This document shows positions 1-64,000 of a DNA stretch of 64,000 bases, piece after piece. Numbering within the stretch: position 1 is the stretch's first letter; each line of letters opens with the position of its first letter. Below the pieces are notes generated by a model. It was not told the origin of the DNA. It saw only the letters and a list, made by a program, of their open reading frames with translations, and did not search any database. The stretch lies in the NCBI RefSeq assembly GCF_035917235.1, contig NZ_CP108423.1:2168501-2232500 (forward strand), in the 5' to 3' direction. The position numbers and the translations under genes are program-made. This DNA is from Streptomyces sp. NBC_01294 (lineage in GTDB: Bacteria; Actinomycetota; Actinomycetes; Streptomycetales; Streptomycetaceae).

Positions 1-949
1 CCTGGTGGCCGTACTCGCCCTGCTCGGCGTCCTGACCTGGTGGCTGAATCCCTTCGGGAAGCCGGAGCCGCAGGGCGACCTGACTTTCAGCACCGGCGCG
101 CGGACCGGGGTCTACCACCGGTACGGGCAGCTGCTGGAGCAGGCGCTCGGGCAGGACATGCCCGAGGTGAACGTACGGCTGGAGCCCAGCGAGGGTTCGC
201 TGGAGAACCTGAAGCGGGTGGCCTCCGGCGAGGCGGACTTCACCGTGGCGACGGCCGACGCGGTCGCCAAGTACCAGCTCGACGGCAAGCACCGCGCGGA
301 CCAGCTGCGCGGGGTCGCACGGCTCTACGACGACTACGTGCAGCTGGTGGTGCCGGCCGGGTCCCCGGTGCAGTCGGCGCGGGACCTGCGGGGCAAGCGG
401 GTCGCGATAGGCCAGCCGGGCTCCGGGGTGCGGCTCATCGCGGAGCGGCTGCTCATGGCGGCCGGGCTGGACCCGGTGCTGGACGTGACCCCGGTGTCCA
501 TCGGCATCGACACCATGCCGGCCGAGCTGGAGGCCGGCCGGATCGACGCGTTCTTCTGGTCCGGTGGCCTGCCGACGAACGCGGTGCGCGAGCTGTCGGA
601 GCGGTTCGAGATCCGGCTCGTGCAGCTCGGCGACCTGGTGGAGCCGTTGCAGGGGAGCGGGAGCCCGGCGCGCTTCTACCGGACCGCGGTGATGCCGCAG
701 GACGCGTACAGGATGGCGCGCAACACCGGCTCGGTGGCGACCCTGGCCGTGCCGAACCTGCTGGTGACGCGGGCGGACGCGGACCCCGAGCTCACGGAGC
801 AGCTGACGCGGACGGTGATCCTCAGCCGCGACCGCGTCGGGCGCGCGGTGCACGCGGCGCAGCTGGTGGACCTGCGGACGGCGATCTACACCGCTCCGCT
901 GGACCTGCACGAGGGCGCGGCCCGGTACTACCGGTCGGTCAAGCCCTGA
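1..949 (+). CDS. TAXI-family TRAP-type solute-binding protein (5' end outside window)
   Basis: Periplasmic-binding-protein-like protein of the TAXI (TRAP-associated extracytoplasmic immunogenic) family. The reading frame is open to the window edge; a GTG at 5 exists, but the hydrophobic segment right at the edge looks like the end of a signal anchor, so the true start is probably upstream. The mature part begins near the GDLTFSTGARTGVYHRYG motif typical of TAXI proteins. Further family features are the repeated V-A-T-A-D-A pattern and the RLIAERLL helix. In Streptomyces such proteins are often lipid- or membrane-anchored and may sense small ligands for a nearby kinase rather than feed a TRAP transporter. 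No TRAP permease is visible here. It converges on the ROK kinase gene. Confidence 0.8.
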   Translation, partial: LVAVLALLGVLTWWLNPFGKPEPQGDLTFSTGARTGVYHRYGQLLEQALGQDMPEVNVRLEPSEGSLENLKRVASGEADFTVATADAVAKYQLDGKHRADQLRGVARLYDDYVQLVVPAGSPVQSARDLRGKRVAIGQPGSGVRLIAERLLMAAGLDPVLDVTPVSIGIDTMPAELEAGRIDAFFWSGGLPTNAVRELSERFEIRLVQLGDLVEPLQGSGSPARFYRTAVMPQDAYRMARNTGSVATLAVPNLLVTRADADPELTEQLTRTVILSRDRVGRAVHAAQLVDLRTAIYTAPLDLHEGAARYYRSVKP

Positions 950-984
950 CGTTCACGAGGAACGAGCCCTGACGTTCACGAGGA
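942..984. repeat. 20-bp direct repeat at the junction of two convergent genes
   Basis: The 20-mer AGCCCTGACGTTCACGAGGA occurs at 942-961 and again at 965-984, a period of 23 bp. The first copy carries the stop codon of the TAXI gene. The second contains, on the other strand, the stop codon of the ROK kinase gene. It looks like a small tandem duplication. Confidence 0.85.
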
Positions 985-1995
985 GGACGAGGGCGACGGC
1001 AGCAGCATCGTCGCCGCGGCGGCCGCGCCGATCAGGCCCGCGTGGGTGCCCAGGGTCGCCGGTACCACCTGGAGCTCCTGCACGAAGGAGAGCGTGGCGT
1101 AGGCCGCGAGGTGGCTGCGGATCGGAGTGAAGAGGGTGTCGCCGGCGGCGGCGACCCCGCCTCCGATGACGGCGATGTCCGTTTCGACGAGGGTCGCGGT
1201 CGCCGCGATGGCGGCGGCCAGGGCGCGCCCCGCGCGGTCGAAGGCGGCCAAGGCGATCGGGTCGCCGGCCTCGGCGGCCGCGGCCACGCCCGCCGCCGTG
1301 GCGTCGCCCGCGCTGCCCGGGCGGTCCGCCGGGGTCCAGCCCTGGGCCCGGGCCCAGTGGGCGATCGCCGTGCCGGAGGCGATCGACTCGACGCAGCCGC
1401 GGCCGCCGCAGACGCACGGTTCGCCGTCGAAGGCCACGCTGATGTGACCGATGTGTCCGGCGTTGCCGGTGGGGCCGGGGTGGAGCTGGTTGTTCAGGAT
1501 CAGGCCGCCGCCGACGCCGGTGGAGACCACCATGCACAGCGCGTTCGCGTGGCCCCGGGCCGCGCCCAGCCAGTGCTCGGCGGCGGTCATCGCCACGCCG
1601 TCACCGGCCAGTACGGTCGGCAGGTCGGCCCCGCGCTCCGCGAGCTCCGCCGAGATCCGCTCCTGGACCGGGAAATCCCGCCACGCCCCGATGTTGACCG
1701 GGCTGACCGTGCCCCGGGAGGCGTCCACCGGACCTGCGCTGCCGATCCCGCAGCGGACCGCCGAGGCCCACAGCGGGGACTCCGACAGGTCGGCGACGAC
1801 CGCGGCGACCGCGGCCATGACACCGTCGGCGTCCGCTCCGCGCGGGGTCGCGCGGCGGGTCGTGGCCGCCATCGTGCCGTCGGGGTGCACCAGCGCACCG
1901 GCGATCTTCGTGCCGCCGATGTCGATCGCCACCGTCAGGCCGGCGGCCTGGGCGGAGGCCCGCGGTGCGGGGAACGGGGCGGTGGGAGTGATCAC
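976..1995 (-). CDS. ROK-family sugar kinase (gluco/mannokinase-like)
   Basis: 339-aa sugar kinase of the ROK family. It has the N-terminal ATP-binding motif DIGGTKIAGALV (about residues 25-36), a TGVGGGLILN phosphate/sugar-binding region, the GHIGH motif and the zinc-binding CVCGGRGCVE cluster. The start is GTG at 1995 with GGAG upstream. It is the last gene of the minus-strand arm GH38 - lacI - ROK, and 21 bp separate it from lacI. Family members phosphorylate glucose, mannose, GlcNAc or ManNAc. In this locus of mannoside-cleaving enzymes a role on mannose or GlcNAc is the natural inference, but the substrate cannot be read from the sequence. Confidence 0.88.
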   Translation of the reverse strand: MITPTAPFPAPRASAQAAGLTVAIDIGGTKIAGALVHPDGTMAATTRRATPRGADADGVMAAVAAVVADLSESPLWASAVRCGIGSAGPVDASRGTVSPVNIGAWRDFPVQERISAELAERGADLPTVLAGDGVAMTAAEHWLGAARGHANALCMVVSTGVGGGLILNNQLHPGPTGNAGHIGHISVAFDGEPCVCGGRGCVESIASGTAIAHWARAQGWTPADRPGSAGDATAAGVAAAAEAGDPIALAAFDRAGRALAAAIAATATLVETDIAVIGGGVAAAGDTLFTPIRSHLAAYATLSFVQELQVVPATLGTHAGLIGAAAAATMLLPSPSSSS

Positions 1996-2016
1996 GGTGG
2001 CGGCTCCAGGAAGGGT

Positions 2017-3252
2017 TCAGGATTCAGTATGCGCCGGGGGCGGCGCCGTGCTCTCGCGAGGCTCCAGTCGCGGCTGCTCGCTGATCCGGATCCCGGGCGG
2101 GCTGCCCGCGAGGACGGCGAGGAGTTCCTCGGCGGCGAGCCGGCCGAAGCTGGCGGTGTCGCGCACGAGGGCGGTGAGCCGGGGGTGGGTGACCCGGCAG
2201 AGCGCGGAGTCGTCCCAGGCCACGATCGACAGCCGGCCCGGCACGGGGATGCCCAGCTCGGCGGCGACCGCGCTCCCCGCGACGGCCATCACGTCGTTGT
2301 CGTAGACGAGCGCGGTCGGCGGCCGCGGCTCGGCGAGGACCCGGCGGGTGGCCGCCGCGCCCTCGGCGTCGGAGTAGTCGGTGACCACCGAGCGCACCTG
2401 GTCGGGGCCGAGCCCGCGCCGCGCGGCCTCGGTCCGCAGGGAGTCCATCCGGCGGACCGTGTGGGCGAGGCCGGGGAGCCCGGCGATGTGGACGATCCGG
2501 CGGTGGCCCAGCCCGTGGAGGTGGTCCAGGACCTGGGCCATGGCCCCGGCGTCGTCGGCCCGGACCGAGGAGACCGAGGAGACCGAGGAGACCGACGAGG
2601 ACGGCGAGGACGGCGAGGACGGCGAGGACTGAGAGAGCGGCGAGGACTGCGAGACCTCCGGGGCCGCCGCGAGCGGGGAGGCCGGGGAGCCCGACGACGA
2701 CGGCGAGACCGCCGGAACCGCCGCGAGCGGGGAGCCGGACGAGCCCAGGGCCGGGAAGGGGCCGGCGGGCGGTGCGGCCTCGCCGATGGTGACCGCGGGC
2801 AGGGCCAGCTCCTCGAGGAGCGCCGGGCGCGGGTCCCGTACGCGCGGGTCGACGACGAGGACGCCGTCGACCCTCCGTTCGGCCCACCAGCGGCGGTAGA
2901 CCGCACATTCGGCGTCGATGTCCTCGACGACCTGGAACAGCAGGGCGGTCCGGGCGGCGGAGAGGACCTCCTGGATGCCGGAGACGAGCTGCAGGAAGAA
3001 GGACTCGACGCCGAGCGTGTGCGCGGGCCGGGCGAGGACCAGCCCGACGGCTCCGGAGCGTTCCCCGGACAGGGCGCGGGCGGCGCTGTTGGGCTGCCAG
3101 CCGAGTTCCTCGGCGACGCGGCGGATCCGGGCCCGGGTGTCCTGCGAGACGCCCGGCCGGTCGTTGAGCGCGAAGGACACGGCGCTCTCCGACACCCCGG
3201 CCTGCCGGGCGATGTCCTTGATCGTGGGTCTGCGGGCCATGGCCTGCCTCAT
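2017..3252 (-). CDS. LacI-family transcriptional regulator with Ser-rich insertion
   Basis: 411-aa repressor. Residues 10-50 form the LacI helix-turn-helix (TIKDIARQAGVSESAVSFAL) and hinge, followed by the periplasmic-binding-like effector domain. The usual family length is about 340 aa. The excess is a low-complexity Ser/Pro/Ala insertion at about residues 160-230, coded by 9- to 12-bp tandem repeats near 2570-2632. The ATG at 3252 overlaps the stop codon of the GH38 gene (ATGA), so the genes look translationally coupled. An alternative ATG at 3240 has GAGGCAGG just upstream. Two palindromic sites in the divergent promoter region (7697-7768) are its likely operators. An oligomannose-derived inducer is inferred. 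Confidence 0.92.
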   Translation of the reverse strand: MRQAMARRPTIKDIARQAGVSESAVSFALNDRPGVSQDTRARIRRVAEELGWQPNSAARALSGERSGAVGLVLARPAHTLGVESFFLQLVSGIQEVLSAARTALLFQVVEDIDAECAVYRRWWAERRVDGVLVVDPRVRDPRPALLEELALPAVTIGEAAPPAGPFPALGSSGSPLAAVPAVSPSSSGSPASPLAAAPEVSQSSPLSQSSPSSPSSPSSSVSSVSSVSSVRADDAGAMAQVLDHLHGLGHRRIVHIAGLPGLAHTVRRMDSLRTEAARRGLGPDQVRSVVTDYSDAEGAAATRRVLAEPRPPTALVYDNDVMAVAGSAVAAELGIPVPGRLSIVAWDDSALCRVTHPRLTALVRDTASFGRLAAEELLAVLAGSPPGIRISEQPRLEPRESTAPPPAHTES

Positions 3253-6200
3253 TCATCCTTCGAGTGCGTCATACGTGGCGAAATACGGAGGGCAATGGCC
3301 GGACCGTACGCGATCCTGCCCTGGCAGACCGCCTTGACCGCCATCCAGTACTCCCCGGGAGGGGTGTGGATCGGCGGCCGCAGCGCGAACTCCACCCCGG
3401 CCGCTCCCTCCGCCGGCACGTGCAGGGGCAGGGCGGCGGGAGCCGTCAACGGCCAGGTGCCGTACGGGGAGACGGCGAGGGCCACCCCCGTCAGCGCACT
3501 GCGCACGCCGGTGCTGCCGATCCGGGCCCGGACGAGGCCCCGCGCGCCCGGCGCGAGGGTCACCACCGGCTCGGGGGCCTCCACCCACAGCCCGGCGGGG
3601 ACGGGGCCGCCGGGAACGGTCACGGTCAGCACGTCCTCGAACTCCCCCGCCGGGGTGGCCGCGAGGATCCGGACCAGGTGTTCACCGGGCGCGGCTCCTC
3701 CTGCGGGCGCCACGCTCAGCGGGATCCGCCCGTGCCCGCCGGGCGCCAGGTCCACCACGCGCCGGGTCCAGGAGGTGTGCCAGCCGTCGGGGGCTCGGAC
3801 CTCCAGCGCGACGGGGCCGCCCGCACCGGCGTGGGAGGCGAGCGTCACCGTCGCGGCGGACGGTGCTCCGTCACAGGTGACCGTGTACGGCGCGTCCCCC
3901 AGCGGGGCCGTCCCCGTGTTGTGCAGCCAGTAGCGGCTGAACACGGGCTGGTGCGGCTCCCGTTCGCCGTGGCGCAGCGGCATGCCCGACGGCGTCCGCA
4001 GCAGCAGGGTGGTGGTGGCCGCGCCGCCGAGGCCCGCCCCGAAGGGCCCGCGCGGGCGGTCCAGGAGGTCCGCCTCGGCGGCCGGCTGCGTGGGCCAGTG
4101 CACCTCGGGCGCCGCCGGGCGGCCGTGCGTCTCGCGCAGCCGGACCGCCAGGCCGCCCTCCTCGCCCCGTTTCACGGTCTCGATCAGGACCCGGTCGGCC
4201 GGTTCCACGCCCAGGAGGGAACGGGCCGGCGGTTGCGGGCCGGCCGTCGGTGCGGCGGTGACGGCGGTGAGGGGCTTGTTGAACTCCCGTCCCCGGCGCG
4301 CCAGGTCCGCCTCCCGCCAGTCCCCGTCCCCCGCCACCAGCGCGTGCTCGAAGACGTGCGTCCAGTGCTGGAGCTGGAACGAGCTGCCGTCGGGGGCGGT
4401 GCGCCGGGGAGGGTCCATCCACTCCCCTGCGGGGCGCCCGGTGCAGGAGCGCATCAGGGTGCTGTGCAGCCGGCCCGCCGTGTCCACGGCGAAGCCGGGC
4501 GTGCCCCGGACCAGGATCCCGACGGTCCGGCGCGCGTAGGGAACCTCATGCGGGACGCCGCAGGGAACCGCGCGCCCGACGTCGCAGCCGCCCGCACAGG
4601 GGACCTCGTACGGGACTTCGTACGCCGCCTCGTGCGGGACCTCATGCGCCGCCTCGTACGGGACGTCGTGCGCGGCCTCCCCGGCCGGCGCCCCCGCGGC
4701 TTCCAGGCGGCCCGAAGCGGCGACGGCCCGGGCCAGTTCCGCCGTCGGCCCGGTGTACACCAGGACCGGCAGGTCCAGGACTCCGGTGAGGTCGCAGCCC
4801 GGGCTCCACAGGGCGCGCAGCGGGGCCCGCGCCGGGACCCACGCCCGCGCGTGCTCTCGTACGGCCTGGGTGTGGGCGGGGTCGGCCGCCGCCAGCACCG
4901 CCGCCGTGAAGGCATTGGCCTCGGGGCCGCCGAGGGCGATCCGGAAGTCCGGGAGGCTGCTGTCCACCGCGAGGTCGCCCCAGCGGGGTCCGGCGGGCCG
5001 GGTGGGGGTGGCGGTGACCCCGTACCGGCCGAGCGCCACGACCAACTCCCGCAGGCCGTCCGGGGTTCCCGTGTCCGGCAGCACGATCTCCGCCGCTCCC
5101 AGCGCCCGGTCCGGCCCGGCCAGCGGCGCCGACAGCGCGAACCAGTTCAGACAGGGGCTGTCCAGGGTCCACGGGGCCCTGGTGTGGTCGGCGCCCGCGT
5201 CCGCCTCGGGGAAGGCGAAGCCGCGCCCCACCGCCGCGGCGGCCGTCTCCGCGACCGGGACCGCGCCCGGCACGTCGGCCGGGATCCGCAGCCGCAGCAG
5301 GTGGTCGGAGCCGTTGAACTCATCGACACGGGTGGTCAGTTCCACCCGGTCCAGGCCGTCCCACAGGGTGGTGGTCCGCGTCCAGCGGACCGGACCGGTG
5401 CGCCCGGTGGCGACGATCCGCGCCCCGAGCGGCCCCCGCTCCACGCGGCAGGACGTGGCGGGTGCGGAGCCCGAGCCGGTGCCGGGGCCCTTGGGCAGCA
5501 GGTGCCACGGGCCCTCTCCGAAGACCGGGTGCCGGTCGTACTCGTCCTGCACGACCAGCTCGTCCACCTCCCCCGCGCTCATGAGTTGCTGCCCGGTGCG
5601 CCGGTCCAGCAGCCGGGCCAGGCCGCCCCCGCGCTCCGGGTCCGCCTCGGCGCGGAAGGCCTCGTTCTCCACGACCAGGCCGTCCGCCGGCTCCCAGCCA
5701 CCCGAGAGCGGCAGCTCGGAGGCCTCCAGCCACCAGGTCCGGTACCCGAGCGAGGGCACCTCCTCTGCCAGGAACACCACCTCGGCCACGCCGTCGGCCG
5801 CCGCCTCGACGTGGACGGGCGCGCGCCGGCCCACGGCGTCGCGGACGCTGATCCGGTGTGCCTGCGCGGCCGTCAGCCCCAGCGCCGCCAGGTCGACGGA
5901 CGTGCGGACCAGGTCGGTCCGCGTCCAGGACACCGGGTTGTGCACGGTCGCCGCCAGCGGGGCCGGTTCCCGGGTGCCGGCCGCGTCGGCCGGCGGGGCC
6001 TGCCCGCGGGTATCGGCCGCGTCCGTCAGCGCGGCCAGCGCCTCCTGCCGTACGGCGGCGGCCAGTTCGTGCGCCTCCCGCCAGGTCGGGAGCAGGTCCA
6101 GGTACACCTGGTCGGAGAAGGTTCCGGTGACGGCGTCGTGGTGGGCGGCGTGCAGCAGGTGCCGCCAGGCCTTGCCCAGGGTCTGCGCCGGATAGTCCAG

Positions 6201-7667
6201 CAGGCCTTCGGCGCAGGCCAGCGCGGCGAAGGTCTCGGCTTGTTCGAGGAGGTTCTCGGCGGCCCGGTGGGCCTGTTTCACATCGCTGTAGGTGACGTCC
6301 TTGCCGGTGTAGACGGGGCCCATCTCCCGGGTGACCGGCAGCGGCCGCTCCCCGCGCGCCGCGAACTCCGCCCGGACGGCGTCGAAGTGGGCGCGCGGGC
6401 CGGAGTGCTCCATGCGCGGCCAGCAGTAGCGGCGGTTCCAGGTGTGCTGCACGTCCAGGCCCCAGCGGTGGGGCCAGGAGAAGTCGGTGCCCATCGGGAT
6501 CAGGACGTTCTTCGTCGCGGCGGCGGTCCGCAGCAGTTCGTAGAGCTCCAGGAGCTGCTCGGCTGCGGCCTCCGCGTCGGGCGCCCGGTGGGAGAACCAG
6601 CCGGCCGAGTAGTGCGCGGGCAGGTAGTGCAGCAGCAAGCCCTGCCCGCCGCTGTCGCCGGGCGCGATCCACTCGTACTCGGCGGGCAGCTGCATGGCGG
6701 CGGGCGCCCGCAGGGGGCCGCCCCAGGTGTCCGCCATCGGGCCCCACTGGTGGTGCGGGCCGCGGGCGAGGACGGCGGAGTCGAGTCCGCAGCCGGCCAT
6801 CAGGGCGGGAAAGGACGGGTCGTGGCCGAAGACGTCGAGCTGCCAGGCGGTGCGCGGATCGGCGCCGAGGGTGCCGCGGTGCAGGGCGAGGCCGTGGACG
6901 GCGCTGCGGACGGTGGTCTCGGCGCAGGTGAGGTTGGTGGACGGCTCGTTGTAGGTGCCGCCGACGATCTCGACGCGGCCGTCGGCGATCAGCGCGCGCA
7001 GCTCGGCCCGGTCGGCGGGGTGGGTGTCCCAGTACGGCTTCAGGTAGTCGACCTCGGAGAGCACGAAGCGGTACGCCGGGTCCTCGCGCGCCTGTTGGAG
7101 GTGGAGCGGGATCAGGGTGAAGGCGGGGACGCCCTGGTACTCCCAGCCCTTCTCCGCCTCGCCGGGCTTCCGCGGGGCGTCCCACAGGGCGGTGTAGGCG
7201 GCCTGGGTGTTCCACCACATCGGGTCGTAGTGGAAGTGCGGGACGAGCCGGACGGTCCATCCGGGCTCGGCGACGGTCAGCCCGAACGGCAGCTCGGCGA
7301 GCGGCCGGCCGTCGGGGGTGGTGACCCGGGCGGTGGCGGCCAGCAGCTCCCCGGGCGCGGCGGCCCCGGTGCGGACGGCCACCTCGACCGTGGACTCCAG
7401 GGCACTCCCGGCTCCCGCGGCCCCCTGCACCACCCCCTGCGACTCGTGTCCTTCGTGCGCTTCGTGCGCTTCGTGGTCCTCGGCGGTGTCCGCGCGCACG
7501 ATGCGGGGGTGCGGGGTACTGACCCCCGCGCCGTCCACGGTGACGTACAGCGGGCCCGCCGGACGCTCCCTCCTGATCCGTACGCGGACGACCTGCGCGG
7601 GTGTTTCCGGCGGCCCCGTGAACAGGGCCGGAGTGGTGACCGCCGTGACCGAAATACCGCTGCCCAT
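3249..7667 (-). CDS. GH38-family alpha-mannosidase
   Basis: 1472-aa glycoside hydrolase family 38 enzyme, predicted to remove alpha-linked mannose. The metal-site motif HFHYDPMWW lies at residues 144-152. The nucleophile is probably D278 in AWQLDVFGHD, matching the family WxIDPFGH pattern. The middle and C-terminal parts are the usual beta-sandwich domains, and an NPCBM/NEW3-like module sits near the end. There is no signal peptide, so it should act in the cytoplasm. ATG at 7667 is chosen because AGGGAAG lies upstream; the frame extends to 7697, but that start would overlap an operator. Oddities are short imperfect repeats rich in Glu-Val-Pro-His/Tyr (coded at about 4540-4690) and an Asp-His-Glu-Ala-rich stretch (about 7440-7490). 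It is the first gene of the minus arm. Confidence 0.92.
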   Translation of the reverse strand: MGSGISVTAVTTPALFTGPPETPAQVVRVRIRRERPAGPLYVTVDGAGVSTPHPRIVRADTAEDHEAHEAHEGHESQGVVQGAAGAGSALESTVEVAVRTGAAAPGELLAATARVTTPDGRPLAELPFGLTVAEPGWTVRLVPHFHYDPMWWNTQAAYTALWDAPRKPGEAEKGWEYQGVPAFTLIPLHLQQAREDPAYRFVLSEVDYLKPYWDTHPADRAELRALIADGRVEIVGGTYNEPSTNLTCAETTVRSAVHGLALHRGTLGADPRTAWQLDVFGHDPSFPALMAGCGLDSAVLARGPHHQWGPMADTWGGPLRAPAAMQLPAEYEWIAPGDSGGQGLLLHYLPAHYSAGWFSHRAPDAEAAAEQLLELYELLRTAAATKNVLIPMGTDFSWPHRWGLDVQHTWNRRYCWPRMEHSGPRAHFDAVRAEFAARGERPLPVTREMGPVYTGKDVTYSDVKQAHRAAENLLEQAETFAALACAEGLLDYPAQTLGKAWRHLLHAAHHDAVTGTFSDQVYLDLLPTWREAHELAAAVRQEALAALTDAADTRGQAPPADAAGTREPAPLAATVHNPVSWTRTDLVRTSVDLAALGLTAAQAHRISVRDAVGRRAPVHVEAAADGVAEVVFLAEEVPSLGYRTWWLEASELPLSGGWEPADGLVVENEAFRAEADPERGGGLARLLDRRTGQQLMSAGEVDELVVQDEYDRHPVFGEGPWHLLPKGPGTGSGSAPATSCRVERGPLGARIVATGRTGPVRWTRTTTLWDGLDRVELTTRVDEFNGSDHLLRLRIPADVPGAVPVAETAAAAVGRGFAFPEADAGADHTRAPWTLDSPCLNWFALSAPLAGPDRALGAAEIVLPDTGTPDGLRELVVALGRYGVTATPTRPAGPRWGDLAVDSSLPDFRIALGGPEANAFTAAVLAAADPAHTQAVREHARAWVPARAPLRALWSPGCDLTGVLDLPVLVYTGPTAELARAVAASGRLEAAGAPAGEAAHDVPYEAAHEVPHEAAYEVPYEVPCAGGCDVGRAVPCGVPHEVPYARRTVGILVRGTPGFAVDTAGRLHSTLMRSCTGRPAGEWMDPPRRTAPDGSSFQLQHWTHVFEHALVAGDGDWREADLARRGREFNKPLTAVTAAPTAGPQPPARSLLGVEPADRVLIETVKRGEEGGLAVRLRETHGRPAAPEVHWPTQPAAEADLLDRPRGPFGAGLGGAATTTLLLRTPSGMPLRHGEREPHQPVFSRYWLHNTGTAPLGDAPYTVTCDGAPSAATVTLASHAGAGGPVALEVRAPDGWHTSWTRRVVDLAPGGHGRIPLSVAPAGGAAPGEHLVRILAATPAGEFEDVLTVTVPGGPVPAGLWVEAPEPVVTLAPGARGLVRARIGSTGVRSALTGVALAVSPYGTWPLTAPAALPLHVPAEGAAGVEFALRPPIHTPPGEYWMAVKAVCQGRIAYGPAIALRISPRMTHSKDE

Positions 7668-7696
7668 TTCCACACACTTCCCTGTGACCAGCCACA

Positions 7697-7712
7697 ACTA
7701 AAGCGCATTAGT
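7697..7712. promoter_or_regulatory. LacI-type operator 1
   Basis: ACTAAAGCGCATTAGT is a 16-bp palindrome around GCGC with only one mismatched pair. It sits 30 bp upstream of the GH38 start codon, as expected for a LacI-family operator controlling the minus arm. Confidence 0.75.
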
Positions 7713-7752
7713 TTCCCCAGGTTCCGACGAGCGGAACCCTTGTGTCAACTGG

Positions 7753-7768
7753 ACTGAAGCGCATAAGT
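7753..7768. promoter_or_regulatory. LacI-type operator 2
   Basis: ACTGAAGCGCATAAGT shares 14 of 16 positions with operator 1, has the same central GCGC, and lies 56 bp away centre to centre. It precedes the GH5-GH85 arm. Two related sites in one divergent intergenic region support joint repression of both arms. Confidence 0.7.
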
Positions 7769-7816
7769 AGGCGGACTTGAGGCCCTGTTGACTTTCCTCA
7801 TCCGCACCGGCAGGTT

Positions 7817-9169
7817 GTGCCCCACCCGGTGAATTCCCCCAGAACTCCAGGACGCCTTGTGCACGATCACGCGCTCCGCTTCGGCGCCAACTACACGCCG
7901 TCCCGCGGCTGGTTCCACCACTGGCTGGACTTCGACCTCGACGAGGTCAGGGCCGACCTCGACTCGATCGCCGCGCTCGGGCTGGACCACGTCCGCGTCT
8001 TCCCGCTGTGGCCGGTCTTCCAGCCGAACCGGACGCTGATCCGCCCGCGCGCCGTCGAACAGCTCGTCGCGCTCGCCGACGCGGCCGCCGAGCGCGGACT
8101 CGACGTCAACGTGGACGGGCTGCAGGGGCACTTGTCGAGCTTCGACTTCCTGCCCGCCTGGACCGGGACCTGGCACCGGCGCAACATCTTCACCGACCCG
8201 GACGTCGTCGCGGGGCAGGAGGAGTACCTGCGCACGCTGGCCGCGGCCCTCGCCGACCGGCCGAACTTCCTGGGCATGACCGTCGGCAACGAGATCAACC
8301 AGTTCTCCGACGCCCCGCACCCCGACCCCGACCGGATCACCCCGGCCCAGGCCGCCCGCTGGCTGGAGCGGATGCTCGCCGCCTGCGAGAAGGGCGCGCC
8401 CGGGCGGTTCCACCTCCACGCCGAGTACGACGCCGCCTGGTACCGGGACGGGCACCCCTTCACCCCGGCCCAGGCGGCCCGGCTGGGCGCGGCCACGGCC
8501 GTGCACTCCTGGGTGTTCAACGGCACCGCGCAGCGCCACGGCCCGAGCGGGACGGCGACCGAGCACCATGCGGCGTACCTGATCGAGCTGTCCAAGGCCT
8601 GGGCCGACGATCCGCACCGTCCGGTGTGGCTCCAGGAGGTCGGCGCCCCGGCGCCGCTGATCCGGCCGGAACACGCGGCGCGGTTCACCGAGGCCACCGT
8701 CGCGAACGCCCTGGACTGCCCGGACTTGTGGGGCGTGACCTGGTGGTGCTCGCACGACGTGTCCCGGGAGCTCGCGGACTTCCCGGAACTGGAGTACGGC
8801 CTCGGCCTGCTCACCAACGACCGCCGGACCAAGCCGGCCGGCGCCGCCATCGCCCGGATCATCGAGGAGTGGCGGGGCCGCGCGCACCGCCCCGCACCGC
8901 GCTCCACCGCGCTCGTCGTGGACGGCGTGGGCGGGCTGGACGGACTGGACGTCGGCGGGGCGCAGGGGGCCCCGGGCCGCTCCGCGTGTGCCCCGGGCGG
9001 CGCCTTCTTCGAAGCCTGGGCAGCGCTGACGGCCCAGGGGGTGCGGCCCGCGGTGGTCCTGGCGGAGCGCGCCGAGGACCCGGCCCACCTGTCCGCGCGC
9101 GGCATCACCGAGGTGCTGCGCGTGCACGACGTGACCCGACCGAACGTGACCCGACCGAGCCCGACCTGA
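7817..9169 (+). CDS. GH5-like glycoside hydrolase, probable beta-mannosidase
   Basis: A TIM-barrel glycosidase resembling family GH5. Numbered from GTG 7817, E159 in the GNEINQF motif fits the acid/base and E274 in WLQEVGAP fits the nucleophile. GTG at 7859, in the same frame, has CCAGGA seven bases upstream and may be the true start. No signal peptide is seen, so a cytoplasmic enzyme is predicted. With GH38 and GH85 beside it, the likely substrate is the Man-beta-1,4-GlcNAc core, as for GH5 subfamily 18 enzymes; the subfamily assignment is inference. The last codons and the stop lie inside a 15-bp degenerate tandem repeat, which gives an Arg-Pro-Thr-rich tail. Confidence 0.82.
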   Translation: MPHPVNSPRTPGRLVHDHALRFGANYTPSRGWFHHWLDFDLDEVRADLDSIAALGLDHVRVFPLWPVFQPNRTLIRPRAVEQLVALADAAAERGLDVNVDGLQGHLSSFDFLPAWTGTWHRRNIFTDPDVVAGQEEYLRTLAAALADRPNFLGMTVGNEINQFSDAPHPDPDRITPAQAARWLERMLAACEKGAPGRFHLHAEYDAAWYRDGHPFTPAQAARLGAATAVHSWVFNGTAQRHGPSGTATEHHAAYLIELSKAWADDPHRPVWLQEVGAPAPLIRPEHAARFTEATVANALDCPDLWGVTWWCSHDVSRELADFPELEYGLGLLTNDRRTKPAGAAIARIIEEWRGRAHRPAPRSTALVVDGVGGLDGLDVGGAQGAPGRSACAPGGAFFEAWAALTAQGVRPAVVLAERAEDPAHLSARGITEVLRVHDVTRPNVTRPSPT

Positions 9170-9235
9170 CCGAGCGCGGACCGACCGAGCACGACCCGAG
9201 CGCGACCGACCGAGCGTGACCCGACCGATCCCCTC
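9129..9235. repeat. Degenerate 15-bp tandem repeat
   Basis: About seven imperfect copies of GTGACCCGACCGAGC run through the 3' end of the GH5 gene and into the gap before the GH85 gene. The stop codon at 9167 falls within the array. Confidence 0.8.
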
Positions 9236-9249
9236 GTGAGGAGCCCCGC

Positions 9250-11418
9250 ATGTCCGAGACCGACCACGGCGTCGATCCTCGTACGCCGCCCGCCCCTGTA
9301 CGGCCGACCCGGCGCGCGCTGCTGGCCGCCGGGGCCGGGGCCGCCGCGCTGCTGGGCGCGCCCGGCCTGGCCCCGCCCGCCACCGCCGCCACCGCCGCCG
9401 CACCCGCGCGCACCACCGCGACCGTCGCACCCACCCCGCCGACCCCGCCGACCCCGGCCGACCTGGCCCCGTACGCCTCCTACTGGTTCCCGGACTCCCT
9501 CCCGGCGGGGACCCCCGGCCCCGGGATCGTGTGGCGCTCGCTCAGACGGTGGACCCCGGAGAGCGACCCCGATCTGGCCCACAACACCGCGACCGTGCCC
9601 CTGGCGCAGCGGTTCACCCCGGTCCCGGCGAACCGCCACGCCCGCGCCGGCCAGGCCCGGATCGCCGCCCTCGTCTCCTTCGGGCCCACCGCCGGGAACC
9701 CCTCCCAGGGCTCTCCGACGGCCGACTACTACGCGCTCTCCCACTGGGCGTACATCGACGAGCTGGTCTTCTGGGGCGGCTCCGCCGGCGAGGGGATCGT
9801 GCTCGCCCCGAACGCCCCCGTGGTCGACGCCGCCCACCGCAACGGGGTCCGGGTATTGGGCAACGTGTTCCTGCCGCCCGTCCCCTACGGCGGCGACCTC
9901 CAGTGGACCCGCGACTTGGTGCGGCGCGACGCCCTCGGCCGCTTCCCGATCGCGGACCAGCTCGTCCGGGTGGCGCGGGCGTACGGCTTCGACGGCTGGT
10001 TCGTGAACGCCGAGACGGACGGCGGGGACAGCGCGCTCGCCGGCCGGATGCGGGAGTTCCTGCGCGCCCTGCGGGCGGCGGGCGAACCGCACGGTCTGCG
10101 CATCACCTGGTACGACGCCATGAACACCACCGGCCGGGTGGGCTGGCAGGGCGCCCTCAACCAGCTCAACCAGGAGTTCTTCGAGGACCGGGCCGGGAAG
10201 GTCGCGGACACGATGTTCGTGGACTTCCGCTGGACCCCGCGGACCCTGGCCGCCTCGGGCGCGCTCGCCGACCGGCTGGGCCGCTCCCGGTACGAGCTGT
10301 GGGCGGCCGTGGACACGGAGGCCCACGGCTGGAACTCCGCCGTCCGCTGGGACGCGATCATCCCGCGCGAGCGCGACCACGTCGTCGGCTACGGCTTCTA
10401 CCGGCCCGAGTGGACCCGCAACCACCTCACCGACCGCTCGCCCGGCGCCTTCCACCGCGCCGACGACCGCTTCTGGACGGGCGAGTCCCTGGACCCCGCC
10501 CGGCCCGCGCCCGAGTCCGGCTGGCGGGCCCCCGCCACGGTCGTCGCCGACCGGTCCACCGTCGCCGGGCTCCCGTTCGCCTGCTCCTTCAACACCGGGC
10601 ACGGGCTGCGCTGGTACGACCACGGCAAGGTCGTCTCCGACGTGCCCTGGAACCACCTCGGGCTCCAGGACCGGCTCCCGGGCCGCCGCTGGGCGGTGGA
10701 CACCGCCGGGGTGCGACCCGGCGTCAGCCTGGACTTCGACGACGCCTGGCGCGGCGGCTCCAGCCTGCTGGTCGCGGGCGCCCTGACCGCTCCCGCGACC
10801 ATCGGGCTGCACTCCACGCGGCTGCCGCTGAGCCGCGCGACCGTCGTGGAGCTGGTGCACGCCACCGGGTCGGGGCCGGTCACGGTGGAGATCGGCGTGG
10901 CCACCCGCGAGCCCACCGCCCCCGGCGAGCCGGTCCCGTACATCTGGCTGGCGGCCGGGAGCCGGGACTCCGGGCAGGGCTGGCGCACGACACGGGCCGG
11001 CCTCGCGCACCTGGCGGGCAGCACCGCGTACGCCCTGGCCGTACGGATCACCGCGCTCGGGACGGAGCCGGTGGCGTGGCGGCTCGGGGCCCTGTCGGTA
11101 CGCGACGAGCCCCGCACCCGGCGCCCGGCCCCGCCCACCGCCCTGCGCGTGGACGCCGCGGCCCGGCAGGACGGCCGGGCGCGGCTGCGCCTGTCCTGGC
11201 GCCGGGCGGCCGCTGCGGGCGGGCAGATCCGCCACTACGAGGTGTCCCGGATCCTCCCCGACGGCACCCGCCGCTTCCTCGGCGGCACCTGCGGCACGGC
11301 CCTGCACCTCCCGGACGTCCCGCGGGCCGGCCGGGAGCGCGCGGCCGCCTTCGAGGTCCGGGCCGTCGACGAGCTGTACGCGGTCTCGGCCCCGGCCCGC
11401 ACCACCCTCGCCTGGTAG
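9250..11418 (+). CDS. GH85 endo-beta-N-acetylglucosaminidase, Tat-exported
   Basis: 722-aa enzyme that should cut between the two core GlcNAc residues of N-glycans. The N-terminus has a twin-arginine-type signal (TRRALLAAG, then an Ala-rich core), so export is predicted. The family NxE catalytic pair is present as N253 and E255 in [10 protein letters not shown]. Around it are the conserved [20 protein letters not shown] and ITWYDAMN segments. After the catalytic barrel come a beta-sandwich, carbohydrate-binding-like region and a C-terminal fibronectin-III-like domain (about 620-722). The ATG has GTGAGGAG upstream. It is the only exported enzyme of the locus and so should be its first step. 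Confidence 0.93.
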
Positions 11419-11438
11419 CAGCCCCCGAGGGGCCGGGC

Positions 11439-12848
11439 TCAGGCTCCGTGGGGGTCGGTGCGCGGAACGGCCACCGTCACCCGCAGCCCGTGCGGCGGGT
11501 TCGTCTCGTACGCGAGCGACCCGCCGCCCGCTGCGAGCAGGGCGCGGGAGATCGACAGGCCGAGTCCGGAGCCCTTGACGTTCTGGTGCCGGCCGCTGCG
11601 CCAGAACCGGTCGCCGACGCGGAGCAGCTCGTCCTCGGTGAGGCCGGGGCCGCGGTCGGCGACGACCACGCGGACGGAGCGCCCCTCTGCGGCGACCGAC
11701 ACCTCGACCTCCTCGCCCGCGGGGGTGAACTTGAGGGCGTTGTCGATGACGGCGTCGAGCGCGCTGGACAGCGCGATGGGGTCGGCCCAGCCGGTGAGGG
11801 CGGTCCGGCCCGTCTCGGTGAGCCGTACGCCCTTCTCCTCGGCGTACGGGCGCCACGCGGCGACCCGCTCGGCCGCCAGCGCCCCGATGTCGGTGAGGCT
11901 GATCTCGGCGGAGGCGTGCTCGGCCAGCGCCAGGTCCAGCAGGTCGTCCAGGACCTGCGTCAGCCGCTTGCCCTCGGTGCGCACGGAGGCGATCTCCTCG
12001 TTCCCCTCGGGCAGTTCGAGGGCGAGCAGCTCGATCCGCAGGAGCAGCGCCGCGAGCGGGTTGCGCAGCTGGTGCGAGGCGTCGGCGACGAAGGCGCGCT
12101 GCTGCTCCAGTACCTCTTCGACGTTGTCGGCCATCTCGTTGAACGAGCGGGCCAGGCGTTGGAGTTCCGGCGGGCCGCCGGCGGTCGCGACGCGCGAGTT
12201 CATCCGTCCGGTGGCGATGCCGTGAGCGGCCGCGTCCAGGGTCTGCACGGGCTTGAGCACCCAGCTGGTGAGCCTGAGGGCGGCGCCGAAGGCGACCAGC
12301 ATGGCGGCGGCGAGCCCGCCCGCGATGAGCAGCCAGCCCTGCAGGATCCGGCCGCGCATGAGGTCGGTCGGCGAGTCGGTGGCGACGACCGCGACCACGT
12401 CGCCGTCGAGGACGACCGGGGAGATGACGAGGAGCCTGCCGTCGGTCTGCCAGGGCCATACCTGGGGCGGATCGTGGCTGCGCCGACCGGCCAGCGCCTC
12501 CAGGAAGGCCTGTCGGCCCTCCTTGGACTTCGGGATCTGCCACCCGCCCGGGGACCGGGCCAGGTTGCTGTCGTCACGGAAGAAGACGCCGACGCGGATG
12601 CCGTACAGCTCCTGGTAGCGGGCCAGTTCGAGCTGGAGGGTCATGCGGCGCTCGTCGGCGTCGGTGGATCCGGAGCCGGCGTCGACGACGAACTGGGCGA
12701 GGGCCGCGAAGCGGGCGCTGTCGTCGATGCGGTCCACGACCACCCGCTGCTGCTGTCCGGCGGCCAGGCTCACCGCGAGCGGGAAGCCGAGTGCGAGCAG
12801 CGTGCCCGCCATCAGGATGACGAGCAGCGGGAGCAACCGGGCGCGCAC
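11439..12848 (-). CDS. Sensor histidine kinase (OmpR/EnvZ type)
   Basis: 469-aa membrane kinase. It has a transmembrane helix at about residues 6-30, an extracytoplasmic sensor region to about 168, a second helix at about 170-192 and HAMP to about 245. The HisKA box [10 protein letters not shown] places the phosphorylated His at 259. The C-terminal ATPase domain has the N (NALKFT), G1 (DRGPGL) and G2 ([12 protein letters not shown]) boxes. The start is GTG at 12848. It lies 12 bp downstream of its response regulator gene, forming a two-gene operon. The signal is unknown; the glutamate transporter operon begins just upstream in the opposite direction. Confidence 0.93.
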
Positions 12849-12860
12849 GGCAGAGGACCC

Positions 12861-13577
12861 CTAGGGGGCGGCCGGGGTGACGAGCCGGTAGCCCACCCCT
12901 CGGACGGTCTCGATGAGGGCGGGCATGCGCAGCTTGGAGCGCAGCGAGGCGACGTGGACCTCCAGGGTGCGCCCGGTCCCCTCCCAGCTGGTGCGCCACA
13001 CCTCGCTGATGATCTGCTCGCGGCGGAAGACGACGCCGGGGCGCTGCGCGAGCAGGGCCAGCAGGTCGAATTCCTTGCGGGTGAGCGGTACGTCGGTGCC
13101 GTCCACGCTGACCCGGCGGTTGGGCAGCTCGATGCTGACGGGGCCGAGGTGGACCGTGGCGGGCGTACCGGTGCCGGTGGCGGCGGCCTCTTCGGAGGCG
13201 CCGGTGCGCCGGGCGACGGCGTGGATGCGGGCCAGGAGTTCGCCGGTGTCGTAGGGCTTGGTGACGTAGTCGTCGGCGCCCATGTTCAGGCCGTGGATGC
13301 GGGAGCGCACGTCGGCCCGCGCGGTCACCATGATGACGGGGGTGGCGGTGCGCTTGCGGATCTTGCCGCACACCTCGTAGCCGTCCTGGTCGGGCAGGCC
13401 GAGGTCGAGCAGGATCACCCCGTAGGGAGTGGCTCCGGCCGGTGCGCCGGCGGGCAGCAGCGCCTGCAGGGCCTCCTCGCCGCTGCGGGCGTGGGTGACC
13501 TGGAAGCCGTGCCGGGCGAGGATCGCGGACAGGGCGGCGGCGACGTGATCGTCGTCCTCGACGAGCAGCAGTCTCAT
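12861..13577 (-). CDS. OmpR-family response regulator
   Basis: 238-aa response regulator starting [19 protein letters not shown] at 13577 is chosen because a GAGGAG/AGGGGG ribosome-binding sequence precedes it and because upstream residues in the longer frame are unlike the family. The receiver domain has the acidic pair VEDDD, the phospho-Asp region [15 protein letters not shown], and the Thr and Lys sites ([13 protein letters not shown]). The C-terminal winged helix (about 135-235) carries [14 protein letters not shown] and ends with the typical [11 protein letters not shown]. It is cotranscribed with the sensor kinase at 11439-12848. Confidence 0.94.
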
Positions 13578-13889
13578 GTCGTCCCCCTCTCCTCTTCTCG
13601 ATTCTCGGTTTCTCGCTTCGTCCCGCTCCCGGGTTTCCCCGCGCGCGGTCACACTCGGGGCCACCATGCATCCACGCCGATGCGGAGTCCCACGTCAAGA
13701 GGGTTCCGCTCCGGCGCGCCTTCCGTTATGCACCCGGTACGCGTCCATAGTCGTCCACGCCGACGCCGCGCACGGAGCGTATCCGGGGGAAGCCGGATCG
13801 TTATGCTCAATTCTCCCTCAGATGTGATGACGATGTGCTCGTGTCGTCACTACTGTCCTCCCAACCGAGGAGGACGGAGCAAGAAGCCG
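13578..13889. other. Divergent promoter region between the two-component and glu operons
   Basis: 312 bp without a gene. It should hold the promoters of the response regulator (minus) and gluA (plus). TATGCT near 13801 is a possible -10 for gluA. A 6-bp inverted repeat TGACGA/TCGTCA flanks a 10-bp centre at about 13829-13850 and could be a regulator site. An AGGAGGAC-type sequence near 13867-13875 is further from the start codon than usual. Confidence 0.4.
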
Positions 13890-14675
<786 letters not shown>

Positions 14676-14793
14676 GGGTCTCGTCTGGTAGTCATCCGTA
14701 TGCGGCTCACCGCCGGAACGGTTCCTGTCGGCCGTGCGTGCGCCCCAGGCGTCGCTCGTCGTTCAACAACGTCTCATCCGAGGGAAGTTCACC

Positions 14794-15642
14794 ATGAAGA
14801 TCTCCAAGGCCGCTGCGGCCGCGGCCGTCGCCGTAGCCCTTGCCCTGACCGCGACCGCCTGTGGCGGCAGCACCGAGAAGGCCAGTGACACCGGTGCGAC
14901 CGGTGGCAGCAAGGAAAAGCTCGTCGTCGGCATCAAGTACGACCAGCCCGGTCTCGGCCTGAAGACCCCGGACGGCAAGTACACCGGCTTCGACGTCGAC
15001 GTCGCCACGTACGTGGCCAAGGAGCTCGGCTACGAGCCGAACCAGATCGAGTTCAAGCAGGCGGTCAGCGCCGAGCGCGAGAACCTGATCGCGAACGGCG
15101 ACGTGAAGTTCGTCGTCGCGACCTACTCGATCAACGACAAGCGCAAGGAGAAGGTCGACTTCGCCGGCCCGTACTTCCTCGCGCACCAGGACCTGCTGGT
15201 CCGCGCCGACGACACGAGCATCACCAAGGCCGAGGACCTGAACAAGAAGAAGCTCTGCTCGGTCACCGGCTCCACGTCGGCGCAGAACGTCAAGACCAAG
15301 CTGGCCCCCGAGGCCGACCTGCTGGAGCAGGGCGGCTACTCCGAGTGCCTCACCGGCCTGGAGAACAAGGCCGTCGACGCCCTGACCACGGACAACTCGA
15401 TCCTGGCGGGCTACGCGGCGCAGGAGAAGAACAAGGGCAAGTTCAAGCTGGTCGGGCTGAGCCTGAGCAACGAGAACTACGGCATCGGTCTGAAGAAGGG
15501 CGACAAGGAGCTCCAGACCAAGATCAACGCCGCGCTCAAGAAGATGGTCGAGGACGGCAGCTGGCAGAAGGCCGTGGACAAGAACCTCGGTCCGGCCAAC
15601 TTCAAGAGCGAGCCTGCCCCGCAGATCACCGAAGGCAGCTGA
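14794..15642 (+). CDS. gluB: Glutamate-type ABC transporter substrate-binding lipoprotein
   Basis: 282-aa binding protein. The lipobox LTATAC places the lipidated Cys at residue 23, followed by a Gly/Ser/Thr linker. The rest is an SBP family 3 fold (VVGIKYDQPGLGLK, YTGFDVDVATYVAKELGY, VDFAGPYF). ATG at 14794 is preferred over in-frame starts further upstream because it gives a proper signal peptide and has AGGGAAG upstream. It captures the amino acid outside the membrane for the GluCD permeases. A strong hairpin follows the gene and probably gives it more mRNA than the downstream permeases. Confidence 0.95.
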   Translation: MKISKAAAAAAVAVALALTATACGGSTEKASDTGATGGSKEKLVVGIKYDQPGLGLKTPDGKYTGFDVDVATYVAKELGYEPNQIEFKQAVSAERENLIANGDVKFVVATYSINDKRKEKVDFAGPYFLAHQDLLVRADDTSITKAEDLNKKKLCSVTGSTSAQNVKTKLAPEADLLEQGGYSECLTGLENKAVDALTTDNSILAGYAAQEKNKGKFKLVGLSLSNENYGIGLKKGDKELQTKINAALKKMVEDGSWQKAVDKNLGPANFKSEPAPQITEGS

Positions 15643-15660
15643 TTCATCGGTGAGGAGCGT

Positions 15661-15685
15661 CGCCGCCCGCCTACCGCGGGCGGCG
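15661..15685 (+). terminator. Intercistronic hairpin between gluB and gluC
   Basis: Arms CGCCGCCCGC and GCGGGCGGCG pair perfectly over 10 bp with a CTACC loop. There is no T-run. It is likely a partial terminator or mRNA 3' stabiliser that raises binding protein over permease expression. Confidence 0.7.
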
Positions 15686-15725
15686 GCGCCCCTCACCGGC
15701 CATCCTGGGGAGAGCGCAGGGCATC

Positions 15726-16400
15726 GTGTTCGATTTTCTTGATTCCGGGCAGTACGACGTGCTCGGAGCCTTCTGGGTGACGGTTCAGCTCACCCTCTAC
15801 TCGGCGGTCGGGTCCCTGATCTGGGGCACCATCCTGGCCGGGATGCGGGTCAGCCCGGTCCCGCTGCTGCGGAGCTTCGGCACCGCGTACGTCAACCTGG
15901 TGCGCAACACCCCGCTGACCTTGCTGATCATCGGCTGTTCACTGGGGCTCAGCCAGACGCTCGGCATCAGTCTGGGCGGCGACACGTTCAAGGAGACGGG
16001 CTTCCGGCTCGCGGTCCTCGGACTGATCGCCTACACCGGCACCTTCGTCTGTGAGGCCCTGCGCTCCGGTATCAACACCGTGCCCGTCGGCCAGGCCGAG
16101 GCGGCCCGCGCGCTGGGACTGAGCTTCTTCCAGGTGCTCACCCTGATCGTGCTCCCCCAGGCCTTCCGGGCGGTCATCGCACCGCTCGCCAACGTACTGA
16201 TCGCACTCACCAAGAACACCACGGTGGCGGCGACCATCGGCGTGGCCGAAGCGGCCCTGCTGATGAAGGAAATGCTCGAGAACGAGGCGCAGGCGACCTT
16301 TGCCGTCTTCGCGGTCTTCGCCCTCGGTTTCGTGTTGCTGACCCTGCCCACCGGTCTTCTGCTGGGCTGGGTGGCCAAGCGAGTGGCGGTGAAGCGATGA
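15726..16400 (+). CDS. gluC: Glutamate-type ABC transporter permease
   Basis: 224-aa inner-membrane permease of the HisMQ family with about five transmembrane helices. The conserved EAA loop is EALRSGINTVPVGQAEAARALGLSFFQVLTLIVLPQA-like, at about residues 110-147. The start is GTG with GGGGAGAGC upstream. It overlaps gluD by 4 bp (ATGA), which couples translation of the two permease subunits that together form the pore. Confidence 0.93.
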   Translation: MFDFLDSGQYDVLGAFWVTVQLTLYSAVGSLIWGTILAGMRVSPVPLLRSFGTAYVNLVRNTPLTLLIIGCSLGLSQTLGISLGGDTFKETGFRLAVLGLIAYTGTFVCEALRSGINTVPVGQAEAARALGLSFFQVLTLIVLPQAFRAVIAPLANVLIALTKNTTVAATIGVAEAALLMKEMLENEAQATFAVFAVFALGFVLLTLPTGLLLGWVAKRVAVKR

Positions 16401-17290
16401 CCTCCGTGCTGTACGACACCCCCGGCCCCAAGGCCAAGGCGCGCAACTGGATCTACAGCGGGATCTTCGTCGTGCTGTTCGGGCTCGTCCTGTGGTGGGC
16501 CCTGTCCCTCATGGGCGAGAAGGGCCAGCTCGACGCCGACAAGTGGTCTCCCTTCGTCACCGACAGCCAGGTCTGGACGACGTACCTGCTCCCCGGTCTG
16601 GCGGAGACCCTCAAGGCGGGCGCGCTCGCCATGGTGATCGCCCTCCCGCTGGGCGCGCTCCTGGGCATCGGCCGACTGTCGGACCACGCGTGGGTGCGGG
16701 GTCCGGTCGGCGCGTGGGTGGAGTTCTTCCGTGCCATCCCGGTGCTGATGCTGATGCTGTTCGGCAACGCGCTGATGGCGCCGCGGTTCCTGGACGTTCC
16801 CTCCGACACCCGGCCCTTCTGGGCCGTGGTCACGGGCCTGGTCCTCTACAACTCGGCCGTCATCGGCGAGATCGTCCGGGCCGGCGTGCTCTCCCTGCCC
16901 CGCGGCCAGACCGACGCGGCCAAGGCCATCGGCATGCGCAAGGGCCAGACCATGTTCTACGTGCTGATCCCGCAGGCCGTCACGGCGATGCTGCCGGCCC
17001 TGGTCAGCCAGCTCGTGGTGATCCTCAAGGACACCGCCCTCGGCGGCGCCCTGCTCGGCTTCGCGGAACTGCTCTCCTCGAACCGGCAGATCTCGGCGAA
17101 CTACAGCAACACCATCCCCTCGCTCGTCGTGATCGCTCTGATCTACATCGTGGTGAACTTCGCCCTCACCACCTTCGCCTCCCAGCTGGAAGGCCGGCTG
17201 CGGAAGTCGAAGAAGAGCACCGGCGCGGTGCTCGGAACGGACGAGATCGACGACCCGGTCCCCGGAGCCAACACGGCAGCCGGAGCCTGA
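16397..17290 (+). CDS. gluD: Glutamate-type ABC transporter permease
   Basis: 297-aa HisMQ-family permease. A long cytoplasmic N-terminus precedes a first helix at about residues 19-38. The BPD_transp_1 domain covers about 70-260, with the EAA loop around GEIVRAGVLSLPRGQTDAAKAIGMRKGQTMFYVLIPQA. The charged C-terminal tail is typical of the actinomycete GluD. The start codon overlaps the end of gluC. A long hairpin 60 bp downstream ends the operon. Confidence 0.93.
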   Translation: MTSVLYDTPGPKAKARNWIYSGIFVVLFGLVLWWALSLMGEKGQLDADKWSPFVTDSQVWTTYLLPGLAETLKAGALAMVIALPLGALLGIGRLSDHAWVRGPVGAWVEFFRAIPVLMLMLFGNALMAPRFLDVPSDTRPFWAVVTGLVLYNSAVIGEIVRAGVLSLPRGQTDAAKAIGMRKGQTMFYVLIPQAVTAMLPALVSQLVVILKDTALGGALLGFAELLSSNRQISANYSNTIPSLVVIALIYIVVNFALTTFASQLEGRLRKSKKSTGAVLGTDEIDDPVPGANTAAGA

Positions 17291-17349
17291 CGGCTCCCTC
17301 TTCCGACGGCCCCCGGGTCTGACGTCCGATCAGTCATGGTGCGCATCCC

Positions 17350-17384
17350 GTGTGGTGCGGCGGAACTCATCCGCCGCACCACAC
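17350..17384 (+). terminator. Terminator of the glu operon
   Basis: Perfect 15-bp stem, arms GTGTGGTGCGGCGGA (17350-17364) and TCCGCCGCACCACAC (17370-17384), loop ACTCA. It lacks a clear T-tract, which is common for Streptomyces terminators. Confidence 0.8.
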
Positions 17385-17398
17385 GGCGTTGTCCGGAC

Positions 17399-17452
17399 CT
17401 GCGTCACTTGACGCAGGCACCTCCAGTGGGTTGCATACGTTCTGTGATCACA
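17399..17452. promoter_or_regulatory. Candidate operator and promoter of the monooxygenase gene
   Basis: CTGCGTCACTTGACGCAG (17399-17416) is an 18-bp near-perfect palindrome, with 8-bp arms. A possible -35 TTGCAT follows at 17431, and a second palindrome TGTGATCACA at 17443-17452. Both lie within 80 bp of the monooxygenase start, so binding sites for an unlinked regulator are plausible. Confidence 0.5.
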
Positions 17453-17475
17453 TACCGGACATCGGGAGCCGCGCC

Positions 17476-19080
17476 ATGGACCCGGTGATCGTCGTCGGCG
17501 CGGGGCCCGTCGGACTGTCGCTCTCCCTCGCCCTGGCCGGCCAGGGCGTGCCCTCCATCCTGCTCGACGAAGGGCCCGGCAAGGAGGAGCCCCGACCTGC
17601 CCGTACGGTCGTCCTGCACTCCGACACGGCGGCCATGGCGCACCGGCTGGGCTGTACGACGCTGCGCGACGAGGGGGCGTACTTCGCCGCCTGGCGGACC
17701 ATGCGGCGACGGCAGCCCGCCCAGCGGCTCGCCTTCGAGGACCACCCGGCCCCGCTGCACCTGCCGCAGCACGCGCTGACGCGCGGACTGCGCGACGCCG
17801 CCGCGGCGCACCCGCTGGTCCAGCTGGTCACCGAGAGCCGGCTCGACTCCGTGGAAGAGGACGACCACGGGGTCACCGCCCACACCCGGGGCGCCGAGAC
17901 CACCTGGTGGCGCGGAAGTTACCTGGTCGGCTGCGACGGCGCCCGCTCCACCGTGCGCAAGCTGCTCGGCATCCGCTTCCCGGGCCGCACCGCCGTGGAA
18001 CGGCACGCCGTGGCCGCGCTGCGCACCGAACTGCCGTGGCCCGGCGAGGCCTTGCTGCACCGCAACCCGCCGCAGGAGGTCACCTCCCGGCCGCTGCCCG
18101 ACGGGGTGTGGCGGCTGGACTGGCTGCTCCCGGCCCGCGGGGAACTGGTCACCCCCGACACGCTGGTGACCCTGATCCGGGACACCCTCGCCGTGTGGTG
18201 CGGCGGCACGACACCCCCGTACGACCTCATCGACACCGGGGTCCACACCCTGCACCACCGCCTCGCCCGGCGCTGGCGCGACGGGCGCGCCTTCCTCGCC
18301 GGCGACGCCGCGCACCTGCTGGGCGCGCTCGGCACCCAGGGGGTCGAGGAGGGGCTCCGGGACGCCGAGAACCTCGCGTGGAAGCTCTCGCTGGCCTGGC
18401 ACCACGGAGCGTCCGAGGCCCTGCTCGACAGCTACGAGGGCGAGCGGCGCACCGCGGTCGCCTCCCGGCTGCGCGCGGCCGATCAGGCGATGCCGACGCT
18501 GCGGGCCGGGGGCGGTCTGCGCACGTACATCCCCGGAGCCTCGCGTTCCGCCGAATCCCTCCTGACCGACGGCCACCTGGGTCGGGGGCCGCTGGGCGCG
18601 GAGCCCACGTACGCCCCTCCGGTCGCCGTGCGCGAGGTGCCGACGGCCACCGAGCCGGGCGGTCCCGTGGCGAACGTCCCGGTGACCGCGCCCGACGGAT
18701 CGACCGTGCCGCTGCGCGACCTGCTGGGGCAGGGCCGGCTGCTGGTGGTGCTGGTGGCTCCGGGAACCGGGGTCTGGGACCGGCGGCACTGGCTCGGCGC
18801 CGGGCTGATGCCCCGCCTGGCGGCGGCGGTGAGCGCCCTGCCGGTCCGTACCGATCTGCTGGTCGCGGACAGCTACCCGGGGGCCCCGGCCCACACCGTG
18901 CTGCTCGTACGGCCGGACGGGCACCTGGCGGCGACCTTCGCGGGGGTCCGCCCGGCGGAGCTGTACGAGGCTGCGGACGCGGTCCGGGCGGGCGCACCCG
19001 AATCCCGGGTGGTGGCGCCCCCGATGACGGCGAAAACAACAAAGACCACGAAGCCGACACCGATCGTGGTGATCGATTGA
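17476..19080 (+). CDS. FAD-dependent aromatic-ring-hydroxylase-type monooxygenase
   Basis: 534-aa flavoprotein of the PHBH/RdmE-like group. The Rossmann motif VVGAGPVGLSLSLAL begins at residue 6. The DG motif is in LVGCDGARSTVRKLLG, and the FAD-binding GD motif is FLAGDAAHLLGALGTQGVEEGLRDAENLAWKL. The C-terminal part is the thioredoxin-like extension seen in aromatic hydroxylases. ATG at 17476 has GGGAG upstream. It stands alone: no polyketide or catabolic genes are adjacent, so the substrate is unknown. The stop codon nearly abuts the next transcription unit, a cysteine leader peptide. Confidence 0.88.
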   Translation: MDPVIVVGAGPVGLSLSLALAGQGVPSILLDEGPGKEEPRPARTVVLHSDTAAMAHRLGCTTLRDEGAYFAAWRTMRRRQPAQRLAFEDHPAPLHLPQHALTRGLRDAAAAHPLVQLVTESRLDSVEEDDHGVTAHTRGAETTWWRGSYLVGCDGARSTVRKLLGIRFPGRTAVERHAVAALRTELPWPGEALLHRNPPQEVTSRPLPDGVWRLDWLLPARGELVTPDTLVTLIRDTLAVWCGGTTPPYDLIDTGVHTLHHRLARRWRDGRAFLAGDAAHLLGALGTQGVEEGLRDAENLAWKLSLAWHHGASEALLDSYEGERRTAVASRLRAADQAMPTLRAGGGLRTYIPGASRSAESLLTDGHLGRGPLGAEPTYAPPVAVREVPTATEPGGPVANVPVTAPDGSTVPLRDLLGQGRLLVVLVAPGTGVWDRRHWLGAGLMPRLAAAVSALPVRTDLLVADSYPGAPAHTVLLVRPDGHLAATFAGVRPAELYEAADAVRAGAPESRVVAPPMTAKTTKTTKPTPIVVID

Positions 19081-19112
19081 CCGTCTCCGGGCCCGCGTGG
19101 TTCACTCGCGGA

Positions 19113-19199
19113 ATGACCGGCAACGACGTACGCCTGTGGCGGAGGGTCCATATGGACCTGCTCCGCTACGCGGGCTGCGTGTGTCGCCCTTCCTGCTGA
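19113..19199 (+). CDS. Cysteine-rich leader peptide (putative attenuator)
   Basis: 28-aa ORF, with an internal ATG at 19152. It ends in a Cys-rich tail with Cys at 22, 24 and 28. The centre RRVHMDLLRYAG matches the R-x-H-x-D-L-x-R pattern of short actinobacterial leader peptides found before sulfur-metabolism genes. TTGACC at 19077, overlapping the monooxygenase stop codon, could be its -35 element; a TTCACT-like -10 lies about 6-10 bp before the ATG, so the peptide may be translated leaderless. The cysteine dioxygenase gene begins 78 bp downstream. Ribosome stalling at Cys codons when Cys-tRNA is scarce would report cysteine level. Confidence 0.7.
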   Translation: MTGNDVRLWRRVHMDLLRYAGCVCRPSC

Positions 19200-19277
19200 T
19201 TCGCCCTTTCCTCCGCGCGCCCCGTGCCGTCCACCGGCCTGCGCGCACCTCCGCGAACCCAGGAACGGTCCCCTTTG

Positions 19278-19838
19278 ATGTCTGCATCTGCCGCTGCATC
19301 TGCACCCGCACCCGCGTACGCCCCTGAGCCCGTGCGGCCGGCCGCGGGCCCCACGGCCGCCGAGCTCCTCGACTTCGCCCTCCGCACGGCGGCCGACCCG
19401 GGGGTCGTGGCTTCTCTGCCGCTCGATCCCGAGGGCCGCACCTGGGTCCGGCTGGACGGTCCGGGCGGCAGCGAGGCGTGGCTGATCGGCTGGCCGCCGG
19501 GCACGGGCACCGGCTGGCACGACCACGCCGAATCGCGGGGCGCGTTCGCCACCGCCCGGGGCCGGCTCACCGAACACTCGCTGGCCGTACGCCTGCCCTC
19601 GGAGGGCTGGAAGTCGCTGGAGCTGGCCCCCGGCGTCGACCGCAGCCGCGCGCTGGACGCGGGCGCGGGGCGGGCGTTCGGGGAGCACCACGTGCACGAG
19701 GTGCTCAACGCGTCCCCGACCGAGCACGCGATCTCGGTGCACGCGTACTACCCGCCGCTCCCGCTGATCCGCCGCTACAGCCGCAGCGGCCCGGTGCTCC
19801 ACCTCGAGCACGTCGAGCGCCCGGCGGACTGGCAGTGA
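19278..19838 (+). CDS. Cysteine dioxygenase-family cupin protein
   Basis: 186-aa cupin of the cysteine dioxygenase type I family, expected to oxidise L-cysteine to cysteine sulfinate with Fe(II) and O2. The metal ligands are H81 and H83 in GWHDHAESRGAF and a third His in FGEHHVHEVLN (H138 or H140), with NASPTEHAISVHAYYPPL following. ATG at 19278 is chosen for family-like length; AGGAACG lies further upstream than ideal. The gene overlaps the rhodanese gene by 4 bp and follows the cysteine leader peptide, so all three appear to be one sulfur-responsive unit. Confidence 0.87.
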   Translation: MSASAAASAPAPAYAPEPVRPAAGPTAAELLDFALRTAADPGVVASLPLDPEGRTWVRLDGPGGSEAWLIGWPPGTGTGWHDHAESRGAFATARGRLTEHSLAVRLPSEGWKSLELAPGVDRSRALDAGAGRAFGEHHVHEVLNASPTEHAISVHAYYPPLPLIRRYSRSGPVLHLEHVERPADWQ

Positions 19839-20218
19839 GCGCCCCGGTCGGCATCGACGAGCTGCTGGAACGGGTCCGCGCCGGCTACACCCGTCTCGAC
19901 GCGCAGGAGGCGTACGCGGCCGCCGGCGCCCTGCTGGTGGACATCCGCTACCAGGCCCTGCGCGAGCGGGACGGCCTGATCCCGGGCGCGCTGGTGGTCG
20001 AGCGCAACGAACTGGAGTGGCGTCTGGACCCCTTGGGCAGCCACCGCGCCCCCGAGGCGACGAGCCACGACCTCCAGGTGGTGGTGATCTGCAACGAGGG
20101 CTACGCCTCCAGCCTCGCCGCGGCGTCCCTCCACGCCCTGGGCCTCCACCGCGCGACCGACCTGACCGGCGGCTTCCAGTCCTGGAAAGCGGCAGGCCTC
20201 CCGGTCACCCCTGCCTGA
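19835..20218 (+). CDS. Rhodanese-like sulfurtransferase
   Basis: 127-aa single-domain rhodanese starting at GTG 19835, inside the stop region of the cysteine dioxygenase gene (GTGA). The active-site Cys is C86 in VVVICNEGYASSLAAASL, and the domain ends with LTGGFQSWKAAGLPV. Rhodaneses move sulfane sulfur between thiols; next to cysteine dioxygenase it probably deals with sulfur from cysteine catabolism. Translational coupling supports a shared role. Confidence 0.88.
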   Translation: MSAPVGIDELLERVRAGYTRLDAQEAYAAAGALLVDIRYQALRERDGLIPGALVVERNELEWRLDPLGSHRAPEATSHDLQVVVICNEGYASSLAAASLHALGLHRATDLTGGFQSWKAAGLPVTPA

Positions 20219-20237
20219 CGCCCCTGCTGCGCTCTTT

Positions 20238-20286
20238 CAGCCCCGCCGGCGTTTGAGGCGCGGGGGTCCGGGGGCAGCGCCCCCGG
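20238..20286. repeat. Dispersed Streptomyces intergenic repeat
   Basis: The sequence CAGCCCCGCCGGCGTTTGAG followed by a GC-rich GGGGTCC...GCGCCCC inverted segment matches, from memory, a palindromic element found many times in Streptomyces genomes, usually just after genes. Here it lies between the convergent rhodanese and recX genes and may act as a terminator for either. Confidence 0.65.
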
Positions 20287-20307
20287 CAACGGCGCCGCGC
20301 CCTCGTG

Positions 20308-20331
20308 CTTGGTCTTGGTCTTGGTCTTGGT
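20308..20331. repeat. Hexamer tandem repeat (CTTGGT x4)
   Basis: Four exact CTTGGT copies sit in the convergent intergenic gap before recX. No function is apparent. Confidence 0.9.
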
Positions 20332-20364
20332 GGGATCCGGTCGGCCGCTACAGGCGCCGGCCGG

Positions 20365-20931
20365 TCACTCCCCCGGGTACCCGAGGCCGTCGGCGTCCTC
20401 ACCCTCCGCCTCCAGCGCACGGCGGACCACCCGCAGGGCCATGCCCTCCGGGTATCCCTTGCGGGCGAGCATCCCGGCGAGGCGCCGGATCCGCTTGTCG
20501 CGCTCCAGGCCACGGGTGGAGCGGAGCTTGCGCTCCACGAGCTCCCGGGCCGTCTGCTCCTCCTGTTCGGAGTCCAGCAGCTCCAGGGCCTCCTCGACGA
20601 GGGTGGCGTGCACCCCCTTGGTCCGAAGCTCCTGGGCGAGCGCCCGCCGGGCCAGGCCCCGGCCGCGGTGCCGGGACTCGACCCAGGCTCCGGCGAAGGC
20701 GGCGTCGTCGATCAGGCCCACCTCCTCGTACCGGGAGAGGACCTGCTGCGACACCTCCTCGGGGATGCCCCGCTTGTGCAGGGCGTCCGCGAGCTGGCGC
20801 CGTGTGCGCGGGCTCCCGGTGAGCAGGCGCAGACAGATCGCCCGCGCCTGCTCCTCGGGGCTCTGGGGCGGCAGTTCCTGGCGGCCTTCACGGCCGCCGC
20901 GGCGCTCGCCGCCCCCTTCCTGCTCGCGCAC
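20365..20931 (-). CDS. recX: RecX, regulator of RecA
   Basis: 188-aa RecX protein, which binds RecA filaments and limits recombinase activity. It has the three-helix RecX repeats: ARAICLRLLTGSPRTRRQLADALHKRG, the YEEVGLIDDAAFAGAWVESRHRGRGLARRALAQELR block, and a C-terminal ARKGYPEGMALRVVRRAL. The N-terminal 25 residues are charged and Gly/Arg-rich. The start is GTG at 20931, only 3 bp after the recA stop codon, so it is cotranscribed with recA from the SOS-controlled promoter. Confidence 0.95.
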   Translation of the reverse strand: MREQEGGGERRGGREGRQELPPQSPEEQARAICLRLLTGSPRTRRQLADALHKRGIPEEVSQQVLSRYEEVGLIDDAAFAGAWVESRHRGRGLARRALAQELRTKGVHATLVEEALELLDSEQEEQTARELVERKLRSTRGLERDKRIRRLAGMLARKGYPEGMALRVVRRALEAEGEDADGLGYPGE

Positions 20932-20934
20932 GGG

Positions 20935-22050
20935 TCAGCTCTTGGCCACGGCGGCCTTGGCCGTCGTCTTGGCCTTCGACGCGGGGGCGGGCACGGCGGG
21001 GGCCGCGGCGTTGGCCGTGTCGGCACCGGCCTCGGCGACGACGGCGTCCGCCTTGCGGACACCCACGCCCAGCTTCTCCTTGATCTTCCGCTCGATCTCG
21101 TTGGCGAGATCCGGGTTGTCCTTCAGGAAGTTGCGGGCGTTCTCCTTGCCCTGGCCGAGCTGGTCGCCCTCGTACGTGTACCAGGCGCCGGCCTTGCGCA
21201 CGAAGCCGTGCTCCACGCCCATGTCGATCAGGCCGCCCTCGCGGCTGATGCCGTGGCCGTAGAGGATGTCGAACTCGGCCTGCTTGAACGGGGGCGCGAC
21301 CTTGTTCTTGACGACCTTGACGCGGGTGCGGTTGCCGACCGCGTCCGTGCCGTCCTTCAGGGTCTCGATACGGCGGATGTCGAGGCGGACGGAGGCGTAG
21401 AACTTCAGCGCGCGGCCACCGGTGGTGGTCTCCGGCGAGCCGAACATCACACCGATCTTCTCGCGGAGCTGGTTGATGAAGATCGCGGTGGTCTTCGACT
21501 GGCTGAGCGCACCGGTGATCTTCCGGAGCGCCTGGCTCATCAGGCGGGCCTGGAGACCCACGTGCGAGTCGCCCATCTCACCCTCGATCTCCGCGCGCGG
21601 CACCAGGGCGGCCACGGAGTCGATGACGATCAGGTCGAGGGCGCCGGAGCGGACGAGCATGTCCACGATCTCCAGCGCCTGCTCGCCGGTGTCCGGCTGG
21701 GACAGGATGAGGTTGTCGGTGTCGACGCCGAGGGCCTTCGCGTACTCGGGGTCGAGCGCGTGCTCGGCGTCCACGAAGGCGACGGTGCCGCCGGCCTTCT
21801 GCGCGTTGGCCACGGCGTGCAGGGTCAGGGTCGTCTTACCGGAGGACTCCGGCCCGTACACCTCGATCACACGGCCGCGGGGCAGCCCGCCGACGCCGAG
21901 GGCGATGTCCAGCGCGGTCGACCCGGTGGGGATGACCTCGATGGGGTCGTTCGGCTTGTCGCCGAGGCGCATGACCGCACCCTTGCCGAATTGCCGTTCA
22001 ATCTGTGCGAGCGCGGCGTCTAGAGCCTTCTCGCGGTCGGTGCCTGCCAT
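20935..22050 (-). CDS. recA: RecA recombinase
   Basis: 371-aa recombinase for homologous recombination and SOS induction. Walker A GPESSGKT is at residues 66-73, Walker B is [12 protein letters not shown], and loop L2 is around [21 protein letters not shown] at 22050 starts [24 protein letters not shown] and has GGTGG upstream; longer frames to 22116 lack conserved sequence. The C-terminal tail is Ala/Lys-rich, as in other Streptomyces RecA proteins, rather than acidic as in E. coli. It forms an operon with recX. Confidence 0.98.
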
Positions 22051-22155
22051 GGGTTCCACCCGGTTTGCTTGAGTCGATCGCTTCACGCCATTGACGCTAA
22101 TGCCTGCCACTGACAATGCGCCTCCACGACCGGTTCGGCTGTGGATAACTCATCA

Positions 22156-22181
22156 GAATGGATGTTCGATTTCCCTGTCAA
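22156..22181 (-). promoter_or_regulatory. recA promoter with SOS (LexA) box
   Basis: On the minus strand TTGACA (22176-22181) is a -35 element. Just downstream is GAACATCCATTC (22156-22167), a Cheo-type LexA site of the form GAACxxxxxTTC. The overlap with the promoter explains DNA-damage control of recA-recX. Confidence 0.8.
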
Positions 22182-22287
22182 GCGCGCCACGCCCACCCCG
22201 GCCGTCGGCCCGCACGTCGGCCCGCACCTCCAGCATCCCAGGCCCCGGAGATCGGCCGCCGCGCTCGTCCGGGACGGTCGGGCCTGC

Positions 22288-22325
22288 GGGCAAGGCCGGC
22301 CCGGTGACACGGGTCGGCCTTGCCC
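22288..22325 (-). terminator. Terminator of the secreted lectin gene
   Basis: Arms GGGCAAGGCCGGCCC (22288-22302) and GGGTCGGCCTTGCCC (22311-22325) pair over 15 bp with one G-T position and an 8-nt loop. It lies 37 bp past the end of the minus-strand ricin-lectin gene. The rest of the 311-bp gap up to recA holds the recA promoter. Confidence 0.75.
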
Positions 22326-22361
22326 CGGGCTCCTACGGCCCCAGCCCCGGTCCCGAGGCGG

Positions 22362-22874
22362 CTAGTGCCAGGTCTGGTACGGGCTCCTGGCGCTGTGGGT
22401 GCCGCACGGGAAGGTGCGGAGACGGTGCTCGAAGCTGTCGTCCAGGCACAGGCCGGTCGCCTGGTTCTTGAACTCGACGGCGCCGTCCGGATAGCGGTGG
22501 ACGAACCAGCTCTCGTCCTTGGCCTTGTCGCACGGCTGGGGCGTGACGGTGCCCCGCGGGTGATCGGTGAGGCAGAGCCCGGTCTTGCGGTTCTTCAGTT
22601 CACGGGTGCCGTCGGCCCACTGGTGGACGTTCCACTTCTGGTGCTCGTTGCCCAGGCAGGTGTAGGTGCGGACGCCGGCCTCGCTGTCGTCCAGACAGGC
22701 CGATGTCGCGCCGTTGCGGAAGGTCTGGACGCTGTCGAGTGCGCGTGCGGGCACGGCGGCGTCGGCAGCGGCGGTGGCAGTGGCAGTGCCGGTGGTCGAG
22801 ACCAGCGCGGAGGCGAGCAGGAGGCCGGCCAGGGCCACGCGGGACCTCTTCACGAGCGGACGGGTGGTGTTCAT
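22362..22874 (-). CDS. Secreted ricin-type beta-trefoil lectin-like protein
   Basis: 170-aa protein with a Sec signal peptide (basic start, hydrophobic core at about residues 13-30, Ala-rich cleavage region). The rest is a single RICIN beta-trefoil of three repeats. Each repeat has a CLDDS/CLTD motif followed by a Cys, and QKW or QTW-like endings (NEHQKWNVH, DESWFVH, PYQTWH). It has no catalytic domain. Its lectin repeats closely resemble those in the HTH-membrane fusion protein at 23970-24860. It may bind sugars in the wall or in extracellular polymers; the ligand is unknown. Confidence 0.85.
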   Translation of the reverse strand: MNTTRPLVKRSRVALAGLLLASALVSTTGTATATAAADAAVPARALDSVQTFRNGATSACLDDSEAGVRTYTCLGNEHQKWNVHQWADGTRELKNRKTGLCLTDHPRGTVTPQPCDKAKDESWFVHRYPDGAVEFKNQATGLCLDDSFEHRLRTFPCGTHSARSPYQTWH

Positions 22875-22916
22875 GGTGCTCCTCGGTATGCGGTGATGAC
22901 GATGGGGCGTGGACGG

Positions 22917-22962
22917 GCATCGCGGCCGCTTCCGCGCGGACGCACGTCGGCGACCGCGATGC
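22917..22962 (-). terminator. Hairpin after the NlpC/P60-like gene
   Basis: Arms GCATCGCGG (22918-22925 region) and CCGCGATGC (22954-22962) enclose a smaller CCGC/GCGG stem. It lies 45 bp past the minus-strand gene ending at 23007, so it is a probable terminator. Confidence 0.5.
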
Positions 22963-23006
22963 GTTCAGGGCCCGGGACCCGGGAGGCCCGGGAAGCCCGG
23001 GGTGGG

Positions 23007-23603
23007 TCAGCCCACGATGTTGACGGGGCGGTAGGCGTGGTAGCCGTCGCGGCCGTTCACTCCGTACGAGTGCTGCTTCCAGCGCGTTCCGACGCCGCCG
23101 GCCTGCTCGTAGGACTTGTAGACCGTGTGGGCGCTGTCGGCCCAGCCGTCGAAGATGACGACGTGCCGGTTGTCGGCGCTGCTGCTGTCGGCCTTGATGA
23201 CCAGGTCGCCGGGGGCCAGCTCGCTCATCGCGATCCGGCGGGTGAAGCCGTTGTTCTTGAGGGCGACGGTGTTGGGTCCGGGCTTGGCGAGGCCCAGGAC
23301 CATGGAGACGTACCCGGAGCAGTCCTGCCGGTAGCCGTCCTTCCAGTACGTGTTCTGGCTGTAGGGGACAGGGCGGCCGTTGTTCGCGGTCAGCCAGGTC
23401 TTGGCCCGTGCCAGCACCTCCGCACGGCTGATGCGGGGCGCCGCCCGGAGGGCCTCGGGGTACTGGCTCTCGGAGGAGACGGTGGCCGTCCGGACCGTGG
23501 GCTGCGCCGCGGGTGCCGACGGTGCGGTCAGCGCCGTGGAGCCGATGCAGACGACGGCGGTCAACACGGCCATGCCCCAGCGGCGGGTGGTGTTCTTGGA
23601 CAT
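23007..23603 (-). CDS. Secreted NlpC/P60-like cysteine hydrolase
   Basis: 198-aa exported protein. A Sec signal occupies about residues 1-33. The mature part has ARAKTWLTANNGRPVPYSQN, then the nucleophile C95 in QDCSGYVSMVLG, and H147 in NRHVVIFDGW with D152 or a nearby polar residue completing the active site. Such enzymes cut peptide bonds in peptidoglycan stems; an amidase-like role on other peptides is possible. There is no wall-binding domain, unlike most Streptomyces NlpC/P60 proteins. A long leader (over 200 nt to the next gene) precedes it. Confidence 0.83.
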   Translation of the reverse strand: MSKNTTRRWGMAVLTAVVCIGSTALTAPSAPAAQPTVRTATVSSESQYPEALRAAPRISRAEVLARAKTWLTANNGRPVPYSQNTYWKDGYRQDCSGYVSMVLGLAKPGPNTVALKNNGFTRRIAMSELAPGDLVIKADSSSADNRHVVIFDGWADSAHTVYKSYEQAGGVGTRWKQHSYGVNGRDGYHAYRPVNIVG

Positions 23604-23969
23604 CTCGGTTCTCCGGCTTCTCGTAGGGAACTGCGTGGGGGGATTGCTCCGGCCCGCGTGCCGGGCAGCGTGGCTCCGGGGCCCGGAGGCCCAGGTACTG
23701 CGGGTTGCGGAGCCCTGGCGGACGAGGGGTCGTCGTTCAACCCGTCGTGACGCTCACGCCATCGGTGCGGCGCAGGCATTCCTGCGTTCGCATGGGCTGC
23801 GGGGCGGTGATGCAGAGTCTGTGGCGGCCGGCGAGGGCGCGGCAAGGTTGTCCCGTTTGCTTCACCGATGTCGGGATCCCTAGGCTTCTGACCTGCTGGG
23901 ACATGACCATCCCGGGACAAGCGCGGCCTGCTTGAGCACCTCTGCGGCGCAGGCCGGAAGGGGGCAGAC
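23604..23969. other. 366-bp gap with a structured leader and divergent promoters
   Basis: No convincing gene. Minus-strand transcripts would begin the NlpC/P60 mRNA with a long GC-rich leader. Within it, at about 23640-23770, a GGGTTGAAC motif is followed by AACCCGCAGTACCTGGGC. This partly resembles the ydaO (c-di-AMP) riboswitch core that often precedes Streptomyces wall hydrolase genes, but the match by eye is partial. The plus-strand end carries the ribosome-binding sequence GGAAGGGGGC for the HTH-ricin gene. Confidence 0.35.
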
Positions 23970-24860
23970 ATGGCGGGCGTCGACGGGCAGCACACCAGTC
24001 CCGGGAAGCAACTGGGAAGTGCGCTCAAGGCTCTTCAGCAGCGGTCCGGACGGACCCTGCGTTCGCTGGAGTCGGAAGTGATGATCAGCGACTCGTCGCT
24101 GTCGCGTTACCTCCGGGGCAGCACGGTCCCGCCGTGGGCCACCGTCCGTGATCTGTGCCGGGCCCTGGACGCGGATCCCGCGGACTACCGGGTGCTGTGG
24201 GAAGCGGCGGACCGCTGCCAGCCCAAACCGCCCGCCGGCGCCGGAGGTGCTCCGGTGCCCGAATCCCGATGGCGCCGCCGGTGGCGCCTGGCCGGGGTCC
24301 GGCTGCGCAGCCGCTGGGCCTGGGCCGCCGCCGGCGCCTTCGCGGGCCTGCTGCTCGGCGCCGCGCTCGCCCGGTTCTTCCTGGCGACGGACTCCGCACC
24401 CGGGCAGGCCCCTTCGAAGGCACCGGCGCAGGCGCAGCCGCCGACGCAGACACAGACGGCGGGCGGGAAAGCCCGGCACGGGGCGCCGGGATCACACGAC
24501 GTGGCCCGGATCTTCGTCAACCGGGCTACGGGGAACTGCCTGGACCACAGCCTCGACCAAGGGCTGCGCTCGTTCGCGCCCAACGGGATGAGCTACCAGC
24601 GGTGGACCGTTCACCCGCATCCCGACGGCACCAGCGAACTGCGCAACCACGCCACCGGCGCCTGCCTGGACAGCAGCGGCTCCGGGCTCCGCACCTCGGC
24701 CTGCAGCGCAGCCGCGTCCCAGAAATGGCTGCTCACCGCGTGGGACGACGAGTCGGTCCAGGTGAGCAGCCGGAGCACCGGTGCCTGTCTGGACGACAGC
24801 GGCGGCGCCGGACTCCGCGCCCTGCCCTGCGACCGCTCGGACCACCAGAAGTGGGGCTGA
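23970..24860 (+). CDS. HTH (XRE-like) - transmembrane - ricin lectin fusion protein
   Basis: 296-aa protein with an unusual order of parts. Residues 14-75 are an XRE-type helix-turn-helix domain of the sort seen in Streptomyces regulators (LQQRSGRTLRSLESEVMISDSSLSRYLRG). Residues 83-113 are Pro/Arg-rich, 115-138 form one transmembrane helix, and 140-175 are a Gln/Pro/Ala linker. Residues 176-296 are a RICIN beta-trefoil with three CLD and QKW-like motifs. The positive-inside rule puts the HTH in the cytoplasm and the lectin outside. The likely job is a one-component membrane sensor that links sugar binding to transcription. RBS GGAAGGGGGC. Target and ligand are unknown; the adjacent secreted lectin and hydrolase genes are candidates. 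Confidence 0.85.
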   Translation: MAGVDGQHTSPGKQLGSALKALQQRSGRTLRSLESEVMISDSSLSRYLRGSTVPPWATVRDLCRALDADPADYRVLWEAADRCQPKPPAGAGGAPVPESRWRRRWRLAGVRLRSRWAWAAAGAFAGLLLGAALARFFLATDSAPGQAPSKAPAQAQPPTQTQTAGGKARHGAPGSHDVARIFVNRATGNCLDHSLDQGLRSFAPNGMSYQRWTVHPHPDGTSELRNHATGACLDSSGSGLRTSACSAAASQKWLLTAWDDESVQVSSRSTGACLDDSGGAGLRALPCDRSDHQKWG

Positions 24861-24876
24861 GCAGGCGCCCGTCGGC

Positions 24877-26253
24877 TCAGGCGACCTCGATGGAGTCCAG
24901 CTCCGCGTGACGTTCGCCCGTCGACAGGCGAACGGTGTTCCAGCCCTTGCGCAGTGTGAGGGACGCCGCCGACGTGTCCCAGCGGTCCCAGCCGGTGTGC
25001 GGATAGTGCACCGTTCCGGCGGCCTCGCCGTTGACCACGAGGTGGTGCGAGGCCGTCGCCGGGCCGCCTCCGTCGCCGCCGCCGTCGTTCCGGGAACCGT
25101 TGGCGAACCGCACCCGGAGTGCGTGGCGGCCTTGCGAGGCGGCGAAGACGTCGAACTCGACGGAGCTGTCCGCGTGGTCGATGTGGCCGACGGCCCGCCC
25201 GTCGAGGGCGCCGACCGCGTCGCGGATCACCGCATGGTTCACCCGTGCGTTCTCCGCCTGGTAGACCACCTTGCTGCCCCGGACCACCGGATAACCGCCC
25301 GCGAAGCCCAGGTCGGCCCCGTACATGACGCGTCGTCGCGTGCCGTCCGGACTCCAGCCGTGGAAGACGATCCGGTCCTGTCCGTCCGGGCCGGTCACCA
25401 CGTCCTGACCGCCCGGGCCGCGCACCGCACCGTCGAAGGACTCCGTCGTCATCAGGGGCGCGGCGGCCTTCGTGTACGGGCCCGTGAGGCTGCCCGCGAC
25501 CGCATAGCCGGTCTTGTACCGGTGACCGTCGTAGGAGTCCGCCGAGTAGAACAGCACGTAGCGGCCGTCCCGTTCGACGAGGGTGGGGGCTTCGACCAGT
25601 TTCCCCTCCCACTCCCGGTCCTGCCTGATCAGCCGGACGGGATCCCCCGTGGTGCGCGTGCCGTCCCGGGTGACGGGCTGGAGATGGAGCCAGGTGTCCC
25701 TCTCGCAGCAGTTGCCGTCGTTCTTCCACAGCAGGTAGCGCCTGCCGTTCTCCGTATGGCTCGCGGCGTCGATGGCACCGCCCTCGGCGACCGGGCAGAC
25801 CAGCGGCCCCTCGCCGGACGGCCGGAACGGCCCGTTCGGGGAGGAGGACACGGCGACGCCGATGCACTGCCTGCCGCTCGCGCGGTCCCGGGCGGTGTAG
25901 TGCATGGTGAAACCGCGGCCGTTGTCGAACACCTCGGGCGCCCACACCCACGAAGGGTTCGGTTCCGCCCACGTCCCGAGCTCGGGCAGCGGGTCGGCGT
26001 CGGCCATCGACCAGTGCACCAGATCGCGGGAGGTGGCGTGCTGGATGTGTTTGCCGCCGCTGTTGGTCGCGTAGGCGTGGTAAGTGCGGCCCGCCTTCAC
26101 GATGTCCGGATCCGCGAAGTCCCGGTCGAAGACCGGGCCCACCCCATCGGCCGCGGCCCCGGCCGGGGCCGCGGCGAGAGCTCCGACGGCGACAGCGCAG
26201 GCGGCCACCACCGCGAGGGTCCGTCCGATCCGATGCACCACCGGGCGCCACAT
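24877..26253 (-). CDS. Secreted GH43-type glycoside hydrolase with C-terminal CBM
   Basis: 458-aa exported enzyme. Signal peptide at residues 1-35. The five-bladed propeller has the expected acidic trio: D48 in FADPDIVK (base), D162 in GGAIDAAS (pKa modulator) and E221 in LVEAPTLVERDG (acid). From about residue 325 a CBM6/CBM35-like beta-sandwich follows (YQAENARVNHAVIRDAV... TLRKGWNTVRLSTGERHAELDSIEV). Family members act on arabinose- or xylose-containing polymers or related glycans. ATG at 26253 is chosen over 26286 because GGAGGAG lies just upstream. It converges on the HTH-ricin gene, whose stop is 16 bp away. Confidence 0.87.
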   Translation of the reverse strand: MWRPVVHRIGRTLAVVAACAVAVGALAAAPAGAAADGVGPVFDRDFADPDIVKAGRTYHAYATNSGGKHIQHATSRDLVHWSMADADPLPELGTWAEPNPSWVWAPEVFDNGRGFTMHYTARDRASGRQCIGVAVSSSPNGPFRPSGEGPLVCPVAEGGAIDAASHTENGRRYLLWKNDGNCCERDTWLHLQPVTRDGTRTTGDPVRLIRQDREWEGKLVEAPTLVERDGRYVLFYSADSYDGHRYKTGYAVAGSLTGPYTKAAAPLMTTESFDGAVRGPGGQDVVTGPDGQDRIVFHGWSPDGTRRRVMYGADLGFAGGYPVVRGSKVVYQAENARVNHAVIRDAVGALDGRAVGHIDHADSSVEFDVFAASQGRHALRVRFANGSRNDGGGDGGGPATASHHLVVNGEAAGTVHYPHTGWDRWDTSAASLTLRKGWNTVRLSTGERHAELDSIEVA

Positions 26254-27824
26254 GTGTCGTCTCCTCCAGTCGCCGCTGTACGCCACTGATGAACGACGCC
26301 CGGCGGTGCAGGTTGCGCCCGCACCGCTGCGACGACGGCTCGCCTACGGATGCCGATCCGAGGAGCCGCCGCCACGCGCCGCGCCACGCGACGGGCATCC
26401 ACGCTCGGCGCCGCGCACCCCCTCCTCGCCCGCGGACCGCGGCTTCAACACGCGGCGGATGCGCGCCGGATCGCGTCGAGCGCGCGCGTCACGTCCTCGT
26501 CGGTCGTCGACCAGTTGCTCACCGAGATGCGCATGACGCGCCGGCCGTGCCAGGTGGAGCCGCTGATCCAGGTCGTGCCGTCGTCGAGCAGCCGGGCGAG
26601 TACCCGTTCCGTACGTGCGTCGGTGCCGAACTCGGCGCAGACCTGGGTGAACACCACGTCGTTGAGCACGGTCGCGCCGTCGATCCCGGCGATGCCCGCG
26701 GCGAACGCGTCGGCGTGCCGGCACAGCCGGTCGACGAGGTCGGCCACGCCCGACCGGCCGAGGGACCTGAGTGCGGCCCACACGGTGAAGGCCCTGCCGC
26801 GCCGCGAAAGTTCGGGGACCTTGTCGACGGGGTCGCCCGCTTCGTCCTGGATGAGGTAGTCGCCGCGCAGCCCCATCGCCGCCCGGAGCGCCGACGGGTC
26901 GCGCACGAGGGCAAGGCCGCAGTCGTAGGGGACGTTCAGGGTCTTGTGGGCGTCCGTCGCCCAGGAGTCGGCGTGGGCGCAGCCCTCGGTCAGGTGGGCG
27001 CGGGCCGGGGAGGCGGCCGCCCACAGCCCGAAGGCCCCGTCGACGTGCACCCAGGCATCCGCCGCGCGGGCGGCGCCGATCGTCTCGGTGAACGGGTCGA
27101 AGGCGCCGGAGTGGATGTCTCCGGCCTGGAGGATCACGATCGTGGGGTTCTGGCTCCGGCTCTGGCCGTCGGCTTCCAGGACGTCCCGCAGGGCCTCGGG
27201 CTCGATGCGCCCTTGACCGTCCGCCTTCACCAGTTCGGGTTTGCCGAGGCCGAGGTAGCGCAGCGCCAGGTCGACGGCCATGTGGCGGTCCTCGCCGGCG
27301 AGGACGCGGACGGCCGGCCCTCCGGCGAGTCCGTCGCGGGCGACGTTCCAGCCGGCGCGCCGCAGCACCGCGTCGCGCCCGGCGGCGAGGCAGGTGAAGT
27401 TCGCCATCGTGGCCCCCGTGGTGAAGCCGACGGCGCTGTCGCCCGGCAGGCCGAGCAGATCGAGCAGCCAGGCGCCGGCGATCTCCTCCGCCGCCGTGTA
27501 CGCGGGCGAGGCGGCGCGCATCACGCAGTTCTGGTCCCAGGCGCTGACGAGCCAGTCCGCGGCCAGCGCGGCCGGTTCGGTGCCGCCGACCACGAACCCG
27601 TAGAAGCGGCCGCTGGGGAAAGCGGTGAGCCCCGGCTCGCAGGCCGTGGCCAGCAGGTCGACGACATCGGCGGGCACGCTGGGACCGTCGGGCAGTTCGA
27701 CACCGAGCGCGCGCACGGTCTCGTCGACCGAAGCGCGGGCGGGAACCCTGCGGTCGGACAGGCTCGCCAGCCAGCGGACCGCATGGTCGTGGGCCTGTCG
27801 GAGCGCAGCCTCGCGCGCGTCCAT
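26254..27824 (-). CDS. PLP-dependent aspartate aminotransferase-fold decarboxylase
   Basis: 459-aa group II pyridoxal-phosphate decarboxylase (coding part 26445-27824; the stretch 26254-26444 is a non-coding gap). The PLP lysine is in the DAHKTLNVPYDCG motif, the GFTTGATMANFTCLAAGRDAVL segment binds the phosphate, and HVDGAFGLWA holds the conserved Asp. Relatives decarboxylate aromatic amino acids, glutamate or diamines; which one cannot be told. ATG at 27824 has CATAGT seven bases upstream and little Shine-Dalgarno sequence, so a leaderless mRNA is likely. It stands alone in the accessory stretch. Confidence 0.87.
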
Positions 27825-28007
27825 ACCTCGGACTATGAGACGGCCGCCCGCGCCGCGCAAGCCACGCGGGGCGCGGTCACTCCCCGTCGGCCGCCGATCC
27901 CCGTACGTCAGGTACGGCCTGCCGTGCGCGGCGTGGCGCCGGGCGGGCCCGCCTGCGCCGCCGTTGCCGGCCCTTCTCTGCCCGCCGCTGCCGGCTCCCC
28001 CGCTTCC

Positions 28008-28013
28008 TATGAT
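28008..28013 (+). promoter_or_regulatory. -10 element of the LD-carboxypeptidase gene (leaderless)
   Basis: TATGAT ends 6 bp before the ATG at 28020, and no ribosome-binding sequence is present. Transcription should begin at or next to the start codon. Confidence 0.65.
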
Positions 28014-28019
28014 CATCGG

Positions 28020-29063
28020 ATGACAGATCCTCTCTACCCCGCCAAGCCCCGCCCCGGTGACCAGATCGCGGTGCTGTCCCCTTCCGCCGGGCTGCCCGGC
28101 CTCTTCCCGCTGCCCTACGAGCTGGGGCTGCGCAGGCTCCGGGAGGAGTTCGGGCTGAAGCCCGTGGAGTATCCGACGACCCGGAAGATGGGCGCGACGC
28201 CCCGGGAGCGGGCCGCGGACATCCACGCCGCCTTCGCGGACCCCGGCATCAAGGCGGTGATCGCCAGCATCGGCGGCGACGACCAGATCACCGTCCTGCC
28301 CCACCTCGACCGCGATCTCCTGCGCGCCAACCCCAAGCCGTTCTTCGGCTACAGCGACAACACCAACCTGCTGCTGTTCCTGCGGAACCTGGGCATCGTC
28401 GGCTACCACGGCGGCACGGTGATGGTCGAGCTCGGGCGGCCCGGCGCGATGCACCCCTCGACCGCCGACTCCCTCCGGGCGGCGCTGTTCACCTCGGGCG
28501 CGTACGAGCTTACGCAGTCGAGCACCTACGGGGACGTCAACGGCCCCTGGGAGGACCCGCACACCTTCGACGCCGAACCGGAGATGGAGCCCTCCGACGG
28601 CTGGTCCTGGCACAACGCCGACCGGGTGGTCGAAGGCATCGGCTGGGGCGGCAACCTGGAGATCATCTCCTGGCTGCTGATGGCCGACCGCGCGGTGCTG
28701 CCGACCGACGCCTACGCCGGCAACGTGCTCTTCCTGGAGACCTCGGAGGAGCTGCCGCGCGCCGAGGAGGTCTACCGGATCCTCCGGCACATGGGCGAGC
28801 GGGGGCTGCTGCGCCGGTTCCCCGCGCTGCTGATGGGCCGGGCGAAGGCCTGGTCGTTCGAGAGCCGGTCGGGCGCCGAGGAGAAGGCGCGGTTCCGCCG
28901 CGAACAGCGAGAGGCCGTGCTGCGCGCGCTGGACCAGTACGCCCCCGACACCCTGGTGGTGTTCGACGTCGACCTCGGGCACACCGACCCGCAGCTCGTG
29001 ATCCCCGTCGGAGGGCGCATCCGGGTGGACGGGCCGGCCCGCCGGATCGTCGTCACGTACTGA
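28020..29063 (+). CDS. S66-family LD-carboxypeptidase / MccF-like serine peptidase
   Basis: 347-aa cytoplasmic serine peptidase. The nucleophile is S112 in FFGYSDNTNLL; the catalytic Glu is in NVLFLETSEELP and the His in DVDLGHTDPQL. The order and spacing fit peptidase family S66. Members either trim the terminal D-Ala from recycled murein tetrapeptides (LdcA) or cleave microcin C-like nucleotide antibiotics (MccF). The size and the acidic insert around PWEDPHTFDAEPEMEPSDGWSW look closer to the MccF-like subgroup, but that is a judgement by eye. It is transcribed from a leaderless promoter. Confidence 0.88.
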   Translation: MTDPLYPAKPRPGDQIAVLSPSAGLPGLFPLPYELGLRRLREEFGLKPVEYPTTRKMGATPRERAADIHAAFADPGIKAVIASIGGDDQITVLPHLDRDLLRANPKPFFGYSDNTNLLLFLRNLGIVGYHGGTVMVELGRPGAMHPSTADSLRAALFTSGAYELTQSSTYGDVNGPWEDPHTFDAEPEMEPSDGWSWHNADRVVEGIGWGGNLEIISWLLMADRAVLPTDAYAGNVLFLETSEELPRAEEVYRILRHMGERGLLRRFPALLMGRAKAWSFESRSGAEEKARFRREQREAVLRALDQYAPDTLVVFDVDLGHTDPQLVIPVGGRIRVDGPARRIVVTY

Positions 29064-29079
29064 GCCGCACACCGAATGA

Positions 29080-29121
29080 CAACCCAGGGTTGACACTCCG
29101 CGGACTGTCAACCTACGGTTG
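29080..29121 (+). promoter_or_regulatory. Promoter with paired palindromes before the HTH/Clp_N gene
   Basis: TTGACA (29090-29095) and TACGGT (29114-29119) form -35 and -10 elements with an 18-bp spacer. The palindrome CAACCCAGGGTTG (29080-29092) overlaps the -35, and CAACCTACGGTTG (29109-29121) covers the -10. The ATG at 29127 is 7 bp past the -10, so the mRNA is leaderless. The arrangement suggests tight repression by a regulator bound to both sites. Confidence 0.75.
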
Positions 29122-29126
29122 CACCC

Positions 29127-29882
29127 ATGACGAACCCTTCGGTGGAACCCGTTCGCATGACCAACCCGGTACGCCTCGACGACCTCATCGAGGCCATCAA
29201 GAAGGTCCACACCGACACCCTGGAGCAGCTCAGCGGCGCCGTCGTCGCCGCCGAGGCGCTGGGCGACGTGGCCGACCACCTCATTGGCCACTTCGTCGAC
29301 CAGGCCCGCCGCTCCGGCGCCTCCTGGACCGACATCGGCCGCAGCATGGGCGTCACCCGTCAGGCCGCCCAGAAGCGCTTCGTGCCCAAGGCCGACAAGG
29401 AGGGCGACGCCGGCCTCGACCCCAACCAGGGCTTCGCCCGCTTCACCCCCCGCGCCCGCAACGTCGTCGTGGTCGCGCAGAACGAGGCCCGCGCCGCCGG
29501 CAACACCGAGATCCGCACGGAGCACCTGGTCCTCGGCCTGCTGTCCGAGCCCGAGGGCCTCGCGGCGCTCGCCCTGACCGCCCAGGGGGTCGACACCGAC
29601 GCCGTGCGCGCCGCGGCGACCGGCGCCCTGCCCCCGGCAGCAGCGGACGTCCCCGACCTCGTCCCCTTCGACGCAGCCGCGAAGAAGACCCTGGAGCTCA
29701 CCTTCCGCGAAGCCCTGCGCCTCGGCCACGGCTACGTGGGCACGGAGCACATCCTCCTCGCGCTCCTAGAGCAGGAGCACGGCGAGGGCCTGCTGACCGG
29801 CCTCGGCGTGGACAAGGACGCCGTCGAGGCCGCCGTCACCGAAGCCTTGGCAGCCGTACTCGGCGGCGAGGCCGGGAAGTAG
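29127..29882 (+). CDS. HTH-linked Clp N-terminal domain protein
   Basis: 251-aa protein without an ATPase domain. Residues 15-90 include an HTH-like helix pair (ASWTDIGRSMGVTRQAAQKRF). Residues 100-250 contain the two repeats of a Clp_N domain (FTPRARNVVVVAQNEARAAGNTEIRTEHLVLGLL and the matching YVGTEHILLALLEQEHGEGLL). Clp_N domains bind adaptors or substrates of ClpC-type unfoldases. A role as a regulator or adaptor in protein quality control is inferred. A second in-frame start (MTNPVRLDD at residue 11) repeats the first four residues. The 3' end overlaps the convergent AI-2E permease gene by 47 bp. Confidence 0.82.
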   Translation: MTNPSVEPVRMTNPVRLDDLIEAIKKVHTDTLEQLSGAVVAAEALGDVADHLIGHFVDQARRSGASWTDIGRSMGVTRQAAQKRFVPKADKEGDAGLDPNQGFARFTPRARNVVVVAQNEARAAGNTEIRTEHLVLGLLSEPEGLAALALTAQGVDTDAVRAAATGALPPAAADVPDLVPFDAAAKKTLELTFREALRLGHGYVGTEHILLALLEQEHGEGLLTGLGVDKDAVEAAVTEALAAVLGGEAGK

Positions 29883-31200
29883 AGGCGTCGGCGGCCCGCG
29901 TCAGCTCGTACCTCTTCACGTACGCGCCGAGGAAGGCCTGCAGCGTGGCGACGGCCGGGATCGCGATGAGCGCCCCGACCGCGCCCAGCAGGGCGGTGCC
30001 CGCGACGACCGATCCGAAGGCCACCGCCGGATGGATGTCCACGGTCTTCGAGGTCAGCTTCGGCTGGAGGACGTAGTTCTCGAACTGCTGGTACACCACC
30101 ACGAATCCGAGGACGTACAGCGCGTACCAGGGGTCGACGGTGAAGGCGATCAGGACCGGCAGCGCGCCCGCGAGGTACGTGCCGATGGTGGGGATGAACT
30201 GCGAGACCAGCCCCACCCACATCGCGAGGGCGGGCGCGTACGGCACGCCGAGGACCGCCAGCAGGATGTAGGTGGCGATGGCGGAGATCAGCGCCATCAG
30301 CCCGCGCGAGTAGAGGTAGCCGCCCGTCTTGGTGACGGCGATCTCCCAGGCGCGCAGCACCTCGGCCTGCTTCGCGGGCGGCAGTACGGAGCACAGCGCG
30401 CGCCGCAGTCGGGGCCCGTCGGCGGCGAAGTAGAAGGAGAACAGCCCGATCGTCAGCAGCTTGAACAGCCCGCCGAGCACGGTGGCGGACACGTCGAGCA
30501 CGCCGGTCGCACTGTTCTGCACGTACTTGCGCAACCAGTCGGAGCGCAGCAGGCTGTCCTGGATCTCCAGCCGGGACAGCTCGGTGTGGAACGTGCTGTT
30601 GATCGAGTTGATCACCGAGTCGAGGTAGCGCGGGAAGCCCTCCACCATCTCGATGATCTGCCCGGCGAGCATCGAGCCGAGCAGGGTGAGGAACCCGGCG
30701 GCCGCGACGAACACCCCGAGGAAGACCAGGAAGGTGGCGAGCCCGCGGCGCATGCCGTGGGCCGCCATCCTGGCCACCGCGGGTTCGATCGCGAGTGCGA
30801 GGAAGAACGCGATCAGGATGTTGACGAGCAGCCCCAGCAGCTGGTGGAAGGCCCAGCTGCCGAGCTGGAAGCAGGCGATCAGGGCCAGGACGAGGACCAC
30901 GGCGCGCGGCAGCCAGCGCGGCATCCGCGCCTCGTCCCCTGCGGGGGCCCCACCGGGCTGCTCCGGCGGCGGCGCACCGGGGGCATCCGCACGCGGCGGC
31001 GTCACGTCCGGAGCGTCCGCACGCGGCGGCGTCACTCCCGGAGCGTCCGCACGCGATGGCGTCGCATCCGGCGTGCCTGCACGCGGCGGTGTCACGTCCC
31101 CGGCGCCTCCATGCGGCGCCGGTACGCCCTGGGCGTCCGCACGCGGCGGCGTACCCAGGGCGTCTGCGCGTTGATCGGTCGTCTCTTCGCTGGCTGCCAC
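29836..31200 (-). CDS. AI-2E family (PerM-like) membrane transporter
   Basis: 454-aa integral membrane protein with about seven to eight helices from residue 95 on. The family core includes QFIPTIGTYLAGALPVLIAF and QQFENYVLQPKL. Members export signalling molecules or act as Na+/H+ antiporters; the substrate is not predictable. Residues 1-90 are a hydrophilic tail of about six imperfect 10-aa repeats (R-A-D-A-P-x-V-T-P-P) coded by 30-bp DNA repeats at about 30983-31160. GTG at 31200 is the start. The C-terminus is Arg-rich. Confidence 0.88.
   Translation of the reverse strand: MAASEETTDQRADALGTPPRADAQGVPAPHGGAGDVTPPRAGTPDATPSRADAPGVTPPRADAPDVTPPRADAPGAPPPEQPGGAPAGDEARMPRWLPRAVVLVLALIACFQLGSWAFHQLLGLLVNILIAFFLALAIEPAVARMAAHGMRRGLATFLVFLGVFVAAAGFLTLLGSMLAGQIIEMVEGFPRYLDSVINSINSTFHTELSRLEIQDSLLRSDWLRKYVQNSATGVLDVSATVLGGLFKLLTIGLFSFYFAADGPRLRRALCSVLPPAKQAEVLRAWEIAVTKTGGYLYSRGLMALISAIATYILLAVLGVPYAPALAMWVGLVSQFIPTIGTYLAGALPVLIAFTVDPWYALYVLGFVVVYQQFENYVLQPKLTSKTVDIHPAVAFGSVVAGTALLGAVGALIAIPAVATLQAFLGAYVKRYELTRAADASTSRPRRRVRLPRLR
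30983..31160. repeat. 30-bp in-frame tandem repeat array
   Basis: About six imperfect 30-bp units beginning GCGTCCGCACGCGGCGGCGT code the Pro/Ala/Asp-rich N-terminal tail of the AI-2E family permease. Confidence 0.85.
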
Positions 31201-31263
31201 GCAGCCAAGTCTGTCCCACCGGCGGACCGAACCGCGAAGCGGTCTCCCGGTACCCGCGCAGGG

Positions 31264-31458
31264 TCAGCGCAGCGACGCCGGCACGTCCATCGCCGCGCAC
31301 ACCGCGCGCCACACGTCCTTGGCCTCCCAGCCCGCGTCCAGCGCCTGGTGGACGGTCCGCCCGCCGAGCTCCGTCATGACGTGGTCCCGCGCGAAGGAGT
31401 CGGCGTAGCCCGCACCGAAGTGCTCGGCCATCCGCTCCCAGAAAATCGTCAACCGCAT
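31264..31458 (-). CDS. DUF3046 protein
   Basis: 64-aa small conserved actinobacterial protein (MRLTIFWERMAEHFG... ELGGRTVHQALDAGWEAKDVWRAVC). Homologues commonly lie near recA-recX in actinomycetes, as here about 9 kb away. Its function is unknown. GATACT lies 6 bp upstream of the ATG at 31458, with no Shine-Dalgarno sequence, so the mRNA is probably leaderless. Confidence 0.88.
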   Translation of the reverse strand: MRLTIFWERMAEHFGAGYADSFARDHVMTELGGRTVHQALDAGWEAKDVWRAVCAAMDVPASLR

Positions 31459-31527
31459 GCCCCCAGTATCCCGCCCCGTGAGAGTGCACCGGCAGCGTTC
31501 GCCCCTCCTCGCCGCACCACCGCGCCC

Positions 31528-31533
31528 TAGGTT
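31528..31533 (+). promoter_or_regulatory. -10 element of the 31540 gene (leaderless)
   Basis: TAGGTT ends 6 bp before the ATG at 31540, with no ribosome-binding sequence between. Confidence 0.6.
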
Positions 31534-31539
31534 GCACGC

Positions 31540-32496
31540 ATGCCCGGAGACGAAGCTTCCTCGCAGACCCCGCTGGCCCGCGCCGAGCGGTTCATCTGGC
31601 TCACGGCCCGCGTGCTGGAGCAGCGGCGGTTCACGTTCCATTTCCTCGGCGGGGACGCCGACGCGGTGGACACCGCCCTCGGTTCGTACCTCAACGACGA
31701 CGGCGGCTACGGTCACGCGCTCGATCCGGACCTGCGCGGTCCGCTCAGCCAGCCCCTGCACACCGCGCACGCCCTGCGCGTGCTCGACAGCCTGGGCCGC
31801 TGCGCCGGGCAGCGCATCGAGCGGCTCTGCCGCCACCTGACCGGGGTCTCCACCGCGGACGGCGCGCTTCCGGTGGTCTTCCCCGCCCCGCACGACTACC
31901 CCTCGGCCCCGTACCACCCGATGCTGGACGATCCGCCGGGCGAGCTGCTGGCCACGGGCCCGGTCGTCGGCGTACTGCACCGCAACCGGGTCTGGCACGC
32001 CTGGCTCTTCCGGGCCACGGACTTCTGCTGGGACCGCGTCGAGAACCTGCGCCACTCGCATCCGTACGAGGTCCAGAGCGCGGTGGCCTTCCTCGACGGC
32101 GCCCCCGACCGGACGCGGGCGGCGGCGGCCGCGGACCGGCTCGGACGGCTGGCGCGCGAGCAGCGGCTGGTGGTGCTCGACCCGGTGCGGCGGGCGGAGT
32201 ACCCGGAGTCCCCCGGCTACGCACCGGGCGAGCGGCTGTACCCGCACGACTTCGCGCGCCGTCCCGAGTCGCTGGCCCGCGGCTGGTTCACCGACGCGGA
32301 GATCCGCCGCTCGCTGGACTTCCTGGCCTCCGAGCAGCAGCCGGACGGCGGCTGGCCGGTGCGCCGGCGGGCCTGGGCGCCGGGGAGCGCGCTGGAGCGG
32401 CGGCCGATCGCCACCCTGGAGGCCCTGCTGACCCTGCGGGCCTACGGACGCCTGCCGGCCGCGGTCAGCCTCCCAGGGCCCGTACCCCCGCGGTGA
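31540..32496 (+). CDS. Conserved protein with prenyltransferase/cyclase-like alpha-toroid fold
   Basis: 318-aa soluble protein. Two segments with the terpene-cyclase/prenyltransferase beta pattern are visible: LNDDGGYGHALDPDLRGP (about residues 50-67) and ASEQQPDGGWPVRRRAWAPG (about 265-284), each a Gly-rich turn followed by an aromatic or charged residue. The usual DxDD cyclase motif is missing, so catalysis by protonation is unlikely and the function is unknown. The 3' end overlaps the convergent azlD gene by 32 bp. Confidence 0.75.
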   Translation: MPGDEASSQTPLARAERFIWLTARVLEQRRFTFHFLGGDADAVDTALGSYLNDDGGYGHALDPDLRGPLSQPLHTAHALRVLDSLGRCAGQRIERLCRHLTGVSTADGALPVVFPAPHDYPSAPYHPMLDDPPGELLATGPVVGVLHRNRVWHAWLFRATDFCWDRVENLRHSHPYEVQSAVAFLDGAPDRTRAAAAADRLGRLAREQRLVVLDPVRRAEYPESPGYAPGERLYPHDFARRPESLARGWFTDAEIRRSLDFLASEQQPDGGWPVRRRAWAPGSALERRPIATLEALLTLRAYGRLPAAVSLPGPVPPR

Positions 32497-32773
32497 CCAC
32501 GACGGCGGCCGCGACCACGACCAGGAACGGCGCCCGCAGCAGCAGCGCCAGGCCGGCGGCCGCGAGCCCGGCGGCGCGGGCGTCGACGACGAGGGCGGAG
32601 CCGGTGCTGAAGGTCTGCTGGGCGGTGAGCGCGGCGAGCAGCGCCACCGGCAGCAGGGCGGCCAGGCGGCGCACCAGGGGCCGCTCCAGGGCCCCGGCGG
32701 GGACGAGCAGCCCCGCGTACTTCACGGCGTAGCAGCCGACGACGGTGAGCCCGATGGCGATCCAGACGTTCAC
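32465..32773 (-). CDS. azlD: AzlD-family branched-chain amino acid export subunit
   Basis: 102-aa membrane protein with four hydrophobic segments. It starts with GTG at 32773, overlapping the azlC stop codon (GTGA). The AzlD pattern GCYAVKYAGLLVPAGALE and a conserved LLPVALLAALTAQQTF segment are present. With AzlC it forms a two-component exporter for branched-chain amino acids or analogues. Confidence 0.87.
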   Translation of the reverse strand: MNVWIAIGLTVVGCYAVKYAGLLVPAGALERPLVRRLAALLPVALLAALTAQQTFSTGSALVVDARAAGLAAAGLALLLRAPFLVVVAAAVVVTAGVRALGG

Positions 32774-33492
32774 GAGCGGCGTCCCTTCATCCACAGCACG
32801 ACGGGGGCGGCCAGGGCCGCGATCAGCACGGGCACCCCGGCGGGGAGCACCGGCAGGAACCCGAGCCCGAGGACCAGCGCGAGGGCGGCGACGGCCCGCT
32901 CGGTGCCGGTCTTCAGCATCGGCGCGAGCAGGGCCAGGAACACGGCGGGCCCTGCGGCGTCCAGCCCCCATGCCCTGGTGTCCCCGATGGCCCCGGCGCC
33001 GAGCGCGCCGAGCAGGGTGGTGAGGTTCCACAGCACGTAGAGGGTGAGCCCGGTGACGGTGAAGCCGAGCCGGGCCGACTTCCGGTCGGGCTGGGCCAGC
33101 GCCACGGCGGTGGTCTCGTCGATCACCCAGTGCGCGGCGAGGGGCCGTACGGCGCGCGGCAGTGCGAGGAGCTGCGACAGGCGCAGCCCGTAGAAGGCGT
33201 TGCGGGTCCCGAGGAAGAAGGCCCCGGCGGCGGCGGTGAACGGGTTCCCGCCCGCGGCCAGCGCCCCGACCAGCGCGAACTGCGAGGCGCCGGTGAAGAC
33301 GAGCAGGCTCAGCACGCAGGCCTGGAGCGTACTGATGCCGGCCCCTGCGGCGGTCACCCCGAAGGCGAACCCGGACAGCCCGACGGCCACCCCGACCCCG
33401 AGCGCGTCCCGCACGACGGCGGCACGCGGCCGCCCCTCGGGCACCGGTGTCTCCCGTACCTCTGACTCTGTGATCATGCGCTGCTCTGCCAC
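32770..33492 (-). CDS. azlC: AzlC-family branched-chain amino acid exporter
   Basis: 240-aa membrane protein. It has the AzlC family pattern: GVTAAGAGISTLQACVLSLLVFTGASQFALVGALAAGG, then LGTRNAFYGLRLSQLL and HWVIDETTAVALAQ. GTG at 33492 is favoured because TAGCTT lies 6 bp upstream (leaderless pattern); ATG at 33477 is an alternative. The gene is coupled to azlD. Confidence 0.9.
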   Translation of the reverse strand: MAEQRMITESEVRETPVPEGRPRAAVVRDALGVGVAVGLSGFAFGVTAAGAGISTLQACVLSLLVFTGASQFALVGALAAGGNPFTAAAGAFFLGTRNAFYGLRLSQLLALPRAVRPLAAHWVIDETTAVALAQPDRKSARLGFTVTGLTLYVLWNLTTLLGALGAGAIGDTRAWGLDAAGPAVFLALLAPMLKTGTERAVAALALVLGLGFLPVLPAGVPVLIAALAAPVVLWMKGRRS

Positions 33493-33634
33493 ACCCCGAA
33501 GCTATGCGGGGGCCGGTCGAGCCGTCTTGTACGTTCTTGCGCGCGCGGGGTTTTCCGAATGACCGGAAGCGGTGCCGCAGGCAGGCAGCAGCGGGGCCCG
33601 AGGGCCCCGGGTGCGTGCCCGCCGGGAGGGTGTG

Positions 33635-34213
33635 TCAGACCAGGGCGAGCCGGTCCACCAACAGCTCCACCCTCGACTCGGCGTCCTCGGGCAGCAGGCG
33701 GCCCGCTCGGGTCAGGGTCGCCAGGCCGTGCAGAGCCGCCCAGAACACCTCGGTGAACAGCCCCGGGTGGACGCCGTCGCCGGCGACCTCGGCGAGGCTC
33801 TCGAGCAGGGCGGCGAAGGCGTCCTTCAGCGGCTCGGGGGTGTCCTCCTGCGCGTACGCCAGGCCGCCGTCGAGCTGGAACAAGGCGTCGTAGACCGCCG
33901 GGTTGTGCTCGGCGAAGTCGAGATAGGCGCGGGCGAGGGCGGCGACCCGCTCGCGCGGGCCGGTCGCTCGGGAGGCCGCGGCACGCACCGCCGCGGCCAG
34001 CTCGGCGGCGCCTTCCAGGGCGACGGCGCCGATGATCGCGCGCTTGCCGCGGAAGTGGCTGTAGAGGACGGGCTGGCTGTATTCGATGCGCTCGGCGAGC
34101 CGGCGGGTGGTGACTGCGTCCCAGCCCTGCTGCTCGGCGAGTTCACGGGCTGTCGCCACGATGAGGCGCTCGCGCTCCGCCCGGTCGCGCTCCTTGCGTT
34201 CCTTTACCGACAT
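33635..34213 (-). CDS. TetR-family regulator
   Basis: 192-aa repressor. The N-terminal HTH is at about residues 15-60 (LIVATARELAEQQGWDAVTTRRLAERIEYSQPVLYSHFRGK), followed by a TetR C-terminal ligand domain of the WHG type. The ATG at 34213 is preceded by TAGGAT at 6 bp, and a palindrome CTAGC-ATC-GCTAG overlaps that -10, so it probably represses itself. A second copy of the site lies before the divergent DUF1772 gene. Confidence 0.92.
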   Translation of the reverse strand: MSVKERKERDRAERERLIVATARELAEQQGWDAVTTRRLAERIEYSQPVLYSHFRGKRAIIGAVALEGAAELAAAVRAAASRATGPRERVAALARAYLDFAEHNPAVYDALFQLDGGLAYAQEDTPEPLKDAFAALLESLAEVAGDGVHPGLFTEVFWAALHGLATLTRAGRLLPEDAESRVELLVDRLALV

Positions 34214-34222
34214 GATTCGATC

Positions 34223-34235
34223 CTAGCATCGCTAG
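34223..34235. promoter_or_regulatory. TetR operator 1
   Basis: CTAGCATCGCTAG, perfect 5-bp arms around ATC, overlaps the -10 (TAGGAT, minus strand 34220-34225) of the tetR gene. Confidence 0.75.
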
Positions 34236-34273
34236 ACAACCGAGCGTTAGTAGTACTAGCGTTGCCTCATCAT

Positions 34274-34286
34274 CTAGCAACGCTAG
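34274..34286. promoter_or_regulatory. TetR operator 2
   Basis: CTAGCAACGCTAG is the same palindrome with centre AAC, 51 bp from operator 1 and 15 bp before the DUF1772 start. A third, partial match (ACTAGCGTTGC) lies between them near 34255. Confidence 0.75.
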
Positions 34287-34301
34287 CTCGGAGGGATCGT
34301 C

Positions 34302-34748
34302 ATGCTCGACACACTCGAGGTCGTCACCACCGTCGTCGTCGGCCTGATGGTGGGGGTGGAGTTCTCCGTCGCCTTCATCATGAACCGGATCCTGGACGCG
34401 CTTCCCGAGGACAGCCGCCAGCTCGGCCACGCCCACGGCGGCCGGATGCTCGGCGCCCTGATGCCGGTCTGGTACATGGGCTCGCTCGTCCTCAGCGCGA
34501 TCTGGGCCATCGCCGGATGGCACCACCACGGCGCCGGACTCGTCGTCACCGCCGCCGGACTGCTGATCGTCAGCGTGGTCATGTCGGTCCTGCTGCTCGT
34601 CCCGATCAACAACCGGAACAAGACCTGGACCCCCGAGAACCGGCCCGCCGACTGGAAGGAGCAGCTGCACCGCTGGAACCGCTACCACTACATCCGCGTC
34701 GCCGTCATCGTCGCCGCGTTCACCCTGCTGGTCGTCGCCCTCGCCTGA
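34302..34748 (+). CDS. DUF1772 membrane protein (anthrone oxygenase-like)
   Basis: 148-aa protein with four hydrophobic helices. The DUF1772 pattern includes VEFSVAFIMNRIL near the start, NNRNKTW in the third loop and HRWNRYHYIRV before the last helix. Some family members are anthrone oxygenases, but most bacterial ones are uncharacterised. RBS GGAGGGATC. It is divergent from tetR and carries one of the two operators, so it is the likely target of that repressor. Confidence 0.83.
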   Translation: MLDTLEVVTTVVVGLMVGVEFSVAFIMNRILDALPEDSRQLGHAHGGRMLGALMPVWYMGSLVLSAIWAIAGWHHHGAGLVVTAAGLLIVSVVMSVLLLVPINNRNKTWTPENRPADWKEQLHRWNRYHYIRVAVIVAAFTLLVVALA

Positions 34749-34925
34749 TGGCACCGCTGCCCCGACAGGCACCGGTTCGCCCCTGCCGCTCAGATCCCAC
34801 GACTGCGATCACGGCAAGCCGCGCCCCTCGATCGGCCGCGTTCACCCGGCCTGATCAGGCCCCACACGACTCGGCAAGCGCCACGAAGCTCACCAAGCCG
34901 ACGAAGACCCGCATGGAGAAGAACG

Positions 34926-35351
34926 ATGTCGCTGAAGAAGATCAACACCGTCCTGGCCGCCGTCTTCATCCTCTTCATACTCTGGTTCGGGACCGAGTAC
35001 ATCCTGAGCCCGGAGACGACGGCGCCGGGCTACGGCCTGCCGAGCTGGCCGCCCGGCGACGGCGACGGCTTCCTGATCATCAAGGGAATCCGCGACGTCG
35101 TCCTGGCCCTGGTTCTGGGCATCCTGCTGGTGACGGGTCACCGCCGGGCGCTGGGCTGGGTGCTGCTGGTGGAAGCACTCGCCGCGTACGGCGACATGGC
35201 CAACGTGCTGGCCCACCACGGCTCCGTGGCCACCGCGCTCGGCGTCCACTGCCTGACCGCGACACTGATGGTGGTCAACGGCCTGCTGATCATGCACGAG
35301 ACCCGCAACGTCGCGGCCGCTCCGGAAACGCTCACCAGAGCGACTCATTGA
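34926..35351 (+). CDS. DUF4267 membrane protein
   Basis: 141-aa protein with about four helices and the DUF4267 pattern (NTVLAAVFILFILWFGTEYILSPETTAPGYGLP, then GIRDVVLALVLGILLVTGHRRALGW). Its function is unknown. It follows the DUF1772 gene by 177 bp in the same direction and may share TetR control. RBS AGAAGAACG is weak. Confidence 0.8.
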   Translation: MSLKKINTVLAAVFILFILWFGTEYILSPETTAPGYGLPSWPPGDGDGFLIIKGIRDVVLALVLGILLVTGHRRALGWVLLVEALAAYGDMANVLAHHGSVATALGVHCLTATLMVVNGLLIMHETRNVAAAPETLTRATH

Positions 35352-35370
35352 TCACGACCCGATACGCGCC

Positions 35371-36204
35371 CTAGACGGCCCGCTCCCGCCGGTACGCGCC
35401 CGGCGGGACCCCCACGATCCGGGTGAAGTGGCGGTTCAGGTGGGGCTGGTCGGTGAAGCCGACGGTGACGGCCGCCTCCGCCGGCGGGGTGCCCGCGTCG
35501 AGCAGCCGGCGGGCCCGGCGGACCCGGGCGTCGGTGAGCCAGGTGTGCGGCGGCATGCCGTACCGCTCCCGGAAGGCCCGCAGCAGCGCGAAGGGGCTCG
35601 TGCCCAGCTCCGCCGCGAGCTGCTCCAGCGACGGCGGGTCGGCCATGCGCTCCTGCAGGACGGCCCGGGCCGCCGCCGCTTCCGCGCCGCCCGCGCCCTG
35701 CACCGTACGGGAGGGCAGCGGGCCGGCGTGCCGGGTCAGCATCCGTGCCACCAGGCCCCGCAGCAGCGTGTCGGCGGCCAGAGCGTTCCCCGCCTCGGCG
35801 GCGCGGTGGATCTCGGTGATCGCCCGGGCGCCCTGGAGGTCGGCCACCATGTCGGCGGTGAAGCCGGGAGTGCCGCGCAGGGTGCCGATCTCGTCGGCGA
35901 CCTCGACGATCAGGTCGCGCGAGGGGTAGAGGGTGGCGTACGCCCAGCCCTCGGGCACGCCGGCGCGCGCGGTGTGCGGCACCTCGGGGTTGATCAGGAC
36001 CACGCTGCCCGGCCCGGCGCGCACGGAGTGGCCGGGCAGTCCTATCTCCTCGACGCCTCCGGTGACGGCCGCGATGACGTACCCGTCGTGCGCGTGGCGC
36101 GGGAAGGTGTGGCGCACGTAGCGGGCGCGCAGCAGATCCAGCCCGGGCAGTTCCGGGTACTGCCAGTGCCGGGCCCACTCCCGGCGCCCCTCGTCCGTCC
36201 CCAT
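35371..36204 (-). CDS. AraC-family transcriptional regulator
   Basis: 277-aa regulator. An N-terminal cupin-like AraC ligand domain (HTFPRHAHDGYVIAAVTGGVEEI) is followed by the double HTH at about residues 180-275 (LEQLAAELGTSPFALLRAFRERYGMPPHTWLTDARVRRARRLL, VGFTDQPHLNRHFTRIVGVPPGAYRR). The start is ATG at 36204. It is divergent from lhr. Its target is unknown; the closest candidates are its own promoter or an unlinked exporter. Confidence 0.9.
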   Translation of the reverse strand: MGTDEGRREWARHWQYPELPGLDLLRARYVRHTFPRHAHDGYVIAAVTGGVEEIGLPGHSVRAGPGSVVLINPEVPHTARAGVPEGWAYATLYPSRDLIVEVADEIGTLRGTPGFTADMVADLQGARAITEIHRAAEAGNALAADTLLRGLVARMLTRHAGPLPSRTVQGAGGAEAAAARAVLQERMADPPSLEQLAAELGTSPFALLRAFRERYGMPPHTWLTDARVRRARRLLDAGTPPAEAAVTVGFTDQPHLNRHFTRIVGVPPGAYRRERAV

Positions 36205-36294
36205 CCCCCCATTCTGCGCTCCGCCGCGCCCGCTCACCGACGCACGTTTCCCCAGGTCCGGCCCGTTGTCAGTGGCCGGGTGCACGATGGGGGC

Positions 36295-40884
<4,590 letters not shown>

Positions 40885-41051
40885 CGGCTGCAAATGGTCT
40901 CGACTGTCCCGCACACGTCCTGGACATGTCACAGAACCGTTCCGTGCACCCCCTGAGCTGGCACCGGCGCTTATTCATCCCTTATCAAGATGATCACAGG
41001 CATTGCATTGGCGATGCACAGTCAGATTCACAGTCATGGGGGAGTAGAAGA

Positions 41052-41747
41052 GTGAGCACCATCAGCATGCGGAGCACCACCCTCGGCGCGGTCGGCCTGG
41101 CGGTCGCCGGAACCCTGGCCCTGACGGGCTGCAAGAACGGCAACGAGGAACTGCCCCCCGCGCAGCCGAGCGGGACCCCGTCGGCCGGCGCCCCGTCCCC
41201 CTCGGCCACAGCCCCGTCCGACGGGGGCAGCCCCAGCGCCACCGGCCCCACCACCGGCGGCAGCGAGGCCCCCGCCGGGGCGAACGGTACGGCGAAGTCC
41301 GGCCAGACCTTCAAGATCGGCGAGGCCGCGGAGATCCCGTTCAGCTACGGAAGCAACAAGGGCGGCCAGATCGCCCTCACGGTCACCGCGATCGAGCAGG
41401 GCAACCCGGCCGACCTGGACACGCTCAAGCTCGGCGACAAGGTGAAGGGGATGATCCCGTACTACATCCGCTACTCGGTCAAGAACACCGGCACCACGGA
41501 CCTGTCGTACTCGTCCGTGACCCAGGTCAAGGGCCTGCTCGGGGACGGCACCGAGGCCCAGCGCGTGTCGATCATAGGAAAGTTCGAGAAGTGCCCGAAC
41601 GATTCGCTGCCGAAGGGCTTCACCAACGGCCAGACACAGACCAGCTGCGCGGTGGCCCTCGCCCCGTCGGCCCAGACGAAGGTCACCGCGGCCGAGTACT
41701 GGGGCAACCCCTACAGCTACCCGAACAAGGGCCTCGTCTGGAAGTGA
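41052..41747 (+). CDS. Secreted lipoprotein of unknown function
   Basis: 231-aa lipoprotein. The lipobox LALTGC puts the lipidated Cys at residue 27. A long Ser/Pro/Thr/Gly linker follows to about residue 80. The folded part (FKIGEAAEIPFSYG... IRYSVKNTGTTDLSYSSVTQVKG) resembles DUF4352-like immunoglobulin-type domains. GTG at 41052 is chosen because GGGGGAG lies upstream; ATG at 41067 is possible. There is no clear functional clue from its neighbours lhr and nei. Confidence 0.82.
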   Translation: MSTISMRSTTLGAVGLAVAGTLALTGCKNGNEELPPAQPSGTPSAGAPSPSATAPSDGGSPSATGPTTGGSEAPAGANGTAKSGQTFKIGEAAEIPFSYGSNKGGQIALTVTAIEQGNPADLDTLKLGDKVKGMIPYYIRYSVKNTGTTDLSYSSVTQVKGLLGDGTEAQRVSIIGKFEKCPNDSLPKGFTNGQTQTSCAVALAPSAQTKVTAAEYWGNPYSYPNKGLVWK

Positions 41748-41805
41748 CGAGCGGCCCCTCCGGCCCCTCCGGCCCCTTGAACCCCTCGCACCCCTCCTGA
41801 CCAGA

Positions 41806-41839
41806 GAGCCCCTGCGGCCACACCCCGCCGCAGGGGCTC
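41806..41839 (+). terminator. Terminator after the lipoprotein gene
   Basis: Perfect 13-bp stem, arms GAGCCCCTGCGGC and GCCGCAGGGGCTC, with a CACACCCC loop. Confidence 0.8.
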
Positions 41840-41935
41840 ACGCCGTTCACCCGGACCGCCAGACCGCCAGACCGCCGGGCCCCGAACCGCCCAGGACCCG
41901 AACCCCCGCAGCCCCCGGCGGGCGACAATGGCCCC

Positions 41936-42730
41936 ATGCCCGAAGGCGACAGCATCCGGCGCGTGGCGACCCGTCTCCACGCCGTCCTGGCAGGCCGCGA
42001 ACTCACCCGCAGCGACCTGCGCGTCCCCCGCTTCGCCACCGCCGACCTCACCGGCCGCGTCACCCTCGACGTCACCCCCCGCGGCAAACACCTCCTCGCC
42101 CGTCTGGAGGGCGGCCTCACCCTGCACAGCCATCTCCGCATGGACGGTGCCTGGCGCGTCTTCTCCACCGGTGAGAAGTGGCGCGGCGGACCCGCCTACG
42201 AGATCCGTGCCGTCCTCGGCACGGCCGACCACACGGCCGTCGGCTACCGCCTCCCCGTGCTGGAACTGATCCGCACCGCCGACGAGGACCGGGCCGTCGG
42301 CCACCTCGGCCCCGACCTTCTCGGCCCTGACTGGGATCCCGCCCTCGCCGCCGCCAACCTCCTCGCCGCCCCCGAGCGCCCGCTCGGCGAGGCCCTGCTC
42401 GACCAGCGCAACCTCGCCGGGATCGGCAACATCTACAAGGCCGAGCTCTGCTTCCTCGCCGGGGTCACCCCCTGGACGCCGGTCGGCGCACTCCCCGAGG
42501 CGACCCTCCCCCGCCTGGCCGCCGCCGCCCACCGCCTGCTGGCCGCGAACACCGGCGAGCGGCCCGGCCCCCGCAACACCACCGGCAGCCGCCACCCCGG
42601 CCACGACCTGTTCGTCTACGGCCGCGCCCACCGCCCCTGCCTGCGCTGCGGCACCCCCGTCCGCCAGGCTCCCCAGGACGACCGCCCCACCTACTGGTGC
42701 CCCCGGTGCCAGAGCGGCCCGACCCGGTAG
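41936..42730 (+). CDS. nei: Fpg/Nei-family DNA glycosylase
   Basis: 264-aa bifunctional DNA glycosylase/AP lyase removing oxidised bases. The catalytic N-terminus MPEGDSIRR is Nei-like (Pro2, Glu3). The helix-two-turn-helix is near residues 145-170 (LDQRNLAGIGNIYKAELCF). The C-terminal zinc finger ligands are C235, C238, C255 and C258. The start Met must be removed for Pro2 to act, which fixes the start at 41936. GACAAT lies 6 bp upstream, so the mRNA is likely leaderless. It is close to lhr, as in mycobacteria. Confidence 0.94.
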   Translation: MPEGDSIRRVATRLHAVLAGRELTRSDLRVPRFATADLTGRVTLDVTPRGKHLLARLEGGLTLHSHLRMDGAWRVFSTGEKWRGGPAYEIRAVLGTADHTAVGYRLPVLELIRTADEDRAVGHLGPDLLGPDWDPALAAANLLAAPERPLGEALLDQRNLAGIGNIYKAELCFLAGVTPWTPVGALPEATLPRLAAAAHRLLAANTGERPGPRNTTGSRHPGHDLFVYGRAHRPCLRCGTPVRQAPQDDRPTYWCPRCQSGPTR

Positions 42731-42742
42731 TCCCGCACGGGC

Positions 42743-42792
42743 GACGGCACGCGCTGGCCGACGGCACGCCTGGTTGACGGCACGCACTGGTT
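42743..42792. repeat. Three-copy 16-17-bp tandem repeat
   Basis: Three copies of GACGGCACGCnCTGGTT-like units precede the SDR gene. The last ends in the TTGAC of its probable -35 element. Confidence 0.8.
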
Positions 42793-42820
42793 GACGGTCC
42801 GTCAGATCGAGTCGTACGGT
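42791..42820 (+). promoter_or_regulatory. Leaderless promoter of the SDR gene
   Basis: TTGACG (42791-42796) and TACGGT (42815-42820) are separated by 18 bp. The ATG follows the -10 by 6 bp. Confidence 0.7.
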
Positions 42821-42826
42821 CCCGGC

Positions 42827-43597
42827 ATGCCCACACCCACAGCCTCGTACGACCTCACCGGCCGCACCGCCCTGGTCACCGGCGCCGCCAGCGGCATCGG
42901 CCGCGCCACCGCCGCCCTCCTCGCCGAGGCGGGCGCGCACGTGCACTGCGCGGACCGCGACGAACAGGGCCTCGCCGAGACGGCCGCCCTCGTCGCCAAG
43001 GCCGGCGGCGCCGCCACCGTCCACCCCCTCGACGTCACCGACCGGACCGCGCTCCGGGCGGCCGTCACCGCGGCGCGCCCGCTCGACATCGCCGCCGCCA
43101 TCGCCGGGGTCATGCACACCAGCAGCGTCCTGGAGACGACGGACGAGGACCTCGACCGGGTCCTGGACATCAATTTCAAGGGGGTCCTGCACACCTGCCA
43201 GGAGGCCGCCCGGTCCATGATCGCGGCGGGTCGCCCCGGTTCCCTCGTCACCATGGCCTCGGGCGCCGTGGACGCCGCCCAGCCCGGCCTGCTCTGCTAC
43301 AGCGCCGCCAAGGCGGCCGTCGTCCAGCTGACCAAGACCCTCGCCACGGAGGCCGGCCCGCACGGCATACGCGTCAACGCCGTCGCCCCGGGCTGGATCC
43401 GTACACCGATGACCGGCCGCCACGGCCGCGAGGTCCAGGAGCGGACCGAGGCGGCCATGGTCCGCATGTCCCCGCTGCGCCGGGTCGGCGAGCCCGAGGA
43501 CATCGCCCAGGCGGTGCTCTACCTGGCCTCGGACGCCTCGTCCTTCATGACCGGCCAGATCCTTCGCCCGAATGGTGGAGTGTCGATGCCCTGGTAG
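42827..43597 (+). CDS. Short-chain dehydrogenase/reductase
   Basis: 256-aa classical SDR. The cofactor motif TGAASGIG is at residues 18-25, the catalytic Ser at 145, Tyr158 and Lys162 (YSAAK), and the NAVAPGWIRTPM segment follows. The acidic and basic residues after the second beta strand (CADRDEQ) suggest NAD(H) preference. The reaction is not predictable; relatives include 3-oxoacyl-ACP reductases and alcohol dehydrogenases. ATG at 42827 fits the promoter better than the longer frame from 42791. Confidence 0.92.
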   Translation: MPTPTASYDLTGRTALVTGAASGIGRATAALLAEAGAHVHCADRDEQGLAETAALVAKAGGAATVHPLDVTDRTALRAAVTAARPLDIAAAIAGVMHTSSVLETTDEDLDRVLDINFKGVLHTCQEAARSMIAAGRPGSLVTMASGAVDAAQPGLLCYSAAKAAVVQLTKTLATEAGPHGIRVNAVAPGWIRTPMTGRHGREVQERTEAAMVRMSPLRRVGEPEDIAQAVLYLASDASSFMTGQILRPNGGVSMPW

Positions 43598-43880
43598 CCC
43601 CGTCGCCCCTCTCGAGCCGGTCCGCCCTGTCGACCCTGTCGGCCCTGTCGGCCCTGTCGGCCCTGTCGGCCCCGGCAGCCGGCCGCCGCGCTCTCCGTAC
43701 CGGCCCCGGCACGCAGTGCACCGGCAGCAGCCCCAGTCCCCAGCCGCCCACCGCCACCGCGCCCTCCACGGCCCCGGTCTCCGCGGGCACCAGCACCAGC
43801 CGCAGCACGGCCCACCACCACAGCGCCCCCACCGCCAGGGCGAGCGCCGACACCACAGGTATGCGCAGCAACCGCCGCAC
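43545..43880 (-). CDS. Small membrane protein with Asp-Arg repeat tail
   Basis: About 111 aa from GTG 43880, chosen because GGGAGG lies 5 bp upstream. Two hydrophobic stretches (RIPVVSALALAVGALWWWAVLRLVLV and VEGAVAVGGWGLGLLPVHCV) suggest two transmembrane helices. The tail is A-D-R repeats coded by 9-bp DNA repeats (43624-43668). The 3' end overlaps the convergent SDR gene by 53 bp, which is unusual, so the true end or even the gene is less certain. Function unknown. Confidence 0.5.
   Translation of the reverse strand: MRRLLRIPVVSALALAVGALWWWAVLRLVLVPAETGAVEGAVAVGGWGLGLLPVHCVPGPVRRARRPAAGADRADRADRADRVDRADRLERGDGATRASTLHHSGEGSGRS
43624..43668. repeat. 9-bp tandem repeat (GCCCTGTCG)
   Basis: Five nearly exact copies lie just after the SDR stop codon and code the D-R-A tail of the small membrane protein on the other strand. 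Confidence 0.9.
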
Positions 43881-44022
43881 GGCCACCTCCCAGGGGCCGG
43901 GACCCGGACGGCCCCATCCTCCCGCACCCCCCTCGTGCCCGCACCCAGAACGGCCGGGAGCCCCGGCCGGTGCTTCCACACCGACCGGGGCTCCGGCCAC
44001 ACTCAAACACGCACGTGCTCGC

Positions 44023-44403
44023 TCACGCGGCTACGACATTCACCGCTTCCGCAGGCGCCTTGATGGTCACCCGCTCCGGTCCACCCGTGACCGAAGCCAT
44101 GGAGACCGAATTGAGCATCGGGCGGACCGGCACACTCACCGGTTCGCTTGCCGCGGCCGACTGTGCCAGCTCGGCCAGCGACAGTTCATCGCTGACTTCG
44201 CGCATCAGCTCGGACATCCGTACGTCCAACGCGTCGCAGATCGCGGAGAGCAGCTCGGAGGATGCCTCCTTCTGCCCCCGCTCCACCTCGGAGAGATAGC
44301 CGAGCGAAACTCGGGCCGACGAGGAGACTTCGCGCAGAGTACGGCCCTGGCGCTGGCGCTGCCGACGCAGCACGTCACCCAGCAGGCGACGGAGCAGAAT
44401 CAT
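44023..44403 (-). CDS. clgR: ClgR-type XRE transcriptional activator
   Basis: 126-aa regulator starting [27 protein letters not shown], with an XRE HTH at about residues 10-65 ([31 protein letters not shown]). This fits ClgR, which activates clp protease and lon genes in Streptomyces and Corynebacterium. ATG at 44403 has GAGGAGGGAG upstream. The C-terminal end VNVVAA resembles the hydrophobic -AA tail by which ClgR is degraded by ClpP. It lies downstream of cinA, the usual actinomycete order. Confidence 0.93.
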
Positions 44404-44512
44404 CGGTGGCTCCCTCCTCTGACCGTGTAGCCGCATCCTTCACGCCCCACCGTACCGCCTCGCGCCGCGGCCGTGCGGGGAGCGATGTCGTGTTCACTCA
44501 GGGCTGCAAACA

Positions 44513-45079
44513 TCAAATCCCCCCGTTCTGTTCCGTATCCTGCCCCCGCGCATTCTCACGGAGTTGGTCTGAGAGAAGCTCGAGCACTGTCCGTGCACTC
44601 TCCCTACGGATTTCCGCCCGGGAGCCGTTCAACCGCAGACGGACCGTTTTCCTGCCCCCCGGACCGTCCACCGCGATGAAAACCGTTCCCACCGGCTGCC
44701 CGTCCTGCGGCTGCGGACCGGCCACTCCGGTGGTCGCGATTCCCCACGAAGCACCCATCACCCGCCGCACACCGGCCGCCATCTCCGCCGCGACCTGCGC
44801 GTTCACCGCGCCTTCGGCCTGGAGCAGTCCGGCGTCCACGCCCAGGACCCGGTGCTTGATCTCCGTCGCGTACGCCGTGACCGAGCCGCGGAAGGACTGG
44901 GAGGCGCCGGGCACGGCCGTGATCTCGGCGGCCACCATTCCGCCGGTCAGGGATTCCGCCACAGCGAGGGTTTGGTCACGTTCCGTGAGCAGCCGCAGTG
45001 CCTCCGCAGCCACATCCGTCACGCCGACCTCTCCGGCACCGGTTTCCGAGGCCGGAGAATCCCCCGCCGCGTGCGTCAC
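44513..45079 (-). CDS. cinA: CinA C-terminal-domain protein (nicotinamide-nucleotide amidase type)
   Basis: 188-aa protein containing only the C-terminal amidase (PncC) domain of CinA. Motifs are LAVAESLTGGMVAAEIT, FRGSVTAYATEIKHRVLGV and WGIATTGVAGPQPQDGQPVGTVFIA. The domain deamidates nicotinamide mononucleotide to nicotinate mononucleotide in NAD recycling. GTG at 45079 overlaps the pgsA stop codon (GTGA). It is the third gene of the rimO-pgsA-cinA unit. Confidence 0.9.
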   Translation of the reverse strand: MTHAAGDSPASETGAGEVGVTDVAAEALRLLTERDQTLAVAESLTGGMVAAEITAVPGASQSFRGSVTAYATEIKHRVLGVDAGLLQAEGAVNAQVAAEMAAGVRRVMGASWGIATTGVAGPQPQDGQPVGTVFIAVDGPGGRKTVRLRLNGSRAEIRRESARTVLELLSDQLRENARGQDTEQNGGI

Positions 45080-45744
45080 CTCGCGGCCCGCTCCTCGGCT
45101 CGCTCCGCGGCGATACCCTGGCGGCGCAGCACGACGGCCTGCCGGATGTAGTCCAAACCGGTGACCACGGTCAGCACGACGGCGATCGCCATCACCCAGA
45201 AGCGCATGGTCGCCAGCGGCCCGGTCAGCGCGAGCACGTACATGCCCACTGCCGTGCCCTGGGCCAGGGTCTTGAGCTTGCCGCCGCGGCTGGCCGGAAT
45301 CACTCCGTATCGGATGACCCAGAAGCGGAGCATCGTGATCCCCAGCTCCCGTCCGAGGATCACCCCGGTCACCCACCAGGGGAGGTCACCGAGCCAGGAG
45401 AGACAGATCATCGCCGACCCCATGATCGCCTTGTCGGCGATGGGATCGGCGATCTTGCCGAAGTCCGTGACCAGGTTGTACGTCCGGGCCAGGTGCCCGT
45501 CGAAGATGTCCGTGATCATGGCGACGGCGAACGCCGCCCAGGCCCAGGCCCGCCAGGCCGGGTCGTAGCCGCCCTCGGCGAGCAGCAGGAAGACGAAGCC
45601 CGGCACGAGCACGAGCCGGATCATCGTCAGGATGTTGGCGATGTTCCACAGGCTGGCCTGATTGACCGCCGCGGCCCCCAGCTTCGCGCCGGGTACGGGC
45701 CGGCGGCCGGTCCCGCCCGCCGCAGATGCCGGGACTCCGGTCAT
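45076..45744 (-). CDS. pgsA: CDP-diacylglycerol-glycerol-3-phosphate 3-phosphatidyltransferase
   Basis: 222-aa membrane enzyme making phosphatidylglycerol phosphate. The CDP-alcohol phosphotransferase signature DG(x)2AR(x)8G(x)3D(x)3D is complete in [26 protein letters not shown]. About five helices follow an N-terminal hydrophilic region. The ATG at 45744 overlaps the rimO stop by 4 bp. In Streptomyces a paralogue of this family makes phosphatidylinositol phosphate, but this rimO-linked copy is usually taken as PgsA. Confidence 0.93.
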
Positions 45745-47231
45745 CCGGCCGCCTCCTCAAGATCCGCGCCCAGGGGCTCGGCCACCAGGTCCACACCGAG
45801 GGTGCCGACCACCTTTGCCGTGACGATACGCCCCGGGACCAGGCCCGTGCTGTCCGTGAAGACCACCTGGCCGTCGGTCTCGGGTGCCTGGTGCTCGGCG
45901 CGTCCGTAGGCGCCCACGCCGTCCTCGTCGACCTCTTCCACGGTCTCGACGAGTACTTCCAGGGTCTCCCCGATCCGCTCCTCGGCGCGCTGCGAGGTGA
46001 GCTCCTCGGCGAGCCGCTGCATGTGCGCGAGCCGCTCGGCGATGGTGTCCTCGTCCAGCTTGTGGTCGTAGGTGACGGCCTCGGTGCCGTCCTCGTCGGA
46101 GTAGCCGAAGATGCCGATGGCGTCCAGGCGCGCGTGGGTGAGGAAACGCTCCAGCTCCGCGAAGTCCGACTCCTTCTCGCCGGGGAAGCCGACGATGAAG
46201 TTGGACCGCACGCCCGCCGTCGGGGCCTTGCTGCGGATGTTGTCCAGCAGCTCCAGGAACCGGTCGGTGTCACCGAAGCGGCGCATGGAGCGCAGCACGT
46301 CGGGGGCCGAGTGCTGGAAGGACAGGTCGAAGTACGGCACGACCTTGGGGGTCGAGGTGAGTACGTCGATCAGGCCGGGCCGCATCTCGGCGGGCTGCAG
46401 GTAGCTGACGCGGACGCGCTCGATGCCGTCCACCTCGGCCAGCTCCGGCAGCAGGGTCTCCAGCAGCCGGATGTCGCCGAGATCCTTGCCGTACGAGGTG
46501 TTGTTCTCGGAGACCAGCATGATCTCCTTGACGCCCTGCTCGGCGAGCCAGCGGGTCTCGCCCAGCACGTCGCTGGGGCGGCGGGAGACGAAGGAGCCGC
46601 GGAAGGACGGGATGGCGCAGAAGGAGCAGCGCCGGTCGCAGCCGGAGGCCAGCTTGACCGAGGCGACGGGGCTCTTGTCCAGGCGGCGGCGCAGCGGGGC
46701 GCGCGGCCCGGAGGCGGGTGCGAGGCCGTCCGGCAGGTCGGCGGGGGCCTCCGCGACGGGTTCCTGGGCGTGGCCCGGGAGCGCCACCTTCGCGTCCTGG
46801 CGCGCCGACGGGCTGATCGGCAGCAGCTTGCGCCGGTCGCGCGGGGTGTGCGAGGCGTGGATGCCGCCGTTGAGGATGGTCTGGAGGCGGTCGGAGATGT
46901 CGGCGTAGTCGTCGAAGCCGAGCACGCCGTCGGCCTCGGGAAGCGCCTCGGCGAGCTCCTTGCCGTAGCGCTCGGCCATGCAGCCGACGGCGACGACGGC
47001 CTGGGTCCTGCCGTGATCCTTGAGATCGTTGGCTTCCAGGAGGGCGTCTACGGAGTCCTTTTTGGCGGCTTCGACGAAGCCGCAGGTGTTGACGACGGCT
47101 ACGTCCGCATCGGCGGCGTCCTCGACGAGCTCCCAGCCATCCGCCGCCAAGCGGCCTGCGAGCTCCTCCGAGTCCACCTCGTTACGGGCGCAGCCAAGAG
47201 TGACAAGGGCGACGGTACGGCGTTCGGGCAT
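45741..47231 (-). CDS. rimO: Ribosomal protein S12 methylthiotransferase RimO
   Basis: 496-aa radical-SAM enzyme that adds a methylthio group to an Asp of ribosomal protein S12. The N-terminal UPF0004 domain has three cluster Cys ([22 protein letters not shown]). The radical-SAM motif is GCDRRCSFC, and a TRAM domain ends the protein. About 60 extra residues precede the SAM cluster ([16 protein letters not shown]...), which is common in Streptomyces. ATG at 47231 has TAGTCT 7 bp upstream, so the mRNA is leaderless. It heads the rimO-pgsA-cinA operon. Confidence 0.95.
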
Positions 47232-47238
47232 GGACTCA

Positions 47239-47244
47239 AGACTA
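47239..47244 (-). promoter_or_regulatory. -10 element of rimO (leaderless)
   Basis: TAGTCT on the minus strand ends 7 bp before the ATG at 47231. Confidence 0.6.
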
Positions 47245-47290
47245 CTTCGTCCCGGAGTCGGCCCCCGCCGCAAGTCCCCCTACACCAAGA

Positions 47291-47320
47291 TCCCCGGGGT
47301 GCGGTGCAGCACCCCGGGGA
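47291..47320 (-). terminator. Terminator of the RodZ-like gene
   Basis: Perfect 12-bp stem, arms TCCCCGGGGTGC and GCACCCCGGGGA, loop GGTGCA. It lies 39 bp past the gene end. Confidence 0.8.
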
Positions 47321-47358
47321 CCCGGATTCACGCGTTCCGCCGTGGGGCGGCTCCCTCG

Positions 47359-48258
47359 TCAGCCCGCCTGGGGCTGATCCTGCAGAGGGTCTTCCTTCGT
47401 GTATGTGAGACGTTCCACCTGACCCGGCTGGAAGTCGTCCTTGATCTCCTTGCCGTTCACGAAGAGCTTCACGACCCCGGCGTCGCCGAGCACGAGGTCG
47501 ACGGACTCCTTGTCCGTGAAGGTCTTGGACTCACCCTGCACGAGGGTGCCGTCGAAGAGCAGTCGGCCGGTGGAGTCCTTCGCGGAGATCCAGCTCTCGC
47601 CCGTGTCGGCCGTCAGGACGACCGTGACGAGGTCCTTGGGCGCGGCGGCGATGGCGCTGTCCGAGGGCTCCGGCTTGGGTGCCTGGGGGGTCTGGGGCTG
47701 AGGCTGGGCGGCCGGCTTCCCGCCGGTCTGGTGGGGTGCGGGCTTCGGGGAGGCGGAACCTTCCGCCACCGGACGCTTGCCCTTGTCGTCGCCGCCGCTG
47801 AAGGCGGTGAAGCCGACGAAGCCGATCACGGCGACGATGGCGGCGACCATGGCCGCGGTCCAGTTGGGCCGCTGCCGCTCGGGGCGGATGCGCTCGGCAT
47901 CGAACATCGGCGCGGCGGGGGTGGGTGCCGGCCGGCCGCCGTGGGCCGCGTCGTAGCTCTCGACCAGGGGTGCCGGGTCGAGGTGGACGGCGCGGGCGAG
48001 CGTACGGATGTGACCGCGGGCGTAGACGTCGCCGCCGCACCGCGTGAAGTCGTCCTCTTCGATCGCGTGCACGATCGGGATGCGCACGCGGGTGGTGGAA
48101 CTGACCTCGTCGACGGTGAGCCCGGCGGCGATCCGGGCCTTCTTGAGGGCCGTCCCGATGGAAGGCTCTTCGACGGGACGTTCGACGATGCGGTCCTCGG
48201 ACCGGTCGTCGGTCGAAGGCCGCTCTTCTTCGGGGGAGTTGGAGTTGCCGATGGACAC
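47359..48258 (-). CDS. RodZ-like HTH membrane protein
   Basis: 299-aa single-pass protein. Residues 33-105 are an XRE-like HTH (IGTALKKARIAAGLTVDEVSSTTRVRIPIVHAIEEDDF). One transmembrane helix lies at about 133-153 (NWTAAMVAAIVAVIGFVGFTAF). A Pro/Gln/Lys linker and a C-terminal DUF4115 beta domain (VTVVLTADTGESWISAKDSTGRLLFDGTLVQGESKTF) follow. The order matches RodZ, which connects the cytoskeleton to wall synthesis in rods; its role in filamentous Streptomyces is unclear. GTG at 48258 has AAAGG upstream. It sits between rimO and ftsK, as in related genomes. Confidence 0.88.
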   Translation of the reverse strand: MSIGNSNSPEEERPSTDDRSEDRIVERPVEEPSIGTALKKARIAAGLTVDEVSSTTRVRIPIVHAIEEDDFTRCGGDVYARGHIRTLARAVHLDPAPLVESYDAAHGGRPAPTPAAPMFDAERIRPERQRPNWTAAMVAAIVAVIGFVGFTAFSGGDDKGKRPVAEGSASPKPAPHQTGGKPAAQPQPQTPQAPKPEPSDSAIAAAPKDLVTVVLTADTGESWISAKDSTGRLLFDGTLVQGESKTFTDKESVDLVLGDAGVVKLFVNGKEIKDDFQPGQVERLTYTKEDPLQDQPQAG

Positions 48259-48477
48259 AAGGGCGCCTTTCGAGCGTGTAGCCACCTGCTGGATGTCCAG
48301 TCTAGGGGGGTGACGAAAGGGTGGAGCAACCGGAGGGTGCACTTCCTACGCCATCCGAATGGCGAACGAAGGTCCCGCCGGTGCGGCGGCCCGACGCCGT
48401 ACGCGAAGTCGTGCGAGGTGCCGCCACCTCTCTTCAACTTGACGCGAGTCCAAGGGAAACGGTTGCCCGCGGTTTCA

Positions 48478-51285
48478 TTACGGATGGGCCTCGCCGCGGA
48501 TGACGGCCAGCACTCCGTCCAGCTCGTCGGCCTTCAGCAGCACGTCGCGCGCCTTCGAACCCTCGCTCGGACCGACGATGCCCCGCGATTCCATGAGGTC
48601 CATGAGCCGTCCGGCCTTCGCGAAACCCACCCGCAGCTTGCGCTGGAGCATCGAGGTGGAGCCGAACTGCGTCGAGACCACCAGCTCCGCCGCCTGGCAC
48701 AGCAGGTCCAGGTCGTCGCCGATGTCCTCGTCGATCTCCTTCTTCTGCTTCTGCCCGACGGTGACGTCGTCCCGGAAGACGGGCGCCATCTGGTCCTTGC
48801 AGTGCTGGACGATCCCGGCGATCTCGTCCTCGGTGACGAAGGCGCCCTGGAGGCGGACCGGCTTGTTCGCCCCCATCGGCAGGAACAGCCCGTCGCCCTT
48901 GCCGATCAGCTTCTCGGCTCCGGGCTGGTCGAGGATGACCCGGCTGTCGGCGAGCGAGGACGTGGCGAAGGCGAGCCGCGAGGGCACGTTCGCCTTGATC
49001 AGGCCGGTGACCACGTCCACCGAGGGCCGCTGGGTCGCCAGCACCAGGTGGATGCCGGCCGCGCGGGCCAGCTGGGTGATCCGGACGATCGAGTCCTCGA
49101 CGTCGCGCGGGGCCACCATCATCAGGTCCGCCAGCTCGTCGACGATCACCAGCAGGTACGGGTAGGGGCTGAGCTCGCGCTCGCTGCCCGGCGGCAGTTT
49201 GATCTTGCCGTCCCGGATGGCCTTGTTGAAGTCGTCGATGTGCCGGTAGCCGAAGGCGGCCAGGTCGTCGTAGCGCAGGTCCATCTCGCGCACGACCCAC
49301 TGGAGCGCCTCGGCGGCCCGCTTGGGGTTGGTAATGATCGGCGTGATCAGGTGCGGGATGCCCTCGTACGCGGTCAGCTCGACCCGCTTGGGGTCCACCA
49401 GCACCATCCGCACGTCGTCCGGGGTGGCCCGGACCATGACGGAGGTGATCAGGCAGTTGATGCAGGAGGACTTTCCGGAACCGGTGGCGCCGGCGACCAG
49501 CACGTGCGGCATCTTGGCGAGGTTGGCCATCTCGTAGCCGCCCTCGACGTTCTTGCCGAGCGCGACCAGCATGGGGTGGTCGTCCTCGGCCGCGTCCGCG
49601 AGGCGCAGTACGTCGCCGAGGTTGACCATCTCGCGGTCGGAGTTCGGGATCTCGATGCCGACGGCCGACTTGCCCGGGATCGGGCTGATGATCCGGACGT
49701 CGGGCGAGGCGACGGCGTAGGCGATGTTCTTCGCCAGTGCCGTGATCCGCTCCACCTTCACCGCCGCCCCGAGGGTCACCTCGTAGCGCGTCACCGTCGG
49801 CCCCCGGGTGAAACCGGTGACCGTCGCGTCGACCTTGAACTCCGTGAAGACGTTCGTCAGCGAGGCGACCACCGCGTCGTTGGCGGCGCTGCGGGTCTTG
49901 CCCGGCCCGCCCCGCTCCAGCAGGTCGAGCGAGGGCAGTGCGTACGTGATGTCCCCGCGCAGCTGGAGCTGCTCGGCGCGCGGCGGCAGCGCCTGGGGCT
50001 CCGGCGGGGCCTTGGTCAGGTCGGGCACCGACAGCGTCCCCGAGGCCGCGGCGGTGGTGGCGTGCGGCGGCCGCTCGTCGGGAGTGGCGTGCGGCGGCCG
50101 TTCGTCCGGTGTGGCGGGAGCGGCGGCCGGCACGGGACGCTCCCCGCGGGCGGTCGGAACCGGCGCGGTGACCTCCGCACCCTCCCGCTCGACGGTGATC
50201 CCTTGCGTGAGGTCGGCGACGAGCGGGGAGGGCGGCATGCCGCCGTAGACCACCCCGTCCAGCGCGGCGGCGGCCGCCGCGGCCACGTCCACGGCGTCCA
50301 TCTCCCGGTCCGCGGCCGGCCGGGCGGAGGCCCTGCGCGGCCTGCGCCGCCGGGCGAGCGCCTCCTCCTCCGCGGCGTCCGCCGGGTCGCCGGAGCCGGC
50401 GGACGCGCCCGCCCGGCCACGGGCCCGCCACTGCTCGGGGTCGTGCCGCTCGACCGGGCCAGCCTCGGCCTCCCCGTACCCCTCGTCGTACTCGTTCGGG
50501 GCGATGATCCCGAGCCGGATGCCGAGCCTGCGCAGCCGCTGCGGGATCGCGTTGACCGGGGTCGCGGTGACCACGAGCAGCCCGAAGATCGTCAGCAGCA
50601 CCAGCATGGGCACGGCCAGCGGCGCGCCCATGGTGAAGATCAGCGGCTTGGAGGCGCCCCAGCCGATGAGCCCGCCCGCGTTCTGCATCGCGGTGGTGCC
50701 CTCGTCGCGGCCGGGCGCTCCGCAGGCGATGTGGACCAGGCCCAGGACCCCGATGGCGAGGGCGGAGAGCCCGATGCCGATGCGGCCGTTGGCATCGGGC
50801 TGCTCGGGATGGCGGATGAAACGTACCGCCATGACGCCGAGCAGGATCGGCACGAGCAGATCCAGTCGTCCGAAGGCGCCGGTGATCAGCATGGTGACCA
50901 GATCCCCGACGGGTCCGTTCAGGTTCGACCAGGTGCCGGCGGCGACGATCAGCGCGAGGGCGAGCAGCAGCAGCGCCAGGCCGTCCTTGCGGTGGGCGGG
51001 GTCGAGGTTCTTGGCCCCCTGGCCGATCCCGCGGAAGACGGCGCCGACCGCGTGTGCGCAGCCCAGCCACACGGCGCGCACCAGCCGCACCACGCCTCCC
51101 GTCGGGGACGGCGCGGGCTGGGCCGCGGCCTTCTTGGCCGGGGCGCGCTTGGCGGCCGCGGCCTTCTTCGCCGGAGGCTTGCGTGCGGGGGCCGCCTTCT
51201 TCGCCGGCGCCGTCGTACGGCCGGTGCGGCCCTTCGCGGTGCCCGCGGTGCTCTGGGAACCCTTGCCGGACGTACTTGAGGCCAT
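48478..51285 (-). CDS. ftsK: FtsK/SpoIIIE DNA translocase
   Basis: 935-aa septal DNA pump that moves chromosomes during sporulation septation. The N-terminal 60 residues are Lys/Ala/Pro repeats (AKKAA, PAKK), then four transmembrane helices at about 70-240 and an acidic linker. The motor has Walker A GATGSGKSS at about residue 599. The gamma winged helix (LLCQAAELVVSTQFGSTSMLQRKLRVGFAKAGRLMDLMESRGIVGP pattern) closes the protein and would read KOPS-like sites. ATG at 51285 lacks a good ribosome-binding site; GTG at 51321, preceded by AAGGGGTGG, is an alternative start. Confidence 0.95.
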   Translation of the reverse strand: MASSTSGKGSQSTAGTAKGRTGRTTAPAKKAAPARKPPAKKAAAAKRAPAKKAAAQPAPSPTGGVVRLVRAVWLGCAHAVGAVFRGIGQGAKNLDPAHRKDGLALLLLALALIVAAGTWSNLNGPVGDLVTMLITGAFGRLDLLVPILLGVMAVRFIRHPEQPDANGRIGIGLSALAIGVLGLVHIACGAPGRDEGTTAMQNAGGLIGWGASKPLIFTMGAPLAVPMLVLLTIFGLLVVTATPVNAIPQRLRRLGIRLGIIAPNEYDEGYGEAEAGPVERHDPEQWRARGRAGASAGSGDPADAAEEEALARRRRPRRASARPAADREMDAVDVAAAAAAALDGVVYGGMPPSPLVADLTQGITVEREGAEVTAPVPTARGERPVPAAAPATPDERPPHATPDERPPHATTAAASGTLSVPDLTKAPPEPQALPPRAEQLQLRGDITYALPSLDLLERGGPGKTRSAANDAVVASLTNVFTEFKVDATVTGFTRGPTVTRYEVTLGAAVKVERITALAKNIAYAVASPDVRIISPIPGKSAVGIEIPNSDREMVNLGDVLRLADAAEDDHPMLVALGKNVEGGYEMANLAKMPHVLVAGATGSGKSSCINCLITSVMVRATPDDVRMVLVDPKRVELTAYEGIPHLITPIITNPKRAAEALQWVVREMDLRYDDLAAFGYRHIDDFNKAIRDGKIKLPPGSERELSPYPYLLVIVDELADLMMVAPRDVEDSIVRITQLARAAGIHLVLATQRPSVDVVTGLIKANVPSRLAFATSSLADSRVILDQPGAEKLIGKGDGLFLPMGANKPVRLQGAFVTEDEIAGIVQHCKDQMAPVFRDDVTVGQKQKKEIDEDIGDDLDLLCQAAELVVSTQFGSTSMLQRKLRVGFAKAGRLMDLMESRGIVGPSEGSKARDVLLKADELDGVLAVIRGEAHP

Positions 51286-51400
51286 GGGCCCGAGGTTACC
51301 GGTGCGCACGCCGGTGGACACGCGTGCCCACCCCTTCACCCGTTCGTGTCGTCGGCCCCGTCGTCGCTTTGACGCTCCGCCAGGACTGCGGCACGCTCGG

Positions 51401-52084
51401 TCAGTTCTGCGCGGGCAGGACCGGAGCGCCTCCGGCCGTCCCGGGCTCCAGCGCGTCGAGCGCCCGCCGCAGTCCGGTGAGTTTGCGTTCCAGATGGGCG
51501 GCGGTCGCCACCACGCCCGCATCGGCCGAGTCCTCGCCGAGCTGCTTGGTCAGCGCCTCCGCCTGCTCCTCCACCGCCGCGAGCCGCGCGGAGAGCTCGG
51601 CCAGCAGCCCGGCCGTCTCCTTGCTCGCGTCCACGCCGTTCGAACTGCCGCCCTCCAGCTGCAGCCGCAGCAGGGCCGCCTGCTCGCGCAGTTGGCAGTT
51701 CTTCGTATACAGCTCCACGAAGACCGAGACCTTGGCCCGCAGCACCCACGGGTCGAAGGGCTTGGAGATGTAGTCCACCGCGCCGGCCGCGTAGCCGCGG
51801 AACGTGTGGTGCGGACCGTGGTTGATCGCGGTGAGGAAGATGATCGGGATGTCCCGGGTCCGTTCCCGCCGCTTGATGTGCGCGGCCGTCTCGAATCCGT
51901 CCATGCCCGGCATCTGGACATCCAGCAGGATGACCGCGAAATCGTCCGTCAGCAGCGCCTTGAGCGCTTCCTCCCCCGACGACGCCCGGACCAGTGTCTG
52001 ATCGAGCGCGGAGAGGATGGCCTCCAGCGCCAGCAGATTCTCCGGCCGGTCGTCGACCAGGAGGATCTTGGCCTTCTGCACCAT
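51401..52084 (-). CDS. osaB: Response regulator OsaB
   Basis: 227-aa response regulator. The receiver domain (residues 5-125) has D11-D12, phospho-acceptor D55 in VILLDVQMPGMDG, and Lys in YISKPFD. The C-terminal 100 residues are heptad-rich (REQAALLRLQL, LAELSARLAAVEEQAEALTKQLGED) and form a coiled coil with no DNA-binding domain. This design and the position next to ftsK and a giant hybrid kinase match S. coelicolor OsaB, needed for aerial growth under osmotic stress. RBS GAGGAGGA, ATG at 52084. Confidence 0.92.
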   Translation of the reverse strand: MVQKAKILLVDDRPENLLALEAILSALDQTLVRASSGEEALKALLTDDFAVILLDVQMPGMDGFETAAHIKRRERTRDIPIIFLTAINHGPHHTFRGYAAGAVDYISKPFDPWVLRAKVSVFVELYTKNCQLREQAALLRLQLEGGSSNGVDASKETAGLLAELSARLAAVEEQAEALTKQLGEDSADAGVVATAAHLERKLTGLRRALDALEPGTAGGAPVLPAQN

Positions 52085-52358
52085 GCCCTGTCCTCCTCGC
52101 CCCGGCACGGGGCCTCCCCGGCTCCAGGCGCCGGCATGTGCGCCGGGCCCCGCCCCAGAGGGCGGCATCCTTGCGCCGTCCGTCCTTGTGCCGGTCATCG
52201 TAGCCCCAGTCCCGAGATCGCCACACCCTGTCACCAAGATGTCACTGTGCACGAAGCAGAAACGTGGTGGGAGAGCAGAAGGTTCCCCGTTTGCCGAGCT
52301 CCCACACCGCTCCGGCCACAGCCGGTCGGCAAAGGGGCTCCCTCCGCTCTCCCCGTGA
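52085..52358 (-). promoter_or_regulatory. Intergenic region between osaA and osaB
   Basis: 274 bp with no gene. osaB probably has its own promoter here. A TTGGTGACA-containing stretch (minus strand, about 52230) and a GCTACGAT sequence near 52200 are possible promoter parts. No sure sigma-B consensus was found by eye. Confidence 0.3.
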
Positions 52359-55300
52359 TCACTTGCCGCGCATCCACTGCTCCATCACCGACAGCAGGTA
52401 GTCGGGGTCGACCGGCTTCGTGACGTAGTCGGAAGCACCGGAGTCGATCGCCTTCTCCCGGTCCCCCTTCATCGCCTTCGCCGTCAGCGCGATGATCGGC
52501 AGCCCCGCGAACTGCGGCATCCGCCGGATCGCCGAGGTCGTCGCGTACCCGTCCATCTCGGGCATCATGATGTCCATCAGCACGACCGTCACATCGTCGT
52601 GCTGCTCCAGGACTTCGATGCCCTCCCGCCCGTTCTCCGCGTACAGCACGGCCAGCCCGTGCTGCTCCAGCACGCTGGTGAGCGCGAAGACGTTGCGTAC
52701 GTCGTCGTCCACGATGAGCACCTTCTCGCCGTGGAAGTCGTACGTCCGGGGCACCACCGGAAGTTCCTCCTCCGCGTTGGCCCAGCCGTCCTCGGCCCCC
52801 ACCGCGTTCGGCTGCCCCGGCACCGCCGTACGCGGCTCCAGGTCGCTCAGCGGCTTGCGCCGCCGCCGGAACAGCGCGGCCCCGCCGCCCTGCCCCGGCC
52901 CGGCCGGCTCGGCGGTCGACAGCGCGGGCCGCGCCGGCTGGGAGTGCGCCGGCGGTACGGACGGGGACGCCGGCAGCGCGGGCCGCGCACCGTCGAGGGA
53001 CCGGCGGTACAGCTCGCCGCGGGCCCCGCCGGGCGTCGGCGGCGCGTACCCCTGCGGAGGCAGCTCGCTCGGGTGCAGCGGCAGGTACAGCGTGAAGGTG
53101 GACCCGCGGCCGGGCTCACTGGCCGCGTGGATCTCCCCGCCGAGCAGCCGGGCGATCTCCCGGCTGATGGACAGGCCCAGACCAGTGCCGCCGTACTTGC
53201 GGCTCGTCGTCCCGTCCGCCTGCTTGAACGCCTCGAAGATCACCAGCATCTTGCTCGCCGCGATCCCGATCCCGGTGTCGGTCACCGAGAAGGCGATCAG
53301 GTCCGCGTCCGCCTCCCGCAGCGAACCGGCCTCCAGCAGCTGTTCGCGGATCGCCGTCGGCACATCGGCCCCGGCCGGCCGGATCACCAGCTCCACCGCC
53401 CCGCTGTCGGTGAACTTCACCGCGTTCGACAGCAGGTTGCGCAGTACTTGGAGCAGCCGCTGCTCGTCGGTGTGCAGGGTGGCCGGCAACTCCGGGGAGA
53501 CCCGTACCGAGAAGTCCAGGCCCTTCTCCGCCGTCAGCGGCCGGAACGTCGCCTCCACGTAGTCCACGAGCTGGACCAGCGCGATCCGGGTCGGCGAGAC
53601 GTCCATCTTCCCCGCCTCGACCTTCGACAGGTCGAGGATGTCGTTGATCAGCTGCAGCAGGTCCGAACCGGCGCCGTGGATCGTCTCGGCGAACTCCACC
53701 TGCTTGCCCGACAGGTTCTCGTCCGCGTTGTCAGCGAGCAGCTTGGCCAGGATCAGCAGCGAGTTGAGCGGGGTCCGCAGCTCGTGCGACATGTTCGCCA
53801 GGAACTCCGACTTGTAGCGCATCGAGACCGCGAGCTGCTCGGCACGCTCCTCCAGGACCTGCCGGGCCTCCTCGATCTCGGTGTTCTTCACCTCGATGTC
53901 CCGGTTCTGCTGCGCCAGCAGCTCGGCCTTCTCCTCCAGCTCCGCGTTGGCGGCCTGCAGGGCCTTCTGCCGGTTCTCCAGCTCGTCCGAACGCTCCCGC
54001 AGCTGCTCGGTCATCTCCTGCGACTGCTTCAGCAGCATCTCCGTCTTGGAGTTGACGCTGATGGTGTTGACGCTCGTACCGATCATCTCGGCGATCTGGC
54101 TGAGGAAATCCTTCTGGATCTGTGTGAAGGGCGTGAAGGAGGCCAGCTCGATGACGCCGAGCACCTTCCCCTCGAAGAGCACCGGCAGCACGATCACGTG
54201 CGCCGGCGGCGCCTCACCGAGCCCCGAGGAGATCTTCAGGTAGCCCGGCGGGGTGTTCTCGACGAGGATCGTCCGCTTCTCCTCCGCGACGGTCCCGATC
54301 AGCCCCTCACCCGGCCGGAAGGAGATGGGCATCTGGCCGCCCGCGTACGCGTAACTCCCGCGCATCCGCAGCTCGTACGAGCCGTCCGCGCCCCCCTCCG
54401 TCCCGATCTCGGTGGTGCCGCCGGCCGGCAGCGCCAGGAAGAAGGCGCCGTGCTGCGCCGAGACCACCGGGGTCAGCTCGCTCATGATCAGCGAGGCCAC
54501 GTCGTCCAGCTCCCGGCGGCCCTGCATCAGGGCGGAGATCCGGGCGAGATTGCCCTTGAGCCAGTCCTGCTCCTTGTTGGCCAGGGTGGTGTCGCGCAGG
54601 TTCACGATCATCGTGTTGATGTTGTCCTGGAGGACCTGGATCTCGCCCGCCGCGTCCACGTCGACCTTCAGGCTCAGGTCGCCGCGCGTCACCGCGGTGG
54701 CCACGGCCGCGATCGCGCGCACCTGCCGGGTGAGGTTGCCGGCCATCTCGTTCACGGACTCGGTCAGGTCCCGCCAGGTGCCGTCGACGTCCCGGACCCG
54801 GGCCTGGCCGCCGAGGATGCCCTCGGTGCCCACCTCGCGGGCCACCCGCGTCACCTGGTCGGCGAAGGACGACAGCTGGTCGACCATCGTGTTGATGGTG
54901 GTCTTCAGCTCCAGGATCTCGCCCCGGGCGTCGATGTCGATCTTCTTGGTCATGTCGCCCTTGGCGATGGCGGTCGTGACCATGGCGATCTGCCGCACCT
55001 GACCGGTGAGGTTGGACGCCATGAAGTTCACCGAGTCGGTGAGGTCCTTCCACGTCCCCGAGACGCCCGGCACGTGCGCCTGGCCGCCCAGGCGTCCCTC
55101 CGTACCCACCTCGCGGGCCACCCGCGTCACCTCGTCGGCGAAGGAGGAGAGGGTCTTCACCATCGTGTTGACGGTGTCGGCGAGCTGCGCGACCTCGCCG
55201 CGCGCCTCGACCGTGACCTTCTTCGTCAGGTCGCCGTTGGCGACCGCCGCCGAGACCTGGGAGATGTTGCGCACCTGCGAGGTCAGGTTGTTGGCCATCA

Positions 55301-57881
55301 GATTGACGTTGTCGGTCAGGTCCTTCCAGATGCCCGTCACGCCGCGCACCCGGGCCTGACCGCCGAGGATGCCCTCGGAGCCCACCTCGCGGGCCACCCG
55401 CGTCACCTGCTCCGCGAAGGAGGACAGCTGGTCCACCATCGTGTTGACCGTGGTGACGAGTTCGAGGATCTCGCCCTTCGCGTCGACGGTGATCTTCTTG
55501 GAGAGGTCGCCCATGGCGACCGCCGTCGTCACCTCGGCGATGTTGCGCACCTGGGACGTCAGGTTGTTCGCCATGAAGTTGACGGACTGGGTGAGGTCCT
55601 TCCAGGTGCCGGAGACGCCCTTCACCTCCGCCTGGCCGCCGAGGATGCCCTCGGTGCCCACCTCCCGGGCCACCCGCGTCACCTGCTCCGCGAAGTTCGA
55701 GAGCTGGTCGACCATGGTGTTGAGGGTGTTCTTCAGCTCCAGGATCTCGCCCCGGGCGTCCACGTCGATCTTCTGCGAGAGGTCACCGCGCGCCACCGCG
55801 GTGGCGACCTGGGCGATGTTGCGCACCTGCGAGGTCAGGTTCCCGGCCATGCCGTTCACCGAGTCCGTCAGGTCACGCCATACGCCGGCCACCCCGGGCA
55901 CCTGCGCCTGGCCCCCGAGCCGGCCCTCCGTACCCACGTCCCGGGCCACCCGCGTGACCTGCTCCGCGAAGGCCGAGAGCTGGTCGACCATCGTGTTGAT
56001 GGTGTTCTTCAGCTCCAGGATCTCGCCCCGGGCGTCCACGTCGATCTTCTGGGACAGGTCGCCCCGGGCCACCGCCGTCGTCACCTGCGCGATCTGGCGC
56101 ACCTGCGAGGTCAGGTTGCCGGCCATGAAGTTGACGGAGTCGGTGAGCTCCTTCCAGGTGCCGGACACCCCCTCCACACGGGCCTGGCCGCCGAGCCGGC
56201 CCTCCGTACCCACGTCCCGCGCCATCCGCGTGACCTGGTCGGCGAAGGAGGACAGCTGGTCCACCATCGTGTTCACGGTGTTCTTCAGCTGGAGCATCTC
56301 GCCGGAGACGTCCACGGTGACCTTCTGCGACAGGTCGCCGTTGGCCACCGCCGTCGTCACCTGCGCGATGTTGCGGACCTGCCCGGTGAGGTTGCGGAAG
56401 GCGGTGTTCACCGAGTCGGTGAGGTCCTTCCACGTCCCGGCCGCCCCCGGCACCTGCGCCTGGCCGCCCAGCTCACCCTCGACGCCGACCTCACGGGCCA
56501 CCCGCGTCACTTCCGCACCGAAGGACTGGAGCTGGTCCACCATCGTGTTGACGGTGTTCTTCAGCTCCAGCATCTCGCCGGCCACGTCCACGGTGACCTT
56601 CTGCGACAGGTCGCCGTTGGCCACCGCCGTCGTCACCTGCGCGATGTCCCGCACCTGGGTCGTGAGGTTGCGGAAGACCGTGTTCACCGAGTCGGTGAGG
56701 TCCTTCCACGTCCCGGCCGCCCCCGGCACCTGCGCCTGGCCGCCGAGCAGCCCCTTGGCCCCGACCTCGCTGGCCACGCGCGTGACCTCGTCCGCGAAGG
56801 TCCGCAGGGTCTCGGTCATCTGATTGATCGTTTCGGCCAGCTGCGCCACCTCGCCGCGTGCGCTGACCCGCACCTTCTGCGACAGGTCGCCGTTCGCGAC
56901 CGCCGTCGTCACCTGCGCGATCCCGCGCACCTGGGCCGTCAGGTTGCCGGCCATGGTGTTGACCGAGTCGGTCAGGTCCTTCCACACGCCCGCGACCCCG
57001 GGCACCTTCGCCTGGCCGCCCAGCTCGCCCTCCGTGCCCACCTCGCGGGCGACGCGGGTCACCTCGGAGGAGAAGGAGGACAGCTGGTCCACCATCGTGT
57101 TCACGGTGTTCTTCAACTGCAGCATCTCGCCGGCCACGTGCACCGTGACCTTGCGCGACAGATCACCCTTGGCGACCGCCGTCGTGACGAGAGCGATATC
57201 ACGCACCTGAGCGGTGAGCCGGTACGCCATCGTATTGACGGAGTCGGTCAGGTCCTTCCAAGAACCAGACATTCCGCGTACCTGGGCCTGACCGCCGAGT
57301 TTGCCCTCGGTGCCCACCTCCAGCGCCACGCGCGTCACCTCGTCGGTGAACGCGGACAGCTGGTCGACCAGGTTGTTGACCGTGCGCCCGACCTTCAGGA
57401 ACTCCCCGCGCAGCGGATGCCCGACCCCGTCGGCGGCCTGCGTCCGCAGGTCCATCCGCTGGTCCAGATCGCCCTCGGCCACCGCCGACAGCACCCGGCC
57501 CACCTCGGACACCGGCCGGGCCAGATCGTCCACCAGCTGGTTCGAGGCATCGATCGCGGCCGCCCAGGAGCCCTCGCAAGCACCTGTTTCCAGCCGTTCG
57601 CTCAGCTTGCCCTCGCGGCCCACCATCCGCCGGACCCGGGACAGCTCCCCGGTCAGGTGGAGGTTGCGGTCGGCGACCTCGTTGTAGACGGCGGCGATCT
57701 CCGCCATCACGCCCTCGCCGGACACCGTCAGCCGCTTGCGGAAGTTCCCGTCCCGCATCGACACCAGGGCCGTGAGCAGCCGGTTCAGAGCGGCGCTGTC
57801 GACCTCCGTCGTGCCACTGCGCCGGGCGCGACCGCCCTTCGGCCGCGTCCCCGTACGCCGCACCGCTGCGCCAGACTCCAC
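52359..57881 (-). CDS. osaA: Hybrid histidine kinase OsaA with ten tandem HAMP-type repeats
   Basis: 1840-aa cytoplasmic hybrid kinase; no transmembrane helix is seen. Residues 180-1100 are ten repeats of about 92 aa, each with an E-G-x-L-G-G-Q-A half and a G-D-L-S-x-K half, forming a stacked HAMP-like coil. Next are a GAF domain (about 1125-1265), a coiled coil, HisKA with H1366 in [11 protein letters not shown], and HATPase_c. The C-terminal receiver domain has its phospho-acceptor at D1770 ([11 protein letters not shown]). GTG at 57881 is chosen because GGGAGGG is 6 bp upstream; GTG at 57908 is possible. It matches S. coelicolor OsaA, partner of OsaB in osmoadaptation. Confidence 0.93.
54580..57340. 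repeat. Ten tandem 276-bp coding repeats in osaA
   Basis: Ten copies of a 276-bp unit, highly similar in DNA as well as protein. The motif CTGGTCGACCATCGTGTTG (with small variation) recurs at multiples of 276 bp, for example near 54879, 55431, 55707 and 55981. Confidence 0.9.
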
Positions 57882-58109
57882 CGTGTCCCTCCCGAAAGGG
57901 TCGACCACTGTTCCACCGGACACCTGACTCTTCTCAAGCCGGCTCTGCAAGCCTGCCCAGTGTTTCACCCTGGCCGAACCCGGCCATAACACTTCGGCAC
58001 CATCGCACACCGGCCGTACCCTGCGGGTGGATTCCCCGACGACGGCACCATGCCGACCGCGAAGGTAAGTAACCTGGCACCCGATGTCCAACCGCGTCGA
58101 AGGAGAATC

Positions 58110-60635
58110 GTGATCACGGCACGGGCGGCTGCCAGTTTCGATCCCCTCGGGCGTTCGGTCGCCGCCGCTCGCACGTTCGTCCGCGACACCCTGCAGGGCT
58201 GGGGCTTCGCGGACATCGTCGACGACGCGGTGGTACTCACCAGCGAGCTCGTCACCAATGCCGTCGTCCACGCCGGAACCCGGGCCGAGGTCCTGTGCCT
58301 GCGCTCCGCGGGCGGCGTACGGGTCGAGGTCGCCGACCGCTACCCGGAGCGCGAGCTCCCCCTCCAGCACCCCGGTGACCGTCCGTACGCCGACCCCGAC
58401 CGCGAGAACGGCCGCGGCCTGATGCTCTGCGCCGCCCTCGCCACCCGCTGGGGCGTCGAGTACACGGCCACGCACAAGCACGTGTGGTTCCGCCTCGACC
58501 TCCCAGACCGGCCGGTCGGTACCCGCTCGGCGGGCCCCGTCGTCCCCGACCAGCTGCTCCCCCTCGCCGACAGCCGGGTCCGCGTCGCCGTCCTCCAGAT
58601 CGACTCGGCCGACACCGTCTCCGCCTGGAACGAGGACGCCGAGGCCATCTTCGGCTACGCCGCCGAGAAGGTCGTGGGCCGCCCGCTCGCCGAGCTCGCC
58701 GCCTGGCCGCAGACCCCCGGCACCGGCACCGGCATCGCCGAGGCCCTGCGCCTGTCCCGCTGGGAGGGCAGCTACGGCGTCCGCGGCTCCGACGGCCGCG
58801 TCATCCCCGTCTACGCCTCCCACCTGCGGGTCCGCGACGCCCACGGCGAACCGTCCATCGTCTGCCTCCTCGTCCACGACGACGAGCGCGCCCTGCTCCA
58901 GACCCCCGTACGGGTGCCGGCCTCCGACAGCGGCCACTTCACCGATCCGCGCCCCGCGGACCCCTTCGAGGTCTTCATCGGCTCCCCCGCCCCCGACGAC
59001 CTCGACGGCCTCCTCCAGCGCACCGTCGAACGGGCCCGCGACCTCCTCGACGCCGACGCCGCCTTCCTGCTGCTCGCCACCGACGACGAGACCGAACTGG
59101 AGGTCCGCGCCACGACCGGCCTGCCCTCCACGCGCCAGCGCTTCGCCCGCGTCCCCGTCGAAGCCGGCACCAACCGCTACGGCTCCGCCCGCATGCCCGC
59201 CGTCCACGACGACCTCACCGCCGTCCCCGGAGCCGTCCCGCTCCTGGAGGCCACCGGCATGCGCTCCGCGGTCACCGTCCCCCTCAAGGTGGAGGGCCGG
59301 CTCACCGGCTCGCTGGGCGTCGCCGCCGAGACCCCCGGCCGCTACTCCAACGAAGAGGCCCTGCACCTCCAGTTCGCCGCCGACCGCATCGCCCTCGCCG
59401 TCGAGTCCGCCCGCCTCGGTGAACTGGAACGCCTGCGCCGCGGTTCCCTGTCCTTCCTCGTCGAGGCCTCCGACCTGCTGGCCGGCACCCTCGACCGGGA
59501 CCAGACCCTGGCCCTCATGGCCCAGATGACCGTCCCGACCCTGGCCACCTGGTGCGCCGTCTACACCATCGCCGACCAGACCTCCGACCCGTACCTCTCC
59601 TACGTCCTCCACGAGGACGAGGAGCGCATCGACGGCCTCAAGGACCTGCTCTCCCGGGTCAGTCCGCCCGAACCGGTCCGCGAGGCCGGCGCCCGCCCGT
59701 GGCCCGAGACGGCCCTTGCGGTCGGCGGCGAGACGGTGGTTCTCCCCCTCCTCGCCCGCAACCGCGTGATCGGCCTGCTCACCCTCGGCAAGCCGCGGGA
59801 GGAGCACTTCCGCCAGGAGATCCTCGAACTCGCCGAGGACCTCTCCCGCCGGGCCGCCCTCGCCCTCGACAACGCCCGCCTCTACTCCGAGCGCACCGCG
59901 ATCAGCCGCTCCCTGCAGCGCAGCCTGCTGCCGCCCGGCTCCCCCGCCATCCCCGGCATGGAGGTCGAGGTCATCTACCGCGCGGCCGGCGAAGGCAACG
60001 AGGTCGGCGGCGACTTTTACGACGTCTTCCCGATCCGCGAGGGCGTGTACGGCTTCGCCATCGGCGACGTCTGCGGTACGGGCCCCGAGGCGGCCGCCGT
60101 CACCGGCCTCGCCCGGCACGCACTGCGCCTGCTTGCCCGCGAAGGCCTCGGCGGCCCGGCGGTCCTCGAACGCCTCAACGCGGCCATCCTCGACGAGGGC
60201 GCCCGCAGCCGCTTCCTCACCCTCCTCTACGGCGAGCTCCACCCCCAGCCCGACGGCGGCGCCCTGATGAAGGTCGTCTGCGCGGGCCACCCGCTCCCGC
60301 TGCGCCTGCGCCCGAACGGCCGGGTCGACGCGGCCGCCGACCCGCAGCCCCTGCTGGGCGTGATCGAGGACCTGGACCTCTACGAACAGACCCTCACCCT
60401 CGACCCCGGCGACGTCCTGCTCTGCGTCACGGACGGCGTGACGGAGCGCCGCGAGGGCACCCGCATGCTCGGCGACGACGGCCTCACCGAAGTCCTCACC
60501 ACCTGCACGGGCCTCACCGCCGGAGCGGTCGCCTCCCGCGTCCTGCGCGCGGTGGAACGCTTCGCGGCCGAACCCGCCTCGGACGACATGGCGATCCTCG
60601 CGTTCCGCGTCCCGCACCAGCGCCCCGGCGAATAA
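58110..60635 (+). CDS. osaC: OsaC: RsbW-like kinase, PAS, GAF and PP2C phosphatase protein
   Basis: 841-aa multidomain regulator. Residues 1-135 are an RsbW/SpoIIAB-like ATPase ([29 protein letters not shown]). A PAS domain follows at about 150-265 and two GAF-type regions at about 290-600. A SpoIIE/PP2C phosphatase is at about 620-835 ([47 protein letters not shown]). It matches S. coelicolor OsaC, which binds sigma-B and ends the osmotic response. GTG at 58110 has GAAGGAG upstream; the ATG at 58050 has none. It is divergent from osaA. Confidence 0.93.
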
Positions 60636-60663
60636 ACCCGGTGCGGGCGGCCGTCGCCTGCGC

Positions 60664-60669
60664 TAGCCT
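60664..60669 (+). promoter_or_regulatory. -10 element of the DinB-like gene (leaderless)
   Basis: TAGCCT ends 8 bp before the ATG at 60678, without a ribosome-binding sequence. Confidence 0.55.
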
Positions 60670-60677
60670 CGGCGCCC

Positions 60678-61190
60678 ATGCCGACCCCCCGGATCCGCCC
60701 CGATTACACCGCCGACGAACGCACCCAGCTCCTGGGCTGGCTCGACATGCAGCGTTCGATCATCCATTGGAAGTGCGAGGGCCTCTCCGACGAGGACGCC
60801 CACCGCCCCGTCCTGCCGTCCTCGCCCCTGATGACGGCCGCGGGACTCGTCTCCCACATGCGCTGGGTCGAGCACTGCTGGTTCGACGTGATTCTGTTGA
60901 ACCGCCCGACCGACACCAACCCCCAGTTCGGGGACGTGGAGGACGCGGACATGAAGGTGGAGGGCATCCCCCTGCGCCGGCTCCTGGACGAGTACGACCG
61001 CCAGTGCGCGACGTCGAACGAGATACTCGCGACCCTCTCGCTGGACGACACCGGCCTCAACCAGGAGTTCAAGGCCGGCGCCGCCTCCGTACGCTGGGTC
61101 CTGCTCCACATGATCGAGGAAACGGCCCGCCACGCCGGCCACCTGGACGCGGTCCGCGAACTCGTGGACGGCGAGAAGGGCTACTACTGA
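60678..61190 (+). CDS. DinB/DUF664-family protein
   Basis: 170-aa four-helix-bundle protein of the DinB superfamily (DUF664). The metal-ligand His pattern is visible: H at VSHMRWVEHCWFD and the C-terminal MIEETARHAGHLDAVREL. Family members include thiol-dependent S-transferases using mycothiol or bacillithiol. A mycothiol-dependent role is possible in this organism but unproven. It lies just before the rRNA operon, convergent to it. Confidence 0.87.
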   Translation: MPTPRIRPDYTADERTQLLGWLDMQRSIIHWKCEGLSDEDAHRPVLPSSPLMTAAGLVSHMRWVEHCWFDVILLNRPTDTNPQFGDVEDADMKVEGIPLRRLLDEYDRQCATSNEILATLSLDDTGLNQEFKAGAASVRWVLLHMIEETARHAGHLDAVRELVDGEKGYY

Positions 61191-61229
61191 GCCCTGCCGA
61201 GCCCGCCTGAAACCGACCCGGAACGCAAA

Positions 61230-61257
61230 AAGGCCCCCGCCAAATGGCGGGGGCCTT
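61230..61257. terminator. Bidirectional terminator
   Basis: Arms AAGGCCCCCGCCA and TGGCGGGGGCCTT, 13 bp, 2-nt loop, with T-rich tracts on both sides. On the minus strand a run of five T follows, a classical terminator for the rRNA-tRNA transcript. It also ends the DinB gene on the plus strand. Confidence 0.92.
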
Positions 61258-61266
61258 CTTTATTGG

Positions 61267-61339
61267 AGCCCTTTAACGGAATCGAACCGTTGACCTTCTC
61301 CTTACCATGGAGACGCTCTACCGACTGAGCTAAAAGGGC
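61267..61339 (-). tRNA. tRNA-Thr (GGT anticodon)
   Basis: 73 nt, full cloverleaf on the minus strand. The acceptor arms are GCCCTTT/AAAGGGC, the D stem GCTC/GAGC, the anticodon stem TCTCC/GGAGA with loop ATGGTAA (anticodon GGT), and the T arm AACGG-TTCGATT-CCGTT. CCA is not encoded. It starts about 5 bp after the 5S gene, so it is probably cut from the rRNA precursor. Confidence 0.96.
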
Positions 61340-61344
61340 GGGTT

Positions 61345-61461
61345 GTTCGGCGGCGTCCTACTCTCCCACAGGGTCCCCCCTGCAGTACCATCGGCGCTGA
61401 AAGGCTTAGCTTCCGGGTTCGGAATGTAACCGGGCGTTTCCCTAACGCTATGACCACCGAA
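61345..61461 (-). rRNA. rrf: 5S ribosomal RNA
   Basis: About 117 nt on the minus strand, from TTTCGGTGGTCATAGCG to GTAGGACGCCGCCGAAC. The terminal helix, the CCGAACCCGGAAGCTAAGCC core and the TGGTACTGCAGG arm typical of actinomycete 5S rRNA are present. Ends are accurate to a few bases. Confidence 0.96.
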
Positions 61462-61539
61462 ACACTATGAAATTTGAACGCTGGCATGAACACAGCTGTT
61501 CGTTATTTCAGAACTAACACAGTGGACGCGAGCAACTGA

Positions 61540-64000
<2,461 letters not shown>

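Follow-up and report, generated by a model that had tools for sequence, protein, structure and literature searches.

How does a Streptomyces that carries a compact set of genes for the breakdown of oligomannose N-glycans bring the sugars into the cell, if no sugar transporter lies beside them? The question is raised by a locus within a window of 64,000 nucleotides from Streptomyces sp. NBC_01294. A sequence-only reading of this window had described a clustered, divergently arranged group of ROK, LacI, GH38, GH5 and GH85 genes, and the agreement of open reading frames, Pfam domains and structure matches confirms that this locus is real. Five genes occupy positions 976-11418 (Table 1), all in open reading frames that follow the high-GC3 frame. 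The genes for the ROK kinase, the LacI regulator and a divergent GH38 alpha-mannosidase (GH38w) are on the minus strand, facing the genes for a subfamily 18 GH5 enzyme (GH5_18) and for a GH85 with a Tat-like signal on the plus strand. The start of the LacI gene is overlapped by the stop of GH38w (3249/3252), and there is an 80-base gap between GH5 and GH85. The reading was also right that a sugar transporter is absent from the locus; a gene for a TAXI-type solute-binding protein, a non-sugar family, flanks it at 2-949.

Table 1. Genes and predicted operators of the window locus.
Feature	Position	Strand	Basis
ROK-family sugar kinase	976..1995	-	Pfam ROK 207 bits; PDB 3vgk
LacI-family regulator, predicted repressor of the window locus and the distal ABC/GH38 operon	2017..3252	-	Pfam LacI, Peripla_BP_3
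GH38w, divergent alpha-mannosidase, 1472 aa, NEW3 domain	3249..7667	-	Pfam 38N 150 bits
Operator O1, ACTAAAGCGCATTAGT	7697..7712		sequence, predicted
Operator O2, ACTGAAGCGCATAAGT	7753..7768		sequence, predicted
GH5_18 exo-beta-mannosidase (predicted Man-beta-1,4-GlcNAc hydrolase)	7817..9169	+	phmmer 7lr7 ScGH5_18, 6gvb
GH85 endo-beta-N-acetylglucosaminidase, Tat-like signal	9250..11418	+	Pfam 259 bits and GH85_C; PDB 2vtf, 3fha

The main point on which an N-glycan function could have failed, placement of the GH5 enzyme in an unrelated subfamily, can be set aside because the protein matches ScGH5_18 (PDB 7lr7) over its length with an E value of 6.5e-216. Pfam and NCBIfam profiles gave no match to this open reading frame, and phmmer matched it nearly full-length to the GH5_18 proteins of known structure 7lr7, 9y4v, 7lqx, 6mp2 and 6gvb, the last of these from Cutibacterium acnes (E 6.5e-216 to 4.4e-108). 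The motifs GNEINQ and WLQEVG are present. The GH85 assignment is supported by domains and structures (2vtf, E 2.8e-104; 3fha, E 9.1e-104), with the catalytic Asn/Glu motif FVNAET aligned to FINQET of 3fha and an N-terminus that looks Tat-like by eye. For GH38w, the N-terminal and middle domains (Glyco_hydro_38N, Alpha-mann_mid) and the metal and nucleophile motifs bear out its family; HFHYD, WQLDVFGHD and HHDAVTG are seen, and the catalytic motifs are invariant in an alignment of four sequences. The roles of the catalytic motifs in all three families are in part general knowledge. Matches of GH38w to the PDB are weak (best E 4.3e-12). This gene was listed from a TTG at 7697, and the ATG at 7667 is the more plausible start because the TTG touches operator O1 in the sequence. 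The GH5_18 enzyme is predicted to split Man-beta-1,4-GlcNAc, the N-glycan core bond that the characterised C. acnes GH5_18 cleaves (available passages of PMC6160142), and N-glycans are given as the sole substrates of characterised GH85 enzymes (available passages of PMC10154615).

The kinase has the ROK domain, the ATP motif DIGGT and the zinc-type Cys motif CVCGGRGC, and its closest PDB match is the glucokinase 3vgk (E 2e-45). The residue before xGH, usually Glu in ROK proteins, is His (AGHIGH), and the protein falls below the cut-off in all 12 NCBIfam models listed, so that families give no specificity. The LacI helix-turn-helix is 74-100% identical across 86 loci, with SAVSFALN in 86 of 86.

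Two ACTNAWGCGCWTNAGT palindromes lie within the divergent promoter of the window locus, and they are the only sites with no mismatch in the organism's own genome of 8.5 Mb. The sole site with one mismatch is found before a distal operon 1.19 Mb away, with a two-mismatch site 106 bp from it; the two distal sites are at 988288 and 988394. Across 14 clade genomes (own included), all 34 sites with at most one mismatch stand at regulon genes, 33 of them at the two promoters and one before the LacI gene of a scattered locus. The 80 named loci, 1.52 Mb in all, contain 129 sites with at most two mismatches, every one outside mapped gene bodies, compared with a single match for the reversed control in the same loci. 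There is no enrichment across whole genomes, either in the own genome (14 sites at up to two mismatches against 21 for the control) or in the 14 clade genomes (34 at up to one mismatch against 56), and the operator argument therefore rests on the positions of the sites. Two-mismatch sites elsewhere in the own genome were set aside, being no commoner than the control.

Two genomes (G199 and G200), chosen for the search since their loci were without LacI, have no LacI orthologue (E <= 1e-50) and no operator at either promoter at up to two mismatches. A conserved palindromic operator stands at the predicted LacI targets, with three exceptions that retain LacI: G202 (locus L108), with only three-mismatch sites at both promoters; G203 (L118), with good distal sites and a GH5 promoter that has no site at up to four mismatches; and G078, with no site at one mismatch or fewer, GH5 sites at two mismatches and none at up to two before the gene for the distal solute-binding protein (SBP).

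The earlier suggestion that import must be provided elsewhere now has a specific candidate in this distal operon, which carries the same operator. Its four genes (G000:C1:984.9-988.2 kb) encode an SBP_bac_1-type sugar-binding lipoprotein (lipobox TAAC, by eye), two BPD_transp_1 permeases, the SBP and permease set of a CUT1 sugar ABC importer, and a second GH38 (GH38t) in which the N-terminal domain, the middle domain and both the metal and the nucleophile motifs are present. No ATPase gene is among the four, and the ATPase is presumably a shared MsiK. It is GH38t, not GH38w, that most resembles the solved bacterial alpha-mannosidases, GH38w being a divergent and often missing copy, which adjoins GH5_18 in several relatives' loci. 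The own genome has only these two GH38 genes, each in an operator-bearing unit, and no match to GH92 or GH125 anywhere. The SBP strongly matches 6wpm, from a paper on a Synechococcus ‘modified sugar-binding protein’; the passages available do not allow a ligand to be carried over to the Streptomyces protein.

Relatives were surveyed in the best 80 named loci, a genus sample of 199 genomes and the clade set of 14. In 48 of the 80 loci the gene for permease 2 stands directly before GH5_18, and these joined loci mostly also have a GH38; 44 have LacI and 45 the operator. The window-type arrangement occurs in 28 loci, none with a transporter. Named genomes of this split type that were searched contain the distal SBP in seven of seven cases (76-86% identity), and other genomes in none of three. 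All 14 genomes with a GH5_18 at least 86% identical (own included) also have an SBP at least 80% identical.

Taken together, these observations make it very probable that the window holds the enzyme part of a regulon for oligomannose N-glycans that is controlled by LacI and divided between two loci. The N-glycan reading is supported, since the GH5_18, GH85 and GH38 assignments hold and the importer candidate shares the operator; the enzyme set stands as described, with the amendment that it forms half of a regulon. Exported GH85 would free ManxGlcNAc from glycoproteins, and the distal SBP-permease-permease system would take it up. Alpha-mannoses would be trimmed by GH38t and GH38w, Man-beta-1,4-GlcNAc would be split by GH5_18, and one product may then be phosphorylated by the ROK kinase. 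By binding the palindromes in both promoters, LacI would repress the genes until a glycan fragment arrives. In the window's clade, where the transporter lies outside the locus, the distantly related transporter-GH38 operon with the same operator would serve instead.

Other arrangements have to be weighed against this regulon. LacI might govern the window locus alone; the distal operon would then answer to a separate repressor that recognises a similar operator, and its transporter would serve another alpha-mannoside. LacI-family operators do resemble one another, the second distal site has two mismatches, and the three exceptional genomes above keep LacI although one or both of their promoters have poor sites or none. 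However, tblastn around the distal operon (G000:C1:974000-1006000), which covers relatives of the window LacI and not every repressor family, found no second LacI of this kind (best E 0.89, 25 aa), and the rest of the own genome has none at E <= 1e-50. The confinement of close sites to regulon genes in 14 genomes, the joint absence of LacI and of the operator at both loci in two of two genomes, and the position of the distal transporter's own orthologue beside GH5_18 in L087 and L088 (two assemblies) also count against a separate repressor, which we consider improbable.

To a similarly small degree, the substrate could be alpha-mannan or another mannose polymer rather than protein N-glycan, with GH85 as an accessory. 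Of the 48 joined loci, 17 show no GH85 within the sequence examined (some contigs are cut), so that GH85 is often missing locally where the importer and GH5_18 persist, and GH85 is found in 80 of the 199 genus genomes compared with GH5_18 in 109. Against mannan stand the core bond cleaved by the C. acnes enzyme (PMC6160142) and the restriction of characterised GH85 enzymes to N-glycans (PMC10154615), in the passages of both papers cited above. Slightly less probable still is that the distal transporter lies beside GH38t by chance and that glycans enter through an unrelated, broad oligosaccharide transporter. Streptomyces have many CUT1 transporters, but in 48 of the 80 named loci GH5_18 is immediately preceded by transporter genes, with the operator present in 45 of these, which argues against chance.

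Trees built from a selection of the loci, with 26 rows in each, bear on how the regulon came to be divided. Grouping of the window clade with the mainstream joined loci is rejected for the SBP (AU p 0.0008) and not for permease 1 (AU p 0.153), and for GH5_18 grouping with the B type is not rejected (AU p 0.497). The idea that the window enzymes are of one lineage and the transporter of another is thus only partly upheld. A weaker form of it is retained: for the in-place GH38 of L083 and L113, grouping with the distal GH38 is rejected (AU p 3.7e-59, 26 rows). On balance we favour a history in which the repressor held the pathway together through a swap of transporters. An ancestral operon in one place would have lost its ABC transporter and, in most members, its own GH38; import would have passed to a distantly related ABC-GH38 operon, 1.2 Mb distant, which already had the LacI operator or retained it; and where the repressor was lost, the operator would have gone at both places.

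The closest precedent in the literature available is NGD locus 1 of C. acnes, which likewise has a regulator, genes for a sugar ABC transporter, and a GH38 and a GH5_18 that lack signal peptides; the GH5_18 shown to split Man-GlcNAc belongs to this locus. Its transporter lies inside the locus, as do GH20 and a GH18 for which no secretion signal is listed (PMC6160142, passages available). Here, in contrast, GH85 looks exported, none of the five genes is a GH20, and the transporter genes, which share the operator, lie at a distance of 1.19 Mb. Of the features of an NGD 1-type locus, the window has adjacent GH38 and GH5_18 genes with no signal peptides (by eye) and lacks ABC transporter genes in the cluster. 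A high-mannose N-glycan system of Bifidobacterium longum was reportedly described by Cordeiro et al. in 2023. In the available parts of PMC10154615 and PMC11758915 this system shares GH85, GH38, GH5_18 and oligomannose uptake; a single operon supplies its three GH38s and its GH125, and the uptake genes are mnaABC. The parallel drawn earlier with Bifidobacterium accordingly stands for GH85, GH38 and GH5_18, and not for GH125, which is absent from the Streptomyces genome. The EndoD/NgtS-P1-P2 system of Streptococcus pneumoniae shares GH85, ROK, GH38 and an SBP-permease-permease importer apart from the mannosidase locus, but relies on GH92 and GH125, neither of which was matched in the Streptomyces genome; a shared LacI operator is not mentioned in the available passages (PMC5215778). 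The NgtS entries 5swa and 5swb are not among the PDB relatives listed for the distal SBP (55 sequences, or the best 60 of 77 matches), and the SBP was not taken as an NgtS relative. Neither the literature searched, which included few subscription papers, nor the available passages of PMC4746261, on a Bifidobacterium regulon, described this regulon or its operator in Streptomyces.

The enzymology is already known from Cutibacterium and Bifidobacterium; what is new is the operator, the distal importer and the split arrangement. A candidate for the missing importer is now named, GH38w represents a type of alpha-mannosidase to which no solved structure is close, and the compact operator offers a means to read the regulon in other Streptomyces, with GH5_18 in 109 of the 199 genomes sampled. 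The regulon is also a well-sampled example of a catabolic operon whose parts separated while its repressor sites were retained. These Streptomyces genes look suited to removing sugar trees from other organisms' proteins, taking them up and digesting them, which suggests that many Streptomyces may live on glycoprotein sugars.

The two divergent transcription units of the window share a promoter region (7668-7816) that carries two copies of a palindrome, predicted to be the operator of the LacI regulator. When the whole genome was scanned with the pattern ACTNAWGCGCWTNAGT, using the reversed pattern as control, these two copies were the only perfect matches; at up to two mismatches, 14 sites were found versus 21 for the control. 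The sole site with one mismatch (C1:988288, on the same contig), accompanied by a two-mismatch site at 988394, belongs to a distal transporter operon, whose sugar-binding lipoprotein (SBP) lies 1.19 Mb from GH5_18. Counted from the start listed for the SBP reading frame, these distal operators begin 111 and 217 bases further out. The operon also holds the only other GH38 gene of the genome (at 983331), here called GH38t, the window enzyme being GH38w. GH38t matches the alpha-mannosidases of PDB 7ufr-7ufu (E 5.5e-258 to 2.6e-224), which we take to be B. longum enzymes. No gene for a relative of the window LacI was found at 974-1006 kb around this operon. About 6 kb beyond the SBP are genes for an alpha-galactosidase with a ricin-type lectin domain and an alpha-N-acetylglucosaminidase, NAGLU (locus L048, 1919-6191; G000:C1:993919-998191), a stretch with no operator at up to two mismatches.

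Features of the window locus (window coordinates) and of the distal operon (contig 1 coordinates)
Feature	Position	Strand or unit	Remark
ROK	976-1995	leftward unit	
LacI	2017-3252	leftward unit	start overlaps GH38w stop
GH38w	3249-7667	leftward unit	
Operator O1	7697-7712		ACTAAAGCGCATTAGT; window promoter region
Operator O2	7753-7768		ACTGAAGCGCATAAGT; window promoter region
GH5_18	7817-9169	rightward unit	
GH85	9250-11418	rightward unit	
GH38t	981837-984860	minus	
Distal second permease	about 984.9-985.8 kb	minus	
Distal permease	985803-986780	minus	
Distal SBP	986777-988177	minus	

Searches of Pfam and NCBIfam gave no match for the GH5_18 protein; known structures (ScGH5_18, BlGH5_18, BlMan5B and the C. 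acnes exo-beta-1,4-mannosidase) match it over nearly its full length. GH85 matches PDB 2vtf/3fha, presumably Endo-A, and Endo-D (2w91). GH38w is a divergent GH38 with weak PDB matches (best E 4.3e-12), and its active-site motifs are present and invariant across an alignment of four sequences; a degenerate repeat of the type PYEAAHEVPHEAAYEVPYEVP lies at about residues 995-1045. The window LacI has 411 aa, against 337-393 aa in the complete relatives listed (lengths counted from the HTH match), with a Ser/Pro-rich low-complexity stretch at about residues 160-232 of its effector domain. A TAXI-type solute-binding protein (left) and a histidine kinase (right) flank the locus.

Among 199 Streptomyces genomes, this one included, GH5_18 is present in 109, GH85 in 80 and an SBP match (E <= 1e-80) in 59, at 69% identity or more in 17 and at 36-43% in 42. 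All 14 genomes with GH5_18 at least 86% identical (own included), here termed the clade, fall within those 17, with SBP identities of at least 80%. The other three (G036, G048 and G089) have GH5_18 69-71% identical; the SBP adjoins it on the same strand in G036 and G089, and contig ends fall between the two in G048. In a second collection, the best 80 of 510 named relatives, 28 loci resemble the window and have no transporter (split); in 48, permease 2 immediately precedes GH5_18 (joined); three have neither arrangement and one is broken by a contig end. The split loci carry ROK in 28/28, and LacI and GH85 each in 26/28 within the stretch; one retains GH38t in place. Joined loci, some on contigs that stop inside the locus, have SBP (45), LacI (44), GH38t (44) and GH85 (31) within the stretch covered, and four of them (L123, L126, L128, L137) show both window flanks. 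GH38w is full-length in four split loci, a remnant in two and undetected at E 1e-15 in 22 of the 28; the short remnants (<400 bases) of L099 and L100 lie between LacI and the operator, just before GH5_18. Judging by these remnants and absences, this clade seems to be losing GH38w. In G012 the regulon is spread over four places (L081, L086, L194, L195): the transporter lies at 5.57 Mb, LacI and ROK together with an operator at 5.80 Mb, GH85 at 7.30 Mb and GH5_18 at 8.95 Mb. A second type of GH5_18 locus (L096, L097, L098; about 55% identical) includes a GH38w-like enzyme, SBP and permeases, with two GH3 genes close by in L096; the three loci of this type analysed have no operator at up to two mismatches.

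Across these best 80 named loci (1.52 Mb), 129 operator sites were found at up to two mismatches, all 129 outside mapped gene bodies, compared with one match for the reversed control. They occur in 24/28 split and 45/48 joined loci; the joined loci without one (L145, L153, L171) are contigs ending before the promoter. In 100 loci of both collections, to which some genomes belong twice, 156 sites lie in SBP or GH5 promoters (limit 700 bases; 74 kb) and four in the other 1.80 Mb. Those four are likewise found in the gap separating LacI from its neighbouring gene: in L087 they fall outside the 700-base limit, and in L155, a locus with no SBP seen, they precede permease 2. In the clade (14 genomes), each of the 34 sites at up to one mismatch is next to a gene of the regulon: 33 belong to the two promoters, and the remaining one precedes LacI of the scattered G012 locus. 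G078 has none at this threshold. Since the reversed control gives 56 matches in the same genomes, the evidence rests on position and not on number. At up to two mismatches, 13/14 GH5 loci and 13/14 SBP loci have a site, L013 and L062 having none. The helix-turn-helix stretch SAVSFALN of LacI is identical in 86/86 split and joined loci, which is in line with a single operator.

The split loci without a site at up to two mismatches are L108, L118, L131 and L163. LacI is missing at L131 (S. toxytricini) and L163 (NRRL S-87), and in their genomes (G199 and G200, picked for this reason) a whole-genome search at E <= 1e-50 found no orthologue, whereas the other six of the eight genomes searched have one. 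Their GH5 promoters have no operator at up to four mismatches. Both genomes retain the distal SBP, with one three-mismatch site in its stretch in L204 and none at up to three in L205. There are two counter-cases: G202 (L108) keeps LacI, yet neither of its two promoters has anything better than three-mismatch sites; in G203 (L118), LacI and the distal sites are retained, but GH5 has none at up to four mismatches.

The nearest relatives of the clade's SBP, permease 1 and GH38t are those of G036, G048 and G089, and the SBP of mainstream joined loci is distant. L083 (of G074) and L113 retain a GH38t of the mainstream type between GH85 and the histidine kinase, and G074 additionally has a distal GH38t 89% identical to that of the window genome. 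The in-place copies are firmly separate from the distal one (AU p 3.7e-59), so the clade ancestor probably had both a mainstream one-place locus and a second transporter-GH38 operon, the in-place transporter then being lost. Neither GH5_18 nor permease 1 gives a firm grouping of its own.

The same enzyme logic appears in the published accounts of C. acnes (PMC6160142), B. longum (PMC10154615, PMC11758915) and S. pneumoniae, the last differing in its use of other mannosidases (PMC5215778); 51 Streptomyces GH5_18 sequences are noted in PMC6160142. Searches of open-licence papers found no account of this Streptomyces regulon or of its operator. Gene content, operators and co-occurrence of this predicted regulon are established at the level of sequence, and its chemistry, which we infer throughout, would run as follows. 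GH85 would release ManxGlcNAc outside the cell, and the SBP and permeases would import it, with an ATPase assumed from elsewhere. As neither GH92 nor GH125, the two other mannosidase families searched, is found in the genome, trimming of the alpha-mannoses is assigned to GH38t and GH38w; GH5_18 would then split Man-GlcNAc, and ROK would phosphorylate Man or GlcNAc. LacI would repress both promoters.
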